From Gelidibacter mesophilus DSM 14095 (GTDB lineage Bacteria; Bacteroidota; Bacteroidia; Flavobacteriales; Flavobacteriaceae): 64,000 nucleotides of DNA. Positions 1-64,000 of the stretch are shown here, one piece after another. The notes beneath the pieces are model-generated. The model was given only the letters and a program-made list of their open reading frames with translations, was not told where the DNA came from and did not search any database. Made by a program: the position numbers and the translations under genes. Location: assembly GCF_000423005.1 (NCBI RefSeq), contig NZ_AUHD01000006.1:248001-312000 (forward strand), in the 5' to 3' direction. Positions within the stretch are counted from its first letter, which is position 1, and the number at the start of each line of letters is the position of its first letter.

Positions 1-923
1 AAGTCACTGATGAGCAAGGTGTTCAATTCATAGTGGCTAAAGTATCTCGTAAGTGGTAAGTAGTAAGCAATGACTCCTAGAGACAAGCCTCCAATAAATG
101 TTTTTATATAAATGGGAACCTGTATTTTTTGAAAAAGCTGTTTAAACATTTTGGTGCAGAAAATAAAAAACCAGCCAAAACAGGTGGCAATAATTGCAAA
201 AATCACGGCGTATAAAAAATCAAATTTGCTCAGCATTTCATAGGTTGGCAGATTCCACAGTGCACCAATGCTCAATTGTGTAATCAATGCAAATACCAAA
301 TAACTAAAGCAACTCGCTACAAAAGCAGGCATAATGGCTTTATAATATTCAACGGCATGTTTATGGTGCAAAATCTCAAGAGCGAATAAGCTACCGCCTA
401 AAGGAGCGCCAAACATTGCTGTAAAGCCTGAGGCCATTCCAGCAATACTCATAGAACGTAAATCTTCACCTTTTAGGCGGAATGTTTTTCCAAGCCAGGT
501 TCCCGAAGATCCTATAACTTGAACCAATGGTGCCTCTGGGCCCAAACTACCACCAGAAGCTATACAAAGTAAAGAGGACAAAATCATGGAAGGATTGTTC
601 TTAGGATCCAATTTGCCTTTATTAAAACGAATGTTATTGACAATTAGATGGATTTCTCCGGGGTCACCGATAAAATGAATAACCAGTCCTGCCAATAACC
701 CACAAATGGCCATCGTTGGAATCACTAACCAACCATTAAAATATGCCAATTGATGTGTGAAAAACTCTAAAACGATCCAGTATAAACCAGCAATAACGCC
801 ACCAAAAAGACCGAGAACTGCCCAGAGTATAAATTTCCGACTGAATAAAAACGGATTGAACTGTATGGGTTGATCTAAAAGGTTGAGGTAGGTGACTAGC
901 TTCCGTCTTCTTTTAAGTTTCAC
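1..923 (-). CDS. ClC-type chloride channel/transporter family protein (3' end cut by window edge)
   Basis: About 307 N-terminal residues are visible; the C-terminus lies outside the window. I read it from a GTG at 923, because an in-frame TAA sits one codon upstream and no ATG is available. Hydrophobic helices alternate with ClC signatures: GGSLGPEAP near residues 124-132, and a second block near 162-184 (GMASGF...APLGGSLFALEI) typical of ClC helices. The first block replaces the usual GREGP gating-glutamate motif, with Leu where Glu is expected, and resembles the YfeO-like branch. It probably moves anions across the inner membrane; channel versus exchanger cannot be told from sequence. It starts 10 bp after the DHFR fusion gene on the same strand, so the two are probably cotranscribed. 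Confidence 0.8.
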   Translation of the reverse strand, partial: MKLKRRRKLVTYLNLLDQPIQFNPFLFSRKFILWAVLGLFGGVIAGLYWIVLEFFTHQLAYFNGWLVIPTMAICGLLAGLVIHFIGDPGEIHLIVNNIRFNKGKLDPKNNPSMILSSLLCIASGGSLGPEAPLVQVIGSSGTWLGKTFRLKGEDLRSMSIAGMASGFTAMFGAPLGGSLFALEILHHKHAVEYYKAIMPAFVASCFSYLVFALITQLSIGALWNLPTYEMLSKFDFLYAVIFAIIATCFGWFFIFCTKMFKQLFQKIQVPIYIKTFIGGLSLGVIAYYLPLTRYFSHYELNTLLISD

Positions 924-933
924 GGGTTAAGGT

Positions 934-1857
934 TTATCGTCTTTGGTAAGTAATAAATGAGAATGGATACTTATGATTCGCGTCCGTTTGGTGAAGTTTG
1001 TTCTCCGTTTCTTTCCATTCTGTAGAATCAATCTTTGGAAAATAGGTATCGGCATCAAACCGTTCATGAACTCTTGTCAATTCTATTTTATCAGCGTAAG
1101 GCATCGCTTCTTTGTAGATTTCGCCTCCACCTACAATAAATGGTTGTGTGTCATTTTTTGCGGCATCCAGAGCATCTTCAATATTGTGGACTACAATGAC
1201 ACCGTTGGGAACTGAATAATCATGTTGACGAGTGATTATAATGTGTGTTCTGTTTGGAAGAGGTTTCGTAAAACTTTCAAAAGTTTTTCTGCCCATGATA
1301 ATGCAATGGTCCAAGGTTAAACTTTTAAAACGTTTGAGATCATCACTCAAATGCCACACTAACTTATTGTCTTTGCCAATGGCGTCATTTTCTCCAGCCG
1401 CAGCAATTAGAGTTAGATTTTTATGAACTTTCGTTTTTTTTTCAGGTGCTAGGGTAGTTTGAGCTGGAATTATAGCAGTTTCAATAGGATGGGTTTTTTC
1501 AAGGTCTGTCTGAAGTTCTGCAATACGCTTTTTTTGTTTGGCTACCAATTTGTTCAGTTGGGCCTCTTCCCAGGATTTACCCATAAATTTATGGGTAACA
1601 AAAACGTTAAAAAGATGGAAAATAAAAAGAAATAACCATGCTAAAATAGCAAATACAAACCAATCCAGTCCCCAAATCTTAGTGTGTTCACCTACACCAA
1701 GAACCGTGTTTAAAACAATTAAAAAAATGGCGCCTATTAAAAAAATCACAAAATGATAATATAGGCGTTTTTTCTGCTTGATTCTCTTTTGTGAATTCTC
1801 AATGAGCTCCAATTGCTCTCTGTCAATTTTGTCGACCGGTTTCTTTTTTCCGAACAT
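934..1857 (-). CDS. folA: 2TM-domain / dihydrofolate reductase fusion (membrane-anchored DHFR)
   Basis: DHFR reduces dihydrofolate to tetrahydrofolate with NADPH, which is needed after thymidylate synthesis. The C-terminal half (about residues 148-307) is a full DHFR: the AAAGENDAIG start, LVWHLSDDLKRFK with the catalytic acidic residue, IIMGRKTFES, and GGGEIY. The N-terminal half holds two transmembrane helices (about 35-55 and 65-88) followed by a charged probable coiled coil, as in small 2TM proteins. The reading frame extends upstream to 1935, but the MFGKKK start at 1857 fits the 2TM family and leaves upstream space for a promoter. The DHFR would be tethered to the cytoplasmic face of the membrane. 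thyA lies 0.7 kb away on the same strand. The domains are certain; the purpose of the anchor is unknown. Confidence 0.9.
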   Translation of the reverse strand: MFGKKKPVDKIDREQLELIENSQKRIKQKKRLYYHFVIFLIGAIFLIVLNTVLGVGEHTKIWGLDWFVFAILAWLFLFIFHLFNVFVTHKFMGKSWEEAQLNKLVAKQKKRIAELQTDLEKTHPIETAIIPAQTTLAPEKKTKVHKNLTLIAAAGENDAIGKDNKLVWHLSDDLKRFKSLTLDHCIIMGRKTFESFTKPLPNRTHIIITRQHDYSVPNGVIVVHNIEDALDAAKNDTQPFIVGGGEIYKEAMPYADKIELTRVHERFDADTYFPKIDSTEWKETENKLHQTDANHKYPFSFITYQRR

Positions 1858-2121
1858 GATATTGAAATTTTGTGTAAAGTTAGTTTTTTTTGATGAAATC
1901 GTTGGCGGAAACATCTGATCTTTGAAATAAGTCATTTGCGAAAACGTTTTAGACGTAAAGGCATTGATAATCAGTAAGGAAGAAAGGATTAAAACTTGCC
2001 AATCCTATAATATTAAAGCGATTTCATTTGGAAGTTGAAATATTATGAAAGATTTTTTTATGAAAATGATAAATCTTTGATATTGGGGAGGTTAAATGGT
2101 TCAATCTATCAAATACTTTAT

Positions 2122-2129
2122 TACATTTG
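2122..2129 (+). promoter_or_regulatory. Bacteroidota -7 promoter element for the CBM48 gene
   Basis: TACATTTG matches the TAnnTTTG -7 consensus of Bacteroidota sigma-70 promoters. Transcription would start near 2135, so the upstream ATG at 2035 cannot be used and the ATG at 2155 is the start. No convincing -33 TTG is seen. Confidence 0.5.
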
Positions 2130-2154
2130 CGCCAAAATCAAATTAATTTGGATT

Positions 2155-2451
2155 ATGGCAATTACAAAACAATACTTAAAAAGTAAACCAATATGCAAAG
2201 TGACTTTTTCGGTTGCTGCTGAAGGAGCTCAAAAGGTTTCTGTTCTAGGAACTTTTAACGAATGGAATGAGAAGAAAGCTGTTGAGCTTAAGAAATTAAA
2301 AAACGGAGTTTTTAAAGGCACTGTTGATTTAGAAAAGGACAAATCCTATGAGTTTAAATATCTTGTAGACGGTACTTTTGTGAACGAAGAAGAAGCTGAT
2401 TCTCACAAAACCAATGAATTTGGTGGTGAAAATGCAGTTTTGACGCTGTAA
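2155..2451 (+). CDS. Small glycogen-binding (CBM48 / isoamylase N-terminal-like) domain protein
   Basis: A 98-residue protein made of a single immunoglobulin-like E-set domain. It shows the family pattern: KVTFSV, then VLGTFNEWN, a basic stretch, and YEFKYLVDG with an aromatic strand close to the end. This resembles the carbohydrate-binding module of AMPK beta subunits and branching enzymes. No catalytic domain is attached. It has no signal peptide and is probably cytoplasmic. The start at 2155 is preferred over 2035 because a promoter element lies between them. An intrinsic terminator follows directly, so this is a single-gene unit. Its binding target cannot be read from sequence. Confidence 0.8.
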   Translation: MAITKQYLKSKPICKVTFSVAAEGAQKVSVLGTFNEWNEKKAVELKKLKNGVFKGTVDLEKDKSYEFKYLVDGTFVNEEEADSHKTNEFGGENAVLTL

Positions 2452-2476
2452 TAAAATACGACACTAAAATATAATA

Positions 2477-2510
2477 GAAAAGCGTTCTCCATTTGGAAAC
2501 GCTTTTTTTT
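2477..2510 (+). terminator. Intrinsic terminator after CBM48 gene
   Basis: The inverted repeat AAAGCGTT / AACGCTTT has an 11-nt loop and is followed by an eight-T run ending at 2510. It lies 26 nt after the stop codon. Confidence 0.85.
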
Positions 2511-2582
2511 GCCTTATAAAGAAAAAGAAATCAGATTGCGGTTGATTGCAGAAGTTACCTTGAAGACATTAACGTGCCTCTT

Positions 2583-3407
2583 CTAAATTGCAACAATCCC
2601 TTTAATATGTGGATGCGGATTATAATCTTCCAAAGTAAAATCTTCAAATTTAAAGTCAAAAATATCTTTGACTTCAGGATTTAATTTCATTTTAGGAAGC
2701 GGTCTAATGTCTCTTGATAATTGGAGCTGCAATTGCTCCATATGATTGTTGTAAATATGGGCGTCTCCAAAAGTATGGATGAAATCACCAGCTTCGTAAC
2801 CACATACTTGAGCCATCATCATCGTGAAGAGGGCGTAGGATCCAATATTAAAAGGAACGCCTAAGAAAATATCAGCACTACGTTGGTATAATTGACAAGA
2901 CAATTTACCTTCAGCTACATAAAATTGGAAAAAAGCATGGCAGGGCGGCAGTGCTGCTTTCCCGTTAGCAACATTTTCCGAAAAAGATTTTGACGTATCA
3001 GGCAACACCGATGGATTCCATGCTGAAACCAACATGCGTCTGCTGTTTGGATTCGTTTTCAGCGTCTCTACGATGTCTTTTATCTGATCAATCTCATCAT
3101 TGTTCCAATTGCGCCATTGATGCCCGTATACAGGGCCTAAATCGCCATTGGCGTCCGCCCACTCGTTCCAGATTCTAACGCCATTGTCGTTTAGGTAATT
3201 AATATTGGTATCCCCTTTTAAAAACCAGAGCAATTCATAAATAATGGATTTTAAATGGAGTTTTTTAGTGGTGACCATAGGGAAGCCTTCACTAAGATCA
3301 AAACGCATTTGGTACCCAAAGACACTTTTTGTTCCTGTTCCTGTACGGTCGCCTTTTTGGTTTCCGTTTTCTAATACATGGGTTACGAGATCGTGATATT
3401 GTTTCAT
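2583..3407 (-). CDS. thyA: Thymidylate synthase
   Basis: Methylates dUMP to dTMP using methylenetetrahydrofolate, yielding dihydrofolate that the nearby DHFR fusion can recycle. The 274 residues are close to the normal ThyA length. The sequence begins MKQYHDL, continues with GDRTGTGT, and carries the active-site segment [12 protein letters not shown] with the nucleophilic Cys; the dUMP-binding [13 protein letters not shown] and the C-terminal [10 protein letters not shown] are complete. The start ATG lies 6 nt downstream of the palindrome at 3414-3431. Intact and highly conserved. Confidence 0.97.
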
Positions 3408-3413
3408 GATAAC

Positions 3414-3431
3414 TTCCCACGAAAGTGGGAA
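3414..3431 (-). repeat. Start-proximal palindrome (thyA)
   Basis: TTCCCAC / GTGGGAA arms of 7 bp with a 4-nt loop. On the thyA strand the purine-rich arm faces the start codon 6 nt away. It is one of a family of similar elements in this window (see 8361, 39644, 41043, 48575). Confidence 0.7.
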
Positions 3432-3601
3432 TCTTATTAATTAAACTTTAACTTTTCTTAAAAGCCAAAATTAAAGAAAGTTAAGAACTTTTCGAAGTGA
3501 TATGCGGATTAAAGTTTTAAGAGCAGAAGTTGTCAGGCGTTGAAAATTTTAACTAAAGAGACCGATGTATCATATTAAGGTAACGCCTTTATAGGATTTG
3601 T

Positions 3602-5311
3602 TTACCCAATAATCATTCCAGCAATGGTAGCAGACAATAATGAAGCAATTGTTCCACCAATAAGGGCTTTCATTCCAAATTCAGACAGGGTCTTGCGTTG
3701 TCCTGGGGCTAAAGATCCTATCCCACCAATCTGGATGCCAATAGATGCGAAGTTTGCAAAGCCACAGAGCATATAAGTGGCCATGATAATTGATTTTTCA
3801 AATTTCAAATGGGTTGCGTTGGCTACATTTTTTAATTCCGCCAACTGGATATAGCCCACAAATTCGCTCGCCGCGAGTTTAATACCTAAGAGTTGTCCCA
3901 TTAAAGCCATATCTTCTTTGGCTACGCCAATCAGCCACATGAGCGGCGAGAAGGTATATCCTAAAAGGAATTCTAAGGACAGTGCTGCGTAGGGTGTATT
4001 ATTGGCAATGAGGCTGTTTAAACCGGTTACGCCTCCCAATTTGCCAAAACCATAATTGATCATCGCAATAAAAGCAATAAAAACTAAAAGCATGGCCCCT
4101 ACATTGGCGGCCAATTTTAATCCTTCTGTAGTGCCATTAGCAATAGCGTCCAATATATTGGAACCAATATTTTCTTGTGAAACCTCTACTTCAGTATTGA
4201 TAGGCTTCTGTTGTGGGTATAACATTTTAGAGATGACAATAGCACCAGGAGCTGCCATAACAGAGGCGGTCAATAAATGTTTGGCGTAAAAGAGTTTAAG
4301 AGCTTCGTCTTCACCACCCAAAAATCCAATATATGCAGCCAATACACCACCGGCCACTGTGGCCATACCACCAATCATTACCAAGAGGATTTCCGATTTG
4401 GTCATTTTTTCCAGATAAGCCTTGATCATTAAAGGTGCTTCCGTTTGTCCCAAAAATATATTCCCGGCAACACTTAAACTTTCAGCGCCAGAAATCTTTA
4501 GAAGCTTAGTTAATACCCAAGCCATTCCCGCCACAACTTTCTGAATGATCCCTAAATAGAAGAGAACGGAAGTTAATGCTGAGAAAAAAATAATCGTTGG
4601 TAGCACCTGAAATAAAAAGATGAATCCGAAGCTGCTGACATCCATCATCCCTCCAAGGAGAAACTCACTTCCAGCCTGGGTAAATTCCAAGACTTTAACG
4701 AACATCTTTCCAACAACTTCAAAAGCTTTTTGAACAAATGGAACTTTTAAAACCCCAATGGCCAATAATAATTGAGCTGCCAGTCCAAAGCTGATGGTTT
4801 TCCAATTGATGGCTTTTCTGTTTTGGCTTAAAATAAATGACAATAACAGTAAGGCAAACATGCCTAAAGCCCCACGCAATAAACTATTCATGGTAAAGCC
4901 TTGGCTTGGTATTATTCCACTTGTGGCGGCCTCCGTAACTACTGAAACAGATTCTTTTGGCGTTGAGAAAATATAGTTGATATTCTTTTCATGAAGTACC
5001 ATTGTAGAATCGGTCAAGGTTTCAACCTTAAATCGTCTAATGTCTTCAGAAGGCGTGTCGTAATATAATACCAGTAATTTGTTCTGGGTAATGTAATTAC
5101 CCTTGGTTTGACTGCTGTCTTTGGCTTGTAAATAGAAACTAAAATCGCCCTCCATAAGATTGAGGACATCGGTTTCAGGATTGATGTTGTAGAGATTGAC
5201 GCCTTGATCACTTTGTACAGCTTCAAACTGCCATTTCTTTTCGATGCTTTGTGCTAATGTGGTGGTTATTCCAAAAAAAATAGCTGAAGCAGCTAAAAAG
5301 AAATATTTCAT
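3602..5311 (-). CDS. Concentrative nucleoside transporter (CNT/NupC family) with periplasmic N-terminal domain
   Basis: The C-terminal ~430 residues form a CNT permease: nucleoside recognition and gate segments such as GSEFLLGG, FLGQTEAPL, GGMATVAGGVLAAYI, and the final CGFANFASIGIQIGGIG. CNTs import nucleosides using a Na+ or H+ gradient. Unusually, the protein begins with a signal peptide (MKYFFLAASAIFFG...LAQS) and about 100 soluble residues resembling a lipocalin-like or DUF4369-like beta domain before the first permease helix near residue 135. That domain would face the periplasm. The gene is separated by 13 bp from the upstream nuclease gene, so they share an operon. Permease identity is firm; the N-terminal domain assignment is tentative. 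Confidence 0.9.
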   Translation of the reverse strand: MKYFFLAASAIFFGITTTLAQSIEKKWQFEAVQSDQGVNLYNINPETDVLNLMEGDFSFYLQAKDSSQTKGNYITQNKLLVLYYDTPSEDIRRFKVETLTDSTMVLHEKNINYIFSTPKESVSVVTEAATSGIIPSQGFTMNSLLRGALGMFALLLLSFILSQNRKAINWKTISFGLAAQLLLAIGVLKVPFVQKAFEVVGKMFVKVLEFTQAGSEFLLGGMMDVSSFGFIFLFQVLPTIIFFSALTSVLFYLGIIQKVVAGMAWVLTKLLKISGAESLSVAGNIFLGQTEAPLMIKAYLEKMTKSEILLVMIGGMATVAGGVLAAYIGFLGGEDEALKLFYAKHLLTASVMAAPGAIVISKMLYPQQKPINTEVEVSQENIGSNILDAIANGTTEGLKLAANVGAMLLVFIAFIAMINYGFGKLGGVTGLNSLIANNTPYAALSLEFLLGYTFSPLMWLIGVAKEDMALMGQLLGIKLAASEFVGYIQLAELKNVANATHLKFEKSIIMATYMLCGFANFASIGIQIGGIGSLAPGQRKTLSEFGMKALIGGTIASLLSATIAGMIIG

Positions 5312-5324
5312 CTGATCTTAATAT

Positions 5325-5933
5325 TTAACGTTTGGAAATTTCATCTCTTATTTGTGCTGCCACTTCGTAATCTTCGCTCAAAACGGCTTGTTCCAATAAA
5401 GAATGTAATTCTTCAAGACTTTTATTTTTGTAATTATCCTGAATTGTGGATTCAATTTCTTCGGCTACCAAATCATCTAGAAGAATGCTGTCCTGCTGTT
5501 CTTCGTCTTTTTGTGGATTGACTTTGAGATAGATGCCAGCCTTGTCTAAAATATTCTTATAAGTAAAAATGGGGGCTTGAAAACGCAATGCTAAAGCAAT
5601 AGCGTCACTCGTACGTGCATCTATTATTTCTTCGATTTTGTCGCGCTCGCAAATGAGGCTGGAGTAAAATACGCCATCCACAAGTTTGTGGATAATGACC
5701 TGTTTTACAATAATTTCAAAACGGTCGGCAAAATTTTTAAAAAGGTCATGGGTTAAGGGACGTGGCGGTCGGATTTCTTTTTCAAGAGCAATGGCAATGG
5801 ATTGGGCTTCAAATGCGCCAATGACAATGGGGAGTTTACGGTCGCCATCAACCTCATTCAAAATTAAGGCATACGCACCATTTTGCGTTTGGCTATAAGA
5901 AATTCCCTTTATGTTTAATCTGACTAAACTCAT
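5325..5933 (-). CDS. Bifunctional nuclease (DUF151) domain protein with C-terminal UVR motif
   Basis: Residues 1-135 match the bifunctional nuclease/DUF151 fold: GAYALILNE, LPIVIGAFEAQSIAIAL, the DARTSDAIALALR signature and a following beta segment. The last ~35 residues (LEELHSLLEQAV...YEVAAQIRDEI) are a UVR motif, the UvrB-UvrC interaction helix pair also found in stress-response proteins. A linker rich in acidic residues joins them. Plant and thermophile family members have been reported to have DNase/RNase activity; the bacterial role is not settled. It is first in a two-gene unit with the nucleoside transporter 13 bp downstream, which hints at nucleic-acid turnover and salvage. Confidence 0.88.
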   Translation of the reverse strand: MSLVRLNIKGISYSQTQNGAYALILNEVDGDRKLPIVIGAFEAQSIAIALEKEIRPPRPLTHDLFKNFADRFEIIVKQVIIHKLVDGVFYSSLICERDKIEEIIDARTSDAIALALRFQAPIFTYKNILDKAGIYLKVNPQKDEEQQDSILLDDLVAEEIESTIQDNYKNKSLEELHSLLEQAVLSEDYEVAAQIRDEISKR

Positions 5934-6036
5934 ATAAAATAAAAAACAAATAACTGTTTAAATTAGGACTTTACCAACTGTGATCCATATATTTTTTCGG
6001 GAAGTTCCCTGGCAAAAAAAGATTTTTGAAAAATTA

Positions 6037-6089
6037 TGCCACAAATACATGAATCCTATTTTTGGATTTTAAATCATGTATTTATGGCA
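6037..6089. repeat. Palindromic repeat, GCCAC...GTGGC family
   Basis: Arms 6037-6052 and 6074-6089 pair with one mismatch (TGCCACAAATACATGA with TCATGTATTTATGGCA), and an inner ATCC/GGAT adds to the stem. It sits between etfA and the DUF151 gene. Related copies occur at 35793-35830 and 51648-51675. Confidence 0.75.
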
Positions 6090-6133
6090 ACTATGGGATC
6101 TACCAGTCGCTTTGCAGCTACAAGTTATGAAAT

Positions 6134-7096
6134 TTAAGCGTTTTGGGCTTTAAATTCTTTTAATTTTTCTGTAAGTCTAGGAACCACGTCAAAGGCATCA
6201 CCCACTATCCCGTAGTCTGCGGCTTTAAAAAATGGGGCTTCGGGATCTGTGTTAATTACTACTTTTACTTTGGAAGCATTGATTCCCGCCAGGTGTTGGA
6301 TAGCTCCAGAAATACCAATGGCAATATATAAATTGGCGGCTACAGGTTTTCCAGTTTGCCCAACGTGTTCACCGTGTGGTCTCCAACCTAAGTCAGAAAC
6401 AGGTTTAGAACAGGCTGTGGCCGCTCCTAAAACCTTTGCTAAATCTTCAATCATTCCCCAGTTTTCAGGACCTTTTAGTCCGCGTCCGGCAGATACGACA
6501 ATTTCAGCATCCGCAATGGTTACGGTATTGGTGGCCTTGTCAACCGAATCCACATGAACGCCATTTTCAGGAATGGATGGGGAAAAATCTTCGGCAGTTG
6601 CACTGGCGGCGTTTTCTTTTAATCCGAAAGCATTTTTCGAAACACCGACAATTTTGACATCGGTTTCAATAGTTGAAAAGATAAACGCTTTATTGGTAAA
6701 TGCAGAGCGCTTTACTGTAAACGGCGATGCGCTTGTTGGCGTCTCAACCACATTTGAAGCATAACCGGCATCTAACCCAACAGCTAATAAGGGCGCTAGG
6801 TATTTGCTGTCTGCACTGGCGCTGACCACAACCACTTTTGTGCCTTCTTTCTCAGCAGCTTGTTTGAGGATGTTTGCATAGGTTTTGGCATTAAAGGCAT
6901 CTAATTTTGAATCGTTGACCTTCAATACTTTGTCGACGCCATAAGTGCCCAATTCTGAAACATCATTGGCGTTAATTGTAATGGCAGTTACCGTGGTTCC
7001 CATTTGGTCCGCAACGGCTTTTGCGTAAGAAGCCACTTCAAAAGCAACTTTCTTGAATTTTCCTTCTTCTGATTCTGTATATACTAAAACTGACAT
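6134..7096 (-). CDS. etfA: Electron transfer flavoprotein subunit alpha
   Basis: ETF alpha carries FAD and passes electrons from acyl-CoA and other dehydrogenases to the quinone pool through ETF-quinone oxidoreductase. The 320 residues are the normal length. The C-terminal FAD domain shows the family signature: SAGRGLKGPENW, ATACSKPVSDLGWRPHGEHVGQTGKPVAANLYIAIGISGAIQHLAG and VVINTDPEAPFFKAADYGIVGD. The N-terminal half is the ETF alpha/beta Rossmann-like domain. The subunit beta gene lies 71 bp upstream on the same strand, forming the usual etfB-etfA pair. Confidence 0.97.
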   Translation of the reverse strand: MSVLVYTESEEGKFKKVAFEVASYAKAVADQMGTTVTAITINANDVSELGTYGVDKVLKVNDSKLDAFNAKTYANILKQAAEKEGTKVVVVSASADSKYLAPLLAVGLDAGYASNVVETPTSASPFTVKRSAFTNKAFIFSTIETDVKIVGVSKNAFGLKENAASATAEDFSPSIPENGVHVDSVDKATNTVTIADAEIVVSAGRGLKGPENWGMIEDLAKVLGAATACSKPVSDLGWRPHGEHVGQTGKPVAANLYIAIGISGAIQHLAGINASKVKVVINTDPEAPFFKAADYGIVGDAFDVVPRLTEKLKEFKAQNA

Positions 7097-7121
7097 AATT
7101 ATTTAAATTTTCAAATTAGAA

Positions 7122-7156
7122 ATTCTAAATTCCAACACTTGGAATTTGGTGCTTGA
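7122..7156. repeat. Dispersed AAATTCCAA/TTGGAATTT repeat
   Basis: CTAAATTCCAA and TTGGAATTTGG form a near-perfect palindrome around CAC, followed by TGCTT. The TGGAATTTGGTGCTT segment recurs in inverted orientation at 59053-59067. It occupies the etfB-etfA spacer. Confidence 0.65.
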
Positions 7157-7167
7157 TTATTGGATTT

Positions 7168-7914
7168 TTATATAACCTTCGCCTCATTATGAAGCAAGCT
7201 CACCAATTCATCCAGATTATCAGGAGATACCATGGTAACGGCACCTTTTGGTTCTGGTTTCTCAAATTTAACGGTCGTTGTTTCTTTCGTAGCATCAACA
7301 GGTCCTAGAACCTTTAAAGGTTTCTGGCGTGCTTGCATAATTCCTCTCATGTTTGGAATGCGTAAATCGCTCTCTTCAACCAATCCTTTTTGACCACCAA
7401 TAACTAGTGGTAACGACGTCGAAACAGTTTCTTTTCCTCCATCAATCTCTCTTACTGCTTTAGCATTGGTGCCATCGACTTCAAGACTGATGCAATTGGT
7501 TACAAAGTTGGCGTCAATCAATTCGGCCAACATGCCAGGTACCATCCCGCCATTATAATCAATAGATTCACGACCTGCAATGACCAAATCATAGCCGCCA
7601 TCTTTAACTACATTGGCCAATTGTTTGGCTACTGCAAAACCATCGGTTGCTGGGGTATTGACTCGAATGGCGCTATCAGCACCTATCGCTAATGCTTTAC
7701 GCAACGTTGGTTCAGTTTCAGGACCGCCAACGTTCACTACGTCAACAGTGGCGCCTTGTTTTTCTTTAAACCACATGGCACGAGTTAGACCAAATTCGTC
7801 ATTCGGATTGATTACAAATTGAACCCCATTGGTGTCAAATTTCGTGTTATCATCCGTAAAATTAATTTTTGAGGTCGTATCAGGCACGTGACTAATACAT
7901 ACAAGTATTTTCAT
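7168..7914 (-). CDS. etfB: Electron transfer flavoprotein subunit beta
   Basis: Partner of etfA; binds AMP and forms the docking surface for dehydrogenases. The 248 residues match the family length. Visible marks are the MKILVCISHVPDT start, NPNDEFGLTRAMWFKE, the adenine-binding LVIAGRESIDYNGGMVPGMLAELI, and the recognition-loop area VGGQKGLVEESDLRIPNMRGIMQARQKPL. It is the first gene of the pair and faces divergently from pdhB across a 476-bp intergenic region, where its promoter must lie. Confidence 0.97.
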   Translation of the reverse strand: MKILVCISHVPDTTSKINFTDDNTKFDTNGVQFVINPNDEFGLTRAMWFKEKQGATVDVVNVGGPETEPTLRKALAIGADSAIRVNTPATDGFAVAKQLANVVKDGGYDLVIAGRESIDYNGGMVPGMLAELIDANFVTNCISLEVDGTNAKAVREIDGGKETVSTSLPLVIGGQKGLVEESDLRIPNMRGIMQARQKPLKVLGPVDATKETTTVKFEKPEPKGAVTMVSPDNLDELVSLLHNEAKVI

Positions 7915-8297
7915 TTTTTATAATTTATAATGTTATTATTTATTTGGAAGAATGCTGGTTCATTTCAAAATAAAAACCCCATCCTGCAAATGAAAACTAA
8001 TATTCATTTGAATAGGATACGAAGTTAATTATTTTAGATGACATATTTACTATGCGTGCATAATAAATTTTGATAAATGATGTTTCTTTTTGCATTAAGT
8101 GGTTAATGCTTTAGGCATTTACTGATTTTAGGTAGAATATTCTACAATGATTAATTTGCTGGCATCATTCTCAATCACTTGGAATGACAATAAGTGTGCT
8201 AAAAGCAGAAATCAATAGGTTTTTGTTCAAGAATAGCGGGGTGACTTCCGGATATAAAAAGAACTTTGATAAACTTGACTTTATTCGCTTAAAAATC

Positions 8298-8330
8298 TTG
8301 TTATTTTATTCTCAATAATTGTTACTTTTG
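8298..8330 (+). promoter_or_regulatory. Promoter of pdhB
   Basis: TACTTTTG at 8323-8330 fits the TAnnTTTG -7 element, with a TTG at 8298-8300 as a possible -33. The predicted transcript begins near 8336, about 55 nt before the ATG. Confidence 0.6.
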
Positions 8331-8360
8331 CTAATCGATTTAAACATTAACTAAAAAAGT

Positions 8361-8378
8361 TCTTCCTGCTTGGGAAGA
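8361..8378 (+). repeat. Start-proximal palindrome (pdhB)
   Basis: TCTTCC / GGAAGA arms of 6 bp with a 6-nt loop, in the pdhB leader. The purine-rich arm lies towards the start codon, as at thyA, cysN and the sulfite reductase gene. Confidence 0.6.
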
Positions 8379-8390
8379 CGGAAGATGGGA

Positions 8391-9368
8391 ATGAAGACAA
8401 TTCAATTTAGAGAAGCTATTTGTGAAGCCATGAGCGAAGAGATGCGCCGTGACGAACGCGTTTATTTAATGGGCGAAGAGGTCGCAGAATATAATGGTGC
8501 CTATAAAGCATCTAAAGGGATGTTGGACGAATTTGGTGCCAAACGTGTGATCGATACGCCTATTGCGGAACTTGGTTTTGCGGGTGTTGCCATTGGATCA
8601 ACCATGACCGGATGCCGTCCGATTGTGGAATATATGACTTTTAACTTCTCTTTGGTTGGGATCGACCAAATTATAAACAATGCAGCAAAAATCAGACAAA
8701 TGTCTGGTGGGCAATTTCCTTGTCCAATTGTCTTTAGAGGTCCAACAGCTTCTGCAGGACAGTTGGGAGCAACGCACTCTCAAGCTTTTGAAAACTGGTT
8801 TGCCAATACACCAGGCCTGAAAGTTGTAGTGCCATCAACGCCTTATGATGCCAAGGGACTTTTAAAATCGGCCATTCGTGATGACGATCCTGTTATTTTT
8901 ATGGAAAGTGAACAAATGTATGGTGATAAAGGTGAAGTGCCAGAAGGTGAATATACCATTCCAATAGGTGTGGCAGAAATTAAGCGTGAAGGTACAGATG
9001 TTACCATCGTTTCTTTTGGAAAAATTATAAAAGAAGCCTATAAAGCGGCTGACGAATTGGAAAAAGAAGGAATTTCATGCGAAATCATTGACTTAAGAAC
9101 CGTACGTCCTTTAGATAAGGAAGCCATCTTAAAATCAGTAAAGAAAACTAATAGATTAGTCGTTTTGGAAGAGGCCTGGCCTTTTGGAAACGTTTCTACA
9201 GAAATAACCTATATTGTACAATCGGAAGCTTTTGATTATTTAGATGCACCGGTTGTAAAAATTAATACTGCAGATACCCCGGCACCTTACTCACCAGAGC
9301 TTTTTAAAGAATGGTTGCCAGATAGTAATGAAGTCGTGAAAGCAGTAAAAAAAGTAATGTATAAATAA
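8391..9368 (+). CDS. pdhB: Pyruvate dehydrogenase E1 component subunit beta
   Basis: E1 alpha/beta decarboxylates pyruvate with thiamine diphosphate and transfers the acetyl group to the E2 lipoyl domain. Family features: REAICEAMSEEM, LMGEEVAEYNGAYKASKG, the cofactor-activating Glu region, TPIAELGFAGVAIG, EYMTFNFSLVGIDQIINNAAK, GPTASAGQLGATHSQ, and a transketolase C-terminal domain from about residue 190. The start at 8391 (MKTIQFREA) agrees with homologues; GGAAG lies 6 nt upstream. An in-frame ATG at 8385 and a TTG at 8370 are less likely. E1 alpha and E2 are not in the window. A hairpin with a T tract follows, so it is probably monocistronic. Confidence 0.95.
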   Translation: MKTIQFREAICEAMSEEMRRDERVYLMGEEVAEYNGAYKASKGMLDEFGAKRVIDTPIAELGFAGVAIGSTMTGCRPIVEYMTFNFSLVGIDQIINNAAKIRQMSGGQFPCPIVFRGPTASAGQLGATHSQAFENWFANTPGLKVVVPSTPYDAKGLLKSAIRDDDPVIFMESEQMYGDKGEVPEGEYTIPIGVAEIKREGTDVTIVSFGKIIKEAYKAADELEKEGISCEIIDLRTVRPLDKEAILKSVKKTNRLVVLEEAWPFGNVSTEITYIVQSEAFDYLDAPVVKINTADTPAPYSPELFKEWLPDSNEVVKAVKKVMYK

Positions 9369-9392
9369 ATCGCAATTTTTTGCGTTATCATA

Positions 9393-9428
9393 ACTTCATC
9401 GGCACTTGTGTTGATGGAGTTTTTTTTC
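9393..9428 (+). terminator. Intrinsic terminator after pdhB
   Basis: ACTTCATC / GATGGAGT, 8 bp with one G-U pair and a 12-nt loop, is followed by a T tract. It ends two nucleotides before the ATG of the next gene, so that gene's promoter must overlap it or lie upstream. Confidence 0.7.
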
Positions 9429-9430
9429 TT

Positions 9431-11929
9431 ATGAACCTAAACCTACGTACCCTAGTTTTTTTCTTCGGAATTTTTTCCACCTACGCCCAAACCAAAGTTA
9501 GCGGCTATGTGTATGATGAAAACAATGTTTCAGTGGCCTATGCCAATGTGCTTTTTAAAGGATCAACTGAAGGAACCATAACCAACGAAGAGGGCCGTTT
9601 CTATTTAGAGTCAAGTAATACTTACGATGCTCTTATCGTCTCTTTTATCGGTTATGAAACTCTTGAAATTCCGTTGACAAAAAAAGTCAATTATGAGTTG
9701 AAATTTGTCTTAAAGGAAGATGCTGGACAATTGGATGAAGTTTATATTGTCACAGGAAAACAATCAAAAAAGGAGAGTGAAAACCCTGCCATCGCTATCT
9801 TAAAGAAAATCTGGGATCGTAAGCGTCAAAACGGACTGCGGCAATTTAAACAGTACCAGTATGACAAATACGAGAAAGTAGAGTTTGATATTAATACCAT
9901 AGACAGTTCGTTAATAAAAAGTAAGCTTTTTAAGGGGATGGAGTTTGTCTTTGATCAGGTAGATACCAGTAAGGTCACCGGAAAAACCTATCTGCCTATT
10001 TTTATCAATGAAGCCAGTAGCAAGGTATATGGTGATAATTTGAAGTCAAGGGAAAAGGAGGATCTAAAAGGTAACAAGAATTCTGGATTTAGTAATAACC
10101 AGATTATTATTGACTTTATTGACGATCTCTATTCTGATTTTGATATTTACGATAACTATCTCAGATTTTTTGATAAAAGCTTTGTGAGTCCGATTTCAAA
10201 AACTGGCATCAACACTTACAATTATGTGCTTTCTGACAGTACTTTTATTGGAGATAAATGGTGCTATAATATCATCTACTATCCTCGGCGAAAAAATGAA
10301 CTGACCTTCAAAGGCGATTTTTGGGTCAACGACACCACTTTTGCGATTAAGGAAATCAATTTGCAGGCTTCAAAAAGTGCTAATATCAATTGGGTAAAGG
10401 AAATTTATATTGAGCAAGAGTTTGAAGTTTTGAACGATTCCATATTTTTGATTGAACGCGACTATTTTATGTCAGACTTCGCCTTTAACAAAAAGGAGAA
10501 ATCGCGAGGAGTTTACGGGAAACGTACCACGCTATATGATAATTATAAGTTTGATATTCCTAAAGATGATAAGTTTTACACGAAAGAAGTGTACAGTTAT
10601 AATCAAGATGTTTATAATAGGGATGATGATTTTTGGGAACAGAATCGAATGGAATCCCTGAGTCAGGATGAAAAGGGCGTTTACAAAATGTTGGACACCC
10701 TTAAAACTGTAAAAAAGTTTAAGCAGTTATATAATATTGGAAGTATACTTGGCTCAGGATATGTGGAGTTTTCTGATATCAATTTTGATTACGGCCCAAT
10801 TTTTTCCACATTTGGTTTTAATGAAGTGGAAGGCATCCGTGTAAGAACGGGTGGTCGAACGTATTTTGGACCTAATGATTTGTGGCGTGTGGAAGGTTTT
10901 CTAGCTTACGGATTTCGAGATAACAAATTTAAATATGGCATTTCAGGAAAGTGGCTGATTGATAAAAAGAATCGGTTCATTATTTCAGCAGGAAATAGGC
11001 GTGATGTGGAACAAATTGGTGTCAATTTAACCGCTTCTACAGATATTCTTGGGCGAAGTTTAGCCTCATCAACGCTGATTACAAAAAGTACGAATGATAA
11101 GTTAAGTAACGTCAATATAACCACCGTCGCTATGGATTTGGAACCGGTGCGGAATTTGGTGTTTCGACTAAGCGGTACTTATCAAACCTTAAGCTCAGCT
11201 TCAGAAACGTTTAGTCTGGATTATTATACGGATGCGACTCAAACCACAACGGAGTCAGAGATCATGCAATATGAAAATGCTTTCTCGGTCTCTTATTATC
11301 CAGGTCGCAAAATGACGGGATTTGGAGTAGAGCGACATGTCGCTAATGACAACTATCCTAGTTTATTTGCCCAGGTGACCCGAGGGGATAAAGCGATTTT
11401 TAATAGTGATTTTGATTATACCAAGGTTCAGTTTTCATATATTCAACCTTGGCATGTGGGTGCTTATGGACGGTTGACTACCACCATTGAAGCGGGGAAA
11501 ACATTTGGTGAGGTTCCATTAGGGCTTTTGAGCGTTGTACCAGGAAATCAGGCGTATTTTTCAATCTATAATACGTTTTCACAATTGGATTATTATGAGT
11601 TTGTAACTGATACTTACACATCTTTACATATAGAACATAACTTCAACGGGCGCTTCTTTTCAAGAATTCCGTTTTTAAGAAAATACAATCTTCGTGAAAT
11701 CGTGGGCATTAGAGGGGTTTGGGGTGATATTTCTCAAGCTAATAAAGATTTAAATGCTTCAGGCTTGACGTATATGGCGCCTACAGATCAAATATATTAT
11801 GAATACAGTGTGGGCATTGGAAATATTTTTAAAGTGTTTCGTATCGATTTTAACTTTAGAGGTAACTATCTCGACAATCCACAGGCTCGTGATTTTGGGG
11901 TAACGGGGAGTTTTGGATTTAATTTTTAA
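9431..11929 (+). CDS. DUF5686 outer membrane protein with carboxypeptidase-like regulatory domain
   Basis: About 832 residues. A signal peptide (MNLNLRTLVFFFGIFSTYAQ) is followed by a carboxypeptidase-regulatory-like beta sandwich (about 21-105: KVSGYVYDENN, NEEGRF, FIGYET), then the long DUF5686 region, which ends as an outer-membrane barrel with the C-terminal aromatic residue FNF. This combination is characteristic of Bacteroidota and is thought to be an outer membrane protein of unknown substrate. The upstream in-frame TTG (9380) is inside the pdhB terminator, so ATG 9431 is chosen. Function unknown beyond location and family. Confidence 0.88.
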   Translation: MNLNLRTLVFFFGIFSTYAQTKVSGYVYDENNVSVAYANVLFKGSTEGTITNEEGRFYLESSNTYDALIVSFIGYETLEIPLTKKVNYELKFVLKEDAGQLDEVYIVTGKQSKKESENPAIAILKKIWDRKRQNGLRQFKQYQYDKYEKVEFDINTIDSSLIKSKLFKGMEFVFDQVDTSKVTGKTYLPIFINEASSKVYGDNLKSREKEDLKGNKNSGFSNNQIIIDFIDDLYSDFDIYDNYLRFFDKSFVSPISKTGINTYNYVLSDSTFIGDKWCYNIIYYPRRKNELTFKGDFWVNDTTFAIKEINLQASKSANINWVKEIYIEQEFEVLNDSIFLIERDYFMSDFAFNKKEKSRGVYGKRTTLYDNYKFDIPKDDKFYTKEVYSYNQDVYNRDDDFWEQNRMESLSQDEKGVYKMLDTLKTVKKFKQLYNIGSILGSGYVEFSDINFDYGPIFSTFGFNEVEGIRVRTGGRTYFGPNDLWRVEGFLAYGFRDNKFKYGISGKWLIDKKNRFIISAGNRRDVEQIGVNLTASTDILGRSLASSTLITKSTNDKLSNVNITTVAMDLEPVRNLVFRLSGTYQTLSSASETFSLDYYTDATQTTTESEIMQYENAFSVSYYPGRKMTGFGVERHVANDNYPSLFAQVTRGDKAIFNSDFDYTKVQFSYIQPWHVGAYGRLTTTIEAGKTFGEVPLGLLSVVPGNQAYFSIYNTFSQLDYYEFVTDTYTSLHIEHNFNGRFFSRIPFLRKYNLREIVGIRGVWGDISQANKDLNASGLTYMAPTDQIYYEYSVGIGNIFKVFRIDFNFRGNYLDNPQARDFGVTGSFGFNF

Positions 11930-11939
11930 AATATTGAAC

Positions 11940-12479
11940 TCAAGAATTTATACGTTTGGCTTTTGTGTTTTTCAACAGCCCTTTCCCAAATTCCTTTAAA
12001 TTACTGGCCAGTCTGAGATGTGGGCTTGGGATTTTATCGAGAATCAATTCTAATTTGCCTATGGCAGAATCTACATTTTTCTCATTTAACTCACTCAGTT
12101 TGATGCGCTCAACAATTTGAATGTGAGGATCTAAACTTGGTACGCCTTTAACAAACAATCTGTAGACATATCCAATCTCTACCATTTGACTGTTTTGGAA
12201 ATAGCTTTTTTTGCCATCAATATTCTTATATGGTTCCACATGAATGATGAAATCTGATTTTTCAGTGCCAGAAATGTATCCCTTTTCAAATTCAGATTGT
12301 TTTTCAGTCCGTATTCGTTCTAAAATTTGATTTTTTTCTTTCTCAAATTCCATCTCTTTCGCTTTTATAGCAATTGTTCTTTTATGTTTTTGATTGGTAA
12401 AGAATATCAACAGTACAATGATCCAAATGAATGTTGCACCTAGAATCCCTATGAACATGTCTTGTGTCATCATAATCAT
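11940..12479 (-). CDS. Hypothetical membrane-anchored protein
   Basis: 179 residues, family not recognised. One N-terminal transmembrane helix (about residues 8-27, IGILGATFIWIIVLLIFF) is followed by a highly charged likely coiled coil (about 30-65, many Lys/Glu) and then a soluble mixed alpha/beta region ending in a basic tail (KNTKAKRINS). Topology would place the coiled coil and soluble domain in the cytoplasm. It converges with the DUF5686 gene, only 10 bp away. The start may be the second or third Met of MIMM. Confidence 0.6.
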   Translation of the reverse strand: MIMMTQDMFIGILGATFIWIIVLLIFFTNQKHKRTIAIKAKEMEFEKEKNQILERIRTEKQSEFEKGYISGTEKSDFIIHVEPYKNIDGKKSYFQNSQMVEIGYVYRLFVKGVPSLDPHIQIVERIKLSELNEKNVDSAIGKLELILDKIPSPHLRLASNLKEFGKGLLKNTKAKRINS

Positions 12480-12892
12480 TTTATTTTGTCCTATTGCAGG
12501 TTTATCAAAACGGACCTTTTAGGAGAGGAATAATGTTAAAGTCCAATACACATCCGAAACTTATTTTATCTGTACTGAGTTGCTATTAAACATTAATAGT
12601 ATTGCTTCGACAGCAAAATTAAGAATAAGTTCTCATTTATGGTCTTTTTTTCAAAAGTCCATTCTATGAAAGAAGCCAAATTTTAATTCTGCTCCTAATT
12701 AATTAGAGAAAAATTGCGTTATCAATTTGAGTGTGTAGTAATCAAATCATGCTTAACCCAAGAATATATTTATTAATATTGGTGCTTAGGTTGCTTCTCC
12801 GCTGTATTGACTTAAAATGAATATCCTGCATTAAAAAATACGCCATTCTTGGGTGTAGTTTCCATTAAAATAAAACTATTGTTGCCTTATTT
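12480..12892. other. Gene-free spacer
   Basis: 413 bp between two minus-strand genes with no ORF of note. CAAAATTA at 12614-12621 reads TAATTTTG on the minus strand and may be the -7 element for the gene ending at 11940. Otherwise AT-rich, with no repeat or structure I can name. Confidence 0.5.
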
Positions 12893-13411
12893 TTAATTCG
12901 CTACATAATATTTTACAGAAACTAATTCCATAATCCCTGGGACACCTAGGTCTGGATCTATCGGATATTCTTTGTCAAACGTTAGTGTACAACTAGCTTT
13001 GGCAGGAATTACACCGCACGGTATGGATGCTTCGTTGCCATAGGTTCTGGTAAACTCTATTTCTTCAGATTTGATGGTAAGAAAGGGAAGGCCTTCTGCA
13101 GCATAAGCATTGGGATTATTCTGTTTAATCTGAAATTTGAGCTGCGAGGTGTTATTTCCAGTATCCGGAATGTAGGTAAAGAATATAACTTCATAAGAGA
13201 AGTTTTTGAGCTCCGGTGGTGTCCCAATTTCTCCTGGCTCAGGAAAATCGCAAGGCACTTCCTCCATCACATCATAACTTTGAAATTGGTTGTTGACCAC
13301 GTAATAGTGAGGAATGGCCATCATTTTTGTACACTCATCATCTTTTGATGAGCACCCGGAGATGATCAATGAAACCATTAAAAGCGACACAAATATTATT
13401 TTATTATTCAT
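12893..13411 (-). CDS. Surface lipoprotein of unknown function
   Basis: 172 residues. The signal peptide ends in the lipobox LIISGC, with the lipidated Cys at about residue 20. The next residues are SSKDDE, which matches the lipoprotein export signal (Ser-Lys-Asp/Glu-rich, positions +2 to +6) that sends Bacteroidota lipoproteins to the cell surface. The mature part contains several Cys (CTKM, PCDFP, PCGVIPAKASCTL) and beta-rich stretches, but I recognise no family. A promoter element lies 48 nt upstream. It stands alone between two spacers. Confidence 0.75.
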   Translation of the reverse strand: MNNKIIFVSLLMVSLIISGCSSKDDECTKMMAIPHYYVVNNQFQSYDVMEEVPCDFPEPGEIGTPPELKNFSYEVIFFTYIPDTGNNTSQLKFQIKQNNPNAYAAEGLPFLTIKSEEIEFTRTYGNEASIPCGVIPAKASCTLTFDKEYPIDPDLGVPGIMELVSVKYYVAN

Positions 13412-13458
13412 GAGATTGAGGCTTTGTCCTTAGGTTAATATAAAGAGGATTTGTTAGT

Positions 13459-13466
13459 CAAATGTA
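13459..13466 (-). promoter_or_regulatory. -7 element for the lipoprotein gene
   Basis: Reads TACATTTG on the minus strand, a TAnnTTTG match, placing the transcript start about 40-45 nt before the ATG. No clear -33 element. Confidence 0.5.
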
Positions 13467-13696
13467 GCAAAAAAAACGAACGGTTTTTATGGTTTTGGCG
13501 AAGGTTGAAAATATTTAATTTCACTTAATGACCAAGGTTGAAAGGCGTCCTATTTTTTGGTTCAGTGGGGTTTTAATTTAGATAAAACCTTGTCGTTTAT
13601 TGTTGGTTTCAAAAGAAATGATATGCGTAAGAAGTTGGAAGCGGAGGCGACATAAAAATTTGACTCATATTCAGTGGTACATAACAAAGACTTCCG

Positions 13697-13704
13697 TATC
13701 TTTG
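13697..13704 (+). promoter_or_regulatory. -7 element for ppa
   Basis: TATCTTTG fits TAnnTTTG and lies 69 nt before the ppa ATG. The -33 region is weak. Confidence 0.5.
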
Positions 13705-13773
13705 CACGCCTAAAAAACAGAAGAACATTTAATATAAGCCGCTAACAAAAAGGCTTTTAAAATAAATAATATC

Positions 13774-14301
13774 ATGAGTCCAAAAGGAAAAAAAACATTT
13801 GATGTACTGATTGAAATCCCAAAAGGAAGCCGTAACAAATTTGAATATGATTTTGAATTAAAGAAAATCCGCTTTGACCGTTTGTTGTTTTCTTCTATGA
13901 TGTATCCTGCCGATTATGGCTTCATTCCAGAAACCTTAGCCTTGGATGGGGATCCTTTGGACGTTTTGGTGTTGGGAACAGAGCCTACCTTTCCAATGTG
14001 TGTTATGGAAGTAAAGCCTATTGGTGTTTTCCATATGGCGGATGAAAAAGGAAATGACGAAAAAATAATTTGCGTTCCAGTATCTGATCCTATTTGGAAT
14101 ACGCTCAATGATTTATCTGATGTAAACGCCCACCAAATAAAGGAAATAGAGCATTTCTTTCAAGTTTATAAAGATTTAGAGAAGAAAAAAGTTGATGTTG
14201 GTGGTTGGGGTACTGCTGAAAAAGCTTATGAAATACTTGATAAATGTATTGATCGCTACGAAAACAGTGAGCACAAAACCAACGGAAATTTTACCATTTA
14301 A
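13774..14301 (+). CDS. ppa: Inorganic pyrophosphatase, soluble type I
   Basis: Hydrolyses pyrophosphate to two phosphates in the cytoplasm. The 175 residues match the family. Typical marks: IEIPKGSRNKFEYD, the active-site run ADYGFIPETLALDGDPLDVLVLG with three metal-binding Asp, and the later IICVPVSDP and HFFQVYKDLEKKKVDVGGW. The next gene is the membrane pyrophosphatase, but a strong terminator separates them. Having both soluble and membrane-bound enzymes side by side suggests that one disposes of pyrophosphate and the other conserves its energy. Confidence 0.96.
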   Translation: MSPKGKKTFDVLIEIPKGSRNKFEYDFELKKIRFDRLLFSSMMYPADYGFIPETLALDGDPLDVLVLGTEPTFPMCVMEVKPIGVFHMADEKGNDEKIICVPVSDPIWNTLNDLSDVNAHQIKEIEHFFQVYKDLEKKKVDVGGWGTAEKAYEILDKCIDRYENSEHKTNGNFTI

Positions 14302-14328
14302 TTTAATTACTTACTTATAAAAACCGAG

Positions 14329-14360
14329 AACCCCTTATTAAGCATAAGGGGTTTTTTATT
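14329..14360 (+). terminator. Intrinsic terminator between ppa and hppA
   Basis: AACCCCTTAT / ATAAGGGGTT, a perfect 10-bp stem with a 5-nt loop, followed by a T tract. 27 nt after the ppa stop. Confidence 0.92.
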
Positions 14361-14417
14361 TCTCTTTGATTTTACTACTTTAGCAACCATTTAAAACTAA
14401 TCAATCTAATTATATTT

Positions 14418-16814
14418 ATGGAATCAATGATGATTTATATGCCTATTGCAATGGCAGCCTTAGGGTTAATTTACATGCTCATAAAGAAATCATGGGTCAT
14501 GAAACAAGATGCTGGAGATGGAAAAATGAAAGAAATTTCAGACCACATCTACGAAGGTGCCCTAGCGTTTTTAAATGCAGAATATAGATTGTTGGCCATT
14601 TTTGTGGTGATAGTAAGTGTATTACTAGCTATCGTTTCATTTGTAGTGCCAACAACACACTGGTTAATTGTAGTTGCTTTTATTTTTGGAGCAGTATTTT
14701 CTGCATTTGCAGGAAATATAGGGATGAAAATTGCCACCAAGACCAACGTCAGAACCACACAAGCCGCACGTACAAGTTTGCCAAATGCACTAAAAGTTTC
14801 TTTTGGTGGCGGTACCGTTATGGGTCTTGGAGTAGCTGGATTGGCCGTTTTGGGCTTGACCGTTTTCTTCATTGTTTTCTTCCACGTTTTTATGGGAGGT
14901 GTTTGGACCAACACTATGGATATGACCATTGTTTTGGAAACCCTGGCAGGGTTTTCTCTTGGTGCGGAATCTATCGCCCTATTTGCACGTGTTGGTGGTG
15001 GAATTTATACCAAAGCAGCCGATGTGGGTGCGGATTTAGTAGGTAAAGTTGAAGCTGGTATTCCTGAAGATGATCCGCGTAACCCTGCTACCATTGCCGA
15101 TAACGTTGGTGATAACGTAGGTGACGTTGCTGGTATGGGAGCCGATTTGTTTGGTTCCTATGTGGCCACTGTTTTGGCAGCAATGGTATTGGGAAATTAT
15201 GTCATCAAAGATATGGGAGGCACTATTACAGATGGCTTTGGAGGGATTGGTCCTATCTTATTGCCAATGGCCATTGCAGGCGTTGGAATTATCATTTCAA
15301 TCATAGGAACATTAATGGTGAAGATACAAAGTAATGACGCCAAAGAGGCTCAAGTAATGGGCGCTTTAAACCGTGGGAACTGGGTATCTATTGCCTTGGT
15401 GGCGGCATCTTGCTATGGCTTGGTCATATGGATGCTACCAGAAACTATGACAATGGACTTCTTTGGCGAAGGTCTTCAAGAGATTTCTTCTCTGCGTGTG
15501 TTTTATGCTACTTTAGTTGGACTGGTTGTTGGTGCCGTTATATCATCAATCACCGAATTTTATACTGGTTTGGGAAAAAAACCAATCTTAAAAATTGTAC
15601 AACAATCAAGTACTGGTGCAGGAACCAATATTATTGCTGGTTTGGCCACAGGGATGATTTCAACATTCCCTTCAGTGCTTTTATTTGCTGCGGCTATTTG
15701 GACCTCTTATGCATTTGCAGGGTTCTACGGTGTAGCATTGGCAGCTTCAGCCATGATGGCTACCACAGCAATGCAATTGGCCATTGATGCCTTTGGACCT
15801 ATTGCGGATAACGCCGGTGGGATTGCTGAAATGAGTGAGCAAGACCCTATTGTAAGAGAGCGTACTGATATCTTGGATGCAGTTGGAAACACCACAGCAG
15901 CAACAGGTAAAGGATTTGCCATTGCTTCTGCAGCATTGACATCTTTAGCTTTATTTGCGGCTTATGTGACGTTTACGGGAATTGAGGGTATTAATATTTT
16001 TAAGGCACCTGTTTTGGCCATGTTATTTGTTGGTGGGATGGTGCCCGTAGTGTTTTCTGCTTTGGCAATGAATGCTGTTGGTAAAGCAGCCATGCAAATG
16101 GTGGAAGAAGTACGTCGTCAGTTTAGAGAAATTCCAGGGATAATGGAAGGTACAGGAAAACCTCAATATGATAAATGTGTGGCTATTTCAACGGAGGCAT
16201 CTTTAAAAGAAATGATATTGCCTGGATTGTTGACTATTGGATTCCCATTGGTGATCGCTTTTGTGCCGATGATTTTCGGAATGAATAATTTAGCCATTGC
16301 TGAAATGTTGGGTGGTTATATGGCAGGAGTTACCGTAAGTGGCGTACTTTGGGCAATTTTCCAAAATAACGCAGGTGGTGCTTGGGACAACGCTAAAAAA
16401 TCATTTGAGGCCGGTGTGTTGATCAACGGTGAGATGACCTATAAAGGGTCTGAAGCGCATAAAGCGGCTGTAACCGGAGATACGGTTGGAGATCCTTTTA
16501 AGGATACTTCTGGACCTTCAATGAATATTTTAATAAAATTAACCTGTTTAATAGGTTTGGTCATCGCGCCAATTTTAGGAGGTCACACAATTGCTGCCAC
16601 AGTTACAAGCACAGAGTTTGTTGAAACGACTAATGGGGTGACCGATGCTTTAGAGATAGAAATGGTTTCTGTAGATGCGGATAACGCCAAAGCAATTGTT
16701 ACTAAAATATATACAGATAATGGTAAGGTAATGAAAGAGGAGAGCGTACTGGAAGGTACGATGAAAGAAGTCAAAGCCGCTATTGCAGAACTGCAAGCCC
16801 AGAGCAAAAAATGA
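14418..16814 (+). CDS. hppA: Membrane-bound ion-pumping pyrophosphatase, K+-dependent type
   Basis: Couples pyrophosphate hydrolysis to ion export. Core motifs: [20 protein letters not shown] (192-212), [29 protein letters not shown] (217-245), and [19 protein letters not shown] (490-499) has Ala where K+-independent enzymes have Lys, so it should need K+. The ion-selective Glu usually found in helix 6 (LFES in Na+ pumps) is Gly246 here; instead there is Glu184 in LGAESIALF of helix 5, the arrangement I recall for the Flavobacterium-type H+ pump. The enzyme therefore probably pumps H+. Length 798 is long for bacteria; the last ~70 residues after the final helix are a soluble, charged tail of unknown use. 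Confidence 0.95.
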
Positions 16815-16838
16815 TTTTTAATTAAAAAGAGTAAAATT

Positions 16839-16873
16839 AAGGCTATGTCTTCAGGATATAGCCTTTTCTATTT
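16839..16873 (+). terminator. Intrinsic terminator after hppA
   Basis: AAGGCTAT / ATAGCCTT, 8 bp with an 11-nt loop, followed by an interrupted T-rich stretch. Confidence 0.75.
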
Positions 16874-16999
16874 TAGACAACTTTGTTTGATAACATGGTG
16901 ATTTTGTAGAGGAGGATATGCTCAGAATTTTATTTTGAAATCGCCTCTATTTTTTAACAGGAACTCATCCTTATTAGCTTTTTTTACTAACTTGGTCTT

Positions 17000-18265
17000 A
17001 TGAATTATGAAGATCTCACAACATTAGGAATTGCCTTTGGTCTTGGCCTTTTGGTTGGCATGCAGCGTGAGAAACATAATAAAGATCAAATAGCTGGGGT
17101 AAGAACCTTTACGCTTATTTCTGTATTAGGGGTTGTTGCTGGCTTTTTGACCAAACTGTACGATAATCCTTTTGTGCTTCCCTTATTGGGGCTCGCCATG
17201 GCAGCAATGCTCATAACGGCCAATTTCATGAAACTAAAAAAACAGGATGATCCAACATTAGGTCAAACAACTGAAATGGCTGCGCTATTGATGTTTGCCA
17301 TTGGTGCGTATTTGGTGGTTGGAGATCGGGTAGTGGGCGTTATTATGGGGGCCGCCATTGCTATTTTATTATATATTAAAGATCACCTTCACAAGTTTAT
17401 CGAAGATTTAGAAGAAAAGGATGTCTCCGCAATTATGATTCTTGCCGGAATCAGCTTGATTATATTGCCCGTTTTACCAGATAGAACCTTCGGACCATTT
17501 GATGTGCTCAACCTGAGGAATATTTGGCTGATGGTCACCTTAATTGTTGGTATCAGCGTTGTTGGCTATTTCATTTATAAATTTATAGGTAAGAAATATG
17601 GCATTTTATCCAATGGTATTTTGGGAGGCCTTATTAGTAGTACGGCAACCACCGTTAGCTATGCCCGTTTTACTAAAAAAACTGAAAATATCCATAAAGC
17701 TGCTGCATTTGTAATTTTTGCCGCCGCAACGGTATCTTTGGTCCGTGTGATGATCGAGATTGGAGCAGTTATTCCAAGTCAGATTTCTCAAGTAGTGTTG
17801 CCAATCATTGCCTTATTCCTGTTGATGATTGGCTTGTCTGTTGTTCTTTTTTATCTTATCAATAAAAAAAGTACATCAGATGAAATGCCAAAACCAGAAA
17901 ACCCGGCGCAAATAAAAAGTGCATTAATGTTTGGTGCCATTTACGCCATTATTCTTTTGGCCGTTGCGTTTACCGAACAGAAATTAGGAGATAATGGCTT
18001 GTATATTGCCGCATTTGTTGGGGGATTGGCAAATAAGGATGCCATAACCTTATCACTATCGCAAAGTATTGGTGGTGGTCTGGATACCAACTCTGGTTGG
18101 CGCTTAATTGTGGTAGCCTCCTTGTCTAATTTTTTATTTAAAATTGTGCTCTGTGCCATTTTGGGGACAAGACAGTTAACAAAATGGGTGACCTTCTTTT
18201 TTGGAGCTACCATTATTGGCGGATTATTAATAATTTGGCTTTGGCCCGAAACTTGGCATTTTTAA
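17000..18265 (+). CDS. MgtC/SapB family + DUF4010 membrane protein
   Basis: 421 residues with about 11-12 predicted membrane helices. The N-terminal part (about 1-140) has the MgtC/SapB pattern, including GLGLLVGMQRE and AGVRTFTLISVLG with the conserved Arg-Thr. The C-terminal part (about 170-415) matches DUF4010, including GLISSTATTVSYARFTKK and GLANKDAITLSLSQ. MgtC proteins in pathogens affect Mg2+ and ATP homeostasis; for this long form the substrate is unknown. Its stop codon is one base before the start of the App1 phosphatase gene, so the two are translationally coupled. Confidence 0.85.
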   Translation: MNYEDLTTLGIAFGLGLLVGMQREKHNKDQIAGVRTFTLISVLGVVAGFLTKLYDNPFVLPLLGLAMAAMLITANFMKLKKQDDPTLGQTTEMAALLMFAIGAYLVVGDRVVGVIMGAAIAILLYIKDHLHKFIEDLEEKDVSAIMILAGISLIILPVLPDRTFGPFDVLNLRNIWLMVTLIVGISVVGYFIYKFIGKKYGILSNGILGGLISSTATTVSYARFTKKTENIHKAAAFVIFAAATVSLVRVMIEIGAVIPSQISQVVLPIIALFLLMIGLSVVLFYLINKKSTSDEMPKPENPAQIKSALMFGAIYAIILLAVAFTEQKLGDNGLYIAAFVGGLANKDAITLSLSQSIGGGLDTNSGWRLIVVASLSNFLFKIVLCAILGTRQLTKWVTFFFGATIIGGLLIIWLWPETWHF

Positions 18266-18266
18266 T

Positions 18267-19304
18267 ATGGCATTATTCAAAAAAGACCCTTTACAGATTA
18301 TTGTTTTTCAAAGTTATGGAACCGCATCACATTTGTATGTTAGGGGTCGCGCACTTGAGGACGAATCGATTGATTTGGAAGGAAAACATCCCATCAAGTT
18401 ATTGATCAATGCCTATAAGCGATTTGAAACCGATGAGATCAGGCATGCGACCTTGTTGCTAAAATTGCCCAATGGGAAGATTTTTGAGACCATAACCGAT
18501 GACGAAGGTTATTTTCTGTTGGATGAAAAAGTAGAAGGATTGGATGCCTTGGCTAACGAAGAAGGTTGGCTTTCATTTGAAGTGGCTTACAAGGATTTTA
18601 CAAACCAACGCATCATCCAATTGGAAAATCGATTTCCTGGAGAAATGTTAATTCCGTCCCTGTCTAAAGGTCCCGCTGCAAAAACTGTTTCGTTTGGGGT
18701 TGCGAGTGATATTGATGACACTATTTTACACACAGGGCTAGTGTCTACCCTTAAGTGGCGGGTTATTTACAATACCTTTTTGAAACGTGCTTCAAAACGA
18801 TCACCTTTAGAGGGCGCTGCAGAATTTTACCATCTGCTGCACCGAGGGAAAACTGGAAAGGAAGCAAATCCAATCTTTTACGTTAGTCATAGTCCTTGGA
18901 ATATGTACCGGTACCTAGAATTCTTTCTTAAGAGGAACGACTTCCCAAAGGGGCCAATTTTACTACGCGATTTTGGTAATTTTCTCAATCGGAAGAAAAA
19001 CAAAGAAAAACCTCAAAAACAGCACGAAATACTAAACATTCTCAAAACCTATCCGGAGTTGAAACTTATTTTAATTGGCGATAGCGGTGAGCATGATGCG
19101 GATATCTATCTTGAAATTGCAGAAGTCCATCCTGATCGCATTTTGGCTATTTATCTAAGAAGTGTCAAACACAAAAAGAAAATGTTGCGGGTAAAGAGTT
19201 TATACAAAAATTATAAAACAACGCCTGTGCTTTTGGTGGATAGCAGTAAACAAGCCATGGAACATGCACGGGAGAATGGGTTTATTAGTGAAACTTTGAG
19301 TTGA
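18267..19304 (+). CDS. App1-like phosphatase domain protein (DUF2183)
   Basis: 345 residues. The HAD-type catalytic motif DIDDT with surrounding VASDIDDTILHTG lies near residues 149-161, followed by a conserved central block (FYVSHSPWNMY) and LILIGDSGEHDADIY near 271-285, the third motif. This is the App1 catalytic domain, named after yeast phosphatidate phosphatase App1. The N-terminal ~140 residues form a beta-rich region typical of bacterial members. No signal peptide. Coupled to the MgtC/DUF4010 gene, which suggests a shared membrane-related role; the true substrate is not known. Confidence 0.87.
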   Translation: MALFKKDPLQIIVFQSYGTASHLYVRGRALEDESIDLEGKHPIKLLINAYKRFETDEIRHATLLLKLPNGKIFETITDDEGYFLLDEKVEGLDALANEEGWLSFEVAYKDFTNQRIIQLENRFPGEMLIPSLSKGPAAKTVSFGVASDIDDTILHTGLVSTLKWRVIYNTFLKRASKRSPLEGAAEFYHLLHRGKTGKEANPIFYVSHSPWNMYRYLEFFLKRNDFPKGPILLRDFGNFLNRKKNKEKPQKQHEILNILKTYPELKLILIGDSGEHDADIYLEIAEVHPDRILAIYLRSVKHKKKMLRVKSLYKNYKTTPVLLVDSSKQAMEHARENGFISETLS

Positions 19305-19379
19305 AAAGATGTAAAGAGGGCATTCAGATCAAATAGTTGAAGTAATTCTATTTTTTTGGTGAGATTTTAAAATTTAAAA

Positions 19380-19411
19380 AGATCTAATAGGTTTTTAAAC
19401 TTGTCAGATCT
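19380..19411. repeat. Palindrome, AGGTTTTTAAAACCT family
   Basis: AGATCT...AGATCT outer arms with an AGGTTT/AAACTT core. It lies between convergent App1 and ppk1 genes and could end both transcripts. Related copies: 35756, 39575, 43170, 61463. Confidence 0.65.
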
Positions 19412-19429
19412 CGATTATAAAGTAAATTA

Positions 19430-21478
19430 CTACTTCAACTTCTTGAAATACTCATAGATCTCATATTGCGAACGTATTTCTGACTTTTTACCATTTTTCA
19501 CGTAGTCATTCTTCTGTTCAGCATCAATAATACGCGCTTTAACGTTATCAGTCAATTCAATGTCAATCACGTCTCTAATGATCTTAAAGTTGTCAGGGTC
19601 CAGAATAGGAGTGACCACCTCGATCCGATGGGTCAAATTCCGGGTCATCCAATCGGCAGAACCGATATACATTTTTTCTTCGCCACCGTTACCAAAAATA
19701 TAGATACGCCCATGTTCTAAAAACCGATCTAAAATACTGGTGACCTTTATGTTTTTGCTCTGGCCTTTGATTCCGGGAACCAAACTGCACATGCCGCGTA
19801 CAAGGAGTCGGATTTTCACGCCTTTATTGCTCGCTTCATAAAGTAGTTTGATCATTTTTTTATCTTCAAGACTATTCATCTTCAAAATGATATACGCTTC
19901 TTTGCCCGCTTGTGCCAAATGAATTTCTTTCTCAACCATACTTACAAATTTGTTACGCATTGTAAATGGTGAGATTAGAAGTTTTTTCGCTTTTGGAACG
20001 ATAAAAATACCTTCAAGTACCAAAAACAGCTTGTTGAGATCTTCCGTAATCTTTTTGTGGTTGGTCATTAAACCGAAGTCGGTATACAGCGTTGCCGTGT
20101 TTTCGTTAAAATTTCCTGTGCCTATATAGCAGTAAGGCTTTAATACGTCGTCAATTTGACGTTCGATATATATGATTTTAGAATGGACTTTAATGCCAGG
20201 GTAGCTGTAAAGCACTTGAGCGCCGTTTTCTTTAAATATTTCGCCCCATTTTAAATTGTTATGTTCGTCAAAACGGGCTTTGACTTCAATAAAAATAACG
20301 ACCTTTTTTCCGTTTTTGGCCGCTCTAGCAATGGCATTATTAAGACGCGATTCTTTTGCAACTCGGTATAATGACATCTTTATAGTGGTCACTTGCGGAT
20401 CGTCAGCGGCCTCTTCCAAAAGCTTAATGATCGGTTCAAAGGACTGATACGGATAATGCATGAGCTGGTCTTTGGTATCAATTGCTTCAAACATGGAATC
20501 ATACTTTGAAGTCACCGGATGATCTATCGGAGGCAATTTTTCAAAATAAAGATCTTTGTCCGTTGGATTTGGGAAGCTGAAAAAATCCTTAAAATTATGA
20601 TAGGTGCCTCCTAACACAATATCAATATTAGAGATGTCCAATGCCTTTTTTAAGACCTTCTGAAAATTGTCAGGAATGCGTTTGTCAATCAAAACCCTGG
20701 TGGCCTGACCTGTTTCGCGCATGGGAAGTGACTCTTTGATCTTTTCCATAAGGTTGCCAGAAAACTCATCTTCAATATAGAGTTCGGCATCCCTGGAAAT
20801 TTTCATGGCGTAGTAGGAGAGGTTAAGTTTTGGTTGTATTCTATAGAGATTATATTTTATGATATCATCGATTACGGCAATATAGTGGGTGTCTTTGTCA
20901 GCAGAGGCATGGCTCGGAAAAACAAAAAAGCGGGGTTCGTCTGTTGGGATCTGCACCACTTGAAACTGATCTTTCGAAATAAAGGCCGTAATGTAGGAGC
21001 TTTCATTCTCCACAAATACCGAATCGTTTGTAGAAAATATGGAATTCTCAAAATCAATTTTGTTTTTTAATGTAGATTCAAAATAGGCTTCAGCTACTTT
21101 TTTCTGTGCCTCTGAAAACTCACGGTATTTTATCAAATGGATGCCTTCTTTCTTTAGGTCCGGAATAATTTCGTTCTGAAAGAGATTTCCAAATTCCTCT
21201 TGAAGCAAATCTACTTGTACCTTAATTTCCGCTAGAACACGATTTGGTTTCGTGACCAGTTTTTTACGAATGGATTTGTCTAAATCCTTAACCTGTCTAA
21301 TATCTGAAACCCTAACCCTAAAGAATTCGTCTAAATTAGATGAAAAAATCGCCATGAACTTAATCCGCTCATAGAGGGGGTTTCTTTTGTCCGCAACTTC
21401 TTGTAAAACACGGTGGTTAAAGCGAAGCCAAGAAAGGTCTCGGTGATAATATTTGGTATTATATAGTGGTTGTGCCAT
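19430..21478 (-). CDS. ppk1: Polyphosphate kinase 1
   Basis: Transfers the ATP gamma-phosphate to a growing polyphosphate chain. 682 residues from the ATG at 21478 (MAQPLYNTKYYHRDLSWLRFN); the longer frame begins with TTG and is not used. The four PPK1 domains are present: the N domain with FMAIFSSNLDEFFRVRVSD, the head domain, and the two phospholipase-D-like catalytic domains with SLYRVAKESRLNNAI, VEVKARFDEHNNLKW, GIKVHSKIIYIER (phosphoacceptor His) and GTGNFNENTATLYTDFGL. Downstream of dNK on the same strand but with a 117-bp spacer holding an AT-rich dyad. It links, with ppa and hppA, to phosphate and pyrophosphate handling. Confidence 0.97.
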   Translation of the reverse strand: MAQPLYNTKYYHRDLSWLRFNHRVLQEVADKRNPLYERIKFMAIFSSNLDEFFRVRVSDIRQVKDLDKSIRKKLVTKPNRVLAEIKVQVDLLQEEFGNLFQNEIIPDLKKEGIHLIKYREFSEAQKKVAEAYFESTLKNKIDFENSIFSTNDSVFVENESSYITAFISKDQFQVVQIPTDEPRFFVFPSHASADKDTHYIAVIDDIIKYNLYRIQPKLNLSYYAMKISRDAELYIEDEFSGNLMEKIKESLPMRETGQATRVLIDKRIPDNFQKVLKKALDISNIDIVLGGTYHNFKDFFSFPNPTDKDLYFEKLPPIDHPVTSKYDSMFEAIDTKDQLMHYPYQSFEPIIKLLEEAADDPQVTTIKMSLYRVAKESRLNNAIARAAKNGKKVVIFIEVKARFDEHNNLKWGEIFKENGAQVLYSYPGIKVHSKIIYIERQIDDVLKPYCYIGTGNFNENTATLYTDFGLMTNHKKITEDLNKLFLVLEGIFIVPKAKKLLISPFTMRNKFVSMVEKEIHLAQAGKEAYIILKMNSLEDKKMIKLLYEASNKGVKIRLLVRGMCSLVPGIKGQSKNIKVTSILDRFLEHGRIYIFGNGGEEKMYIGSADWMTRNLTHRIEVVTPILDPDNFKIIRDVIDIELTDNVKARIIDAEQKNDYVKNGKKSEIRSQYEIYEYFKKLK

Positions 21479-21515
21479 AAAAAAAATCAATAGTCTATCT
21501 CCTCTTCCGGAGTCA

Positions 21516-21541
21516 CTAAAATTTATTTCAACAAATTTTAG
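21516..21541. promoter_or_regulatory. AT-rich dyad upstream of ppk1
   Basis: CTAAAATTT / AAATTTTAG, a perfect 9-bp inverted repeat with an 8-nt spacer, 37 nt before the ppk1 start. No T tract follows in the minus direction, so an operator is more likely than a terminator. Regulator unknown. Confidence 0.4.
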
Positions 21542-21595
21542 GAATGGAAAAGTACACTTTTAAACGCAAAAAAATGTTAGAAAAATGATAAGGTC

Positions 21596-22210
21596 TTAAA
21601 ACAAACCATTAATTTCAGCATCAATCGTAGTGATAATACTTCCTAAATCTTCAGGATTTGAAACAAAATCTAAATTATCAACATCAATAATCAATAGTTT
21701 GCCTTTGTTATATCCATGAATCCAAGCTTCATAACGCTCATTCAATCGGCTTAGATAATCAATACTGATGGAATTTTCATAGTCTCGTCCACGACTGTGG
21801 ATCTGCTTGACTAAATTTGGAATGGAGCTACGGAGATAGATTAAAAGATCAGGGCCTTGAACAAATGATTCCATCAACTCAAAAAGCGATCTGTAATTCT
21901 CAAAGTCTCTATTGGTCATCAATCCCATGGCATGTAAGTTGGGAGCGAAAATATGGGAATCTTCATAGATAGTTCGGTCCTGAATAATGTCCTTTCCGCT
22001 TTCACGGATTTGCAGGACTTGACGGAAGCGACTGTTCAAGAAATAGACTTGCAAATTAAAACTCCAGCGTTCCATTTGATTATAAAAATCATCTAAATAT
22101 GGATTGTCGACAACATCTTCTAATTGAGGTTCCCATCTGTAATGTTTGGCTAATAATTTTGTAAGCGTGGTTTTTCCTGCACCAATGTTCCCGGCGATTG
22201 CAACATGCAT
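21596..22210 (-). CDS. Deoxynucleoside kinase family protein
   Basis: 204 residues, phosphorylating deoxynucleosides for DNA-precursor salvage. P-loop GNIGAGKTT lies at residues 7-15. The catalytic ED region, WSFNLQVYFLNSRF, the DRT motif (IQDRTIYEDSHIF) and the arginine-rich lid area (IHSRGRDYENSI) match the deoxyadenosine/deoxyguanosine kinase group, rather than thymidine kinase. Substrate preference cannot be decided by eye. It starts one base after the stop of the upstream gene, so translation is coupled. Confidence 0.93.
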   Translation of the reverse strand: MHVAIAGNIGAGKTTLTKLLAKHYRWEPQLEDVVDNPYLDDFYNQMERWSFNLQVYFLNSRFRQVLQIRESGKDIIQDRTIYEDSHIFAPNLHAMGLMTNRDFENYRSLFELMESFVQGPDLLIYLRSSIPNLVKQIHSRGRDYENSISIDYLSRLNERYEAWIHGYNKGKLLIIDVDNLDFVSNPEDLGSIITTIDAEINGLF

Positions 22211-22211
22211 A

Positions 22212-22991
22212 TTATTTGATTTTTAGTTGGAAGTGATGAAGTGTATCATCGGTGTAAATATACAGCGATTCATTGGTTACTAAAAACTGTTTTATTAACA
22301 ATTCAGGGAGTTCAATGGGTATAAGTTGGTTTGTGTCCTTGCCTAAAAACAAGAGACCTTCATTTGTTTGGATAATTACGTTGCCGTTGTCCTCTGCAAT
22401 ATGGCGGAACTGATTGTTTTTTATTTTTGCTATGGTACTTCCAAAATAATTATAGGTGTACAAGAACTTTTCAGTGAGCAGCCAACTGTAGTTATAATTG
22501 CTCTTAAGATCCAGTACTATTGATTCTACCGGCATTGTCGTAGCTCTTACATTATTGGTTTTATAATCAAAGAGTTCTAATTGCTGTGTGTCCTGATTGA
22601 AAATCCAAACGGTATTATCATATCCGGTAGAAATATGCGAGACGTTTTTATAAGGTTGGATGCCATTAAAATCTATTTTGACGATTTCAGATAGCCGATT
22701 GTCTAAAATGACCACGCTATTAAAATTTTTATAAAAAAGATTGATTTTAAGAGGATTAAACGCATGAGCTGAGGTGATCAACCCCAATTGGACATTGCTA
22801 TAATTAAAATCTTCAGATGGTTCTTTTTTATGGAAAGTGTTTCCAAAGGTATAAAAAATGGTTCCAAAATTATCTATTTGGGTGAGTTGATCCACCTTTA
22901 AGGGGATTGCGCCAATAGTTTCAACAGTGATTCTTTCTTGAGAAAAGAGTGCTATTGAAAATAAAAGGGAGAGGTATAGAAATCTTTTCAT
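22212..22991 (-). CDS. Exported hypothetical protein, possibly beta-propeller-like
   Basis: 259 residues from the ATG at 22991 (MKRFLYLSLLFSIALFSQE, a signal peptide); a longer frame exists but would bury the signal peptide. The mature part is beta-rich with repeating aromatic/Asp patterns (VWIFNQDTQQLELFD, SWLLTEKFLYTYNYFG, VIIQTNEGLLFLG), suggesting propeller-like repeats. I do not recognise the family precisely. It precedes the deoxynucleoside kinase with one base between them, an odd pairing of a periplasmic with a cytoplasmic protein. Confidence 0.65.
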   Translation of the reverse strand: MKRFLYLSLLFSIALFSQERITVETIGAIPLKVDQLTQIDNFGTIFYTFGNTFHKKEPSEDFNYSNVQLGLITSAHAFNPLKINLFYKNFNSVVILDNRLSEIVKIDFNGIQPYKNVSHISTGYDNTVWIFNQDTQQLELFDYKTNNVRATTMPVESIVLDLKSNYNYSWLLTEKFLYTYNYFGSTIAKIKNNQFRHIAEDNGNVIIQTNEGLLFLGKDTNQLIPIELPELLIKQFLVTNESLYIYTDDTLHHFQLKIK

Positions 22992-23131
22992 AACGGATTG
23001 AAATTTACAAAAACCAAACCACAATTGACACATGGTCTCGGTTACAAATTTAGAGGTGTTCTAATTTGAATCTAATCAGGGTACTGAAACCGTAATTTTG
23101 CAACCTTTTTAAAGAATTTAACATTTACTCA

Positions 23132-23160
23132 TTTGACTTATGTATGTTTTATAAGTCAAA
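23132..23160. promoter_or_regulatory. Perfect dyad upstream of the GLPGLI / outer-membrane pair
   Basis: TTTGACTTAT / ATAAGTCAAA, a perfect 10-bp inverted repeat with a 9-nt spacer, 41 nt before the GLPGLI gene start. The spacing suits a dimeric repressor or activator site. There is no T tract. Confidence 0.5.
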
Positions 23161-23201
23161 CAGCGTGATTGGTATAAAATCAAATCAATAAATTAACTAA
23201 A

Positions 23202-24080
23202 ATGAAATCATTCTCAATTACTTTGATTAGCGGTGTGATCCTTTTGTTTTCTGGCGTTCTAACGGCGCAAGACTTTCAAGGGAGGGCTTACTACCAGTCT
23301 AAAACTACCATGGACATGGATAATTTTGGTGGGAACCAAATGAGCGGACAGCAGAAGAAGATGATAGCCGAACGCATGAAGAGCATGCTCGAAAAGAATT
23401 TCATTTTGAGTTTCAACCGAACCGAATCCCTCTATAAAGAAGAGGAAAAGTTAGCAGCCCCGGGTGGCGGTGGTGGCGGTAGATGGGGTGGCATGATGGG
23501 CAGTTTTACGGCTGGAGCCCAATATAAGAATGTGAAAGATCAGCAGTTGATTCAAGATCAAGAGTTTTTTGGAAAGCAATTTTTAATCAAAGATTCCATC
23601 CCAAAATTAGAATGGAAAATGGAGAGTGAATCAAAACAAATTGGACAATATTTGTGCTTTAAAGCTACTGCCGTAAAAAAGGGAAATGACACGGATTTTG
23701 CCAATATGAGACGTCGCAATAGAAATGATGAGAAAAAAGAGGAAGAAAAATCTAAAGATAGCACTAGGACAAATACTTCCATGGACGACATAGAAGTGCC
23801 AAAAGAAATCCTGGTTACCGCATGGTACACACCACAAATTCCTGTCAATCAAGGGCCCGGAGAATATTGGGGGCTTCCTGGTTTGATTTTGGAGATCAAT
23901 TCTGGACGAACCACTATTCTGTGTTCAAAAATAGAGATCAATCCTACAGATAAGGCCGAGATTAAAGCACCTTCAAAAGGCAAAGTAGTTACGAAAGGAG
24001 AATACAATAACATCGTTAAAGAGAAAATGGCAGAAATGCAAGAAATGTACGGTGGCAGAGGTCGAGGCTCACGCAATTAA
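23202..24080 (+). CDS. GLPGLI family protein
   Basis: 292 residues with a signal peptide (MKSFSITLISGVILLFSG...AQD). It carries the defining motif in EYWGLPGLILEI (about residues 222-233) preceded by VTAWYTPQIPVNQGPG. Glycine-rich (GGGGGG near residue 90) and charged low-complexity stretches lie between conserved parts. The family is restricted mostly to Bacteroidota and is usually found next to an outer-membrane barrel protein, as here; its function is unknown. The partner gene begins 44 bp downstream and is probably cotranscribed. Confidence 0.92.
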   Translation: MKSFSITLISGVILLFSGVLTAQDFQGRAYYQSKTTMDMDNFGGNQMSGQQKKMIAERMKSMLEKNFILSFNRTESLYKEEEKLAAPGGGGGGRWGGMMGSFTAGAQYKNVKDQQLIQDQEFFGKQFLIKDSIPKLEWKMESESKQIGQYLCFKATAVKKGNDTDFANMRRRNRNDEKKEEEKSKDSTRTNTSMDDIEVPKEILVTAWYTPQIPVNQGPGEYWGLPGLILEINSGRTTILCSKIEINPTDKAEIKAPSKGKVVTKGEYNNIVKEKMAEMQEMYGGRGRGSRN

Positions 24081-24123
24081 AGGCCGACGCTATACCTTAA
24101 ACTAATCAAACCAGCACATCACC

Positions 24124-26829
24124 ATGAGAAATTTTATACTGCTTTTGCTACTTTGTGTAGCAGGACATTCTTTTGCGCAAATTAAAGTTGAAGGCGTCAT
24201 TAAGGACAGTATTGGCAATCCACTGGAACTGGCCAACGTTATTGCAATCAACCAGCAAACAAAGGCCCTCGAATCTTATGGAATTACCAATGATCAAGGC
24301 CGCTATAAATTATCATTGACAAAAAATATGACTTACACAGTTCAAGTGAGTTATATTGGGATGAAGACTTTTGAAGAAATTTTAATTATTAAAGAAGCTG
24401 ATCTCACCAAAACCTTCACTTTACAAGAGGATAATACCTTAGATGAGATCCAAATCACCTATGAAATGCCCGTCACCATTAAAGGAGACACCTTAACTTA
24501 TAATGCAGATTCTTTCAACAAAGGAACAGAGCGCAAGTTGGGTGATGTTTTAAAAAACCTGCCTGGAGTTGAGGTCAATGCCGATGGTGAAATTGAGATT
24601 GAAGGTAAGAAAGTTGGCAAGGTCATGATAGATGGCAAGGATTTTTTTGATGGCGATTCTAAATTGGCCACAAAAAATATTCCTGCAAGCGCGGTAGACA
24701 AGGTACAAGTACTAAAAAATTACGCCGAAGTTGATCAATTGAGCGGTGTGACCAATAATATGGACAATATTGCTATCAACATTAAATTAAAGGAAGGTAA
24801 AACTAATTTTTGGTTTGGTGATATTACGGCTGGCGGCGGTGTATCACAAGATAAAGCGCTGTACTTGGCGCAACCAAAATTGTTTTATTACAGTCCAAAA
24901 TACAGTGTGAATCTTATTGGAGATTTAAATAATATTGGAGAAGTTGCTTTTACTCGTCGCGATTATTTTAATTTTTCTGGTGGTTTTAGAGCACCTAGTA
25001 GTAAAAGTGGCACGTCCATCAATTTGGGAAGTAACAATTTAGGGTTTTTAGCACTTCAAAACAATCGGGCCAAAGACATCAATACCAAGTTTGGAGCGGC
25101 AAATCTTAGCTATTCGCCCAATAAAAAATTGGATTTAAGCGGATTCGCTATTTTGTCGAGCAGTCGCATTGATTTGCAGGAAAACAACTCCGTTCAATAT
25201 ACCAATTCCGATTTAGGGATTCCCGACGAGGAAACTCAAATTAGCACAAGACAACGCAGTGATTTAGGGATGTTAAAACTCAGTTCAAAGTATAAACCAA
25301 ACGCCAATAATCAACTGGATTATGATATTATGGGACGTTTTTCAAAAGAATCTCAAGATCAAAAATTTCTATCCTCCGTGATCGGTAAGATTGATCAGTT
25401 TGAAAACACGAAGCCGTTTAGTGTTAATCAAAATTTGAGCTACTATTACACTTTGGATGATAAGAATATTTTTGCTTTTGAAGCACAGCATTTGCTACAG
25501 GATGAAGACCCGTTCTACAATGCCATCATTGAGGAAAAAGCCAATTACGAAACTACGGCAAATAATTTAGGATTGGATCCCAACCAACTGGATTATGACG
25601 TGGCTCAAGAAAAACGGGTAAAATCCAATCAACTCGATGCGAAATTGGATTATTGGAATATTTTGACCGCAAAAAGCAATATCAATTTCACTTTAGGAAC
25701 CATTTTGAGCAAACAGAGCTTTGATTCTGACATCTTTCAATATTTGGATGATGATACTGTTTTTGATCCGACACCAACATTTAACGATGGTTTGGATACC
25801 AACAACACGCATTACAATTTTAGTGATTTCTATCTTGGTGCCCACTACCAATTTAAAACCGGTATTTTTACGATTACTCCTGGACTGTCTGCCCATGCCT
25901 ACAGTTCCAACAATGTACAGTTTGGTGAAGCTTACAAAAATAATTTCTTCAAGATCCTTCCTGATTTCGATATGCGCATTCAACTTAAAAAGAGCGAGAA
26001 TATATCTCTAACTTATAATATGAATACGCAGTTTACTGATGTGACCAATTTGGCAAAGGGGATTGTACTTAACAATTACAACTCTATTTTCTCGGGAAAT
26101 GAAAGTTTGGACAATGCGATTTCCCATAATGTGAATTTGCGTTATTTCAGCTTTAATATGTTTAATTATACCAATGTTTTTGGGAATATTAGCTATAGCA
26201 AAAAGATTGACCAAATTCGTAACCTCACCAATTTTGAAAGTGTGATCAGAACCAATTCGCCATTCAACTCAGGTTTAGCCGATGAAACCGTTAGTGCAAA
26301 CGGTCGTTTTCAAAGACGTTTCGGAAAGTTGCAGGCGTCTGTCAATGCTAATTTTAGCTATGCAAAATTCAATCAATTTATCCAGGGGATTCGTTCAATT
26401 AATGAAAATTATACCCAGCGGTATGGTGCGGAGTTAAGAACTAATTTTAAGCAAGCGCCCAACGTTCAATTGAATTATAGTTATTCTGTTCAGGATAGTG
26501 ACCAAGGTTCAACAAGAAGTAAGTTCTATACCAATACGCCATCTATTGAAATAGATGCCTTGATCTTAAAAACCTTCACCTTCAGAACCGATTTTTCTTA
26601 TAATAATTTTAGTGACGAAGATGGTACCATAAACGATTATGATTTTTGGAACGCCTCCTTAGCTTACAGAAAAAACAACGATGCCAAAATGGAATACGTG
26701 GTAAAAGCTACCAACTTGCTGAATACAAAATCTCAGAGCCAAAGTAATACTAGTAACATTTCAGTGAGTGCTACAGAGTATTTTATCCAACCGCGCTATA
26801 TCACGTTCAGGGTTATTTATTCACTTTAA
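24124..26829 (+). CDS. Outer membrane beta-barrel protein with carboxypeptidase-like domain (TonB-receptor-like)
   Basis: 901 residues. Signal peptide (MRNFILLLLLCVAGHSFAQ), then a carboxypeptidase-regulatory-like domain (about 20-110, KVEGVIKDS...NDQGRY...YIGMKTF), a plug-like segment (about 115-225: LGDVLKNLPGVEV, KVMIDGKDFFDGD, VQVLKNYAEVDQLSGV), and a long barrel typical of outer membrane family OMP_b-brl_3, ending in an aromatic strand (ITFRVIYSL). It is not a SusC protein and no SusD follows. Partner of the GLPGLI protein upstream. Cargo unknown; peptides or metals are guesses only. Confidence 0.9.
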   Translation: MRNFILLLLLCVAGHSFAQIKVEGVIKDSIGNPLELANVIAINQQTKALESYGITNDQGRYKLSLTKNMTYTVQVSYIGMKTFEEILIIKEADLTKTFTLQEDNTLDEIQITYEMPVTIKGDTLTYNADSFNKGTERKLGDVLKNLPGVEVNADGEIEIEGKKVGKVMIDGKDFFDGDSKLATKNIPASAVDKVQVLKNYAEVDQLSGVTNNMDNIAINIKLKEGKTNFWFGDITAGGGVSQDKALYLAQPKLFYYSPKYSVNLIGDLNNIGEVAFTRRDYFNFSGGFRAPSSKSGTSINLGSNNLGFLALQNNRAKDINTKFGAANLSYSPNKKLDLSGFAILSSSRIDLQENNSVQYTNSDLGIPDEETQISTRQRSDLGMLKLSSKYKPNANNQLDYDIMGRFSKESQDQKFLSSVIGKIDQFENTKPFSVNQNLSYYYTLDDKNIFAFEAQHLLQDEDPFYNAIIEEKANYETTANNLGLDPNQLDYDVAQEKRVKSNQLDAKLDYWNILTAKSNINFTLGTILSKQSFDSDIFQYLDDDTVFDPTPTFNDGLDTNNTHYNFSDFYLGAHYQFKTGIFTITPGLSAHAYSSNNVQFGEAYKNNFFKILPDFDMRIQLKKSENISLTYNMNTQFTDVTNLAKGIVLNNYNSIFSGNESLDNAISHNVNLRYFSFNMFNYTNVFGNISYSKKIDQIRNLTNFESVIRTNSPFNSGLADETVSANGRFQRRFGKLQASVNANFSYAKFNQFIQGIRSINENYTQRYGAELRTNFKQAPNVQLNYSYSVQDSDQGSTRSKFYTNTPSIEIDALILKTFTFRTDFSYNNFSDEDGTINDYDFWNASLAYRKNNDAKMEYVVKATNLLNTKSQSQSNTSNISVSATEYFIQPRYITFRVIYSL

Positions 26830-27013
26830 AATCCTTAAAAATATAATGATTTCATAAGATATCCAATTTGGGATTTTTAAGGGTTTCTCTCTGGCTCATG
26901 AGGAATGATTTTCTACAAATCTTGGTTGAGAAAGTTGTTTCGGTTTGGTTTTGAATCTTAAATAATAGTCGTATTTTCATAAACTTAAATATACAATATA
27001 AAACAAACTAAAA

Positions 27014-28561
27014 ATGAAAAGAATTTTATTAGGGGCATTCCTAATGTGCTCAATGCTAGTGGTAACAGCTCAAGAGAAAGATGTTGTTATTGAAAACATC
27101 ATTAAGGAAGCCAATGAGAATTCCCAATTGGAAATTTTAGGGCATCAATTAATGGATGTGATTGGGCCTCGATTAGTGGGTACACCACAAATGAAACACG
27201 CACATGATTGGGCTGTAGCAACCTATAAAGAATGGGGGATTCCGGCAGAAAACGAACAATATGGCGAGTGGAAAGCTTGGGAGCGTGGCATAACCCATAT
27301 AGATATGGTTTCACCTCGTGTTCAATCTTTAGCAGGAACACAATTGGCTTGGAGCGCAAGTACAGGTCCAAAAGGCGTCACTGCTGAATTGGTTACCATT
27401 CCAACGGTTAAAGATTCCATGGCATTCAAAAATTGGCTTAAAAATGTCAAAGGGAAATTTGTCATGATTTCTGAACCCCAAATTACAGGAAGACCAGACT
27501 ATAATTGGGAAGAATTTGCTACGCCGGAATCTTTTGAGAACATGAAGAGTGAGCGTGATTCTTTGTCAAAAGAGTTTCATGCCAATATGCGACGCACAGG
27601 ATACACGACTCGTAATATTCATGAAGCCTTGGAAAGTGCCGGTGCCGTAGGAATTGTGACCTCATATTGGTCAAAAGGTTTTGGTGCCAATAAAATATTT
27701 GCTTCCAGAACTAAAAAAATTCCGACTGTCGATATCCAATTGGAAGATTATGGTATGCTTTACCGCTTAGTTGAATCAGGAAATAAACCTACCATTAAAA
27801 TTGTTGCAGAGTCTAAAGATTTAGGAGTAGCGCCTACGTTTAATACGATTGCTCAAATAAAAGGGAGCGAAAAGCCAGAGGAATATGTAATTCTTTCCGC
27901 ACATTTTGATTCTTGGGATGGAGGTACTGGAGCAACGGATAACGGGACTGGAACTTTAGTGATGATGGAGGCCATGCGTTTATTGAAGAAGTTTTACCCT
28001 AACCCGAAGCGTACCATTTTGGTAGGTCATTGGGGGAGTGAAGAACAAGGTCTGAATGGCTCTCGTAGTTTTGTGGAAGACCATCCGGAGATGATAAAAA
28101 ACATTCAAGCAGTATTTAATCAGGACAATGGTACAGGACGTGTGATTAATTTATCGGGCGCAGGATATCTACATGCTTATGATTATTTGACACGTTGGTT
28201 AAGTGCGGTTCCAAAAGATATTACCACACATATCAAAACCGAATTCCCAGGATCTCCAAGCGGTGGTGGTTCTGATAACGCGTCGTTTGTGGCGGCAGGC
28301 GCTCCATCGTTTAACTTAAGTGCTTTAAACTGGTCTTATTGGAATTATACATGGCACACTAACCTTGATACCTATGATAAAATTGTTTTTGATGATGTAA
28401 GAAATAGCGCCATCCTGACCGCAATTTTAGCCTACAAGGCGAGTGAAGATGACGTAAAAGTGTCTAGCGAAAAAATAATATTACCGGTAAACGAGCGTAC
28501 TGGTAAGCAAATGGAATGGCCCACACAACGTTCTCCAGAACGTAAAGGTGGCTTGGATTAA
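27014..28561 (+). CDS. Secreted M28-family zinc metallopeptidase
   Basis: 515 residues with a signal peptide (MKRILLGAFLMCSMLVVTAQE). The C-terminal half has the M28 di-zinc site: HFDSWDGGTGATDNGTG with His and Asp ligands, the WGSEEQGLNGS catalytic Glu pair, NQDNGTGR, and a final His in WHTNLDTYD. The middle (about 120-270) is a PA-domain-like insertion, as in carboxypeptidase Q and related aminopeptidases. It should remove residues from small peptides in the periplasm or outside. Single gene ending at a shared terminator. Confidence 0.92.
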   Translation: MKRILLGAFLMCSMLVVTAQEKDVVIENIIKEANENSQLEILGHQLMDVIGPRLVGTPQMKHAHDWAVATYKEWGIPAENEQYGEWKAWERGITHIDMVSPRVQSLAGTQLAWSASTGPKGVTAELVTIPTVKDSMAFKNWLKNVKGKFVMISEPQITGRPDYNWEEFATPESFENMKSERDSLSKEFHANMRRTGYTTRNIHEALESAGAVGIVTSYWSKGFGANKIFASRTKKIPTVDIQLEDYGMLYRLVESGNKPTIKIVAESKDLGVAPTFNTIAQIKGSEKPEEYVILSAHFDSWDGGTGATDNGTGTLVMMEAMRLLKKFYPNPKRTILVGHWGSEEQGLNGSRSFVEDHPEMIKNIQAVFNQDNGTGRVINLSGAGYLHAYDYLTRWLSAVPKDITTHIKTEFPGSPSGGGSDNASFVAAGAPSFNLSALNWSYWNYTWHTNLDTYDKIVFDDVRNSAILTAILAYKASEDDVKVSSEKIILPVNERTGKQMEWPTQRSPERKGGLD

Positions 28562-28582
28562 TTAACAATCCTATATAAAAGT

Positions 28583-28616
28583 AAAAAACCTTCAACAGCA
28601 ATGTTGAAGGTTTTTT
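28583..28616. terminator. Bidirectional terminator, M28 peptidase / metK
   Basis: AAAAAACCTTCAACA / TGTTGAAGGTTTTTT, a perfect stem with a GCAA loop and A and T tracts on both sides. It serves two convergent genes. Confidence 0.95.
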
Positions 28617-28635
28617 ATTGGAATTAGAACGTTTA

Positions 28636-29928
28636 TTAATTTATTTCAAAAGCTGCTTTCACCTTCTCCACATAATCCAACTTCTCCCAAGTAAACAACT
28701 CTACGTCAAGTGTTATTTTTTTACCATTGAATTGTTCAAAGGTTTTAGTAACTGTTTCATTAATTCTGCCCATATGTCCATAAGCCGCAGTTTCACTGTA
28801 CATCGGTTGACGAAGTTTTAAGCGCTCTTCAATCGCCGCCGGACGCATGTCAAAAATCTCGAAAATTTTATCGGCAATTTCTCCATCGGTTAAGTTAAAC
28901 GGACATGTGCCATAAGTATTTACATAAATGGAAGTAGGTTTCACCACGCCAATAGCATAACTGACCTGCACCAATATTTCGTCACAAACGCCTGCTGCTA
29001 CTAAGTTCTTGGCGATATGGCGTGTCGCATAAGCTGCACTTCTATCCACTTTACTTGGGTCTTTTCCACTAAATGCACCACCACCATGGGCGCCTTTTCC
29101 GCCATAAGTATCCACTATTATTTTTCGACCTGTAAGTCCAGTGTCACCGTGTGGTCCACCAATTACAAATTTTCCTGTAGGATTGATATGGTAAGTAATA
29201 TCATCATTGAATAAAACTTGGATGTGCTCAGGAAGTCCTGCCACAACTCTAGGAATTAATATATCAACAATATCTTTTCTAATTTTTTCCAACATTTCAG
29301 TGTCGGCCGCATTGATATCCGCTTTTGAATCTGATTTTGGTTTTAAAAAGTCATCATGTTGCGTAGAAACAACGATAGCAACAATACGTTGCGGTACATT
29401 ATCATCACTGTATTCAATGGTGACCTGGCTTTTAGAATCCGGACGCAAATAAGTAATGTCCTTATTTTCTCGGCGTAAAGCAGCCAATTCAATCATCAGG
29501 CGATGGGAGAGATCCAATGCCAAAGGCATGTAGTTTTCAGTTTCATTGGTAGCATAACCAAACATCATGCCTTGGTCTCCGGCCCCTTGTTCATCCTTGC
29601 TTTCTCTATCAACACCTCTGTTAATGTCGTCTGATTGCTCGTGAATTGCAGAAAATACACCACAAGAATTGCCGTCAAACATATACGCACTTTTGGTGTA
29701 ACCAATCTTGTTGATGGTATCTCGCGCTATTTTTTGAACATCCAAATAGGTTTGTGACTTTACCTCTCCTGCCAGAACTACTTGTCCTGTTGTTACCAAG
29801 GTTTCACAAGCGACTTTGGAGTCTTTGTCAAAGGCTAAAAAATTGTCTATTAGAGCATCACTAATTTGATCTGCTACTTTGTCTGGGTGTCCTTCAGAAA
29901 CGCTCTCTGAAGTGAATAAATATGCCAT
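28636..29928 (-). CDS. metK: S-adenosylmethionine synthase
   Basis: Makes SAM from methionine and ATP, the end point of the sulfur route in the following 24 kb. 430 residues, slightly long because of a Bacteroidota-type insertion around residues 180-205. Motifs: [63 protein letters not shown] and [20 protein letters not shown]. It is the only minus-strand gene of the methionine cluster and is divergent from metY. The 162-nt leader contains a SAM-II-like riboswitch, giving direct feedback by its product. Confidence 0.98.
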
Positions 29929-29985
29929 ATACTCTTAATTGTCTTAAGGTTACGGAAGATTTGACGTTTCGCGTCGAAGGTAGTT

Positions 29986-30082
29986 TCCACTGCCTTTAGC
30001 ATTTTTATTCCACAATGTTGTAGAACTCATCCTCGGAATTTCCGATTCTGAAGAGGTTGCAATCAGTCAAATCTGTCCTCTC
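29986..30082 (-). ncRNA. SAM-II-like riboswitch (long-insert variant) in the metK leader
   Basis: Read on the minus strand: P1 arms GAGAGG (30077-30082) and CCUCUU; between them GAUUUG, ACUG and UUGCA in the order conserved in SAM-II. After about 45 nt comes UAAAAAUGCUAAAG, matching the UAAA...GCUAAAG block, then GCAGU, whose CAGU can pair with the loop ACUG to form the pseudoknot. Classical SAM-II has only a few nucleotides where this one has the 45-nt insertion with a small UCGG...CCGA hairpin. A metK leader is the expected context. Not tested against a covariance model. Confidence 0.75.
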
Positions 30083-30095
30083 AATTATTATCTGA

Positions 30096-30125
30096 CAAAA
30101 GTAAAAAAATTAAATGGATGGCAAA
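30096..30125 (-). promoter_or_regulatory. Promoter of metK
   Basis: On the minus strand TTTG (30125-30122), 18 nt, then TACTTTTG (30103-30096), a very good match to the Bacteroidota -33/-7 pattern. The transcript would begin near 30090, just before the riboswitch. Confidence 0.75.
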
Positions 30126-30334
30126 TCGTTTTAATTTTTTTTCATTTGAAATTAACGTTTGAAAATATTTTACATTTATTTTTTCACTCCATAAAGCCTT
30201 TGTTTATATGGGACAAACACCTGGTAGTTACGTAGGATATTTAGGTTATTTTAAATAAAAATCGTTAATAATTTGGAATTGTAAGATTTGTGTTGCAATA
30301 TTTGTGTTCACAAAGTTCAAAAACTTATTGAAGT

Positions 30335-30454
30335 GTTATCAAGAAAGGCAGAGGGATTAGACCCGGTGAAGCCTTAGCAACCCTTTATTCATAAAGAAGG
30401 TGCTAAATTCTACTTAATTGCTGATTCATTTATCAGGTAATTGGATAGATAACT
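30335..30454 (+). ncRNA. SAM-I (S-box) riboswitch upstream of metY
   Basis: P1 arms GTTATC and GATAAC close the element. Inside are AAAGGCAGAGGGATTAGACCC, GGTGAAGCCTTAGCAACC, and AAGAAGGTGCTAAATTCTAC, the conserved S-box core; P3 is CTTTAT/ATAAAG. Binds SAM and should turn off metY when SAM is plentiful. The following hairpin and T-rich run at about 30461-30493 may be the terminator of the expression platform. Confidence 0.95.
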
Positions 30455-30573
30455 AAACGTAATTACTCATCTGTAATTATTATTTTCTTTTTAGCATTTT
30501 TCTATTAGGTTCGTCAGTGATGACGCAATTGGCTTTTGTTTTAATTCATTTATTAACTCAAAAAATTAGAAAA

Positions 30574-31881
30574 ATGAGTACACAAAAATTCGCAACCCAA
30601 GCGTTGCACGCAGGACACGATGTTCAATCCAATGGAGGCACTAGAGCAGTGCCTATTTATCAATCTACGGCTTTTGTTTTCAAAGATTCTGATCACGCTG
30701 CAAACTTATTTGCGCTGGCAGAACCAGGAAACATCTACACCCGAATTAACAATCCAACAAATGATATTTTAGAGCAGCGTTTAGCTGCACTGGATGGCGG
30801 GATTGCAGCAGTGGTGACGGCCTCAGGAATGGCTGCAATTGCCACAAGCTTGCTGACGCTTTTAAGAGCGGGAGATCATATTGTAGCGTCTAGCAGTTTG
30901 TATGGCGGCACTTATAATTTGCTGAACGTTACGTTACCAAGACATGGAATCACTACCACATTTGTGGATCCATCAGATCCGGAAAACTTTAACAAAGCAG
31001 TAAAGGAAAACACCAGAGTGATTTTTATTGAATCCTTAGGAAATCCGAAATTGGATGTGTTGGATATCAAAGCCATTTCCAAAGTAGCGAAAGCAAATAA
31101 ACTGCCTTTATTTGTTGACAACACCGTTGCAACTTCCTATTTTGTAAAGCCTATTGAGCATGGGGCCGATATCGTGATCCATTCCTTGACAAAATATGTG
31201 AACGGTAATGGAACAGCCATTGGTGGAGCCATTGTTGATGCAGGAAAATTTGATTGGGCCAACGGTAAATTCCCTGAGTTTACAGAGCCATCTCCTGGGT
31301 ATCATGGCTTAGTTTATACCGATGTTTTAAAGAATGCGTCGTTTATAGCAAAAGTACGTATTGAAGGCCTTCGCGATTATGGTTCGGCATTGAGCCCTTT
31401 TAATGCATTTCAAATCATTCAAGGTTTGGAAACCTTGGAATTACGAATCAAACAGCACAGTAAAAATGCTTTGGAATTGGCCATATGGCTTCAGGAACAA
31501 GAGGAAGTCACTTGGGTAAACTACCCTGGCTTGGACAGCAGCCCTTATAAAAAGTTAGCAGATCAATATCTTCCTGAAGGAAAAAGCGGTTTGGTGACCT
31601 TTGGTGTCATTGGAGGTTATGAATCGGCAAAAACCATTGCGGACAAAACCAAATTATTCTCATTGTTGGCCAATATTGGCGACACCAAATCCCTCATTAT
31701 CCATCCCGCAAGTACCACACACCAGCAATTGTCTGATGAAGCTCAGGAAACAACAGGAACAACTAAGGATCTCATCCGATTATCAGTTGGTCTGGAACAT
31801 ATTGATGATTTAAAAGCCGATTTAAAACAGGCATTTAATATTGTGAAGGAAACCGTTTCACAAAGTTCAGCTAACTCTTAA
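30574..31881 (+). CDS. metY: O-acetylhomoserine sulfhydrylase
   Basis: PLP enzyme making homocysteine directly from O-acetylhomoserine and sulfide. 435 residues from the ATG at 30574 (MSTQKFATQALHAGHD); the earlier frame start at 30517 overlaps the leader and is rejected. Family marks: YTRINNPTNDILEQRLAALDGG, SSSLYGGTYNL, the SLTKYVNGNGTAIGG lysine segment, YHGLVY, and HPASTTHQQLS. Length and the C-terminal region fit MetY rather than cystathionine synthase. First gene after a SAM-I riboswitch; the OsmC and MetX-fusion genes follow closely, so the homoserine activator and sulfhydrylase are coregulated. Confidence 0.95.
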   Translation: MSTQKFATQALHAGHDVQSNGGTRAVPIYQSTAFVFKDSDHAANLFALAEPGNIYTRINNPTNDILEQRLAALDGGIAAVVTASGMAAIATSLLTLLRAGDHIVASSSLYGGTYNLLNVTLPRHGITTTFVDPSDPENFNKAVKENTRVIFIESLGNPKLDVLDIKAISKVAKANKLPLFVDNTVATSYFVKPIEHGADIVIHSLTKYVNGNGTAIGGAIVDAGKFDWANGKFPEFTEPSPGYHGLVYTDVLKNASFIAKVRIEGLRDYGSALSPFNAFQIIQGLETLELRIKQHSKNALELAIWLQEQEEVTWVNYPGLDSSPYKKLADQYLPEGKSGLVTFGVIGGYESAKTIADKTKLFSLLANIGDTKSLIIHPASTTHQQLSDEAQETTGTTKDLIRLSVGLEHIDDLKADLKQAFNIVKETVSQSSANS

Positions 31882-31892
31882 ATTTCATAACT

Positions 31893-32345
31893 ATGAGCGA
31901 TTTAGTATTTAGTGTGCAGGGCGAGAGTGCCTCTGCGGCGAAGTTTGTAGCCAAAACCAGAAATTTCACATTGGTAGTCGATGAGCCTGAAAATTTGGGT
32001 GGAACGGATGAAAACGCGAATCCAGTGGAATATATTCTCGCAGGTTTGGCAGGGTGTCTAAATGTCGTGGGGCATTTGGTGGCAAAAGAATTAGGATTTT
32101 CCTTAAAAAAATTGACCATTGAAGTTACTGGTAACATCAACGCCGACCGATTGTTTGGAATATCCACCGATGAAAGGGCAGGATTCAAGAAAATAGATTT
32201 AAAGTTAATTCCAGAAACAGACGCTTCGATAGAAGTTTTGGCCCAATGGTTAAGAATAGTTCAAGACCGTTGTCCTGTTAAAGATAACTTACTCAATAGC
32301 ACTCCTGTAAATGTGAGTGTGGAAAAACAATATGCTGTTCAATAA
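31893..32345 (+). CDS. OsmC family protein
   Basis: 150 residues. The OsmC/Ohr fold carries two redox Cys: Cys55 in LAGCLNVV and Cys127 in DRCPV, about the spacing used for peroxide or persulfide reduction. The family reduces organic hydroperoxides in some branches. Its place between metY and the MetX fusion, directly abutting the latter (stop at 32345, next ATG at 32346), suggests a role in the sulfur pathway, perhaps handling sulfide-derived or thiol species; that is inference. Confidence 0.9.
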   Translation: MSDLVFSVQGESASAAKFVAKTRNFTLVVDEPENLGGTDENANPVEYILAGLAGCLNVVGHLVAKELGFSLKKLTIEVTGNINADRLFGISTDERAGFKKIDLKLIPETDASIEVLAQWLRIVQDRCPVKDNLLNSTPVNVSVEKQYAVQ

Positions 32346-35300
32346 ATGTCACAATTAAATTTTATTCAAGTTAAAGATTTCCAATTAGAAGGTGGTAAGG
32401 CAATTGCATTAACATTGTCTTACCAACTTTTTGGTCAATCCTTAGGTAGTGCGCCAATTGTCCTGGTCAATCATGCCTTGACAGGAAATAGTAATGTTGC
32501 CGGAAAAGGAGGTTGGTGGTTGGATTTAATTGGTCCTGATAAGGTGATCGATACCAATGTCTATACAATTCTATCCTTCAATATTCCCGGGAATGGTTAT
32601 GATGGTTTTGTAATCGAAAATTATAAGGATTTCGTTGCGCGAGATATTGCCAAGTTATTTTTGCAAGGGCTGAAGGATTTAAAAATCACCAAACTTTTTG
32701 CTTTGATAGGCGGCTCATTAGGTGGGGGCATTGCTTGGGAAATGGCATTTTTAGCACCAGAATTGGCAGAGCATCTCATTCCTGTGGCAACTGATTGGAA
32801 ATCTACGGACTGGCTGATTGCCAATTGCCAAATCCAAGAGCAGTTTTTGGTCAATTCAAACAATCCGGTTCACGATGCGAGAATGCATGCCATGTTATGT
32901 TATCGCACGCCAAAATCTTTTAAGGAGCGGTTTCATCGAAGTAAAAACGACGATTCTGAAATTTTCAATGTTGAAAGTTGGCTACTGCACCACGGTAATA
33001 AATTACAGGAACGCTTTCAATTATCAGCTTATAAATTGATGAACCAGTTGCTGAAAACAATTGATGTGACCAAAAATAACGGAGATAATGCTGATATTCT
33101 AAATGCCATCAATTCAAATATCACCATTGTTGGGGTCGATTCAGATTTGTTTTTTACCGCTGAAGAAAATCGGGAAACTCAAAAACACTTGGCCTTGACC
33201 CACCCGAATGTGACCTACAGTGAAATCAATTCTGATCATGGCCACGATGCATTTTTAATAGAATTTGAACAATTGGAGAAAATTATAGAGCCAATTTTCA
33301 GACCTCATACAGCACATAAAAAAATGAAAATATTAAAATTTGGGGGTAAATCCTTGGCCAATGGCGAAGGTTTAAAACGGACCATAGCGATCATAAAGAA
33401 AAAAGTAGAAGACCATGAGAAAATTGCAGTTGTCGTTTCTGCTCGTGGTAAAGCTACAGATGATTTGGAGTCTATGTTGACTAAAGCATCGCGTCGGGAA
33501 GATTACCAGGCAGATTTTGAAGCATTCAAGACCTACCAATCTGAACCGTCACCGCTAGTTGACTTTACTCAGGAATTCTCGGCTTTGGAAAACATATTTC
33601 AAGGGGTCAAACTTTTAGGAGATTATAGCGACAAAATAAAAGCAGAGGTTCTGGCTTCCGGCGAAGTTATTTCTTCCAAAATGATTACCGCTCTGTTAAA
33701 GGAAGAGGGTGTTGATGCGAATGCTACAAATGCTACAAAACTTATTAAAACGGAAGGGGATTTTCTCAATTCACAACCTACCCAAAAATTATCCCGTGAA
33801 AATGTTTTAGCTCATTTTAAACAATTCAATGGTAAAGTCGTCAATATTGTCACGGGCTTCATTGGTTCCAATGCTAAAAATGAAACCACTTTGTTGGGAA
33901 GAAACGGTAGTAATTATTCAGCCTCTTTATTGGCAAATTATTTAGATGCCGAAGAACTCCAAAACTATACACACGTCAACGGTATTTATACGGCAAACCC
34001 TGAGTTGGTTGAGGATGCCCAAAAAATAAGGGAACTGTCATTTGCAGAAGCCAATGAACTTGCCAATTTTGGAACGACGGTTCTGCATGCTAAAACCATT
34101 ATCCCATTGTTGGAAAAAAATATCAAACTCCGGATTTTGAATACGTTTAATCCAGAAGATGAAGGCACTTTAATTTCAGCAAAAGCCAATACTAAAGAAG
34201 TCACCTCTTTATCGGTATTGGACAATGTGGCTTTAATAAATTTTGAAGGCCGTGGATTATTAGGGAAAGTAGGCGTTGACGCCAGAATCTTTAAAGCTTT
34301 AAGTCAGCAAAATATTAGCGTGAGTATTATATCTCAAGGTTCTTCTGAGCGTGGGATTGGATTGGTAATTGATGCAGAAAAAGCCACTCAGGCGGTTATT
34401 GCTTTGGAGCGTGAGTTTGAAAACGATTTTTATTCTCAGGATGTGAGCAAAATTGGGGTCATTGACGATGTGTCGGTGATTTCAATTATCGGAATTGAGT
34501 TGGGATCGTTTCATAAACCTTTTAATGCCCTAATTAAAAATCAAATCACACCATTATTGTTCAACAATACGATAACTGGTCGAAATGTGAGCTTAGTGGT
34601 TAGAAAGAAGCAACTCCATAAAGCTGTAAATGTTATTCATGGCGAGGTTTTCGGGATTTCAAAAAAGATAAATATAGCCATCTTCGGCCACGGCGGTGTG
34701 GGTGGTGCTTTGATCAATCAAATTTTAAAATCAAGAAATGATATCGAAAAGCGTAAAGGCATCAGCTTGAATGTTTTTGCGATTGCCAATTCTAAAAGAG
34801 TACTTCTCAATAAATATGGCGCAGATGATACCTGGAAGAATGCTATAGAACATTCTCCAAAAGGTTATACTGTTGAGGATATTATTGAATTTGCGAAAAC
34901 ACATCATTTAGAAAATCTAATTGCAGTGGACAATACGGCGAGTTCTGATTTTTATAATAATTACATCCCATTGGTAGAAGCAGGATTTGATTTGGTGTCT
35001 TCCAATAAAATAGCAAACACTATTTCTCATGATTTCTATACTGAGCTCAGAGAAAATTTAGATCATAATAAGAAGGAATATCTCTATGAAACTACTGTGG
35101 GTGCTGGTTTACCGTTGATTGACACCATTAAATTGCTGCATGAATCTGGTGAAAACATCACAAGAATCAGAGGTGTGTTCTCAGGAACCTTAAGTTATTT
35201 ATTCAATAATTTTTCAGTTCAGGATAAGCCTTTTAGTACAATTATTCAGGAAACCATTGATAAAGGCTTTACAGAACCTGATCCTCGTGAGGATTTTTCA

Positions 35301-35741
35301 GGAAACGATGTGGCCAGAAAACTGTTGATATTGGCCAGAGAACTCGATTTGCAGAATGAGTTTGCTGATATCTCCGTAGAAAATTTGATTCCAGAAGCCT
35401 ACCAAGAAATTTCGACTGCTCAGTTTTTAGAGCAACTCGAGGTCTTGGACGAAAAATTCCAAACCATAAAAGACCAACAAAAGGAGGGCCATGTGCTACG
35501 CTACGTTGGTGATTTATCTGGTGATCTCTCCAAGGACAAAGGAAATTTGGAAGTCAAATTAGTATCTATCCCATTGGATAGCACTTTAGGGCATATTAAA
35601 GGTTCTGACGCTATTTTCGAGATTTTCACTGAATCTTATGGCGAGCAACCTATCGTCATACAAGGTGCGGGAGCAGGTGCTGAGGTAACCGCAAGAGGCG
35701 TTTTTGGGGATATCTTGAGATTATCAAAACATATTAACTAG
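32346..35741 (+). CDS. Tripartite fusion: homoserine O-acetyltransferase - aspartokinase-like - homoserine dehydrogenase
   Basis: 1131 residues. 1-322: MetX-type alpha/beta hydrolase with nucleophile Ser124 (GGSLGGG), Asp265/267 and His300 (GHDAFL). 327-770: ThrA-like aspartokinase plus ACT domains. 775-1131: homoserine dehydrogenase with NAD(P) loop GHGGVGG, Lys888 (SSNKIAN) and Asp988/Lys992 (EPDPRED...NDVARK). The aspartokinase keeps KFGGKS and Glu440 but has lost key positions compared with E. coli ThrA: GSDY is GSNY (Asn523), TDVDG is THVNG (His543, Asn545), and CDPR is ANPE. It may be catalytically dead and only regulatory. The linker between MetX and the kinase is only about 7 residues. 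The enzyme would make homoserine and acetylate it for metY and metZ. Confidence 0.93.
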   Translation: MSQLNFIQVKDFQLEGGKAIALTLSYQLFGQSLGSAPIVLVNHALTGNSNVAGKGGWWLDLIGPDKVIDTNVYTILSFNIPGNGYDGFVIENYKDFVARDIAKLFLQGLKDLKITKLFALIGGSLGGGIAWEMAFLAPELAEHLIPVATDWKSTDWLIANCQIQEQFLVNSNNPVHDARMHAMLCYRTPKSFKERFHRSKNDDSEIFNVESWLLHHGNKLQERFQLSAYKLMNQLLKTIDVTKNNGDNADILNAINSNITIVGVDSDLFFTAEENRETQKHLALTHPNVTYSEINSDHGHDAFLIEFEQLEKIIEPIFRPHTAHKKMKILKFGGKSLANGEGLKRTIAIIKKKVEDHEKIAVVVSARGKATDDLESMLTKASRREDYQADFEAFKTYQSEPSPLVDFTQEFSALENIFQGVKLLGDYSDKIKAEVLASGEVISSKMITALLKEEGVDANATNATKLIKTEGDFLNSQPTQKLSRENVLAHFKQFNGKVVNIVTGFIGSNAKNETTLLGRNGSNYSASLLANYLDAEELQNYTHVNGIYTANPELVEDAQKIRELSFAEANELANFGTTVLHAKTIIPLLEKNIKLRILNTFNPEDEGTLISAKANTKEVTSLSVLDNVALINFEGRGLLGKVGVDARIFKALSQQNISVSIISQGSSERGIGLVIDAEKATQAVIALEREFENDFYSQDVSKIGVIDDVSVISIIGIELGSFHKPFNALIKNQITPLLFNNTITGRNVSLVVRKKQLHKAVNVIHGEVFGISKKINIAIFGHGGVGGALINQILKSRNDIEKRKGISLNVFAIANSKRVLLNKYGADDTWKNAIEHSPKGYTVEDIIEFAKTHHLENLIAVDNTASSDFYNNYIPLVEAGFDLVSSNKIANTISHDFYTELRENLDHNKKEYLYETTVGAGLPLIDTIKLLHESGENITRIRGVFSGTLSYLFNNFSVQDKPFSTIIQETIDKGFTEPDPREDFSGNDVARKLLILARELDLQNEFADISVENLIPEAYQEISTAQFLEQLEVLDEKFQTIKDQQKEGHVLRYVGDLSGDLSKDKGNLEVKLVSIPLDSTLGHIKGSDAIFEIFTESYGEQPIVIQGAGAGAEVTARGVFGDILRLSKHIN

Positions 35742-35755
35742 AAAAGAACGTTTTC

Positions 35756-35788
35756 AGACCTTTCAGGTTTTTAAAACATGAAAGGTCT
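35756..35788. repeat. Palindrome, AGGTTTTTAAAACCT family
   Basis: AGACCTTTCA...TGAAAGGTCT arms around an AGGTTTTTAAAAC core; the best preserved copy in the window, 15 bp after the fusion gene. Confidence 0.8.
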
Positions 35789-35792
35789 TGAA

Positions 35793-35830
35793 GGCCACAC
35801 CTAACGACATATAGTCGTGAATTACGTGGC
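35793..35830. repeat. Palindrome, GCCAC...GTGGC family
   Basis: GGCCAC...GTGGC outer arms and CGAC/GTCG inner arms. It follows the previous palindrome by 4 bp and ends 14 nt before the metZ start. Confidence 0.7.
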
Positions 35831-35844
35831 AAAAAATTCAAAAT

Positions 35845-37017
35845 ATGAGCAACAACAAATTTGAAACCAACGCAATCAGAACACAAATGGAGCGTTCGGA
35901 ATTTTTGGAACATTCCACACCATTGCATTTAACATCAAGTTTTATTTTTGAAGATGCTGAGGATATGCGGGCGTCTTTCGCAGAAGAAAAACAACGGAAT
36001 ATCTACAGCCGATTCACAAATCCGAATACCTCAGAGTTTGTGGACAAAATGTGCAAACTTGAAGGCGCCGAGAATGGCTATGCCTTCGCTACGGGAATGG
36101 CTGCCGTGTTTTCAACCTTTGCTGCCTTGTTGAATGCTGGAGATCATATTGTGTCTGCCCGAAGTGTCTTTGGCTCTACCCATACCTTATTTACAAAGTT
36201 TCTACCTAAGTGGCATATAGAAACAAGTTATTTCAAAGTGGATGAAGTGGACCAAATAGAAAGTTTGATTCAGCCAAACACCAAGATTTTGTATTTGGAA
36301 AGTCCGACGAACCCGGCAGTAGATATCTTGGATCTCGAGCTTTTGGGGAAAATTGCAAAAAAGCACAATCTCATTTATATAATTGACAATTGTTTTGCAA
36401 CCTCCTATTTACAGAACCCAATAAAATTTGGTGCTGATTTGGTAATCCACTCGGCTACAAAACTGATTGATGGTCAAGGTCGTGTTTTAGGAGGAGTCAC
36501 CGTAGGAAGAGCTGATTTAATCAGGGAAATTTATTTATTTTCAAGAAATACGGGGCCAGCCTTGTCACCATTTAATGCTTGGATACTTTCTAAAAGTTTA
36601 GAGACGTTGGGAGTGAGGGTAGACCGTCATTGTGAAAATGCGCTTAAAGTTGCGGAGTTTTTGGAAGTCCATGACAAGGTTGCTTTAGTCAAATATCCTT
36701 TTTTAAAATCCCATCCCCAGTATGACTTGGCTAAAAAACAAATGAAACTGGGCGGAAACGTTGTTGCCTTTGAAGTTAATGGCGGGATAGAAGCTGGGCG
36801 TCAGTTTTTAAACCACTTAAAAATGCTGTCGCTTTCCGCCAATTTGGGAGATACGCGTTCTATCGCTACACATCCTGCAAGCACCACCCACAGCAAATTG
36901 AGTGAAGCAGACCGATTGGAAACTGGTATTGCTGATGGATTGGTGCGAATTTCAGTTGGATTGGAACATGTGGATGATATTATTGACGATTTAAAGCAAG
37001 CTTTAAAATACGTGTAA
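35845..37017 (+). CDS. metZ: O-succinyl/acetylhomoserine sulfhydrylase (trans-sulfuration enzyme family)
   Basis: 390 residues, PLP-dependent. Features: IYSRFTNPNTSEFVDKMCKLEGAE, SARSVFGSTHTLF, LVIHSATKLIDGQGRVLGG with the PLP lysine, NTGPALSPFNAW, and HPASTTHSKLS. It resembles MetZ more than MetB or MetY: short, with the GQGR segment after the lysine. It duplicates the metY reaction type; since acyl-homoserine here is probably acetyl (MetX present), it may use O-acetylhomoserine. Alternative: cystathionine synthase or lyase, less likely. Two palindromes separate it from the fusion gene; the Rrf2 gene follows after 19 bp. Confidence 0.88.
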   Translation: MSNNKFETNAIRTQMERSEFLEHSTPLHLTSSFIFEDAEDMRASFAEEKQRNIYSRFTNPNTSEFVDKMCKLEGAENGYAFATGMAAVFSTFAALLNAGDHIVSARSVFGSTHTLFTKFLPKWHIETSYFKVDEVDQIESLIQPNTKILYLESPTNPAVDILDLELLGKIAKKHNLIYIIDNCFATSYLQNPIKFGADLVIHSATKLIDGQGRVLGGVTVGRADLIREIYLFSRNTGPALSPFNAWILSKSLETLGVRVDRHCENALKVAEFLEVHDKVALVKYPFLKSHPQYDLAKKQMKLGGNVVAFEVNGGIEAGRQFLNHLKMLSLSANLGDTRSIATHPASTTHSKLSEADRLETGIADGLVRISVGLEHVDDIIDDLKQALKYV

Positions 37018-37036
37018 AATAAAGTATCTTTGCGGG

Positions 37037-37450
37037 ATGCTTTCAAAAAAGACGAAATACGGAATCAAGGCGCTCACCTACTTGGCGAAACAACAGCATG
37101 GTGTTCCTGTACCGATTTCAACCATTTCTGAAATGGAAAATATTTCACTCAAATTTTTGGAGAGTATCCTATTGACCCTCCGAAAAAGTGGACTTCTAGG
37201 ATCAAAAAAGGGAAAAGGTGGCGGTTATTACCTGCTCAAAAATCCTGACGACATTAGAATGACCACAGTTATGAGAGTTTTAGAAGGCCCAATAGCCATG
37301 GTGCCATGTGTAAGTTTAAATTATTATGAAAAGTGCGATGATTGTCCTAATGAAGCAGAGTGTGCCGTGCACCATTTGATGATTCAGGTGCGAGATAGCA
37401 ACTTGAAGATTTATGGCGAAACCTCTCTAGCAGATTTAATCAATTATTGA
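37037..37450 (+). CDS. Rrf2 family transcriptional regulator, probable Fe-S sensor
   Basis: 137 residues. An N-terminal winged helix (MLSKKTKYGIKALTYLA, LKFLESILLTLRKSGLL, GKGGGYYL) is followed by a Cys cluster: Cys91, Cys100, Cys103 and Cys109 with a nearby His. Rrf2 proteins such as IscR use three Cys plus one other ligand for a cluster; CymR senses cysteine synthesis. Its place at the head of the cys operon suggests it controls sulfate assimilation. A dyad at 37527-37547, just downstream of the next promoter, is the likely operator. A -7-like TATCTTTG only 5 nt before its own ATG raises the possibility of a leaderless transcript. Confidence 0.9.
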   Translation: MLSKKTKYGIKALTYLAKQQHGVPVPISTISEMENISLKFLESILLTLRKSGLLGSKKGKGGGYYLLKNPDDIRMTTVMRVLEGPIAMVPCVSLNYYEKCDDCPNEAECAVHHLMIQVRDSNLKIYGETSLADLINY

Positions 37451-37512
37451 ATTCGCAAAAAAAACCTATTATTTTTATTGATTTCGGTGAGTATCGTTTT
37501 AATATTATTTCT

Positions 37513-37547
37513 TAGGTTTGCATATTACCCTACTAAGTCTATAGGGT
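37513..37547 (+). promoter_or_regulatory. Promoter with candidate Rrf2 operator ahead of DUF2061-cysH
   Basis: TAGGTTTG at 37513-37520 is a -7 element. ACCCTA (37527-37532) and TAGGGT (37542-37547) form a perfect 6-bp dyad with a 9-nt spacer at the expected transcription start, an ideal place for repression. Confidence 0.55.
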
Positions 37548-37574
37548 TAAAGATAAAGAATAAATAGTTTATTA

Positions 37575-37844
37575 ATGGAAACAGTTTTAGAATCAAATAT
37601 AACACAGGGTCAAAATAGAACTTCTGTAAGTACTGACTCAGTATCTAAAGAAAACATGAAACGAACACTTCTGAAAACCATCAGTTGGCGTGTGGTAGGC
37701 ACAATTGCCACGGTAGTGATTTCCTATATAATCACTGGCACATTAGCCTTGGCTTTCTCTATTGGAGGCATAGAGTTAGTTTCCAAAATGGTGTTGTATT
37801 TTTTTCATGAACGCGCTTGGAATAACATAAAATGGGGGAAATAA
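37575..37844 (+). CDS. DUF2061 membrane protein coupled to cysH
   Basis: 89 residues. A soluble N-terminal ~30 residues precede the DUF2061 domain (KRTLLKTISWRVVGTIATVVISYIITG...GGIELVSKMVLYFFHERAWNNIKWG) with two membrane helices. The function of DUF2061 is unknown. Its stop TAA overlaps the cysH ATG by one base, so it is translationally coupled to sulfate reduction, the best clue to its role; a sulfate or sulfite membrane function is possible but unproven. First gene after the promoter with the dyad. Confidence 0.9.
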   Translation: METVLESNITQGQNRTSVSTDSVSKENMKRTLLKTISWRVVGTIATVVISYIITGTLALAFSIGGIELVSKMVLYFFHERAWNNIKWGK

Positions 37845-38458
37845 TGAATTTAGATTTAAAAGAAATCAATAGAAAGCTACGCAAAAAGACACCATTGGAA
37901 GTTGTTTTGTGGGCCATAACCGTTTCAGATAATCCAGTAGTGACCACTAATTTCCGGCCTTATGAAGCGGCCATTTTACATGCGGTTGCAAAGATGAAAC
38001 CGGATATCAAAGTGATCTGGTGTGATACCGGCTATAACACGCCACAAACCTACAAGCACGCCCAAGATTTAACAGCGAATCTTAATTTGAATATTCATTT
38101 ATATGTTCCAAAACAAACGGCAGCACATCGGGATGTTGTTTTAGGAATTCCTCACGTAGATGATCCCAATCACAAGATATTTACTGAACAAGTAAAATTG
38201 GAGCCTTTTAAAAGAGCGATGTTTGAACACCAACCCGATTTGTGGTTTACAAATTTACGTAAAGGACAAACTGCATTTAGGGACAGCATTGACATTGTAT
38301 CTCAAGGTGCTGATGGCATCATTAAAGTGAGTCCATTTTATTATTGGCCCGATGAAGCGCTGGATAAATATCTCATTGATAATAATTTGCCAAATGAATT
38401 CAAATATTTCGATCCAACAAAACAATTAGAGAACAGGGAATGTGGCTTACACGCTTAA
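37844..38458 (+). CDS. cysH: Phosphoadenylylsulfate reductase (PAPS/APS reductase family)
   Basis: Reduces activated sulfate to sulfite. 204 residues; start at 37844 inside the TAATG overlap rather than 37832. Shows CDTGYNTPQTY, WFTNLRKGQTAFR, KVSPFYYW, and the C-terminal ECGLH with the catalytic Cys. Only two Cys exist, so the paired CC...CxxC iron-sulfur motif of APS reductases is missing; by that rule the substrate should be PAPS. Yet no APS kinase (cysC) occurs in this cluster. It is shorter than E. coli CysH. Followed after 91 bp by cysD. Confidence 0.92.
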   Translation: MNLDLKEINRKLRKKTPLEVVLWAITVSDNPVVTTNFRPYEAAILHAVAKMKPDIKVIWCDTGYNTPQTYKHAQDLTANLNLNIHLYVPKQTAAHRDVVLGIPHVDDPNHKIFTEQVKLEPFKRAMFEHQPDLWFTNLRKGQTAFRDSIDIVSQGADGIIKVSPFYYWPDEALDKYLIDNNLPNEFKYFDPTKQLENRECGLHA

Positions 38459-38549
38459 AATGAATTTACAGTCAGAGTTCTCTGTTGCAGTTTTCAGTAG
38501 GAGTCGGCAGTAATTAGGAATAGTCTTAGTCAACAGAATAAAGAAAAAA

Positions 38550-39512
38550 ATGAAAATATCAACAAAATCCAACCCAGTAGAAGTGTCCTCTTCGAGGGCT
38601 AAAGGGCCTCTATTAGACACTTCAAAAATCAATCCTTTGGAAAACGAAGCCATCTACATTATTAGGGAAGTCGCAGCACAATTTGAAAAACCTGTGCTTT
38701 TGTTCTCTGGAGGAAAGGACTCCATCACTTTGGTAAGATTGGCGCAAAAAGCATTTTACCCCGCAAAAATTCCGTTTCCGTTAATGCATATCGACACTGG
38801 CCATAACTTTCCTGAAACCATTGCATTTCGAGATCAATTGGTCAAAGAACTAGGTTTGGAATTAATTGTGCGTAATGTACAGGATTCCATCAATCAAGGG
38901 AAAGTGAAAGAGGAATCTGGTAGATATGCCAGTAGAAACAGTCTACAAACCACGACGCTATTGGATGCCATTGAAGAATTTAAGTTTGATGCCTGTATTG
39001 GAGGTGCCAGAAGAGATGAGGAAAAAGCAAGAGCCAAGGAACGCATTTTTTCAGTAAGAGATGATTTTGGTCAATGGGATGAGAAAAATCAGCGTCCCGA
39101 ATTATTTGATATGCTCAATGGGCAAATCCAATTGGGACAAAATGTGCGAGTGTTCCCAATTTCTAATTGGACAGAATTAGATGTTTGGTCGTATATCGAA
39201 AGGGAGAATATTGAAATCCCATCCATTTATTTTGCGCATACCAGAGCAACGTTTTTAAGAGACGGATTAATTTGGTCTTCTGATGATGACGTGGTGTTTA
39301 GAGATGAAGATGAAGTAGTTGAAAATCGGGTTGTCCGGTTTAGAACCGTTGGTGATATGAGCTGTACTGCCGCTGTGCTTTCTGAAGCTGCAGATATTGC
39401 CTCTGTAGTGCAGGAAATCCGAGATTCCACGATTTCAGAACGGGGGGCACGTATTGATGACAAACGCTCAGAAGCGGCTATGGAAAAACGAAAGCAACAA
39501 GGGTACTTTTAG
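38550..39512 (+). CDS. cysD: Sulfate adenylyltransferase subunit 2
   Basis: Small subunit of ATP sulfurylase, forming APS from sulfate and ATP. 320 residues including a 25-residue N-terminal extension. The PP-loop LFSGGKDSITLVRLAQKAFYP, HIDTGHNFPETIAFRD, ACIGGARRDEEKARAKERIFS and the C-terminal SERGARIDDKRSEAAMEKRKQQGYF are all present. Works with CysN, which lies after a 164-bp spacer containing three palindromes. Confidence 0.97.
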   Translation: MKISTKSNPVEVSSSRAKGPLLDTSKINPLENEAIYIIREVAAQFEKPVLLFSGGKDSITLVRLAQKAFYPAKIPFPLMHIDTGHNFPETIAFRDQLVKELGLELIVRNVQDSINQGKVKEESGRYASRNSLQTTTLLDAIEEFKFDACIGGARRDEEKARAKERIFSVRDDFGQWDEKNQRPELFDMLNGQIQLGQNVRVFPISNWTELDVWSYIERENIEIPSIYFAHTRATFLRDGLIWSSDDDVVFRDEDEVVENRVVRFRTVGDMSCTAAVLSEAADIASVVQEIRDSTISERGARIDDKRSEAAMEKRKQQGYF

Positions 39513-39521
39513 AAGTCCCCC

Positions 39522-39537
39522 TGCCCCCGAAGGGGGA
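39522..39537. repeat. C/G-rich palindrome after cysD
   Basis: CCCCC GAA GGGGG. Its reverse complement resembles the element before the sulfite reductase gene (41043), so this copy is in the opposite orientation and away from a start codon. Confidence 0.65.
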
Positions 39538-39574
39538 ATTAGCAAGTTTGCGCATAGTAAGCATTAACATCTTT

Positions 39575-39591
39575 AAAGGTTTTAAAAACCT
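39575..39591. repeat. Short AGGTTTTAAAAACCT-family palindrome
   Basis: AAAGGTTTTAAAAACCT in the cysD-cysN spacer; core of the family seen at 35756. Confidence 0.6.
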
Positions 39592-39643
39592 CGTAAGTAT
39601 TATAAAAATAAATATTAATAGTTTAAAATAAACCCGTAAATAA

Positions 39644-39670
39644 CCCCCTCTCCTCTGGAGAGGGTTGGGG
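39644..39670 (+). repeat. Start-proximal palindrome (cysN)
   Basis: CCCTCTCC / GGAGAGGG, a perfect 8-bp stem with a 3-nt loop, flanked by further C and G runs, ending 6 nt before the cysN ATG; the purine arm is next to the start. Confidence 0.75.
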
Positions 39671-39676
39671 AAAGGA

Positions 39677-40924
39677 ATGGAAGTTTTAAAAATAGCAACA
39701 GCAGGAAGTGTCGATGACGGAAAAAGCACGTTAATTGGTAGAATTCTATACGATACAAAATCATTAACGAGTGATAAGCTTGACGCCATAAAAAAAACCA
39801 GCAAACAGAAAGGTTACGATTATCTCGATTTTTCGTTGGCGACAGATGGCTTGGTTGCCGAAAGAGAACAAGGTATCACCATTGATGTGGCGCATATTTA
39901 TTTTTCAACACAAACCAAAAGTTACATCATCGCGGATACACCTGGCCATGTGGAATATACTAGAAATATGGTAACCGGTGCCTCCACGTCACAAGCAGCC
40001 ATTATCTTGATTGATGCTAGAAAAGGGGTGATTGAACAAACTAATCGGCATTTTTTCATCAACAATCTATTGCGTGTCAAGGATGTGATTGTGGCCATTA
40101 ATAAGATGGATCTCGTTGACTTTTCAGAGGAAATTTATAACAAAATCAAAGCCGATTTTAAAAAGTTAATGGATAAACGCGATTATCAAGAGCAAAATAT
40201 CACCTTCATTCCGGTGAGTGCGCTAAAAGGTGACAATGTTGTTCATAAATCAAAACACACACCGTGGTATAAAGGACAAACTTTATTGGAACATTTTGAG
40301 CAATTGGATACGGAAGATATTTACAATATAGGCACGCCACGATTTCCTATACAGTATGTTATAAGGCCAAAAACTGAAGAATTTCATGATTTTAGGGGCT
40401 ATGCCGGCAAAGTTTACGGCGGACAACTAAGTGTTGGTGATGAGGTGGTGGCCTTACCATCCCAAACCAAGTCGAAGATAAAAGAGATTTTTGTATATGA
40501 CCAAGCGTATCAAACTGCTTCAAGGAGATCATCCGTTACTATTACTTTGGAAGATGATATCAATGTAAGTCGCGGCGATATGTTAGTGAAAATTGATGAT
40601 TTACCAGCGATTGAGAGACAATTTACAGCAACTATTTCTTGGATGGACTCCCAGAATTTAGTCACAGGAAATAAATATGTATTGCAACATGGCGTTAACA
40701 AGGTTCTCGCAAAAGTGGATACCATCCACCATAAAATTCATCCTGATTATTCAGGAATTGAAGAAAATATACAGGCCTTGGGGATGAATGATATTGCATC
40801 CGTCACCTTCAAATTGAATAAGCCTATTTTTTATGATCCATTTAAAAATCATCGCACCAATGGTTCCTTTATTTTAATAGATTCCCAATCCAACAATACC
40901 GTTGGAGCCGGTTTTATTCAATAG
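39677..40924 (+). CDS. cysN: Sulfate adenylyltransferase subunit 1 (GTPase)
   Basis: GTP-driven large subunit of ATP sulfurylase. 415 residues from ATG 39677; an earlier TTG frame start lies inside the palindrome. GTPase motifs: GSVDDGKSTLIGR, DTPGHVEYTRNMVTGAS, NKMDLVD, and SALKGDN, then EF-Tu-like beta-barrel domains. There is no C-terminal APS-kinase domain as in CysNC fusions. Pairs with cysD. Confidence 0.97.
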   Translation: MEVLKIATAGSVDDGKSTLIGRILYDTKSLTSDKLDAIKKTSKQKGYDYLDFSLATDGLVAEREQGITIDVAHIYFSTQTKSYIIADTPGHVEYTRNMVTGASTSQAAIILIDARKGVIEQTNRHFFINNLLRVKDVIVAINKMDLVDFSEEIYNKIKADFKKLMDKRDYQEQNITFIPVSALKGDNVVHKSKHTPWYKGQTLLEHFEQLDTEDIYNIGTPRFPIQYVIRPKTEEFHDFRGYAGKVYGGQLSVGDEVVALPSQTKSKIKEIFVYDQAYQTASRRSSVTITLEDDINVSRGDMLVKIDDLPAIERQFTATISWMDSQNLVTGNKYVLQHGVNKVLAKVDTIHHKIHPDYSGIEENIQALGMNDIASVTFKLNKPIFYDPFKNHRTNGSFILIDSQSNNTVGAGFIQ

Positions 40925-41042
40925 TTACAACCAAAAAAGTCTGCAAGTTTACGTTCAAAATATTCTTAAAATTTTTGAAGAGTTAAAGATTTTGAATGCG
41001 TATCACAGAAAAAAGTTTAATTAAAAAATTACCCATAAAACA

Positions 41043-41068
41043 CCTCCCCTTCGGGAGGCAGGGAGGGG
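41043..41068 (+). repeat. Start-proximal palindrome (sulfite reductase)
   Basis: CCTCCC / GGGAGG with a CTTC loop followed by CAGGGAGGGG and, 3 nt later, the ATG. The GGAGGGG after the stem may serve as a ribosome binding site. Confidence 0.7.
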
Positions 41069-41071
41069 ATT

Positions 41072-43165
41072 ATGCAAAGTTTTAGAACAGAATTAGAAAA
41101 TCCAGTCGTTGAAAATGACATTATTGATTTAGCCAACAAAATTGAACTGTATAAATATGGCAAAATTGACGACGATCAATTCAGAAGTGTGCGTCTGGCA
41201 CGAGGTATTTATGGACAGCGCCAACCAGGTGTTCAAATGGTGCGGATCAAATTGCCCTACGGGAAAGTTCTAAGCCAACAATTGAAACGAATTGCCGATG
41301 TTTCTGATGAATATTCCAGAGGGCGTTTGCACATCACTACGCGGCAGGACATTCAAATCCATTATGTGGATGTTGATAGAACCCCAGAATTGTGGGCGGA
41401 ACTGGAAAAAGACACGATGACCATTCGTGAAGCCTGCGGCAATACCGTTCGAAATGTTACGGCCAGCGAAACTGCCGGCATTGATATCAATGAGCCCTTT
41501 GACGTGTCGCCGTATGCTGATGCTGTTTTTAAATTCTTTTTACGAAATCCTATCTGTCAAGAAATGGGACGGAAATTTAAAGTATCCTTCTCAGCTTCTG
41601 ATGAAGATTCAGGCCTGTCCTATATGCACGATTTAGGTTTTATTGCTAAAACCAAAAATGACATCAGAGGCTTTAAAGTCATGTTGGGCGGCGGATTGGG
41701 ATCACAACCACGATTGGCAGATGTGCTCTATGAATTTTTGCCAACAGATCGGATTATTCCACTTATGGAAGGTGTATTGCGCGTTTTTGACCGTCATGGC
41801 GAACGAAAAAGCCGTGCGAAGGCGAGGATGAAATTTTTAATCAACGCGATAGGCCTGGAAGAATTTAAATCTCTGGTTGATGAAGAACAGAATGCCATTG
41901 CAGATACCATTATCCCAATACATGTTAAAGACTATCCAATCTCTATTCCGGTAGCTGTTGAAGCGCCAAAAGTGGAACTTAAAAATAAAGTGGCCTTTGA
42001 TGATTGGAAAGCCACCAACCTCATTCCTCAAAAACAGGAGGGCTATGTGGCCATTGGGATTAAGGTATTGCTGGGTGATTTCTATACGGATAAAGCACGT
42101 TTATTGGCAGATTTGGTTGAAAATTATGCCGCTGGAGAAATCCGATTGACCCTACGTCAAAACATCCTCATCCCATTCGTAAAAGAAGAATTATTGCCGT
42201 ATTTCTACCAAGAATTGGATAAGCTCGGTTTTACAGAAGTAGGCTATAACAAAGCTGTTGATATTACGGCATGTCCAGGAACGGATACCTGTAACTTAGG
42301 AATCGCAAGCAGTACGGGGATTGCGGAAGAATTGGAACGTGTCATCAAAACCGAATATCCGCAGTATCTAAAGAATGATGATCTCGTCATTAAGATTAGT
42401 GGGTGTATGAACGCTTGCGGCCAGCATAATATGGCGAATATTGGGTTTCAAGGCATGTCCGTAAGAACGCCAGATAAATTGGTAGCACCTGCACTTCAAG
42501 TTTTACTTGGCGGCGGAAACTTGGGCAACGGAAAAGGCGTGTATGCTGATAAAGTTGTAAAGGTGCCGAGTAAAAGAGGTCCTGAGGCTCTGCGCCGTAT
42601 TTTAAATGATTTTCAAACGCATGCCCATGGGAAGTTGTTTTTGGATTATTATATAGAACAAGAGGAAAAATATTTTTATAATCTGTTGACCGACTTGTCA
42701 GATGTAACCAATTTAACCCAAGACGATTTCATCGATTGGGGCACTAATGAAGATTATGTAAAAGCCATTGGCATCGGAGAATGTGCGGGGGTTATGATTG
42801 ATTTGATTGCCACCTTATTTTTGGAAAGTGAAGAGAAAATTGATAAAGCCAAGGAAGCCTTTGGCCATGAAGTATATTCCAATGCTATTTATTTAGCCTA
42901 CACAGCCATGGTCAATTCTGCAAAGGCCCTATTAATTTCTGAAGACATTGTCACCAATACCCAAGCCGGAATCATCAGTCAGTTTGATGCTGAATTTGTG
43001 GAATCCCAAAAAATTGATTTGGGAACTTCTTTTTCGGAAGTCATTTATCAAATAAGAAAGAATGCACCAACGCAAGATTTCGCCCAAAATTATATTGAAA
43101 ATGCAACGGTGTTTTTAGATAAAGCAAGAACTTTTAGAAAACAAAAACAAGCCATAACAATTTAG
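41072..43165 (+). CDS. sir: Ferredoxin-dependent nitrite/sulfite reductase with C-terminal helical (HEPN-like) extension
   Basis: Reduces sulfite to sulfide, the substrate of cysM, metY and metZ. 697 residues. Two ferredoxin-like half-domains and two siroheme domains; cluster ligands Cys401, Cys407 (CPGTDTC), Cys445 and Cys449 (CMNAC) bridge siroheme and the 4Fe-4S cluster. RLHITTRQDIQIHYV matches the siroheme-binding region. After about residue 550 a helical extension of some 145 residues (GECAGVMIDLIATLF, SNAIYLAYTAMVNSAKALLI) follows; it resembles a HEPN four-helix bundle, a tentative call. Genes for siroheme synthesis and a ferredoxin reductase follow, which favours sulfite over nitrite as the substrate. 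Confidence 0.93.
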   Translation: MQSFRTELENPVVENDIIDLANKIELYKYGKIDDDQFRSVRLARGIYGQRQPGVQMVRIKLPYGKVLSQQLKRIADVSDEYSRGRLHITTRQDIQIHYVDVDRTPELWAELEKDTMTIREACGNTVRNVTASETAGIDINEPFDVSPYADAVFKFFLRNPICQEMGRKFKVSFSASDEDSGLSYMHDLGFIAKTKNDIRGFKVMLGGGLGSQPRLADVLYEFLPTDRIIPLMEGVLRVFDRHGERKSRAKARMKFLINAIGLEEFKSLVDEEQNAIADTIIPIHVKDYPISIPVAVEAPKVELKNKVAFDDWKATNLIPQKQEGYVAIGIKVLLGDFYTDKARLLADLVENYAAGEIRLTLRQNILIPFVKEELLPYFYQELDKLGFTEVGYNKAVDITACPGTDTCNLGIASSTGIAEELERVIKTEYPQYLKNDDLVIKISGCMNACGQHNMANIGFQGMSVRTPDKLVAPALQVLLGGGNLGNGKGVYADKVVKVPSKRGPEALRRILNDFQTHAHGKLFLDYYIEQEEKYFYNLLTDLSDVTNLTQDDFIDWGTNEDYVKAIGIGECAGVMIDLIATLFLESEEKIDKAKEAFGHEVYSNAIYLAYTAMVNSAKALLISEDIVTNTQAGIISQFDAEFVESQKIDLGTSFSEVIYQIRKNAPTQDFAQNYIENATVFLDKARTFRKQKQAITI

Positions 43166-43169
43166 AACA

Positions 43170-43192
43170 AACCTGTCAGGTTTAAACCGACA
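43170..43192. repeat. Palindrome, AGGTTTAAACC-type
   Basis: CCTGTCAGGTTTAAACCGACA, in the spacer before cobA and ending 4 nt before its ATG. Family of 35756. Confidence 0.6.
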
Positions 43193-43195
43193 AAT

Positions 43196-43963
43196 ATGAA
43201 AACACCAAGATTAACAGTAGTAGGCGCAGGGCCTGGAGATCCAGAACTGATCACCATTAAAGCCATCAAAGCAATCCAATCTGCCGATGTCATTTTATAC
43301 GATGCCTTGATCAATGTGGCTTTGTTAGACTATGCTTCTTCACGTGCCGAACTTATCTTTGTCGGCAAGCGCAAGGGATGTTATGCTTACGAGCAAAATC
43401 AAATCAACGATTTGATTGTGGCACGGGCAAACTCACATGGTCACGTCGTGCGATTAAAAGGCGGTGATCCTTTTATTTTTGGTCGTGGTGCTGAGGAAAT
43501 CGATTTTGTACGACACTTTGGAATAGAGACTTATGTCGTTCCAGGAATTTCATCGGCATTGGCCGTGCCGGCCTACCAAGGTATTCCGTTAACAAAACGC
43601 GGTGCTTCTGAAAGTTTTTGGGTCATAACTGGTACCACAAAATCCCATAAATTATCCAATGATGTCAAGATAGCTGCACAATCTACCGCAACTGTAGTCA
43701 TTTTAATGGGCATGAGTAAATTGTCTGAAATAGTGGACGTCTTTTCATCGGAAGGCAAACAACATACAGCTGTGGCGATTATACAAAACGGCACCACCGA
43801 ATTCGAAAAATTTGGGGTTGGAACTATTTCAACAATTTGTAGTGTCGTCGAAAAGCAAAATTTATCCAATCCTGCAATTATCGTGATCGGCGCTGTTGTC
43901 AGCCAACGTGTCAAACTTAATGCTGCACTTAAGGAAATCAACCAACACCATATATCCGTATAG
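43196..43963 (+). CDS. cobA: Uroporphyrinogen-III C-methyltransferase
   Basis: SAM-dependent enzyme adding two methyl groups to uroporphyrinogen III to give precorrin-2, the siroheme precursor needed by the upstream reductase. 255 residues with VGAGPGDPELITIKAI, YDALI, VGKRKG, VRLKGGDPFIFGRGAEE and VVPGISSALAVPAYQGIPLTKRG. It corresponds to the C-terminal half of E. coli CysG; the other half is the next gene, 2 bp away. Confidence 0.96.
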   Translation: MKTPRLTVVGAGPGDPELITIKAIKAIQSADVILYDALINVALLDYASSRAELIFVGKRKGCYAYEQNQINDLIVARANSHGHVVRLKGGDPFIFGRGAEEIDFVRHFGIETYVVPGISSALAVPAYQGIPLTKRGASESFWVITGTTKSHKLSNDVKIAAQSTATVVILMGMSKLSEIVDVFSSEGKQHTAVAIIQNGTTEFEKFGVGTISTICSVVEKQNLSNPAIIVIGAVVSQRVKLNAALKEINQHHISV

Positions 43964-43965
43964 AA

Positions 43966-44541
43966 ATGGAACGAAATAATTTATATCCAATTTTCCTAAA
44001 AATGCATCAAATCCAAACGCTTATAATTGGCGGCGGAAATGTCGCTTTGGAAAAACTGACATTTTTATTAAAATCCAGCCCCAATGCCAATGTAGAACTG
44101 GTGGCGCCTTTTTTCAGGGATGAGGTGAAAAATCTTGCCGCACAATTCGACATTAATTTGATTTATACGGCTTATGACAGTGCTTTTTTATGCGATAAGG
44201 ATTTGGTTATTGCAGCAACTGATAATGTAGAGGTCAACCAACAAATCTACAAAGATGCAAAGCGGCGCAATTTATTGGTCAATGTGGCCGATACCCCAGA
44301 GTTTTGTGATTTCTATTTGGGAGGAATCGTAACAAAGGGCAACGTTAAAATAGCCATTTCCACCAACGGGAAATCGCCTACCACAGCCAAACGCTTGCGT
44401 CAGTTTTTTGAAGAAGTCATTCCAGAGGATGTTACTATTCTGGTCGAGAATTTAAACCACTATAGAAAAACAATAAAAGGAAATTTTGAACAAAAAGTAA
44501 CTGCACTCAATAAAATTACCGAAACCTTAATAAGCAAATAA
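43966..44541 (+). CDS. Precorrin-2 dehydrogenase / ferrochelatase-like (Met8p/CysG N-terminal type)
   Basis: 191 residues. NAD-binding fold with LIIGGGNVALEKLTFLLKS and VIAATDNVEVNQQIYKDAKRRNLLVNVADTPEFCDFYLGGIV, then the dimerisation segment STNGKSPTTAKRLRQFFE. Oxidises precorrin-2 to sirohydrochlorin and may insert Fe2+ to complete siroheme, as CysG and Met8p do. Sits between cobA (2 bp) and the ferredoxin reductase (1 bp), tightly cotranscribed. Confidence 0.93.
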   Translation: MERNNLYPIFLKMHQIQTLIIGGGNVALEKLTFLLKSSPNANVELVAPFFRDEVKNLAAQFDINLIYTAYDSAFLCDKDLVIAATDNVEVNQQIYKDAKRRNLLVNVADTPEFCDFYLGGIVTKGNVKIAISTNGKSPTTAKRLRQFFEEVIPEDVTILVENLNHYRKTIKGNFEQKVTALNKITETLISK

Positions 44542-44542
44542 C

Positions 44543-45592
44543 ATGATTAAAACAGATATATTAATAATAGGAGCTGGGCCTACAGGATTATTTACCGTTT
44601 TTGAGGCGGGATTGTTAAAACTCAAATGCCATTTAATTGATGCCTTGCCTCAGCCGGGTGGTCAGTGCTCAGAATTGTATCCCAAAAAACCCATTTATGA
44701 CATTCCTGGACTTCCGGATATTTTGGCTGGAGATTTAACCCAAAATCTCTTGGAGCAGGGCAAGCAGTTCGAACCTGGTTTTACTTTGGGAGAGCGCGCT
44801 GAAACTCTTGAAAAACAAGAAGATGGGAGTTTTATCGTAACGACTAACAAAGGCACGAGACATCATGCGCCAATAGTCGCCATCGCTGGTGGATTGGGGA
44901 GTTTTGAGCCAAGAAAACCATTGATTGACAATATCGCCTACTATGAAGATTTAGGTGTGGACTATTTTATCAAAGATCCAGAAGTGTATCGGAACAAAAA
45001 AGTGGTAATTTCTGGAGGTGGCGACTCTGCATTAGACTGGAGTATTATTCTAGCGGATATCGCATCAGAAGTGACGCTCGTTCATAGACGTAATGAATTT
45101 AGAGGGGCTTTGGACTCGGTAGAAAAAGTTCAAGAATTAAAACTTCTAGGGAAAATAAATCTCGTCACCCCTGCTGAGGTCACTGCACTACATGGAACTA
45201 AAAGATTGGAAGGGGTTACAATAGCGCATGAAGATGAGCAAATATTGCATGAAGCCGATCATTTCATCCCACTTTTTGGATTGTCTCCAAAATTGGGGCC
45301 CATAGGGGATTGGGGATTTGAAATTGAGAAAAACGCCATAAAAGTAGATACTTTCGATTATCAAACTAATATTCCAGGAGTTTATGCCATTGGTGACGTG
45401 AACATTTATCCAGGAAAACTAAAGTTGATTCTTTGTGGTTTTCACGAAGCCACCTTAATGTGTCAATCGGCATATCAAATTATCAATCCTGGTAAAAGAT
45501 ATGTGTTAAAATATACTACCGTTAGCGGTATTGATGGGTTTGACGGGACACGAAAAGAAGCTCCTAAGGCAGTTGTTCAAGCGATTCTATAA
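44543..45592 (+). CDS. Thioredoxin-reductase-like ferredoxin-NADP+ reductase
   Basis: 349 residues. FAD motif IIGAGPTGLFTVFEAGL at the start, DALPQPGGQCSELYP, the NADPH motif VISGGGDSALDW, HRRNEFR, and GVYAIGDVNIYPGKLKLILCGFHEA near the C-terminus. The CxxC pair of thioredoxin reductase is absent, as in TrxR-like ferredoxin reductases (YumC type). It likely supplies electrons through ferredoxin to the sulfite reductase; no ferredoxin gene is nearby. One base after the previous stop. Confidence 0.9.
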   Translation: MIKTDILIIGAGPTGLFTVFEAGLLKLKCHLIDALPQPGGQCSELYPKKPIYDIPGLPDILAGDLTQNLLEQGKQFEPGFTLGERAETLEKQEDGSFIVTTNKGTRHHAPIVAIAGGLGSFEPRKPLIDNIAYYEDLGVDYFIKDPEVYRNKKVVISGGGDSALDWSIILADIASEVTLVHRRNEFRGALDSVEKVQELKLLGKINLVTPAEVTALHGTKRLEGVTIAHEDEQILHEADHFIPLFGLSPKLGPIGDWGFEIEKNAIKVDTFDYQTNIPGVYAIGDVNIYPGKLKLILCGFHEATLMCQSAYQIINPGKRYVLKYTTVSGIDGFDGTRKEAPKAVVQAIL

Positions 45593-45637
45593 ATTCCAGT
45601 TAATAATTGTTTAATTTTGATATTACACTAACCAATA

Positions 45638-46417
45638 ATGCGTAATATTGAATATATGACGATAATTTCGAATCACTTAAATCAGTTTCAGACTTATAAT
45701 ATTTGTTTAAAGGATCCTGTGGAAACCTTCACAAAGGCGTTGTTTTATATGCTATTTGATGAAGAGTATCGAACTCATAATTGTCAGTTTGTAAAGGATA
45801 CATTTCTTAGAATTACGGCAAAACTGAAATTGGAAGATGGTGAAGAAACATGGGCACAATTTGAAAGTCAATTTGCAACTATAAGGGAAAAACTCGATAT
45901 GGATGCCATTGCCATAGAAAAAAATGATCCTGCAGCCAAGAGTTTGACTGAAGTGTATTTGGCCTATCCAGGATTTCATGCCATCGCTATTTATAGATTA
46001 AGCCATGCCTTATTCAAATTAAAATATTTTGTGATTTCAAGAATGATGAGTGAACACGTTCATGGTCTAACCGGCGTAGACATTCATCCCGGAGCGACTA
46101 TTGGAGATTCCTTTTTTATTGACCATGGAACAGGAATTGTTATTGGTGAAACGGCTGTAATAAAAAATAATGTAAAAATTTACCAAGGCGTCACTTTAGG
46201 CGGACTTCAAATTAAAAAGAGTCTGTCAGAAACAAAACGGCATCCTACCATTGAAGATCATGTGACCATCTACGCCAACGCCACCGTGTTGGGAGGTGAT
46301 ATTGTTATTGGTGCCAACAGCATTATTGGTGCGAACGTATGGATTACCCAATCGGTTCCCGAAAATTCGTTGGTCACTTATAAAACAGAAATTAAAATTA
46401 GTACTCGCAAAAAATGA
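45638..46417 (+). CDS. cysE: Serine O-acetyltransferase
   Basis: Acetylates serine for cysteine synthesis. 259 residues, with a helical N-terminal domain and a hexapeptide-repeat left-handed helix: DIHPGATIGDSFFIDHGTGIVIGE, YQGVTLGG, HPTIEDHVTIYANATVLGGDIVIG. The His of the HGTG motif is the likely catalytic base. A second in-frame ATG at 45656 is also possible. TAATTTTG at 45612-45619 may be an internal promoter. The stop overlaps the cysM start by 4 bp (ATGA). Confidence 0.94.
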   Translation: MRNIEYMTIISNHLNQFQTYNICLKDPVETFTKALFYMLFDEEYRTHNCQFVKDTFLRITAKLKLEDGEETWAQFESQFATIREKLDMDAIAIEKNDPAAKSLTEVYLAYPGFHAIAIYRLSHALFKLKYFVISRMMSEHVHGLTGVDIHPGATIGDSFFIDHGTGIVIGETAVIKNNVKIYQGVTLGGLQIKKSLSETKRHPTIEDHVTIYANATVLGGDIVIGANSIIGANVWITQSVPENSLVTYKTEIKISTRKK

Positions 46418-47304
46418 TTCAAAGTCAATCGATAATCGACCAAATTGGTAACACACCACTTGTTGAAGTGAAACATATTATTTCGAAAGCGGGCGTCCGT
46501 TTATTTTTGAAATTAGAAGGAAAAAATCCAGGAGGCAGTGTAAAGGATAGAGCGGCGTTCAATATGATTTCCGAAGCCTTAAACCGTGGGGATGTCAAAA
46601 AAGGAGATACCTTAGTGGAAGCCACAAGTGGAAATACAGGGATTGCCTTGGCTTTTATAGCCCAATTATTAGGGTTGAAAATGGTGTTGGTGATGCCCGA
46701 AAACGCTACCGAAGAGCGGATTAAAACCATGCGGGCTTATGGTGCAGAATTAATTCTAACCTCAGCTGATGATGGTATTGAAGGCTCACGGGATGTAGCT
46801 GAAAACCTCGAGAAAGAGAAGGGCTATTTTATGTTGAACCAATTTGGCAATGACGACAATTGGAAAGCCCATTACAAAACCACCGGGCCTGAGATTTGGC
46901 GTGATACTAATGGTGAAGTGACACATTTTGTTTCAGCTATGGGAACTACGGGAACCATCATGGGCGTATCCACATATTTGAAAGAACAGAATAAACACAT
47001 TGCCATCGTTGGGGCCCAACCTAAAGATGGGGCTAGTATTCCAGGCATTCGCAAATGGCCAGAAGCGTATTTACCAAGCATATTTGATCGCTCTAAAGTG
47101 GATAAGGTTGTGGAAGTGAGCGAGGCAGAAGCAAGAAAAACAACCAATAGATTGGCCAAGGAAGAAGGTGTTTTTGCGGGAATGAGCAGCGGAGGATCTG
47201 TTGCTGCTGCCTTAAAAATTGCCGAAAATTTGGATTATGGAATTATTGTGGCCATCATTTGTGATATTGGCGACAGGTATTTATCTTCAGATTTATTTGA
47301 ATAA
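46414..47304 (+). CDS. cysM: Cysteine synthase, CysM type
   Basis: PLP enzyme joining O-acetylserine and sulfide to cysteine. 296 residues. PLP lysine at Lys44 in GGSVKDRAA, SGNTGIALA, MPENATEERIKTMRAYGAELILT, and GTTGTIMGVSTYLKE. The short length and residue pattern fit the CysM branch. Overlaps cysE by 4 bp, so the two are translationally coupled. Last gene before the second SAM-I riboswitch. Confidence 0.95.
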   Translation: MIQSQSIIDQIGNTPLVEVKHIISKAGVRLFLKLEGKNPGGSVKDRAAFNMISEALNRGDVKKGDTLVEATSGNTGIALAFIAQLLGLKMVLVMPENATEERIKTMRAYGAELILTSADDGIEGSRDVAENLEKEKGYFMLNQFGNDDNWKAHYKTTGPEIWRDTNGEVTHFVSAMGTTGTIMGVSTYLKEQNKHIAIVGAQPKDGASIPGIRKWPEAYLPSIFDRSKVDKVVEVSEAEARKTTNRLAKEEGVFAGMSSGGSVAAALKIAENLDYGIIVAIICDIGDRYLSSDLFE

Positions 47305-47363
47305 AAGTTGGTAAACTATTTTTTATCCCTTAAATTCGCCCTTAGTTCATACTATTAATATTT

Positions 47364-47500
47364 GTTATCACGAAAGGCAGAGGGATTAGACCCGTTGAAG
47401 CCTTAGCAACCCTTAAAATTTCTGCCACGGCAGAAATCTTGGTAAGAAGGTGCTAAATTCTACTTTATGCTGAATTGATTTCAGGATTTAGACAGATAAC
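47364..47500 (+). ncRNA. SAM-I (S-box) riboswitch upstream of metH
   Basis: P1 arms GTTATC and GATAAC, with AAAGGCAGAGGGATTAGACCC, TTGAAGCCTTAGCAACC and AAGAAGGTGCTAAATTCTAC, almost identical to the copy at 30335. Its P3 arm is enlarged by a perfect palindrome, ATTTCTGCC AC GGCAGAAAT (47418-47437), absent from the metY copy. It should repress metH when SAM is high. Confidence 0.95.
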
Positions 47501-47551
47501 CAGAGTGTTTTTTCTCTCACTTTCCTGATGACATTTTTATTTTCTTAAACA

Positions 47552-48553
47552 ATGTCAGATTTAAATCAAATTTTACAAAATCGTATTCTTATTCTCGATG
47601 GTGCCATGGGGACTATGCTGCAACGCTATAATTTTTCAGAAGAAGATTTTCGTGGCGAGCGTTTTAAAGATTACCCAAGCTCTCTTAAAGGAAATAATGA
47701 TTTGCTATCATTGACGCAACCACAGGCCATAGCTGATGTGCATCGTAAATATTTTGAAGCGGGAGCAGATATTGTTGAGACCAATACGTTCTCAGGAACA
47801 ACCATTGCGATGGCCGATTATGATCTTGAGGATTTAGTGTACGAACTGAATTTTGAATCTGCAAAAATAGCCAAACAAGTTGCGGACGAGTTTACAAAAG
47901 CCAACCCTGATAAGCCAAGATTTGTGGCGGGAAGCATTGGACCTACCAATAAAACTGCGAGTCTATCACCAGATGTCAATCGCCCAGAATTCCGAGCCAT
48001 TACTTTTGACGAACTGAGAATTGCCTACAAGCAACAAGTCGAAGCTTTGATTGATGGTGGCGTAGATATGCTATTGGTTGAAACAATTTTTGATACGTTA
48101 AATGCCAAAGCTGCTTTGTTTGCAATTGATGAAGTCAAAGAAGAGCGGCAAATTGATATTCCCATCATGGTTTCGGGGACCATTACAGATGCCTCTGGGC
48201 GGACACTTTCCGGACAAACAGTGGAAGCTTTTTTATTGTCCATCTCCCATATTCCTTTGCTCAGCGTCGGATTTAACTGCGCACTTGGAGCCGATCAATT
48301 ACAACCGTATTTGCAACGACTTTCCAACGAAACAGAATTTTTTACATCCGCACACCCCAATGCAGGGTTGCCAAACGCTTTTGGCGAATACGAACAGACG
48401 CCTCATCAAATGAACGCTTTTATTGAAGAATACCTGAAAGATGGATTAATCAATATTATTGGTGGCTGTTGTGGATCTACCCCAGAGCATATTCAAAAAA
48501 TAGCAGAGACTGCAAAAAAATATAAACCCCGCCAAATAGGAATAGAAGCCTAA
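47552..48553 (+). CDS. metH: Methionine synthase, homocysteine-binding module (split metH, part 1)
   Basis: 333 residues equal to the first domain of MetH. Zn2+ ligands for homocysteine: Cys243 in FNCALG and Cys306/Cys307 in GGCCGST. The barrel start [16 protein letters not shown] is typical. It cannot act alone: the folate, B12 and reactivation domains are in the following gene 84 bp downstream. No frameshift remnant lies between them; this is a clean gene split. Confidence 0.96.
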
Positions 48554-48574
48554 CTAAGAATAGTAGCCTTATGG

Positions 48575-48595
48575 CTTCCCTTTTGTCAAGGGAAG
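48575..48595 (+). repeat. Palindrome between the metH halves
   Basis: CTTCCCTT / AAGGGAAG, a perfect 8-bp stem with a TTGTC loop, then GTGGATTTAGG. Same pyrimidine-then-purine orientation as the other start-proximal palindromes, though the ATG is 42 nt away. Confidence 0.7.
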
Positions 48596-48637
48596 GTGGA
48601 TTTAGGTTTTGTAAAAAACCTAAAGATTAAGGATCAA

Positions 48638-51328
48638 ATGAATAGAATGAAAATGAGCAAAAAACATAAGTACTTAACACTTTCAGGACTGGAGCCTTTA
48701 ATCGTCACTCCGGAAAGTAATTTCATAAACGTAGGTGAGCGTACCAACGTTACAGGTTCGCGTAAATTCCTACGTCTGATAAAAGACGAGAACTACAGTG
48801 AAGCCTTAGATGTGGCACGTGATCAAGTGGAGGGCGGCGCACAAATTATAGACGTCAACATGGATGAAGGCATGTTGGATGGAGTATATGCGATGACTAA
48901 GTTCTTAAACCTGATTGCATCTGAACCTGACATTTCAAGATTACCCATCATGATTGACAGTTCCAAATGGGAAATCATTGAGGCTGGCCTAAAAGTGGTG
49001 CAAGGGAAATCCGTAGTAAACTCCATCAGTTTGAAGGAAGGGGAGGACACCTTTATTCACCAAGCCAAATTGGTAAAGCGCTACGGCGCTGCAGTCATTG
49101 TAATGGCTTTTGATGAAGACGGACAAGCTGATACCTTAGAAAGACGGATAGAAATCTGCAAACGCTCTTACGATATTTTAGTGGACATTGTTCACTTTCC
49201 GGCACAGGATATCATTTTTGATCCCAATATTTTCCCTGTGGCCACAGGAATGGACGAACACCGCTTGAACGCCCTCGATTTCTTTAAAGCGACCAAATGG
49301 ATTCGTGAAAACCTACCCTATGCCAATGTTTCCGGTGGGGTAAGCAATGTGTCATTTTCTTTTAGAGGAAACACGGTGGTAAGAGAGGCCATCAACTCCG
49401 CATTTTTATACCATGCTATTCAGCACGGCATGAATATGGGAATCGTTAACCCAACCATGTTGGAAATTTATGATGAAATTCCAAAAGACTTATTGGAGCA
49501 TGTTGAAGATGTCTTGTTTGATAGAAGAGACGATGCCACGGAACGTTTGTTGGATTTTGCCGAAACGGTAAAAGGTGACAAAAAGGAAGATGTTGCCAAA
49601 ATATTAGAATGGCGAAATGACCCACTCCAAGATCGTATTACGCACGCGTTGGTAAAAGGTATTGAAACTTTTATTATTGAGGATGTAGAAGAGGCTCGAC
49701 AACAAAGTTCAAAACCGATTGAAGTCATTGAAGGTCATTTAATGCTTGGAATGGGTGTTGTAGGCGACTTGTTTGGCAGTGGAAAAATGTTCTTGCCCCA
49801 AGTGGTGAAATCAGCACGGGTGATGAAAAAGGCGGTCGCCTATCTGCAACCTTTTATAGAAGCAGAGAAGGATGGAAGGCAAGAGTATGCCGGTCGCGTT
49901 TTAATGGCAACGGTAAAAGGCGATGTGCATGATATTGGTAAAAATATCGTGAGTGTGGTCTTGGGATGTAACAATTATGAAATCATCGATTTGGGAGTAA
50001 TGGTGCCACCAGAAAAAATTATTGAAACTGCTATTCGAGAAAACGTTGATATTATTGGCTTAAGCGGACTCATAACCCCGTCTTTAGATGAAATGGTGTA
50101 TGTGTCCAAAGAGATGGAAAAGAAGAATATCAGCATTCCGTTACTTATTGGGGGTGCCACCACCTCCAGAGCACACGCAGCGGTTAAGATTGCTCCAAAT
50201 TATGGGCATACCACCGTGCATGTCAATGATGCCTCAAGGGCAGTAACAGTGGTAGGAAGTTTGCTTCAAAAGGATAATCGGGTGTACAAAGAACAAATTC
50301 GTGAGGAATATGAAAAATTCCGAGAGCAGTTTTTAAAACGTGGCAAGCAAAAGAATTATGTTACCATTGAAGAGGCCCGAAACAGAAAATATAAAATCGA
50401 TTGGAGTACTTCGGAAATTGTCAAACCCAACCAGTTAGGCGTTCAGATTATTGAAGACTTTGAATTGACCAAACTGGAAGAGTTTATTGATTGGAGTCCG
50501 TTTTTTAGAAGTTGGGATTTGCACGGAAAATATCCAGATATTCTTACCGATGAGGTTGTGGGAGAACAAGCTACCGAATTGTTTGCAGATGCGAAGGGTT
50601 TATTAAAAAAAGTCTTCGATGGTAAGCTCTTAAAAGCGAAAGCTATTTTTGGCCTGTTCCCAGCAAATGCGATAAATGATGATGATATTGAGATTTATGA
50701 CGATGCAGGAAAAGTAAAAGTTACCTTTTTAACGCTACGTCAACAATTGGATAAACGTGAAGGCATTCCAAATATCGCCTTAGCCGATTTTATTGCACCA
50801 AAAGATTCAGGTAAACAAGATTATATGGGCTGTTTTTGTGTTTCGACCGGTTTTGGAACTGCGGAATTAGCTAAAAAATTTGAAGATGATCTGGATGATT
50901 ACAATGCCATTATGATCAAGGCACTTGCAGATCGACTTGCGGAAGCATTTGCAGAATACTTGCATAAGGAAGTCCGAATTAACCATTGGGGTTATGACAC
51001 TGATGAAAATTTATCCAATGATGAATTGATCAAAGAAAGTTATAAGGGCGTCCGTCCTGCACCGGGATATCCCGCCTGCCCCGACCATTTAGAGAAAAAA
51101 ACCATTTGGAAATTGCTCCAGGTTAAAGAAAATATTGGTGTTGAAATCACCGATAGCTTGGCGATGTGGCCAGCCGCCAGTGTTTCGGGGTACTACTTTG
51201 CCAATAAGGAAGCAAAATATTTCGGATTAGGAAAAATAACGGATGATCAACTGAAGGATTATGCCAAACGACGAGGTGTTTCTAATGAAGTTGCCGAGAA
51301 ATGGTTAAGCCCAAATTTGGCGGACTAA
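48638..51328 (+). CDS. metH: Methionine synthase, folate/B12/SAM modules (split metH, part 2)
   Basis: About 896 residues. Pterin-binding domain ([13 protein letters not shown] to [16 protein letters not shown]), helical cap, cobalamin domain with [10 protein letters not shown] (His431 as B12 ligand) and [13 protein letters not shown], then the SAM-binding reactivation domain ([12 protein letters not shown]). Starting from 48638 is preferred because AAGGA lies just upstream; the frame opens earlier with GTG 48596, and ATGs at 48647 and 48653 also exist. Transfers methyl from methyl-THF to homocysteine with part 1. MetF follows after a 404-bp spacer. Confidence 0.94.
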
Positions 51329-51346
51329 GAAAAAAAATCCGTGTGT

Positions 51347-51382
51347 CTCTGCGAAATGTGTGTGACACAGGGTTTCGCAGAG
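51347..51382. repeat. CTCTGCGAAA palindrome
   Basis: CTCTGCGAAA / TTTCGCAGAG, a perfect 10-bp inverted repeat, followed by GTGCGCAAAG. A related CGCAAAGG direct repeat occurs at 54769-54802. Confidence 0.7.
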
Positions 51383-51732
51383 GTGCGCAAAGAATTAATT
51401 GTAAATTCTAATTGGGTGCGGCATTAATTATTACCCTCTTATTCTTGAAAAGAAAAATAAATTGCAATTACAAAATGCTATCCGATTGACAAGGCTGCGT
51501 TAGCGATTACTCATTCATTCTTTTTTGATAAATAGGAAATCGTGAATGCTTGGCATTTGAACGGTATGTTTGAGCTCCTCGAAGAGAGCAAGTAATGAAA
51601 GCGCGACCTTTAGGTAACGCCCAAATAAATTAAATATTAACTTAAAGTCACAGAATACATTCGCGTATTTGTGGCAAAAAAGAAATCCCACTGGAGTTTA
51701 TCTTGAGTGGCGTTGAAAGACAGATAGTAAAC
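51383..51732. other. Gene-free spacer before metF
   Basis: No credible ORF. Apart from the palindrome just upstream and another of the GCCAC/GTGGC family at 51648-51675, the 350 bp contain nothing I recognise; no promoter match is obvious. Confidence 0.45.
51648..51675. repeat. Palindrome, GCCAC...GTGGC family
   Basis: TCACAGAATAC...GTATTTGTGGC, a shortened copy of the family at 6037 and 35793. Confidence 0.55.
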
Positions 51733-52689
51733 ATGAAAGTAACTGAACACATATCACAAGCCAACGGAAACACACAGTTTTCATTTGAAATTTTACCGCC
51801 ATTAAAAGGGCAACATATTAAATCAATCTTTGATAATATTGATCCGTTAATGGAGTTTAAACCGCCTTTTATTGATGTGACGTATCATCGGGAAGAATAC
51901 ATTTATAAAGAACAGGAAAATGGATTGCTCAAACGGCAAGTGGTGAAGAAGCGTCCAGGGACCGTGGGTATTTGTGCGGCCATTCAAAACCGATATAAGG
52001 TGGATGCCATTCCTCATATATTATGCGGAGGTTTCACCAAAGAAGACACCGAGAACTTCCTCATCGATCTTGATTTTTTAGGCATTCAGAATGTGATGGC
52101 TTTACGGGGCGATGCGGTTAAAACTGAAACGTATTTCACGCCAGAAAAAGACGGTCATGCCTATGCTAACGGGTTGGTAAAACAAATCAACGACCTTAAC
52201 GGAGGGATTTATTTGGATGAAGAACTTCTAAACACCTCCAAAACTAATTTTTGCATTGGTGTTGCGGCGTATCCAGAAAAACACATGGAATCACCGAGTT
52301 TGGATAGTGACATTCATTTCCTGAAAAAGAAAATAAAAAATGGTGCGGAATATGTGGTCACCCAAATGTTTTTTGACAATCAGAAATATTTTGAGTTTGT
52401 GGATAAATGCCGAAAAGAAGGCATTACCATTCCAATTATTCCAGGGTTAAAACCAATTGCTACCAAAAGACAATTAAACTTGTTGCCACATCGTTTTCAT
52501 GTGGATTTACCGGAAGCCTTAATTCTAGAGATTGTTAAATGCAAGGACAATTCTGAAGTCAAACAAGTGGGAATTGAATGGTGTATTCAACAATCAAAGG
52601 AGCTTCAAAAAGCTGGAATTCCCGTGTTGCATTATTATTCTATGGGTAAAAGTGACAATATACAAAACATTGCATCGCAGGTTTTTTAA
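51733..52689 (+). CDS. metF: Methylenetetrahydrofolate reductase
   Basis: Reduces methylene-THF to methyl-THF for methionine synthase. 318 residues from ATG 51733; the frame opens earlier with TTG. Family features: FSFEILPPLKG, DVTYHREEYIYKE, PHILCGGFTKEDTENFLIDLDFLGIQNVMALRGD, IGVAAYPEKHMESPS, and VTQMFFDNQKYFEFVDKCR. Ends a folate-methionine module with metH. It uses the folate pool maintained by the DHFR fusion and thyA. Confidence 0.96.
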   Translation: MKVTEHISQANGNTQFSFEILPPLKGQHIKSIFDNIDPLMEFKPPFIDVTYHREEYIYKEQENGLLKRQVVKKRPGTVGICAAIQNRYKVDAIPHILCGGFTKEDTENFLIDLDFLGIQNVMALRGDAVKTETYFTPEKDGHAYANGLVKQINDLNGGIYLDEELLNTSKTNFCIGVAAYPEKHMESPSLDSDIHFLKKKIKNGAEYVVTQMFFDNQKYFEFVDKCRKEGITIPIIPGLKPIATKRQLNLLPHRFHVDLPEALILEIVKCKDNSEVKQVGIEWCIQQSKELQKAGIPVLHYYSMGKSDNIQNIASQVF

Positions 52690-52763
52690 ACGTGGATGTG
52701 GACCTAATGAGGTTAAAGTAAAAAGATAGATTCCAACAAGTATCTCGGTTTTGATTTTTCTGT

Positions 52764-52771
52764 TAATTTTG
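52764..52771 (+). promoter_or_regulatory. -7 element for PagL-like gene
   Basis: TAATTTTG, a TAnnTTTG match, 17 nt before the ATG at 52789. Suggests separate transcription from metF. Confidence 0.4.
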
Positions 52772-52788
52772 CCGAATATTTTAACTGA

Positions 52789-53883
52789 ATGAAGCATCTA
52801 ATAGTAGGCGTATTTTTTTTAATGAGTTCCTTCCTGTTTTCTCAAGAAGACCCAGGGGTGTCCAACATTGATGTCAGTTATTTTTACGGAACCATATTGG
52901 AGCATAATCCTGATATTTCACATCTTATCACAGACCATCCTACAGGTTTGATTTTAAGTTACAACAAAAAAAGCTACGGCTTTCAACCTTGGGAAAGTCG
53001 CTATAACTATCCTGATTGGGGGTTTTCTTTCATTTATCAGGATATGAAAAACCAATACTTAGGCGAAAATTATAGCATTTATGCACATTATAATTTCTAT
53101 TTTCTTAAGCGAAACTTAAATTTCAGAATTGGTCAGGGTATCGCATACACCACAAATCCATACGATAAGAATACCAATTACATGAACGGTGCCTATGGCT
53201 CATATCTTATGAGTACCACGTATATTATGCTCAATTACAAGAAGGAGAATGTATTCAAAGGCCTTGGTTTTCAGGCTGGAGTTTCAATTATTCATTATTC
53301 CAATGCCAATGTTAAGGCACCCAACAATTCTACAAATTCTTTCGTTTTTAATGTAGGAGTCAATTACCTATTGGACTATAAGGAAGAACCAGATTTTCAG
53401 CCTGTAACAGAAAGCAAAAAATTTACTGAAAATATCAAATACAATCTTGCTTTTAGAACGGGTATCAATGAAAGTGATGTTATAGGCTTAGGCCAATCGC
53501 CATTCTATAATTTTTCGTTTTATGCCGATAAACGGCTGAATAGAAAAAGTGCCTTGCAGGTAGGGACCGATGTGTTTTTTGCGAACTTCTTAAAGGAATT
53601 AATTTATTACTATTCAGTGGCTTACCCAGAACGCGATGTTGACGCAGATACTGATTATAAGCGTTTGGGGGTGTTTGTAGGACATGAGCTGTTTATAAAC
53701 AAACTCTCGGTGATTGCACAATTGGGTTATTATGTCTATTATCCGTATGATTTTGAAGGTCGTGTATATAATAGAATTGGTTTGAAACGCTATTTTGGAA
53801 ATCAGTTTTTTGCAGCCATAACTCTGAAATCGCATGGTGCAAAAGCAGAAGCTGTTGAATTTGGTGTGGGGGTGCGATTATAG
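52789..53883 (+). CDS. Acyloxyacyl hydrolase / PagL-like outer membrane lipid A deacylase
   Basis: 364 residues with a signal peptide (MKHLIVGVFFLMSSFLFSQ). The central part shows PagL-type marks: FRIGQGIAYTTNPYD and the catalytic His-Ser in IIHYSNANVKAPNNSTN. The rest is beta-barrel-like with alternating aromatic strands to the C-terminal VGVRL. PagL removes an acyl chain from lipid A in the outer membrane. The barrel is longer than classical PagL (about 150 residues), as in Bacteroidota members. Activity is inferred from the motif only. Confidence 0.82.
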   Translation: MKHLIVGVFFLMSSFLFSQEDPGVSNIDVSYFYGTILEHNPDISHLITDHPTGLILSYNKKSYGFQPWESRYNYPDWGFSFIYQDMKNQYLGENYSIYAHYNFYFLKRNLNFRIGQGIAYTTNPYDKNTNYMNGAYGSYLMSTTYIMLNYKKENVFKGLGFQAGVSIIHYSNANVKAPNNSTNSFVFNVGVNYLLDYKEEPDFQPVTESKKFTENIKYNLAFRTGINESDVIGLGQSPFYNFSFYADKRLNRKSALQVGTDVFFANFLKELIYYYSVAYPERDVDADTDYKRLGVFVGHELFINKLSVIAQLGYYVYYPYDFEGRVYNRIGLKRYFGNQFFAAITLKSHGAKAEAVEFGVGVRL

Positions 53884-53949
53884 AAAGCTCGAAGTTGGAC
53901 GTACGAAGAAGATAGTTTTATAAATTGAGATGATTCTGAAAGATAAAAA

Positions 53950-54699
53950 ATGAAAAAATTTATATACATCATATTTCCCGTACTGTTGCTTTCATGCAAC
54001 GCTAAAGTGATGCCTGATTGTTTTCAGAATGCGGGGCCCATTATTCAGATGGAGGTTTCTGTGCCTGAGTTTAACAAAATCATTGTATTTGAAAGGGTGC
54101 AGCTTATTCTTAAGGATGCACCGGAACAAAAGATTATTATTGAAACTGGCGAGTATTTAAGAGATGAGGTGACTGCAACTGTTGAAGATGGTGAGTTGAT
54201 TTTGAAAAACACGAACGGTTGTAATATTTCCAGAGACTATGGGATCACCAAAATTTATGTCAGTGCGCCCAATATCACGCAGATCAGATCAAGTACAGGG
54301 TTGCCTATTTTGAGCGATGGATTTTTAAATTATCCCAAATTAGTGTTGTTTTCAGAAGATTTTGGTGCTGAAGACCAGTATCATACCAATGGCGATTTCA
54401 GATTGGAAGTTAATTGTAAGGAGCTGACGGTGGTAAATAATAATTTATCACATATGTTCTTGAGTGGTTCTGTAGAAAATTTGGATATCGGATTTTATTC
54501 TGGAAACTCCCGCTTTGAAGGCCGTGATTTAATTGCCCAAAACATCAAGATTTTTCATCGGAGTAGTAATGATATGATTCTTAATCCGCAAGCCTCATTA
54601 ATAGGAGAGATTAGAAGCACAGGAGATGTTATTTTGGTCCATGAACCCCCTGTTGTAAATGTCCAAAGCTATTATACAGGCCAATTGATTGTGGAATGA
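53950..54699 (+). CDS. DUF2807 (GIN domain) lipoprotein
   Basis: 249 residues. Lipobox LLLSC places the lipidated Cys near residue 16; the following residues NAKVMPD lack the surface-export signal, so it probably stays periplasmic. The rest is a right-handed beta-helix-like DUF2807 domain: FNKIIVFERVQLILKDAPEQKIIIETGEYL, VEDGELILKN, KIYVSAPNITQIRSSTG. The function of DUF2807 is unknown; it is common in Bacteroidota envelopes. 66 bp after the PagL-like gene, likely cotranscribed. Confidence 0.85.
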   Translation: MKKFIYIIFPVLLLSCNAKVMPDCFQNAGPIIQMEVSVPEFNKIIVFERVQLILKDAPEQKIIIETGEYLRDEVTATVEDGELILKNTNGCNISRDYGITKIYVSAPNITQIRSSTGLPILSDGFLNYPKLVLFSEDFGAEDQYHTNGDFRLEVNCKELTVVNNNLSHMFLSGSVENLDIGFYSGNSRFEGRDLIAQNIKIFHRSSNDMILNPQASLIGEIRSTGDVILVHEPPVVNVQSYYTGQLIVE

Positions 54700-54768
54700 G
54701 GATATTCGAAACTCCAAGTTTTGCAACTCAAATTTAATCTTTAACCTCATCCCTCATGCTTATTTAAC

Positions 54769-54802
54769 CGCAAAGGACGCGACGAATTTTCGCAAAGGTC
54801 GC
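54769..54802. repeat. CGCAAAGG direct repeat
   Basis: CGCAAAGGACGC and CGCAAAGGTCGC, 22 bp apart start to start, in the spacer between the DUF2807 gene and gldA. Related in sequence to the repeat at 51347. Confidence 0.5.
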
Positions 54803-54936
54803 AATGAATATGGAAATCACAAATTCCAAATCTGCAATCGGAAATCAAATTCTAAATTGCAACTTCCTGTCCGTCTGTCGGTTGGGCAACTTCAGTATTT
54901 GACCTATAGCTCATTCCTACTACTTCATCCCTAATT

Positions 54937-55830
54937 CTACATCGTCATCTCTCGAAACAAACTCTCCAAATTCTTGTTCTTTTGATTCAATTGTAGGATT
55001 TTCAATCCGTTGTCATGAGCAAAATCAAAAACCATTGGACGCATATCTTCTTTGGTGGAAAACGTTAGTTCGTAAATAAAGTCATGCGTGTTCTTAACGT
55101 TTTGCACGTGCTTTAAACGGTTTAGTAAAATATTTTCGACACGATAATCAAATTCCACTTCTACAATCTGCTCTTGATCTGCTTTTAAATCGGTAAGTTT
55201 CTTATCGGCAACAATTTCTCCTTTATTGATGATAATCACGCGGTCACATATGGCTTCCACTTCTTGCATGATGTGTGTAGAAAGAAATATGGTCTTTTCT
55301 TTGCCCAAAGATTTGATAAGTTGTCTGATGTCTGCCAACTGGTTAGGATCCAATCCTGTAGTTGGTTCGTCCAAAATCAAGACTTCAGGATTGTGCAACA
55401 GGGCATTGGCCAAGCCGACACGTTGTCTAAAACCTTTAGAAAGTTGTCCTATTTTTTTATGGGCTTCTGGCGTGAGTCCGGTAAGTGCAATGACTTCTTC
55501 AATTCGTGCTTTGCCAATCTTATAAACATCGGCATTAAACGCCAAATATTCCTTAACGTACATGTCTAAATACAATGGATTGTGTTCTGGCAGATATCCC
55601 ACTCTTTTTTGAACCTCAAGCGCGTCCTTTTGAACATCAAAGTCAGCGACTTTGGCTTCACCTTCGGTTGCATCAATATAGGTGGTCAATATTTTCATCA
55701 TTGTAGATTTACCAGCGCCATTGGGTCCTAAAAAACCCACAATTTCACCTTTATCGATTTTAAATGAAATGTTGTTCAGCGCTTTTTGATCAGCATAGTG
55801 CTTAGTGATTTGATGGACTTCAATGGACAT
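54937..55830 (-). CDS. gldA: Gliding motility-associated ABC transporter ATP-binding protein GldA
   Basis: 297 residues. ABC ATPase with Walker A GPNGAGKST, Q-loop, signature LSKGFRQRVGLANALLHNPEVLILDEPTTGLDPNQ with Walker B, and the H-loop in STHIMQEVEAICD. The C-terminal ~70 residues are typical of GldA. GldA works with the membrane partners GldF/GldG, not in this window, and is needed for gliding in Flavobacterium johnsoniae. Divergent from the aromatic operon. Confidence 0.93.
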   Translation of the reverse strand: MSIEVHQITKHYADQKALNNISFKIDKGEIVGFLGPNGAGKSTMMKILTTYIDATEGEAKVADFDVQKDALEVQKRVGYLPEHNPLYLDMYVKEYLAFNADVYKIGKARIEEVIALTGLTPEAHKKIGQLSKGFRQRVGLANALLHNPEVLILDEPTTGLDPNQLADIRQLIKSLGKEKTIFLSTHIMQEVEAICDRVIIINKGEIVADKKLTDLKADQEQIVEVEFDYRVENILLNRLKHVQNVKNTHDFIYELTFSTKEDMRPMVFDFAHDNGLKILQLNQKNKNLESLFREMTM

Positions 55831-55917
55831 AATTCAAAATATTTGTTCAAAAGTAAGCATTTTAGACATGCCATGAATTAGCGAAATCGTTGTAATGTGA
55901 AAAGAATGAAAAAAACA

Positions 55918-55948
55918 TTTTGTTTATCCAATTTATTATTTACTTTAG
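55918..55948 (+). promoter_or_regulatory. Promoter of the pheA operon leader
   Basis: TTTTG (55918-55922), 18 nt, then TACTTTAG (55941-55948), close to the -33/-7 pattern. Transcription would begin near 55954, just before the leader ORF. Confidence 0.6.
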
Positions 55949-55960
55949 CTAAATCATATT

Positions 55961-56038
55961 ATGAAAACAATCAATTACACATATCACAGCTTGTTTTATT
56001 TCTTTTTTAGCAAAGGGAACGAGACTTCGTATGTGTAA
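55961..56038 (+). CDS. Phenylalanine/tyrosine leader peptide (attenuator)
   Basis: 25 codons reading MKTINYTYHSLF then YFFFSKGNETSYV. Codons 12-16 are Phe-Tyr-Phe-Phe-Phe (55994-56008); in all there are four Phe and four Tyr codons, a strong bias for a peptide this short. It lies between a good promoter and an intrinsic terminator upstream of prephenate dehydratase. No Shine-Dalgarno is evident, as is usual here. Codons 20-23 overlap the proposed antiterminator segment. The peptide itself probably has no function. Confidence 0.8.
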   Translation: MKTINYTYHSLFYFFFSKGNETSYV

Positions 56039-56090
56039 TTTATTCGCTATAAATTAATATAAAGGTCTCGATGAAAATCGGGACTTTTTT
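56020..56090 (+). promoter_or_regulatory. Transcription attenuator of the pheA operon
   Basis: Segment CGAGACTT (56020-56027, inside the leader ORF) can pair with AAGGTCTCG (56062-56070). The same right-hand segment is the 5' arm of a 12-bp terminator hairpin (56061-56072 with 56077-56088, GAAA loop, T run to 56090). A ribosome stalled on the Phe codons leaves 56020-56027 free, allowing the antiterminator; one reaching the stop at 56036-56038 covers it, so the terminator forms. Confidence 0.78.
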
Positions 56091-56133
56091 GTTTTAATGA
56101 TGTCCGTTTTGACGGATAATTTAAAAAATATAC

Positions 56134-56964
56134 ATGATAAAGTCTGTTGCCATACAAGGAGTTAAAGGGTCGTTTCATCATATTGTTGCCCTTGAGTATT
56201 TTAAAGACCCTTTAGAAACAATTGATGAGTGCATGACGTTTGATGCCGTGGTGCAGAGCGTTTTGACCCGTAAAACGGATGCCGTGATCATGGCCATAGA
56301 AAATTCGATTGCCGGTTCCATCATTCCTAATTATGCCTTAATTGACGATAACCAATTACACATTATTGGGGAGCATTATTTGGATATTCAGCATCATTTA
56401 ATGGGATTGGCAGGACAGTCCATTGCTGATATTCATGAAGTTTATTCGCATCCCATGGCGTTGTTACAGTGCAAGCAATTTTTTAAAAAACACCCACATA
56501 TTAAGTTGGTGGAAGATAAAGATACCGCTGAGGTCGCAAGACGCATTCAGCAAAAACAATTAAAGAATGTGGGTGCGATTGCAAGTCGATTGGCTTCGGA
56601 ATTATTTGAATTGGAAATCATATCAGAAAGTATCCAAACCATCAAGCAAAACGAAACCCGTTTTGTTATTGCAAAAACGAGTAATGGTGTTTTGGATCAA
56701 AGGGAAATCAATAAAGCATCACTAAAATTCACATTAGACCATAAACGCGGAAGTTTGGCGTCTATTTTAAATGTGATGAGTGATTGTAGGATGAACCTTA
56801 CTAAAATTCAATCCTTACCAAAAATTGAAACTCCTTGGAAGTATGCCTTTTTTGTGGATATTACTTTTGAGGATTATCAAGATTATAAAAAAGCAAAATC
56901 AATAATGGAAATAATGGCTCAAGAATTTAAGGTTCTGGGCGAATATAAAAATGCACGACAATGA
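56134..56964 (+). CDS. pheA: Prephenate dehydratase
   Basis: Converts prephenate to phenylpyruvate for phenylalanine. 276 residues. Catalytic PDT domain (1-180) begins VAIQGVKGSFHH and has MAIENSIAGSI and the catalytic NETRFVIA (TRF) motif; the ACT domain (190-276) includes GSLASILNVMSDCRMNLTKIQSLP. The Phe-binding ESRP motif of the ACT domain reads QSLP, so allosteric control may differ from E. coli. First gene after the attenuator; its stop overlaps the aminotransferase start by 4 bp. Confidence 0.95.
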   Translation: MIKSVAIQGVKGSFHHIVALEYFKDPLETIDECMTFDAVVQSVLTRKTDAVIMAIENSIAGSIIPNYALIDDNQLHIIGEHYLDIQHHLMGLAGQSIADIHEVYSHPMALLQCKQFFKKHPHIKLVEDKDTAEVARRIQQKQLKNVGAIASRLASELFELEIISESIQTIKQNETRFVIAKTSNGVLDQREINKASLKFTLDHKRGSLASILNVMSDCRMNLTKIQSLPKIETPWKYAFFVDITFEDYQDYKKAKSIMEIMAQEFKVLGEYKNARQ

Positions 56965-58106
56965 TCACCTTTGCAGATAGATTAAATACTGTTGAAGAGT
57001 ACTACTTCTCAAAAAAGTTGAGGGAAGTGAACTTATTGAAATCCCAAGGAAAACCTATAATCAATTTAGGAATTGGGAGTCCGGATCTGGAGCCGCCTGC
57101 CCGCGTTATATCAGCTATTAACGAAAGCATGAACGATGCCATTGCGCATAAATACCAAAGCTATCAAGGCTTGCCAGAATTGAGGGAAGCCATGACAGGG
57201 TTTTATAAAGAACATTACGGCGTTGCATTGAGTCCGTTGACTGAAGTGTTGCCATTAATGGGAAGTAAGGAAGGCATCATGCATATTTCTATGGCATTTT
57301 TAAATCCGGGAGATGAAGTGTTAATCCCAAACCCCGGCTATCCAACGTATGCTTCGGTAACGAAATTAGTGGGTGCACGGCCTGTTTATTATGACTTGGT
57401 CGCTGAGAATGATTGGTGCCCGGATATGCTAGCTTTAGAAAAGAGTGATTTGTCAAAAGTAAAAATGATGTGGGTGAGCTATCCGCACATGCCAACGGGA
57501 GCAACCGCCAGTAATAAAGTTTTTGAAGACATCATTGCTTTTGCAAAACGGCATAGTATTTTAGTGATCAATGATAATCCATATAGTTTTGTGTTGAATG
57601 ATTATCCACGAAGTATCTTGAAATATAAAGGCGCCAAAGATGTGTGTTTGGAACTTAACTCTTTAAGTAAAACCTTTAATATGGCAGGATGGCGTGTGGG
57701 GATGGTCTTGGGGAATCTAGAATATATCAATGCTATTTTAAAAGTAAAAAGTAATATGGACTCTGGCATGTTTTACGGCATTCAAAAGGGTGCGATTGAA
57801 GCTTTAAAGTGTTCAAAAATGTGGTTTACAAGTTTAAACAGTGTTTATGAAGAACGTCGTGAGAATGTCTGGGAGTTGGCAACAGCCTTAAACTGTACCT
57901 ATGATCCATGCGCAACAGGATTGTTTGTTTGGGCAAAACTACCAGGGCATTTGACCTCCGAGGAATTTATTGATAAGATATTGAAGGAACACTCCATCTT
58001 TATCGCCCCAGGTACCATATTTGGGAGCAATGGCGAAGGGTATATTCGATTTTCGTTATGTGCACCACTAGAAGAACTGCGTGAGGCCATATCCAGAGTG
58101 AAATAG
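56961..58106 (+). CDS. Aromatic-pathway PLP aminotransferase (class I/II)
   Basis: 381 residues. Fold-type I aminotransferase with NLGIGSPDLEPP, YQSYQGLPELREAM, NPGYPTY, NDNPYSF, and the PLP lysine in ELNSLSKTFNMAGWRVGM. Between pheA (4-bp overlap) and tyrA, so it probably makes Phe and Tyr from phenylpyruvate and hydroxyphenylpyruvate. By sequence alone it could be an aspartate or diaminopimelate-type enzyme. Confidence 0.9.
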   Translation: MITFADRLNTVEEYYFSKKLREVNLLKSQGKPIINLGIGSPDLEPPARVISAINESMNDAIAHKYQSYQGLPELREAMTGFYKEHYGVALSPLTEVLPLMGSKEGIMHISMAFLNPGDEVLIPNPGYPTYASVTKLVGARPVYYDLVAENDWCPDMLALEKSDLSKVKMMWVSYPHMPTGATASNKVFEDIIAFAKRHSILVINDNPYSFVLNDYPRSILKYKGAKDVCLELNSLSKTFNMAGWRVGMVLGNLEYINAILKVKSNMDSGMFYGIQKGAIEALKCSKMWFTSLNSVYEERRENVWELATALNCTYDPCATGLFVWAKLPGHLTSEEFIDKILKEHSIFIAPGTIFGSNGEGYIRFSLCAPLEELREAISRVK

Positions 58107-58180
58107 TGGACGATGTCCAAAAAATTTTAAATAGTAAGATTGAAATATAGTAGAAGCTCTATCGGAGCGACACATTTGTA

Positions 58181-59032
58181 ATGAAAAATATATACATCAT
58201 AGGTGTTGGATTAATAGGAGGCAGCTTGGCTCTCGATATTAAAAAACACGACCAAAAGGTAAAGGTTTTCGGAATTGATCATAATAATGCGCATTTGGAA
58301 GAGGCGATCCAATTGAATGTGATTGACGCCAAAGCAAATTATGAGGATTTAAAGCATGCAGATCTGGTTATTTTATCCATCCCTGTTGATGCGGCGGTAA
58401 CTGAAATTATTAAAGTTTTGGATTTGGTTTCAGATGATACTTTGGTGATGGATGTAGGATCCACAAAAGCTGAAATTTGTCAAGCTATAGATCAGCATCC
58501 AAAGCGCCGGAACTTCTTGGCTACCCATCCGATTGCGGGAACTGAGTTTTCTGGACCCAAAGCGGCCATTTTTGGATTGTATCAAAATAAGACCAATATC
58601 ATTTGTGAAGTTGAAAAAACGGCGTTCAAGCTTCAGGAAATGGCGCTCAAATTGTTTGCGGATTTAGGGATGCGTATCCGCTATATGAATCCGGAAGCTC
58701 ACGACAAACACATTGCTTACGTATCGCATTTATCCCACATTAGTGCATTTATGTTGGGTAAAACCGTCATCGACAAAGAAAAAAACGAGCGTGATATTTT
58801 TGATATGGCAGGAAGTGGATTCGCATCGACGGTACGATTGGCAAAAAGTTCACCAGAAATGTGGACGCCAATCTTTAGACAAAATAAAACCAACGTTCTC
58901 GAAACCTTGGATGAATATATAAACAATCTTAAACATTTCAGGGATTTGATTCATGATGATGATTTTGAGTCTATTTATTCAGAAATGAAAAACACCAATC
59001 ATATAAAAGAAATTTTAAACGGAATACAATAG
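58181..59032 (+). CDS. tyrA: Prephenate dehydrogenase
   Basis: Oxidatively decarboxylates prephenate to hydroxyphenylpyruvate for tyrosine. 283 residues. NAD motif IIGVGLIGGSLALDI, VILSIPVDAA, DVGSTKAEI, the catalytic HPIAGTEFSGPKAA and a helical C-terminal dimer domain with HLSHISAFMLGKTV. No fused chorismate mutase or ACT domain; chorismate mutase is in the next gene. Confidence 0.95.
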   Translation: MKNIYIIGVGLIGGSLALDIKKHDQKVKVFGIDHNNAHLEEAIQLNVIDAKANYEDLKHADLVILSIPVDAAVTEIIKVLDLVSDDTLVMDVGSTKAEICQAIDQHPKRRNFLATHPIAGTEFSGPKAAIFGLYQNKTNIICEVEKTAFKLQEMALKLFADLGMRIRYMNPEAHDKHIAYVSHLSHISAFMLGKTVIDKEKNERDIFDMAGSGFASTVRLAKSSPEMWTPIFRQNKTNVLETLDEYINNLKHFRDLIHDDDFESIYSEMKNTNHIKEILNGIQ

Positions 59033-59050
59033 TATTAAATAAATAAAAAT

Positions 59051-59109
59051 CAAAGCACCAAATTCCATTACGATCAGCTTTTAGACTAAACCTTGGAATT
59101 TGGAATTTT
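59051..59109. repeat. Dispersed CCAAATTCCA / TTGGAATTTGG repeat
   Basis: CCAAATTCCA (59058-59067) and TGGAATTTGG form a perfect 10-bp inverted repeat across 59058-59103. CAAAGCACCAAATTCCA is nearly the reverse complement of 7141-7155. In the tyrA-DAHP synthase spacer. Confidence 0.65.
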
Positions 59110-59132
59110 AAACTTGGAAATTAATAAGTATT

Positions 59133-60215
59133 ATGGAAAACAAGAGAGAATTAAGAACATGGTTAGATGATTTAAAATTGGATCATCCTTTGGTCATTGC
59201 AGGCCCATGCAGCGCAGAAACAGAAGAACAAGTCTTGGGTATTGCCCATCAATTAAAAGATACCGATGTGAGCTATTATAGAGCGGGTATTTGGAAACCA
59301 CGTACACGTCCAGGAATGTTTGAAGGCGTGGGTGCTTTGGGATTAAAATGGTTACAGAGAGTTAAAGAAGAAACCGGTATGAAAACCGCAACAGAGGTGG
59401 CTAATAGAGCACACGTTGAACTGGCATTGGAGCATGATATTGATTTGCTTTGGATTGGTGCACGTTCTACCGTAAGCCCGTTTATCGTTCAGGAAATTGC
59501 TGATGCCTTAAAAGGAACAGATAAAATCGTGTTGGTTAAAAATCCAGTTAATCCAGATTTACCATTGTGGTTAGGCGCAATTGAACGTTTGGCCACTGCC
59601 GATATCAAGAGATTAGGAGCCATCCACAGAGGGTTTTCAACCTATGAAAAAACCAAATACAGAAACAATCCAGAATGGCAGTTGGCTATTGAATTGCAAA
59701 CTAAATTTCCTGATTTGCCATTAATTAATGATCCATCACATATTACAGGAAAACGCGATATGATTTTTGATGTGTCACAAACAGCCTTAGATTTAAATTT
59801 TGACGGACTTATGATTGAGACCCATAGTGATCCAGATGCGGCATGGAGTGATGCTGCACAACAGGTGACACCTCAAAATTTAATTCAAATCATGAAAGAT
59901 TTACGGATTAGAAAAGAATCTGATCCTGAGAAAGAATACAATACTGATTTGAGTAATTTAAGAGCACAAATTGATGTTGTGGACAATCAACTTATTGAAA
60001 TGTTGGGCAAGCGCATGAAGTTTTCTGACGGAATTGGAGCCCTTAAAAAGCAAAAAAACGTGGCGGTATTGCAAAGTAAACGTTGGAATGAAATTTTAGG
60101 AAATATGGTCTTAGAAGGTGAACAAAATGGACTGAGCGAGGAATTTATCCTTAAAATGTTTAAAGCCATTCATCAGGAATCCATTAACCATCAAGAAAAA
60201 ATTATCAATGCTTAA
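59133..60215 (+). CDS. Bifunctional DAHP synthase / chorismate mutase
   Basis: 360 residues. The N-terminal ~265 are a type I-beta DAHP synthase (IAGPCSAE, RAGIWKPRTRPGMFEGVG, LLWIGARST, NPVNPDLPLW, RGFSTYEKTKYRN, NDPSHITGKRD, MIETHSDPDAAWSDA), the first step of the shikimate pathway. The C-terminal ~85 are an AroQ chorismate mutase (LRAQIDVVDNQLIEMLGKRMKFSDGIGALKKQK). The mutase supplies prephenate to pheA and tyrA and may mediate feedback inhibition of the synthase. Ends the four-gene aromatic operon. Confidence 0.95.
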   Translation: MENKRELRTWLDDLKLDHPLVIAGPCSAETEEQVLGIAHQLKDTDVSYYRAGIWKPRTRPGMFEGVGALGLKWLQRVKEETGMKTATEVANRAHVELALEHDIDLLWIGARSTVSPFIVQEIADALKGTDKIVLVKNPVNPDLPLWLGAIERLATADIKRLGAIHRGFSTYEKTKYRNNPEWQLAIELQTKFPDLPLINDPSHITGKRDMIFDVSQTALDLNFDGLMIETHSDPDAAWSDAAQQVTPQNLIQIMKDLRIRKESDPEKEYNTDLSNLRAQIDVVDNQLIEMLGKRMKFSDGIGALKKQKNVAVLQSKRWNEILGNMVLEGEQNGLSEEFILKMFKAIHQESINHQEKIINA

Positions 60216-60456
60216 ATATTAATTATTGCTGTCCTACCGAGTGTCATTGTAATGCTTTCTTGTAAATGAATTGGTCTCAACGGCACTCGAGCAGACAGGT
60301 GTAATGCTATTTTTAGTAAGTGATAACAGTTGATCTTAAACTTCGCACATTTTTATCGTGTTTAGCAAATACCATCGCGTCTCGTAATAAATTTAAGCGC
60401 TCAGAAATGCACTTTCTAGACTAAAAAATCGTTATTTTGTTGCTTAAATTTGAGTC

Positions 60457-61404
60457 ATGACAGGAACCGTTTACAAATCTACAGGCAGTTGGTACACCGT
60501 AAAAACAGACCTCGGTGTTACGTATGATTGCCGGATAAAAGGAAAGTTTAGAATTCAAGGCATTAAAAGTACCAACCCTATTGCGGTGGGAGATGTTGTA
60601 GGTTTTGATGTGGAAATTTTAAACAACGTGACCACAGGTATTATCCATACCATTCATGATCGGGAGAATTACATTGTCCGTAAGTCGGTTAATTTGTCTA
60701 AACAGACTCATATTATCGCTGCCAATATTGATCAAGTATTCTTGCTGATCACGATCAATAATCCACCAACACTGACCAGTTTTATAGACCGATTTTTGGT
60801 CACCACCCAAGCCTATCGGATTAAAACCATTCTGGTGTTCAATAAAATGGATACTTATGATGAGGATAATGTAATGGAAGTAAAGTATTTAGCTTCCATT
60901 TATAGAAAAATTGGCTATGAATGCATTGAAGTATCTGCGGTAACCAAAAAAAATATCGATCATCTAAAAAACATGATGAAAGATAAAACCAGCATGTTTG
61001 CGGGGCATTCTGGAGTTGGAAAATCAACTTTGGTCAATGCTATTGAACCAGATTTAGATTTGAAAACAAAAGCAATCTCTATGCAGCACATGCAGGGACA
61101 GCATACTACAACCTTTGCAGAAATGTTCGATTTAAGTTTTGGTGCCAAAATAATAGATACTCCCGGAATTAAAGGTTTTGGAGTTGTTGATATGGATAAG
61201 GAGGAGATTGGAGATTATTTTCCAGAGTTTTTTGCCCTAAAACAAGAGTGTAAATTTAATAATTGCCTGCATGTTGAAGAGCCTAAATGCGCAGTTAAAG
61301 AAGCATTGGACAAAGATGAAATTTCATTTTCTCGCTACAGAAGCTATCTTCAGATTTTAGAAGGTGATGATGAGCACTATAGAACTGAAGAGTGGATGAA
61401 ATAA
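60457..61404 (+). CDS. rsgA: Ribosome small subunit biogenesis GTPase RsgA
   Basis: 315 residues. N-terminal OB fold (TGTVYKSTGSWYTVKTD), a circularly permuted GTPase (NKMD first, then GHSGVGKSTLVNAI, then DTPG), and a C-terminal Zn site (C...CLH...C in CKFNNCLHVEEPKC). It helps late maturation of the 30S subunit. 241 bp after the aromatic operon. Confidence 0.97.
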   Translation: MTGTVYKSTGSWYTVKTDLGVTYDCRIKGKFRIQGIKSTNPIAVGDVVGFDVEILNNVTTGIIHTIHDRENYIVRKSVNLSKQTHIIAANIDQVFLLITINNPPTLTSFIDRFLVTTQAYRIKTILVFNKMDTYDEDNVMEVKYLASIYRKIGYECIEVSAVTKKNIDHLKNMMKDKTSMFAGHSGVGKSTLVNAIEPDLDLKTKAISMQHMQGQHTTTFAEMFDLSFGAKIIDTPGIKGFGVVDMDKEEIGDYFPEFFALKQECKFNNCLHVEEPKCAVKEALDKDEISFSRYRSYLQILEGDDEHYRTEEWMK

Positions 61405-61462
61405 GCGTCCAATTTTAAGTTGGCGGTCTTAATTCTACCGTATCTATAGGCATTTTGCCAGC

Positions 61463-61480
61463 CAACCTGTAAGGTTTCAA
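61463..61480. repeat. Diverged AACCTGT-AGGTTT palindrome
   Basis: AACCTGTAAGGTTT, a decayed member of the family at 35756, in the rsgA-dtd spacer. Confidence 0.4.
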
Positions 61481-61550
61481 TAACTAATACGCGATGGTTT
61501 AATGGCATCAACTATCAATTTTAATCTTCCCATTAAGTATATTTTAGTAT

Positions 61551-62003
61551 ATGAAAGTAGTCATTCAAAGAGTTTCCAAAGCAAGTGTCACTATAGAAAA
61601 CGATACAATTGCGTCAATAGGTTCAGGATTGCTCATTTTGTTGGGAATTGTTAACGAAGATAGCGATGACGATATTCAATGGTTGACACGGAAAATTTCC
61701 AATCTTCGCATTTTTGAAGATGAAAAAGGGGTAATGAACCGCTCACTTATAGATGTTGATGGAGATGCTATTGTGGTCAGTCAATTTACGCTTCATGCCT
61801 CTACCAAAAAGGGCAACAGGCCCAGTTATATCAAAGCCGCAAAACCCGATGTTGCCATTCCATTATATGAAAGCTTTACGAGCCATTTAGAAGCCGTTCT
61901 TGGTAAGAAAATACAAACGGGACAATTTGGTGCAGACATGAAAGTTGAACTTTTAAATGACGGCCCAGTGACCATAATTATTGATTCTCAGAATGCCGAA
62001 TAA
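61551..62003 (+). CDS. dtd: D-aminoacyl-tRNA deacylase
   Basis: 150 residues, full length. Starts MKVVIQRVSKASVTI; active-site motifs VVSQFTLHAS and NDGPVTI are present. Removes D-amino acids, and mischarged glycine, from tRNAs. The following gene begins 51 bp later. Confidence 0.97.
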   Translation: MKVVIQRVSKASVTIENDTIASIGSGLLILLGIVNEDSDDDIQWLTRKISNLRIFEDEKGVMNRSLIDVDGDAIVVSQFTLHASTKKGNRPSYIKAAKPDVAIPLYESFTSHLEAVLGKKIQTGQFGADMKVELLNDGPVTIIIDSQNAE

Positions 62004-62053
62004 TTTTTTTGTTATTTCGTAAAAAGGTTTACATTAGCTGTTTATCAAGCCCC

Positions 62054-63972
62054 ATGACTAAGATTTACCGCTTAATTCTTGTTCTGGTTTTCCCTATGGT
62101 CTGTTTGTCACAGGATGAAAACCTATTGAACGCCCACACTATTCCTTCGGATTTAAAAGAAAATGCCAACGCCGTTATTAGATGGGAAGATTCCTATATA
62201 GAAGTCAAGGCACCCAATAAAATGGTGCATTCCAACAAGCGGATTGTGACCATTTTAAATTCTTCAGGCAACTCTAAAGTCGATGCTTATTTGGGTTATG
62301 ACAAAGGGGTTTCCATCAAAAAAATGGAAGCTCGAATTTATGATTCTGAAGGAAAAGAAATCAAAAAAATCAAGAAAAATGATTTTGAAGACGTCAGTGC
62401 AGTCGATGGTGGCTCGCTCTATTCTGACAGTCGTGTTAAATATCTGAATTATACGCCCATAAATTATCCGTATACGGTGCTTTTTGAAACTGAAGTAGAG
62501 TATAGTTCAACCGCATATATAAAAAGATGGCAGCCTATTGAAGGTTTTTCTACAAGTACTGAAAACAGTCGCTATATCTTTCGTTACGACAGTTCTAATG
62601 AAATCAATACATCTGAGAGAAATTTTGAGATCTTCGGCATTGTAAATCAATCTGAGAAAGGCACCATCCATTACGAGGCTCATAATTTGAAAGCTATTGT
62701 TTATGAGGCTTATAGTGTTAGTCTGAAAGATATTACACCCTACGCCATGCTCAACTTGAAAAATTTTTCCTATGAAGGTTATAGTGGAAATGCCAATGAT
62801 TGGGAAGGTTTGGGTAAATGGATGCATGAGCAACTATTAATTGGTAGAACTCATGTTTCGGAAAAGACCAAGAATGAGATAAAAAAATTAGTTTCAGGAA
62901 TAGACAATCCAATAGAAAAGGCTAAAGTAGTCTATGCCTACGTTCAAAAAAACACAAGATACATCAGTGTTCAGGAAGGCATAGGTGGGATTCAACCCAT
63001 TGATGCGCTAAAAGTGGACGAAGTAAAATACGGCGATTGCAAAGGACTCTCCAATTACACCATGGCCTTATTGGATTTAGTAGGCGTTAAGGCTTACTAT
63101 ACCAGGGTTTATGCGTCGTCAAGCGATGCTGTAGACATTAATAAAGATTTTGTGTCCTTTCTTGGACAAACAAATCATGTTATTTTAAATCTTCCTTACC
63201 AAGGTGAGAATCTATGGTTGGAATGCACCAGTCAAACCTCGCCATTTGGGTATAGTGCCAATTTTACGGATGATAGAAATGTTTTTGTGTAAAGCCAGAG
63301 GGTGGTGAAATTGTACGCACCAAAATTTATACCGCTACCGAAAGTCTTTTGGATACGAAAGCCACTGTTGTCATTACAGAGGAGGGAGACATTGAAGCTA
63401 AAATCCATCTCAATTCCTACGGTAGCCAATATGGGCATCATGAGGGAATTCAAAATAGCCCTTTAAAGGATCAAACACTGTATTACAAGAATTATTGGAG
63501 TCATATTCATAATATGGATGTCCTTTCGATGGCCTTTAAAAATGATAGAGACGCCATTGTATTTAGTGAAAATATTGCGCTAAAGGCAAGAAAATATGCT
63601 TCGAAAACAGGTGACCGCCTGTTGATGAGTCCAAACTTTTTCAATGTACTTGCAAATATTCCAACGCGTTATCGTGATAGAAAATTGCCATTTGAAATTC
63701 AACGTGGCTTTTATGATACCGATGAGTATGAGATAACGATTCCTAAAAACTTTCAGATCGAAGGAATTCAAAAGAAGATCCATATTGAAAACAAATTTGG
63801 CAAATACAGCAGCGCATTGATCAAAAATGCAGATAGTACCCTAACATTTAAACGCGCGTTTATGTTGAATAAAGGAGCTTATGCCAAGGAAGATTATGAA
63901 GATTTTAGAAACTTTCATATGGAAGTCGCCAAACACGATCAATCAAGAATCATACTTATTAAAAAATCATAA
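62054..63972 (+). pseudogene. DUF3857 / transglutaminase-like protein, interrupted by a one-base frameshift
   Basis: Signal peptide (MTKIYRLILVLVFPMVCLSQ), DUF3857 domain (about 45-200) and a transglutaminase-like core with YGDCKGLSNYTMALL, where the Cys is the likely nucleophile. The frame stops at 63290-63292 after NVFV. The protein continues in another frame (KPEGGEIVRTKIYTATESLLDTKAT...) to 63972. One extra T in the five-T run at about 63281-63285 would restore a single ~640-residue product reading DRNVFCVKPEGG. Either a real frameshift mutation or a homopolymer sequencing error. Confidence 0.85.
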
Positions 63973-63977
63973 CCTCC

Positions 63978-64000
63978 ATGAAAAAAAGTATTTACCTGTT
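63978..64000 (+). CDS. Start of a further gene, cut by the window edge
   Basis: An ATG 5 nt after the previous stop reads MKKSIYL before the sequence ends; a basic N-terminus suggests a signal peptide. DUF3857 genes often come in tandem, so a second copy is possible. Too short to identify. Confidence 0.4.

Follow-up and report, generated by a model that had tools for sequence, protein, structure and literature searches.

A predicted Phe/Tyr leader-peptide attenuator upstream of pheA and its conservation in Flavobacteriaceae

Introduction

In Gelidibacter mesophilus DSM 14095, a short open reading frame (ORF) rich in phenylalanine and tyrosine codons lies directly ahead of pheA, the first gene of an aromatic amino acid operon. 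Does this leader switch the operon on and off by ribosome-mediated attenuation, as its layout suggests, and how widely is it kept? Such attenuation requires a ribosome that runs close behind RNA polymerase. Here we analyse the locus within a 64,000-nucleotide stretch of the genome (the window) and compare it with the corresponding loci of related bacteria.

A preliminary description of this DNA knew of no described attenuator of this kind in Flavobacteriaceae. This statement needs correction: a published study already lists, in the main-text parts considered here, a related structured pheA element as well as leader-peptide attenuation (PMC9723704). In Flavobacterium psychrophilum, Guerin et al. 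(2021) reported structured 5′ elements ahead of pheA and of hisG; the pheA element is conserved in other Flavobacteriaceae genera and has no Rfam match, and the authors found 'strong clues' for leader-peptide attenuation ahead of amino-acid operons (PMC9723704, main-text parts). Their pheA element very probably corresponds to the one described here, in a related genus. In the main-text parts considered, that paper shows neither a leader sequence nor its helices, covariation or spacing, and attenuation is not linked by name to the pheA element. The existence of the element and its mechanism in outline are thus already in print; the present analysis adds the anatomy, covariation, spacing and breadth.

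Results

A leader ORF and three helices precede pheA

The leader region contains the following features, all on the forward (+) strand:

55920–55948 (+): Bacteroidota-type promoter, with TTG at 55920–55922, an 18-bp spacer and a −7 box, TACTTTAG, at 55941–55948
55961–56038 (+): leader peptide ORF of 25 codons, MKTINYTYHSLFYFFFSKGNETSYV*, read from the sequence and conserved in relatives
55994–56008 (+): putative regulatory codons 12–16, Phe-Tyr-Phe-Phe-Phe, based on the sequence and the conservation of aromatic codons
55969–56044 (+): 1:2 protector hairpin, predicted to sequester region 2; main stem 55973–55984/56029–56040, segment energy −20.0 kcal/mol
56020–56070 (+): 2:3 antiterminator, with region 2 at 56020–56027 and region 3 at 56063–56070; −16.2 kcal/mol, backed by covariation and spacing
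56061–56095 (+): 3:4 intrinsic terminator with U tract; stem-loop 56061–56088, AAAGGTCTCGAT-GAAA-ATCGGGACTTTT, T run from 56085
56101–56118 (+): small hairpin between the terminator and the pheA start, from fold prediction

The preliminary description had pointed to promoter-like elements ahead of the ORF, to the 25-codon ORF with its aromatic run, to a 12-bp terminator hairpin with a GAAA loop and a T run, and to an alternative stem whose left arm lies inside the leader ORF. Each of these was found in the sequence where it had been placed, and both the coordinates and the pairings matched. The arms of the alternative stem, CGAGACTT in region 2 and AGGTCTCG in region 3, pair over 8 bp with one G-U. 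The antiterminator extends beyond these 8 bp: positions 56018–56072 fold as a single extended hairpin, at −16.2 compared with −14.0 kcal/mol for the terminator. Neither this extension nor the 1:2 hairpin, which is formed by the leader ORF and includes region 2, is mentioned in the preliminary description. The leader as a whole (201 nt) folds with a z score of −5.07, and none of 200 shuffles folded as well. The small hairpin nearest to pheA, of 7 bp, is likewise absent from the preliminary description.

The promoter recurs in relatives. Of 206 leaders, 152 have the pattern TTG-N16..22-TANNTTNG no more than 75 nt from their ATG, compared with 60 of 4,120 mononucleotide shuffles, and in 127 of those 152 leaders the spacing is 18. 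From the end of the −7 box to the leader ATG, the median distance is 15 nt in these 152 leaders; in the window it is 12 nt. With the −7 box at positions −12 to −5 (PMC9723704, main-text parts), transcription is predicted to start at about position 55953, which would leave a 5′ untranslated region (UTR) of about 8 nt in the window and about 11 nt typically.

Downstream of the leader lie four genes, again on the forward strand:

56134–56964 (+): pheA, prephenate dehydratase; 189.1 bits with the whole profile covered, below the curated cut-off of 219
56961–58106 (+): class I aminotransferase; best match 413.4 bits, to the LL-diaminopimelate aminotransferase subfamily, below the cut-off of 507
58181–59032 (+): tyrA, prephenate dehydrogenase; 395 bits, above the cut-off of 295
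59133–60215 (+): bifunctional DAHP synthase/chorismate mutase; both domains match, below the curated equivalog cut-off

Profile searches agreed with the gene calls made earlier for this operon, with tyrA as the only one of the four genes that passes its curated cut-off. The order of the four genes is the same in 69 of 69 full-length related loci, and the regulatory codons fit the operon products, Phe and Tyr. Among the named genomes, the closest PheA proteins are those of eight Gelidibacter (84–87% identity). Elsewhere in the window we observed two SAM-I riboswitches (30333–30455 (+) and 47362–47502 (+)) and a SAM-II match (29985–30086 (−)) that lies just over threshold, at 44.6 bits compared with a gathering score of 44. 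The SAM-II match sits about 250 nt from the first SAM-I riboswitch on the opposite strand, so that the two SAM classes point apart.

The leader is conserved almost throughout the family

Of the 208 pheA upstream regions compared, nearly all from Flavobacteriaceae, 206 contain a leader ORF rich in aromatic codons with a terminator behind it. A leader was counted when at least four of seven codons were Phe, Tyr or Trp and a terminator-like hairpin with a T run followed; the T run after every hairpin is therefore partly there by construction, because the terminator search demands it. The 208 regions comprise 91 distinct loci and 117 family genomes, two sources that overlap in part and were not deduplicated against each other. 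In the first source, 105 of 110 loci had the leader within 420 nt, and removal of 14 identical rows left 91; the exceptions were three loci with the leader further upstream (L004, L009 and L082) and two clipped at a contig end (L058 and L102). The family sample has 178 genomes with a PheA match; we analysed 147 of them, and 143 had the leader within 420–450 nt. Among the remaining genomes, one leader was displaced, one was clipped and two loci had none: at L207 a long same-strand frame ends 42 nt upstream of pheA, and at L192 there is only a short opposite-strand frame upstream.

A covariance model of the element (R1) found one copy in the G. mesophilus genome (E = 8.2e-15) and weaker matches in other genomes. 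No second copy was found in that genome at E 0.01, with 150 of 5,688 first-look candidates scored. With only 8 base pairs, R1 acts mainly as a sequence profile.

Regions 2, 3 and 4 vary together

Across loci the three regions co-vary as GAGAC/GTCTC/GRGAC, GGGAC/GTCCC/GGGAC, AGGAC/GTCCT/AGGAC, GGAAC/GTTCC/GGAAC and GGGAT/ATCCC/GGGAT (205 loci; L160 was left out of this table). Region 2 of each locus scores higher when paired with region 3 of the same locus (mean 14.38) than with those of other genomes (12.50, s.d. 0.12), and the maximum of 1,000 permutations was 12.85. This anchored analysis picks region 2 by best match, and the permutation searched in the same way; the offsets searched were 2–26 in the permutation and 2–31 in the real data, a mismatch that is harmless because the best real offsets all lie within 2–15. 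When the offset was fixed at 10 or 11, the own pairing scored 12.46 compared with 10.82 permuted (maximum 11.19); offset 11 alone gave 8.67 compared with 7.12 (maximum 7.52), and offset 10 alone gave no excess (−3.7 compared with −3.66). The 145 loci with GTCTCG as region 3 scored 14.63 with this sequence and 9.88 with GTCCCG; for the other 60 loci the scores were 13.77 with the native region 3 and 11.15 with GTCTCG.

We also examined a MAFFT alignment of 66 hand-picked leaders, drawn from 80 of 131 diverse ones; the other 14, several of them divergent, were omitted, and four odd loci (L141, L169, L181 and L189) had been excluded before the 131 were chosen. The covariation counts from this alignment are of changed pairs rather than of independent changes on a tree. 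In the terminator, 8 of 11 pairs were changed on both sides, 93.6% of cells were paired and none of 500 shuffles scored as high. The 2:3 helix gave a mixed picture: 66.8% of cells were paired, and sliding by −1 gave more (73.4%); the number of doubly changed pairs showed no excess, being matched or exceeded in 438 of 500 shuffles; two other measures, a covariation score of 0.260 and 26 cells changed on both sides, exceeded all shuffles and all slides. We ascribe the weak 2:3 count to the alignment, in which MAFFT offset region 2 by one column between the two main groups, a shift that the anchored analysis avoids. The preliminary description had called for a conserved Phe/Tyr mini-ORF and covarying hairpins in related leaders, and this comparison bears out both, the MAFFT-based 2:3 count being the weak point.

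The 2:3 pairs are present in the minimum-free-energy fold of the segment in 201 of 205 loci. The median energies of the antiterminator and the terminator are −12.8 and −13.2 kcal/mol, respectively, and the antiterminator is the more stable in 88 loci. With energies this nearly equal, the switch is balanced. The linker within the antiterminator folds only weakly beyond chance (median z −0.67).

Consistent with a protector role for the 1:2 hairpin, region 2 is paired upstream over at least four of six nucleotides in 155 of 205 loci, a count that has no shuffle control, and the fold of this segment has a median z of −3.0 (102 leaders). In the MAFFT alignment 62.6% of the cells of the 1:2 helix are paired, and its covariation score is 0.285, compared with 0.225 shuffled and 0.138–0.198 slid, which is higher than in any of 500 shuffles or any slide. 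Doubly changed pairs in this helix showed no excess over shuffles (216 of 500 as high).

The distance between the terminator and pheA varies

An intrinsic terminator lies between the leader ORF and the first structural gene in all 206 leader loci. One possible alternative is translational or dual control, in which the 3:4 hairpin would mainly block the pheA start and the antiterminator would open access to it. At 61 of 205 loci, no more than 12 nt separate the terminator arm from the start of the PheA match, which places the U tract near or in the initiation region. However, the arm is separated from the pheA ATG by 45 nt in the window, and we rejected purely translational control there for this reason. 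Across loci this distance takes values between 5 and 245 nt, although the other features are retained, and in two loci of named Gelidibacter (L004 and L009) the leader ends as far as 464 and 571 nt upstream of pheA. We therefore regard this alternative as improbable; translational control would be no more than an additional layer in some species.

At three of the 61 loci (L013, L016 and L022) the U tract directly abuts the ATG, an arrangement that could add translational control. The extra DNA between leader and pheA in L004 and L009 carries a sequence that is repeated (AAGTTCGAAGAACGAAATAAAAT, also GAGTTCGAAGAACGAAATAAAAT) and may be a small mobile repeat.

Aromatic codons are conserved rather than the peptide

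Aligned at the end of the aromatic core, each of the last four core codons encodes Phe or Tyr in no fewer than 205 of the 206 leaders, and the codon before these four does so in 181; the last position is aromatic by definition, because an aromatic residue was used to mark where the core ends. Both Phe and Tyr occur in 206 of 206 leaders, and Trp in 135. In the leader of the window, Leu (TTG) takes the place of a Trp that is present in the eight named Gelidibacter. At codon −3 from the core end, TTC is used in 171 of 182 Phe cases, with TTT dominant at the neighbouring codons (206 leaders); we suspect that TTC breaks up a long U run at this place.

In TnaC-like systems, the ribosome is stalled by the nascent peptide itself. 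Such an arrest, here on free Phe or Tyr, would be in keeping with the peptide of near relatives, which is well kept (for example, NWFYFFFSKRNETLYV). Across the family, however, it is mainly the aromatic cluster that is kept, as FYFYFFF, FYFFF or FFFYFF: its order differs, Phe, Tyr and Trp exchange with one another, and the core codons of the 206 leaders show Phe/Tyr exchange as well as synonymous change. Moreover, much of the peptide tail follows from the pairing of region 2 at the RNA level. These patterns make peptide arrest, as opposed to codons that await charged tRNA, very improbable.

Spacing would place a stalled ribosome at the edge of region 2

Region 2 starts 10–11 nt past the final aromatic codon at 179 of 205 loci (s.d. 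1.3 nt), whereas the end of the stop codon lies anywhere from +6 to +36 nt from that codon (s.d. 6.0). A ribosome covers about 15 nt on each side of its P site. With this footprint, a ribosome at the last aromatic codon would extend roughly to the start of region 2; at the stop codon it would cover most or all of region 2. We take the fixed spacing as the strongest indication that the switch is set by a stalled ribosome.

The leader therefore combines an ORF with codons for the operon products, a terminator, an exclusive antiterminator that shares region 3, a 1:2 hairpin and a geometry suited to a translating ribosome. The fit to ribosome-mediated attenuation proposed earlier is supported by the helices, covariation, spacing and conservation. 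The ORF and its codons, the three helices with their covariation and spacing, the conservation and the operon are all established at the level of sequence, and on these grounds the pheA leader is, in all likelihood, a classical ribosome-mediated transcription attenuator.

In such an attenuator, RNA polymerase would start about 8 nt ahead of the 25-codon leader ORF. When charged Phe- or Tyr-tRNA is scarce, which would be the signal, the leading ribosome would stall at codons 12–16 and hold the 1:2 hairpin open. Region 2, which begins about 11 nt past the last Phe codon, would then be available for pairing with region 3. Formation of 2:3 would preclude the 3:4 terminator, and the operon from pheA through the aminotransferase and tyrA to DAHP synthase/chorismate mutase would be transcribed. 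When Phe and Tyr are plentiful, the ribosome would reach the stop codon and cover region 2, so that 3:4 forms and transcription ends. If the leader is left untranslated, the 1:2 hairpin would retain region 2, and transcription would likewise end. Transcription and translation would have to be coupled within the leader, and the operon would be expected to respond to starvation.

A terminator and an antiterminator are by themselves also compatible with protein- or tRNA-sensing antitermination of the T-box or TRAP-like kind, with the ORF incidental. No Rfam antitermination family was found at threshold in the window or the leader, and such a model would not explain why region 2 keeps a constant distance from the last aromatic codon. 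We consider this reading less probable still than peptide arrest. In the Rfam scans PyrR scored 20.5 bits, compared with a gathering score of 54, and a T-box or riboswitch was rejected for lack of an Rfam match in the leader at threshold.

The chance that an ordinary terminator of an upstream unit merely follows an accidental AT-rich ORF is practically negligible: an ATG ORF with at least five consecutive Phe/Tyr codons arose in 24 of 5,000 dinucleotide shuffles of the 216-nt region, so that the codon run alone is 'not vanishing' in AT-rich DNA, but gldA, the upstream neighbour, sits on the opposite strand, and chance is ruled out by the near-universal conservation of the leader across pheA upstream regions, with its covariation and its conserved spacing between codon cluster and region 2.

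Leaders of this kind extend beyond the family and to other operons

A class-wide sample of 159 genomes contained 42 with a PheA match, 38 of them outside Flavobacteriaceae, and 117 without one at E 0.001. Among the 26 pheA loci examined from the 38 outside matches, 15 had an aromatic leader with a terminator, and the region 2–3 pairing score was at least 20 in 11 of those 15. At four of the 11 loci without a leader (L231–L234), a same-strand frame ends 5–82 nt upstream of pheA.

Other amino-acid operons gave graded results. The G. mesophilus hisG (L259, contig C12) is preceded by a six-His leader, MTFIQSHHHHHHICTQAK, with a terminator, and a His-rich leader with a terminator was found at 16 of 16 hisG loci, nine of which are from Gelidibacter or from the G. 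mesophilus genome itself. In nine Gelidibacter-group loci, region 2 of the hisG leader begins 5–6 nt past the last His codon. When four hisG loci were searched with Rfam, L267 alone gave matches, both below threshold (His_leader, 34.4 bits with a gathering score of 49; Trp_leader, 27.8 with a gathering score of 41). A trpE-like gene of G. mesophilus (L279, contig C4) has a three-Trp leader, MYTILNHTWWWNFSKQHS, with a terminator, and Trp-rich leaders with terminators were found at 12 of 15 such loci. These trpE-like genes score below the curated trpE cut-off (432.7 compared with 517.7 bits for the G. mesophilus gene), and the region 2 search in their leaders yielded no convincing 2:3 pairing.

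No comparable leader was found at 10 pheS loci examined (of 20), and no clear one at 14 ilvD loci (of 17). Of 13 thrA-type aspartokinase loci, 9 carry, ahead of the gene, an ORF whose last residues are T(L/P)WG, and no terminator scoring above 15 followed it. These ORFs are perhaps leaders of another kind. Upstream of an aspartokinase-type gene of G. mesophilus itself (L318, contig C13), we observed a 30-codon ORF ending in ...ITLWG.

Discussion

We lean, with some reserve, towards the view that these leaders belong to an old, class-wide set of Bacteroidota attenuators (Phe/Tyr, His and Trp) that start translation without a Shine–Dalgarno sequence some 8–11 nt from the mRNA 5′ end; the pheA member would integrate Phe and Tyr, with Trp in about two-thirds of leaders, and in about one-third of loci its terminator lies almost flush with the pheA start. 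A study by Lopatovskaya et al. from 2010 may cover the phylum. A 2010 survey placed leader-peptide systems in Proteobacteria and Actinobacteria and, in the parts considered, elsewhere listed only its own Firmicutes case and the atypical ermC (PMC2965389). One sentence in the part of PMC7366714 considered here bears on leader peptides in Bacteroidetes.

If attenuation operates as proposed, leading ribosomes must follow RNA polymerase closely in Bacteroidota. The generality of transcription–translation coupling is debated, and Bacillus subtilis appears uncoupled (PMC10953045, in part). Bacteroidota are described as lacking Shine–Dalgarno initiation and as having an unusual promoter (PMC9723704, main-text parts). 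Our literature search found no study of transcription–translation coupling in Bacteroidota, for which these conserved attenuators would be natural reporters. The leaders also suggest an annotation rule for amino-acid operons: a cluster of Phe/Tyr or His codons, followed by region 2 at a short fixed distance. The value of the present results lies in their breadth and in making coupling testable in Bacteroidota; the mechanism itself is textbook, and the surprise is moderate.

The enterobacterial pheA leader, pheL, encodes a Phe-rich peptide and has alternative helices and an intrinsic terminator. The leader described here resembles pheL and the Rfam family Phe_leader (RF01859) in placing a Phe-rich leader, alternative helices and an intrinsic terminator before a prephenate dehydratase gene. 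Unlike pheL, it mixes Phe with Tyr, and often with Trp, and it heads an operon for Phe, Tyr and the common pathway. Membership in RF01859 was rejected, with a score of 23.0 bits (E 0.13) that lies well under the gathering score of 55. The trp and his leader attenuators (RF00513 and RF00514) read different amino acids but follow the same logic, and the G. mesophilus genome has its own Trp3 and His6 leaders beside the Phe/Tyr leader of pheA.
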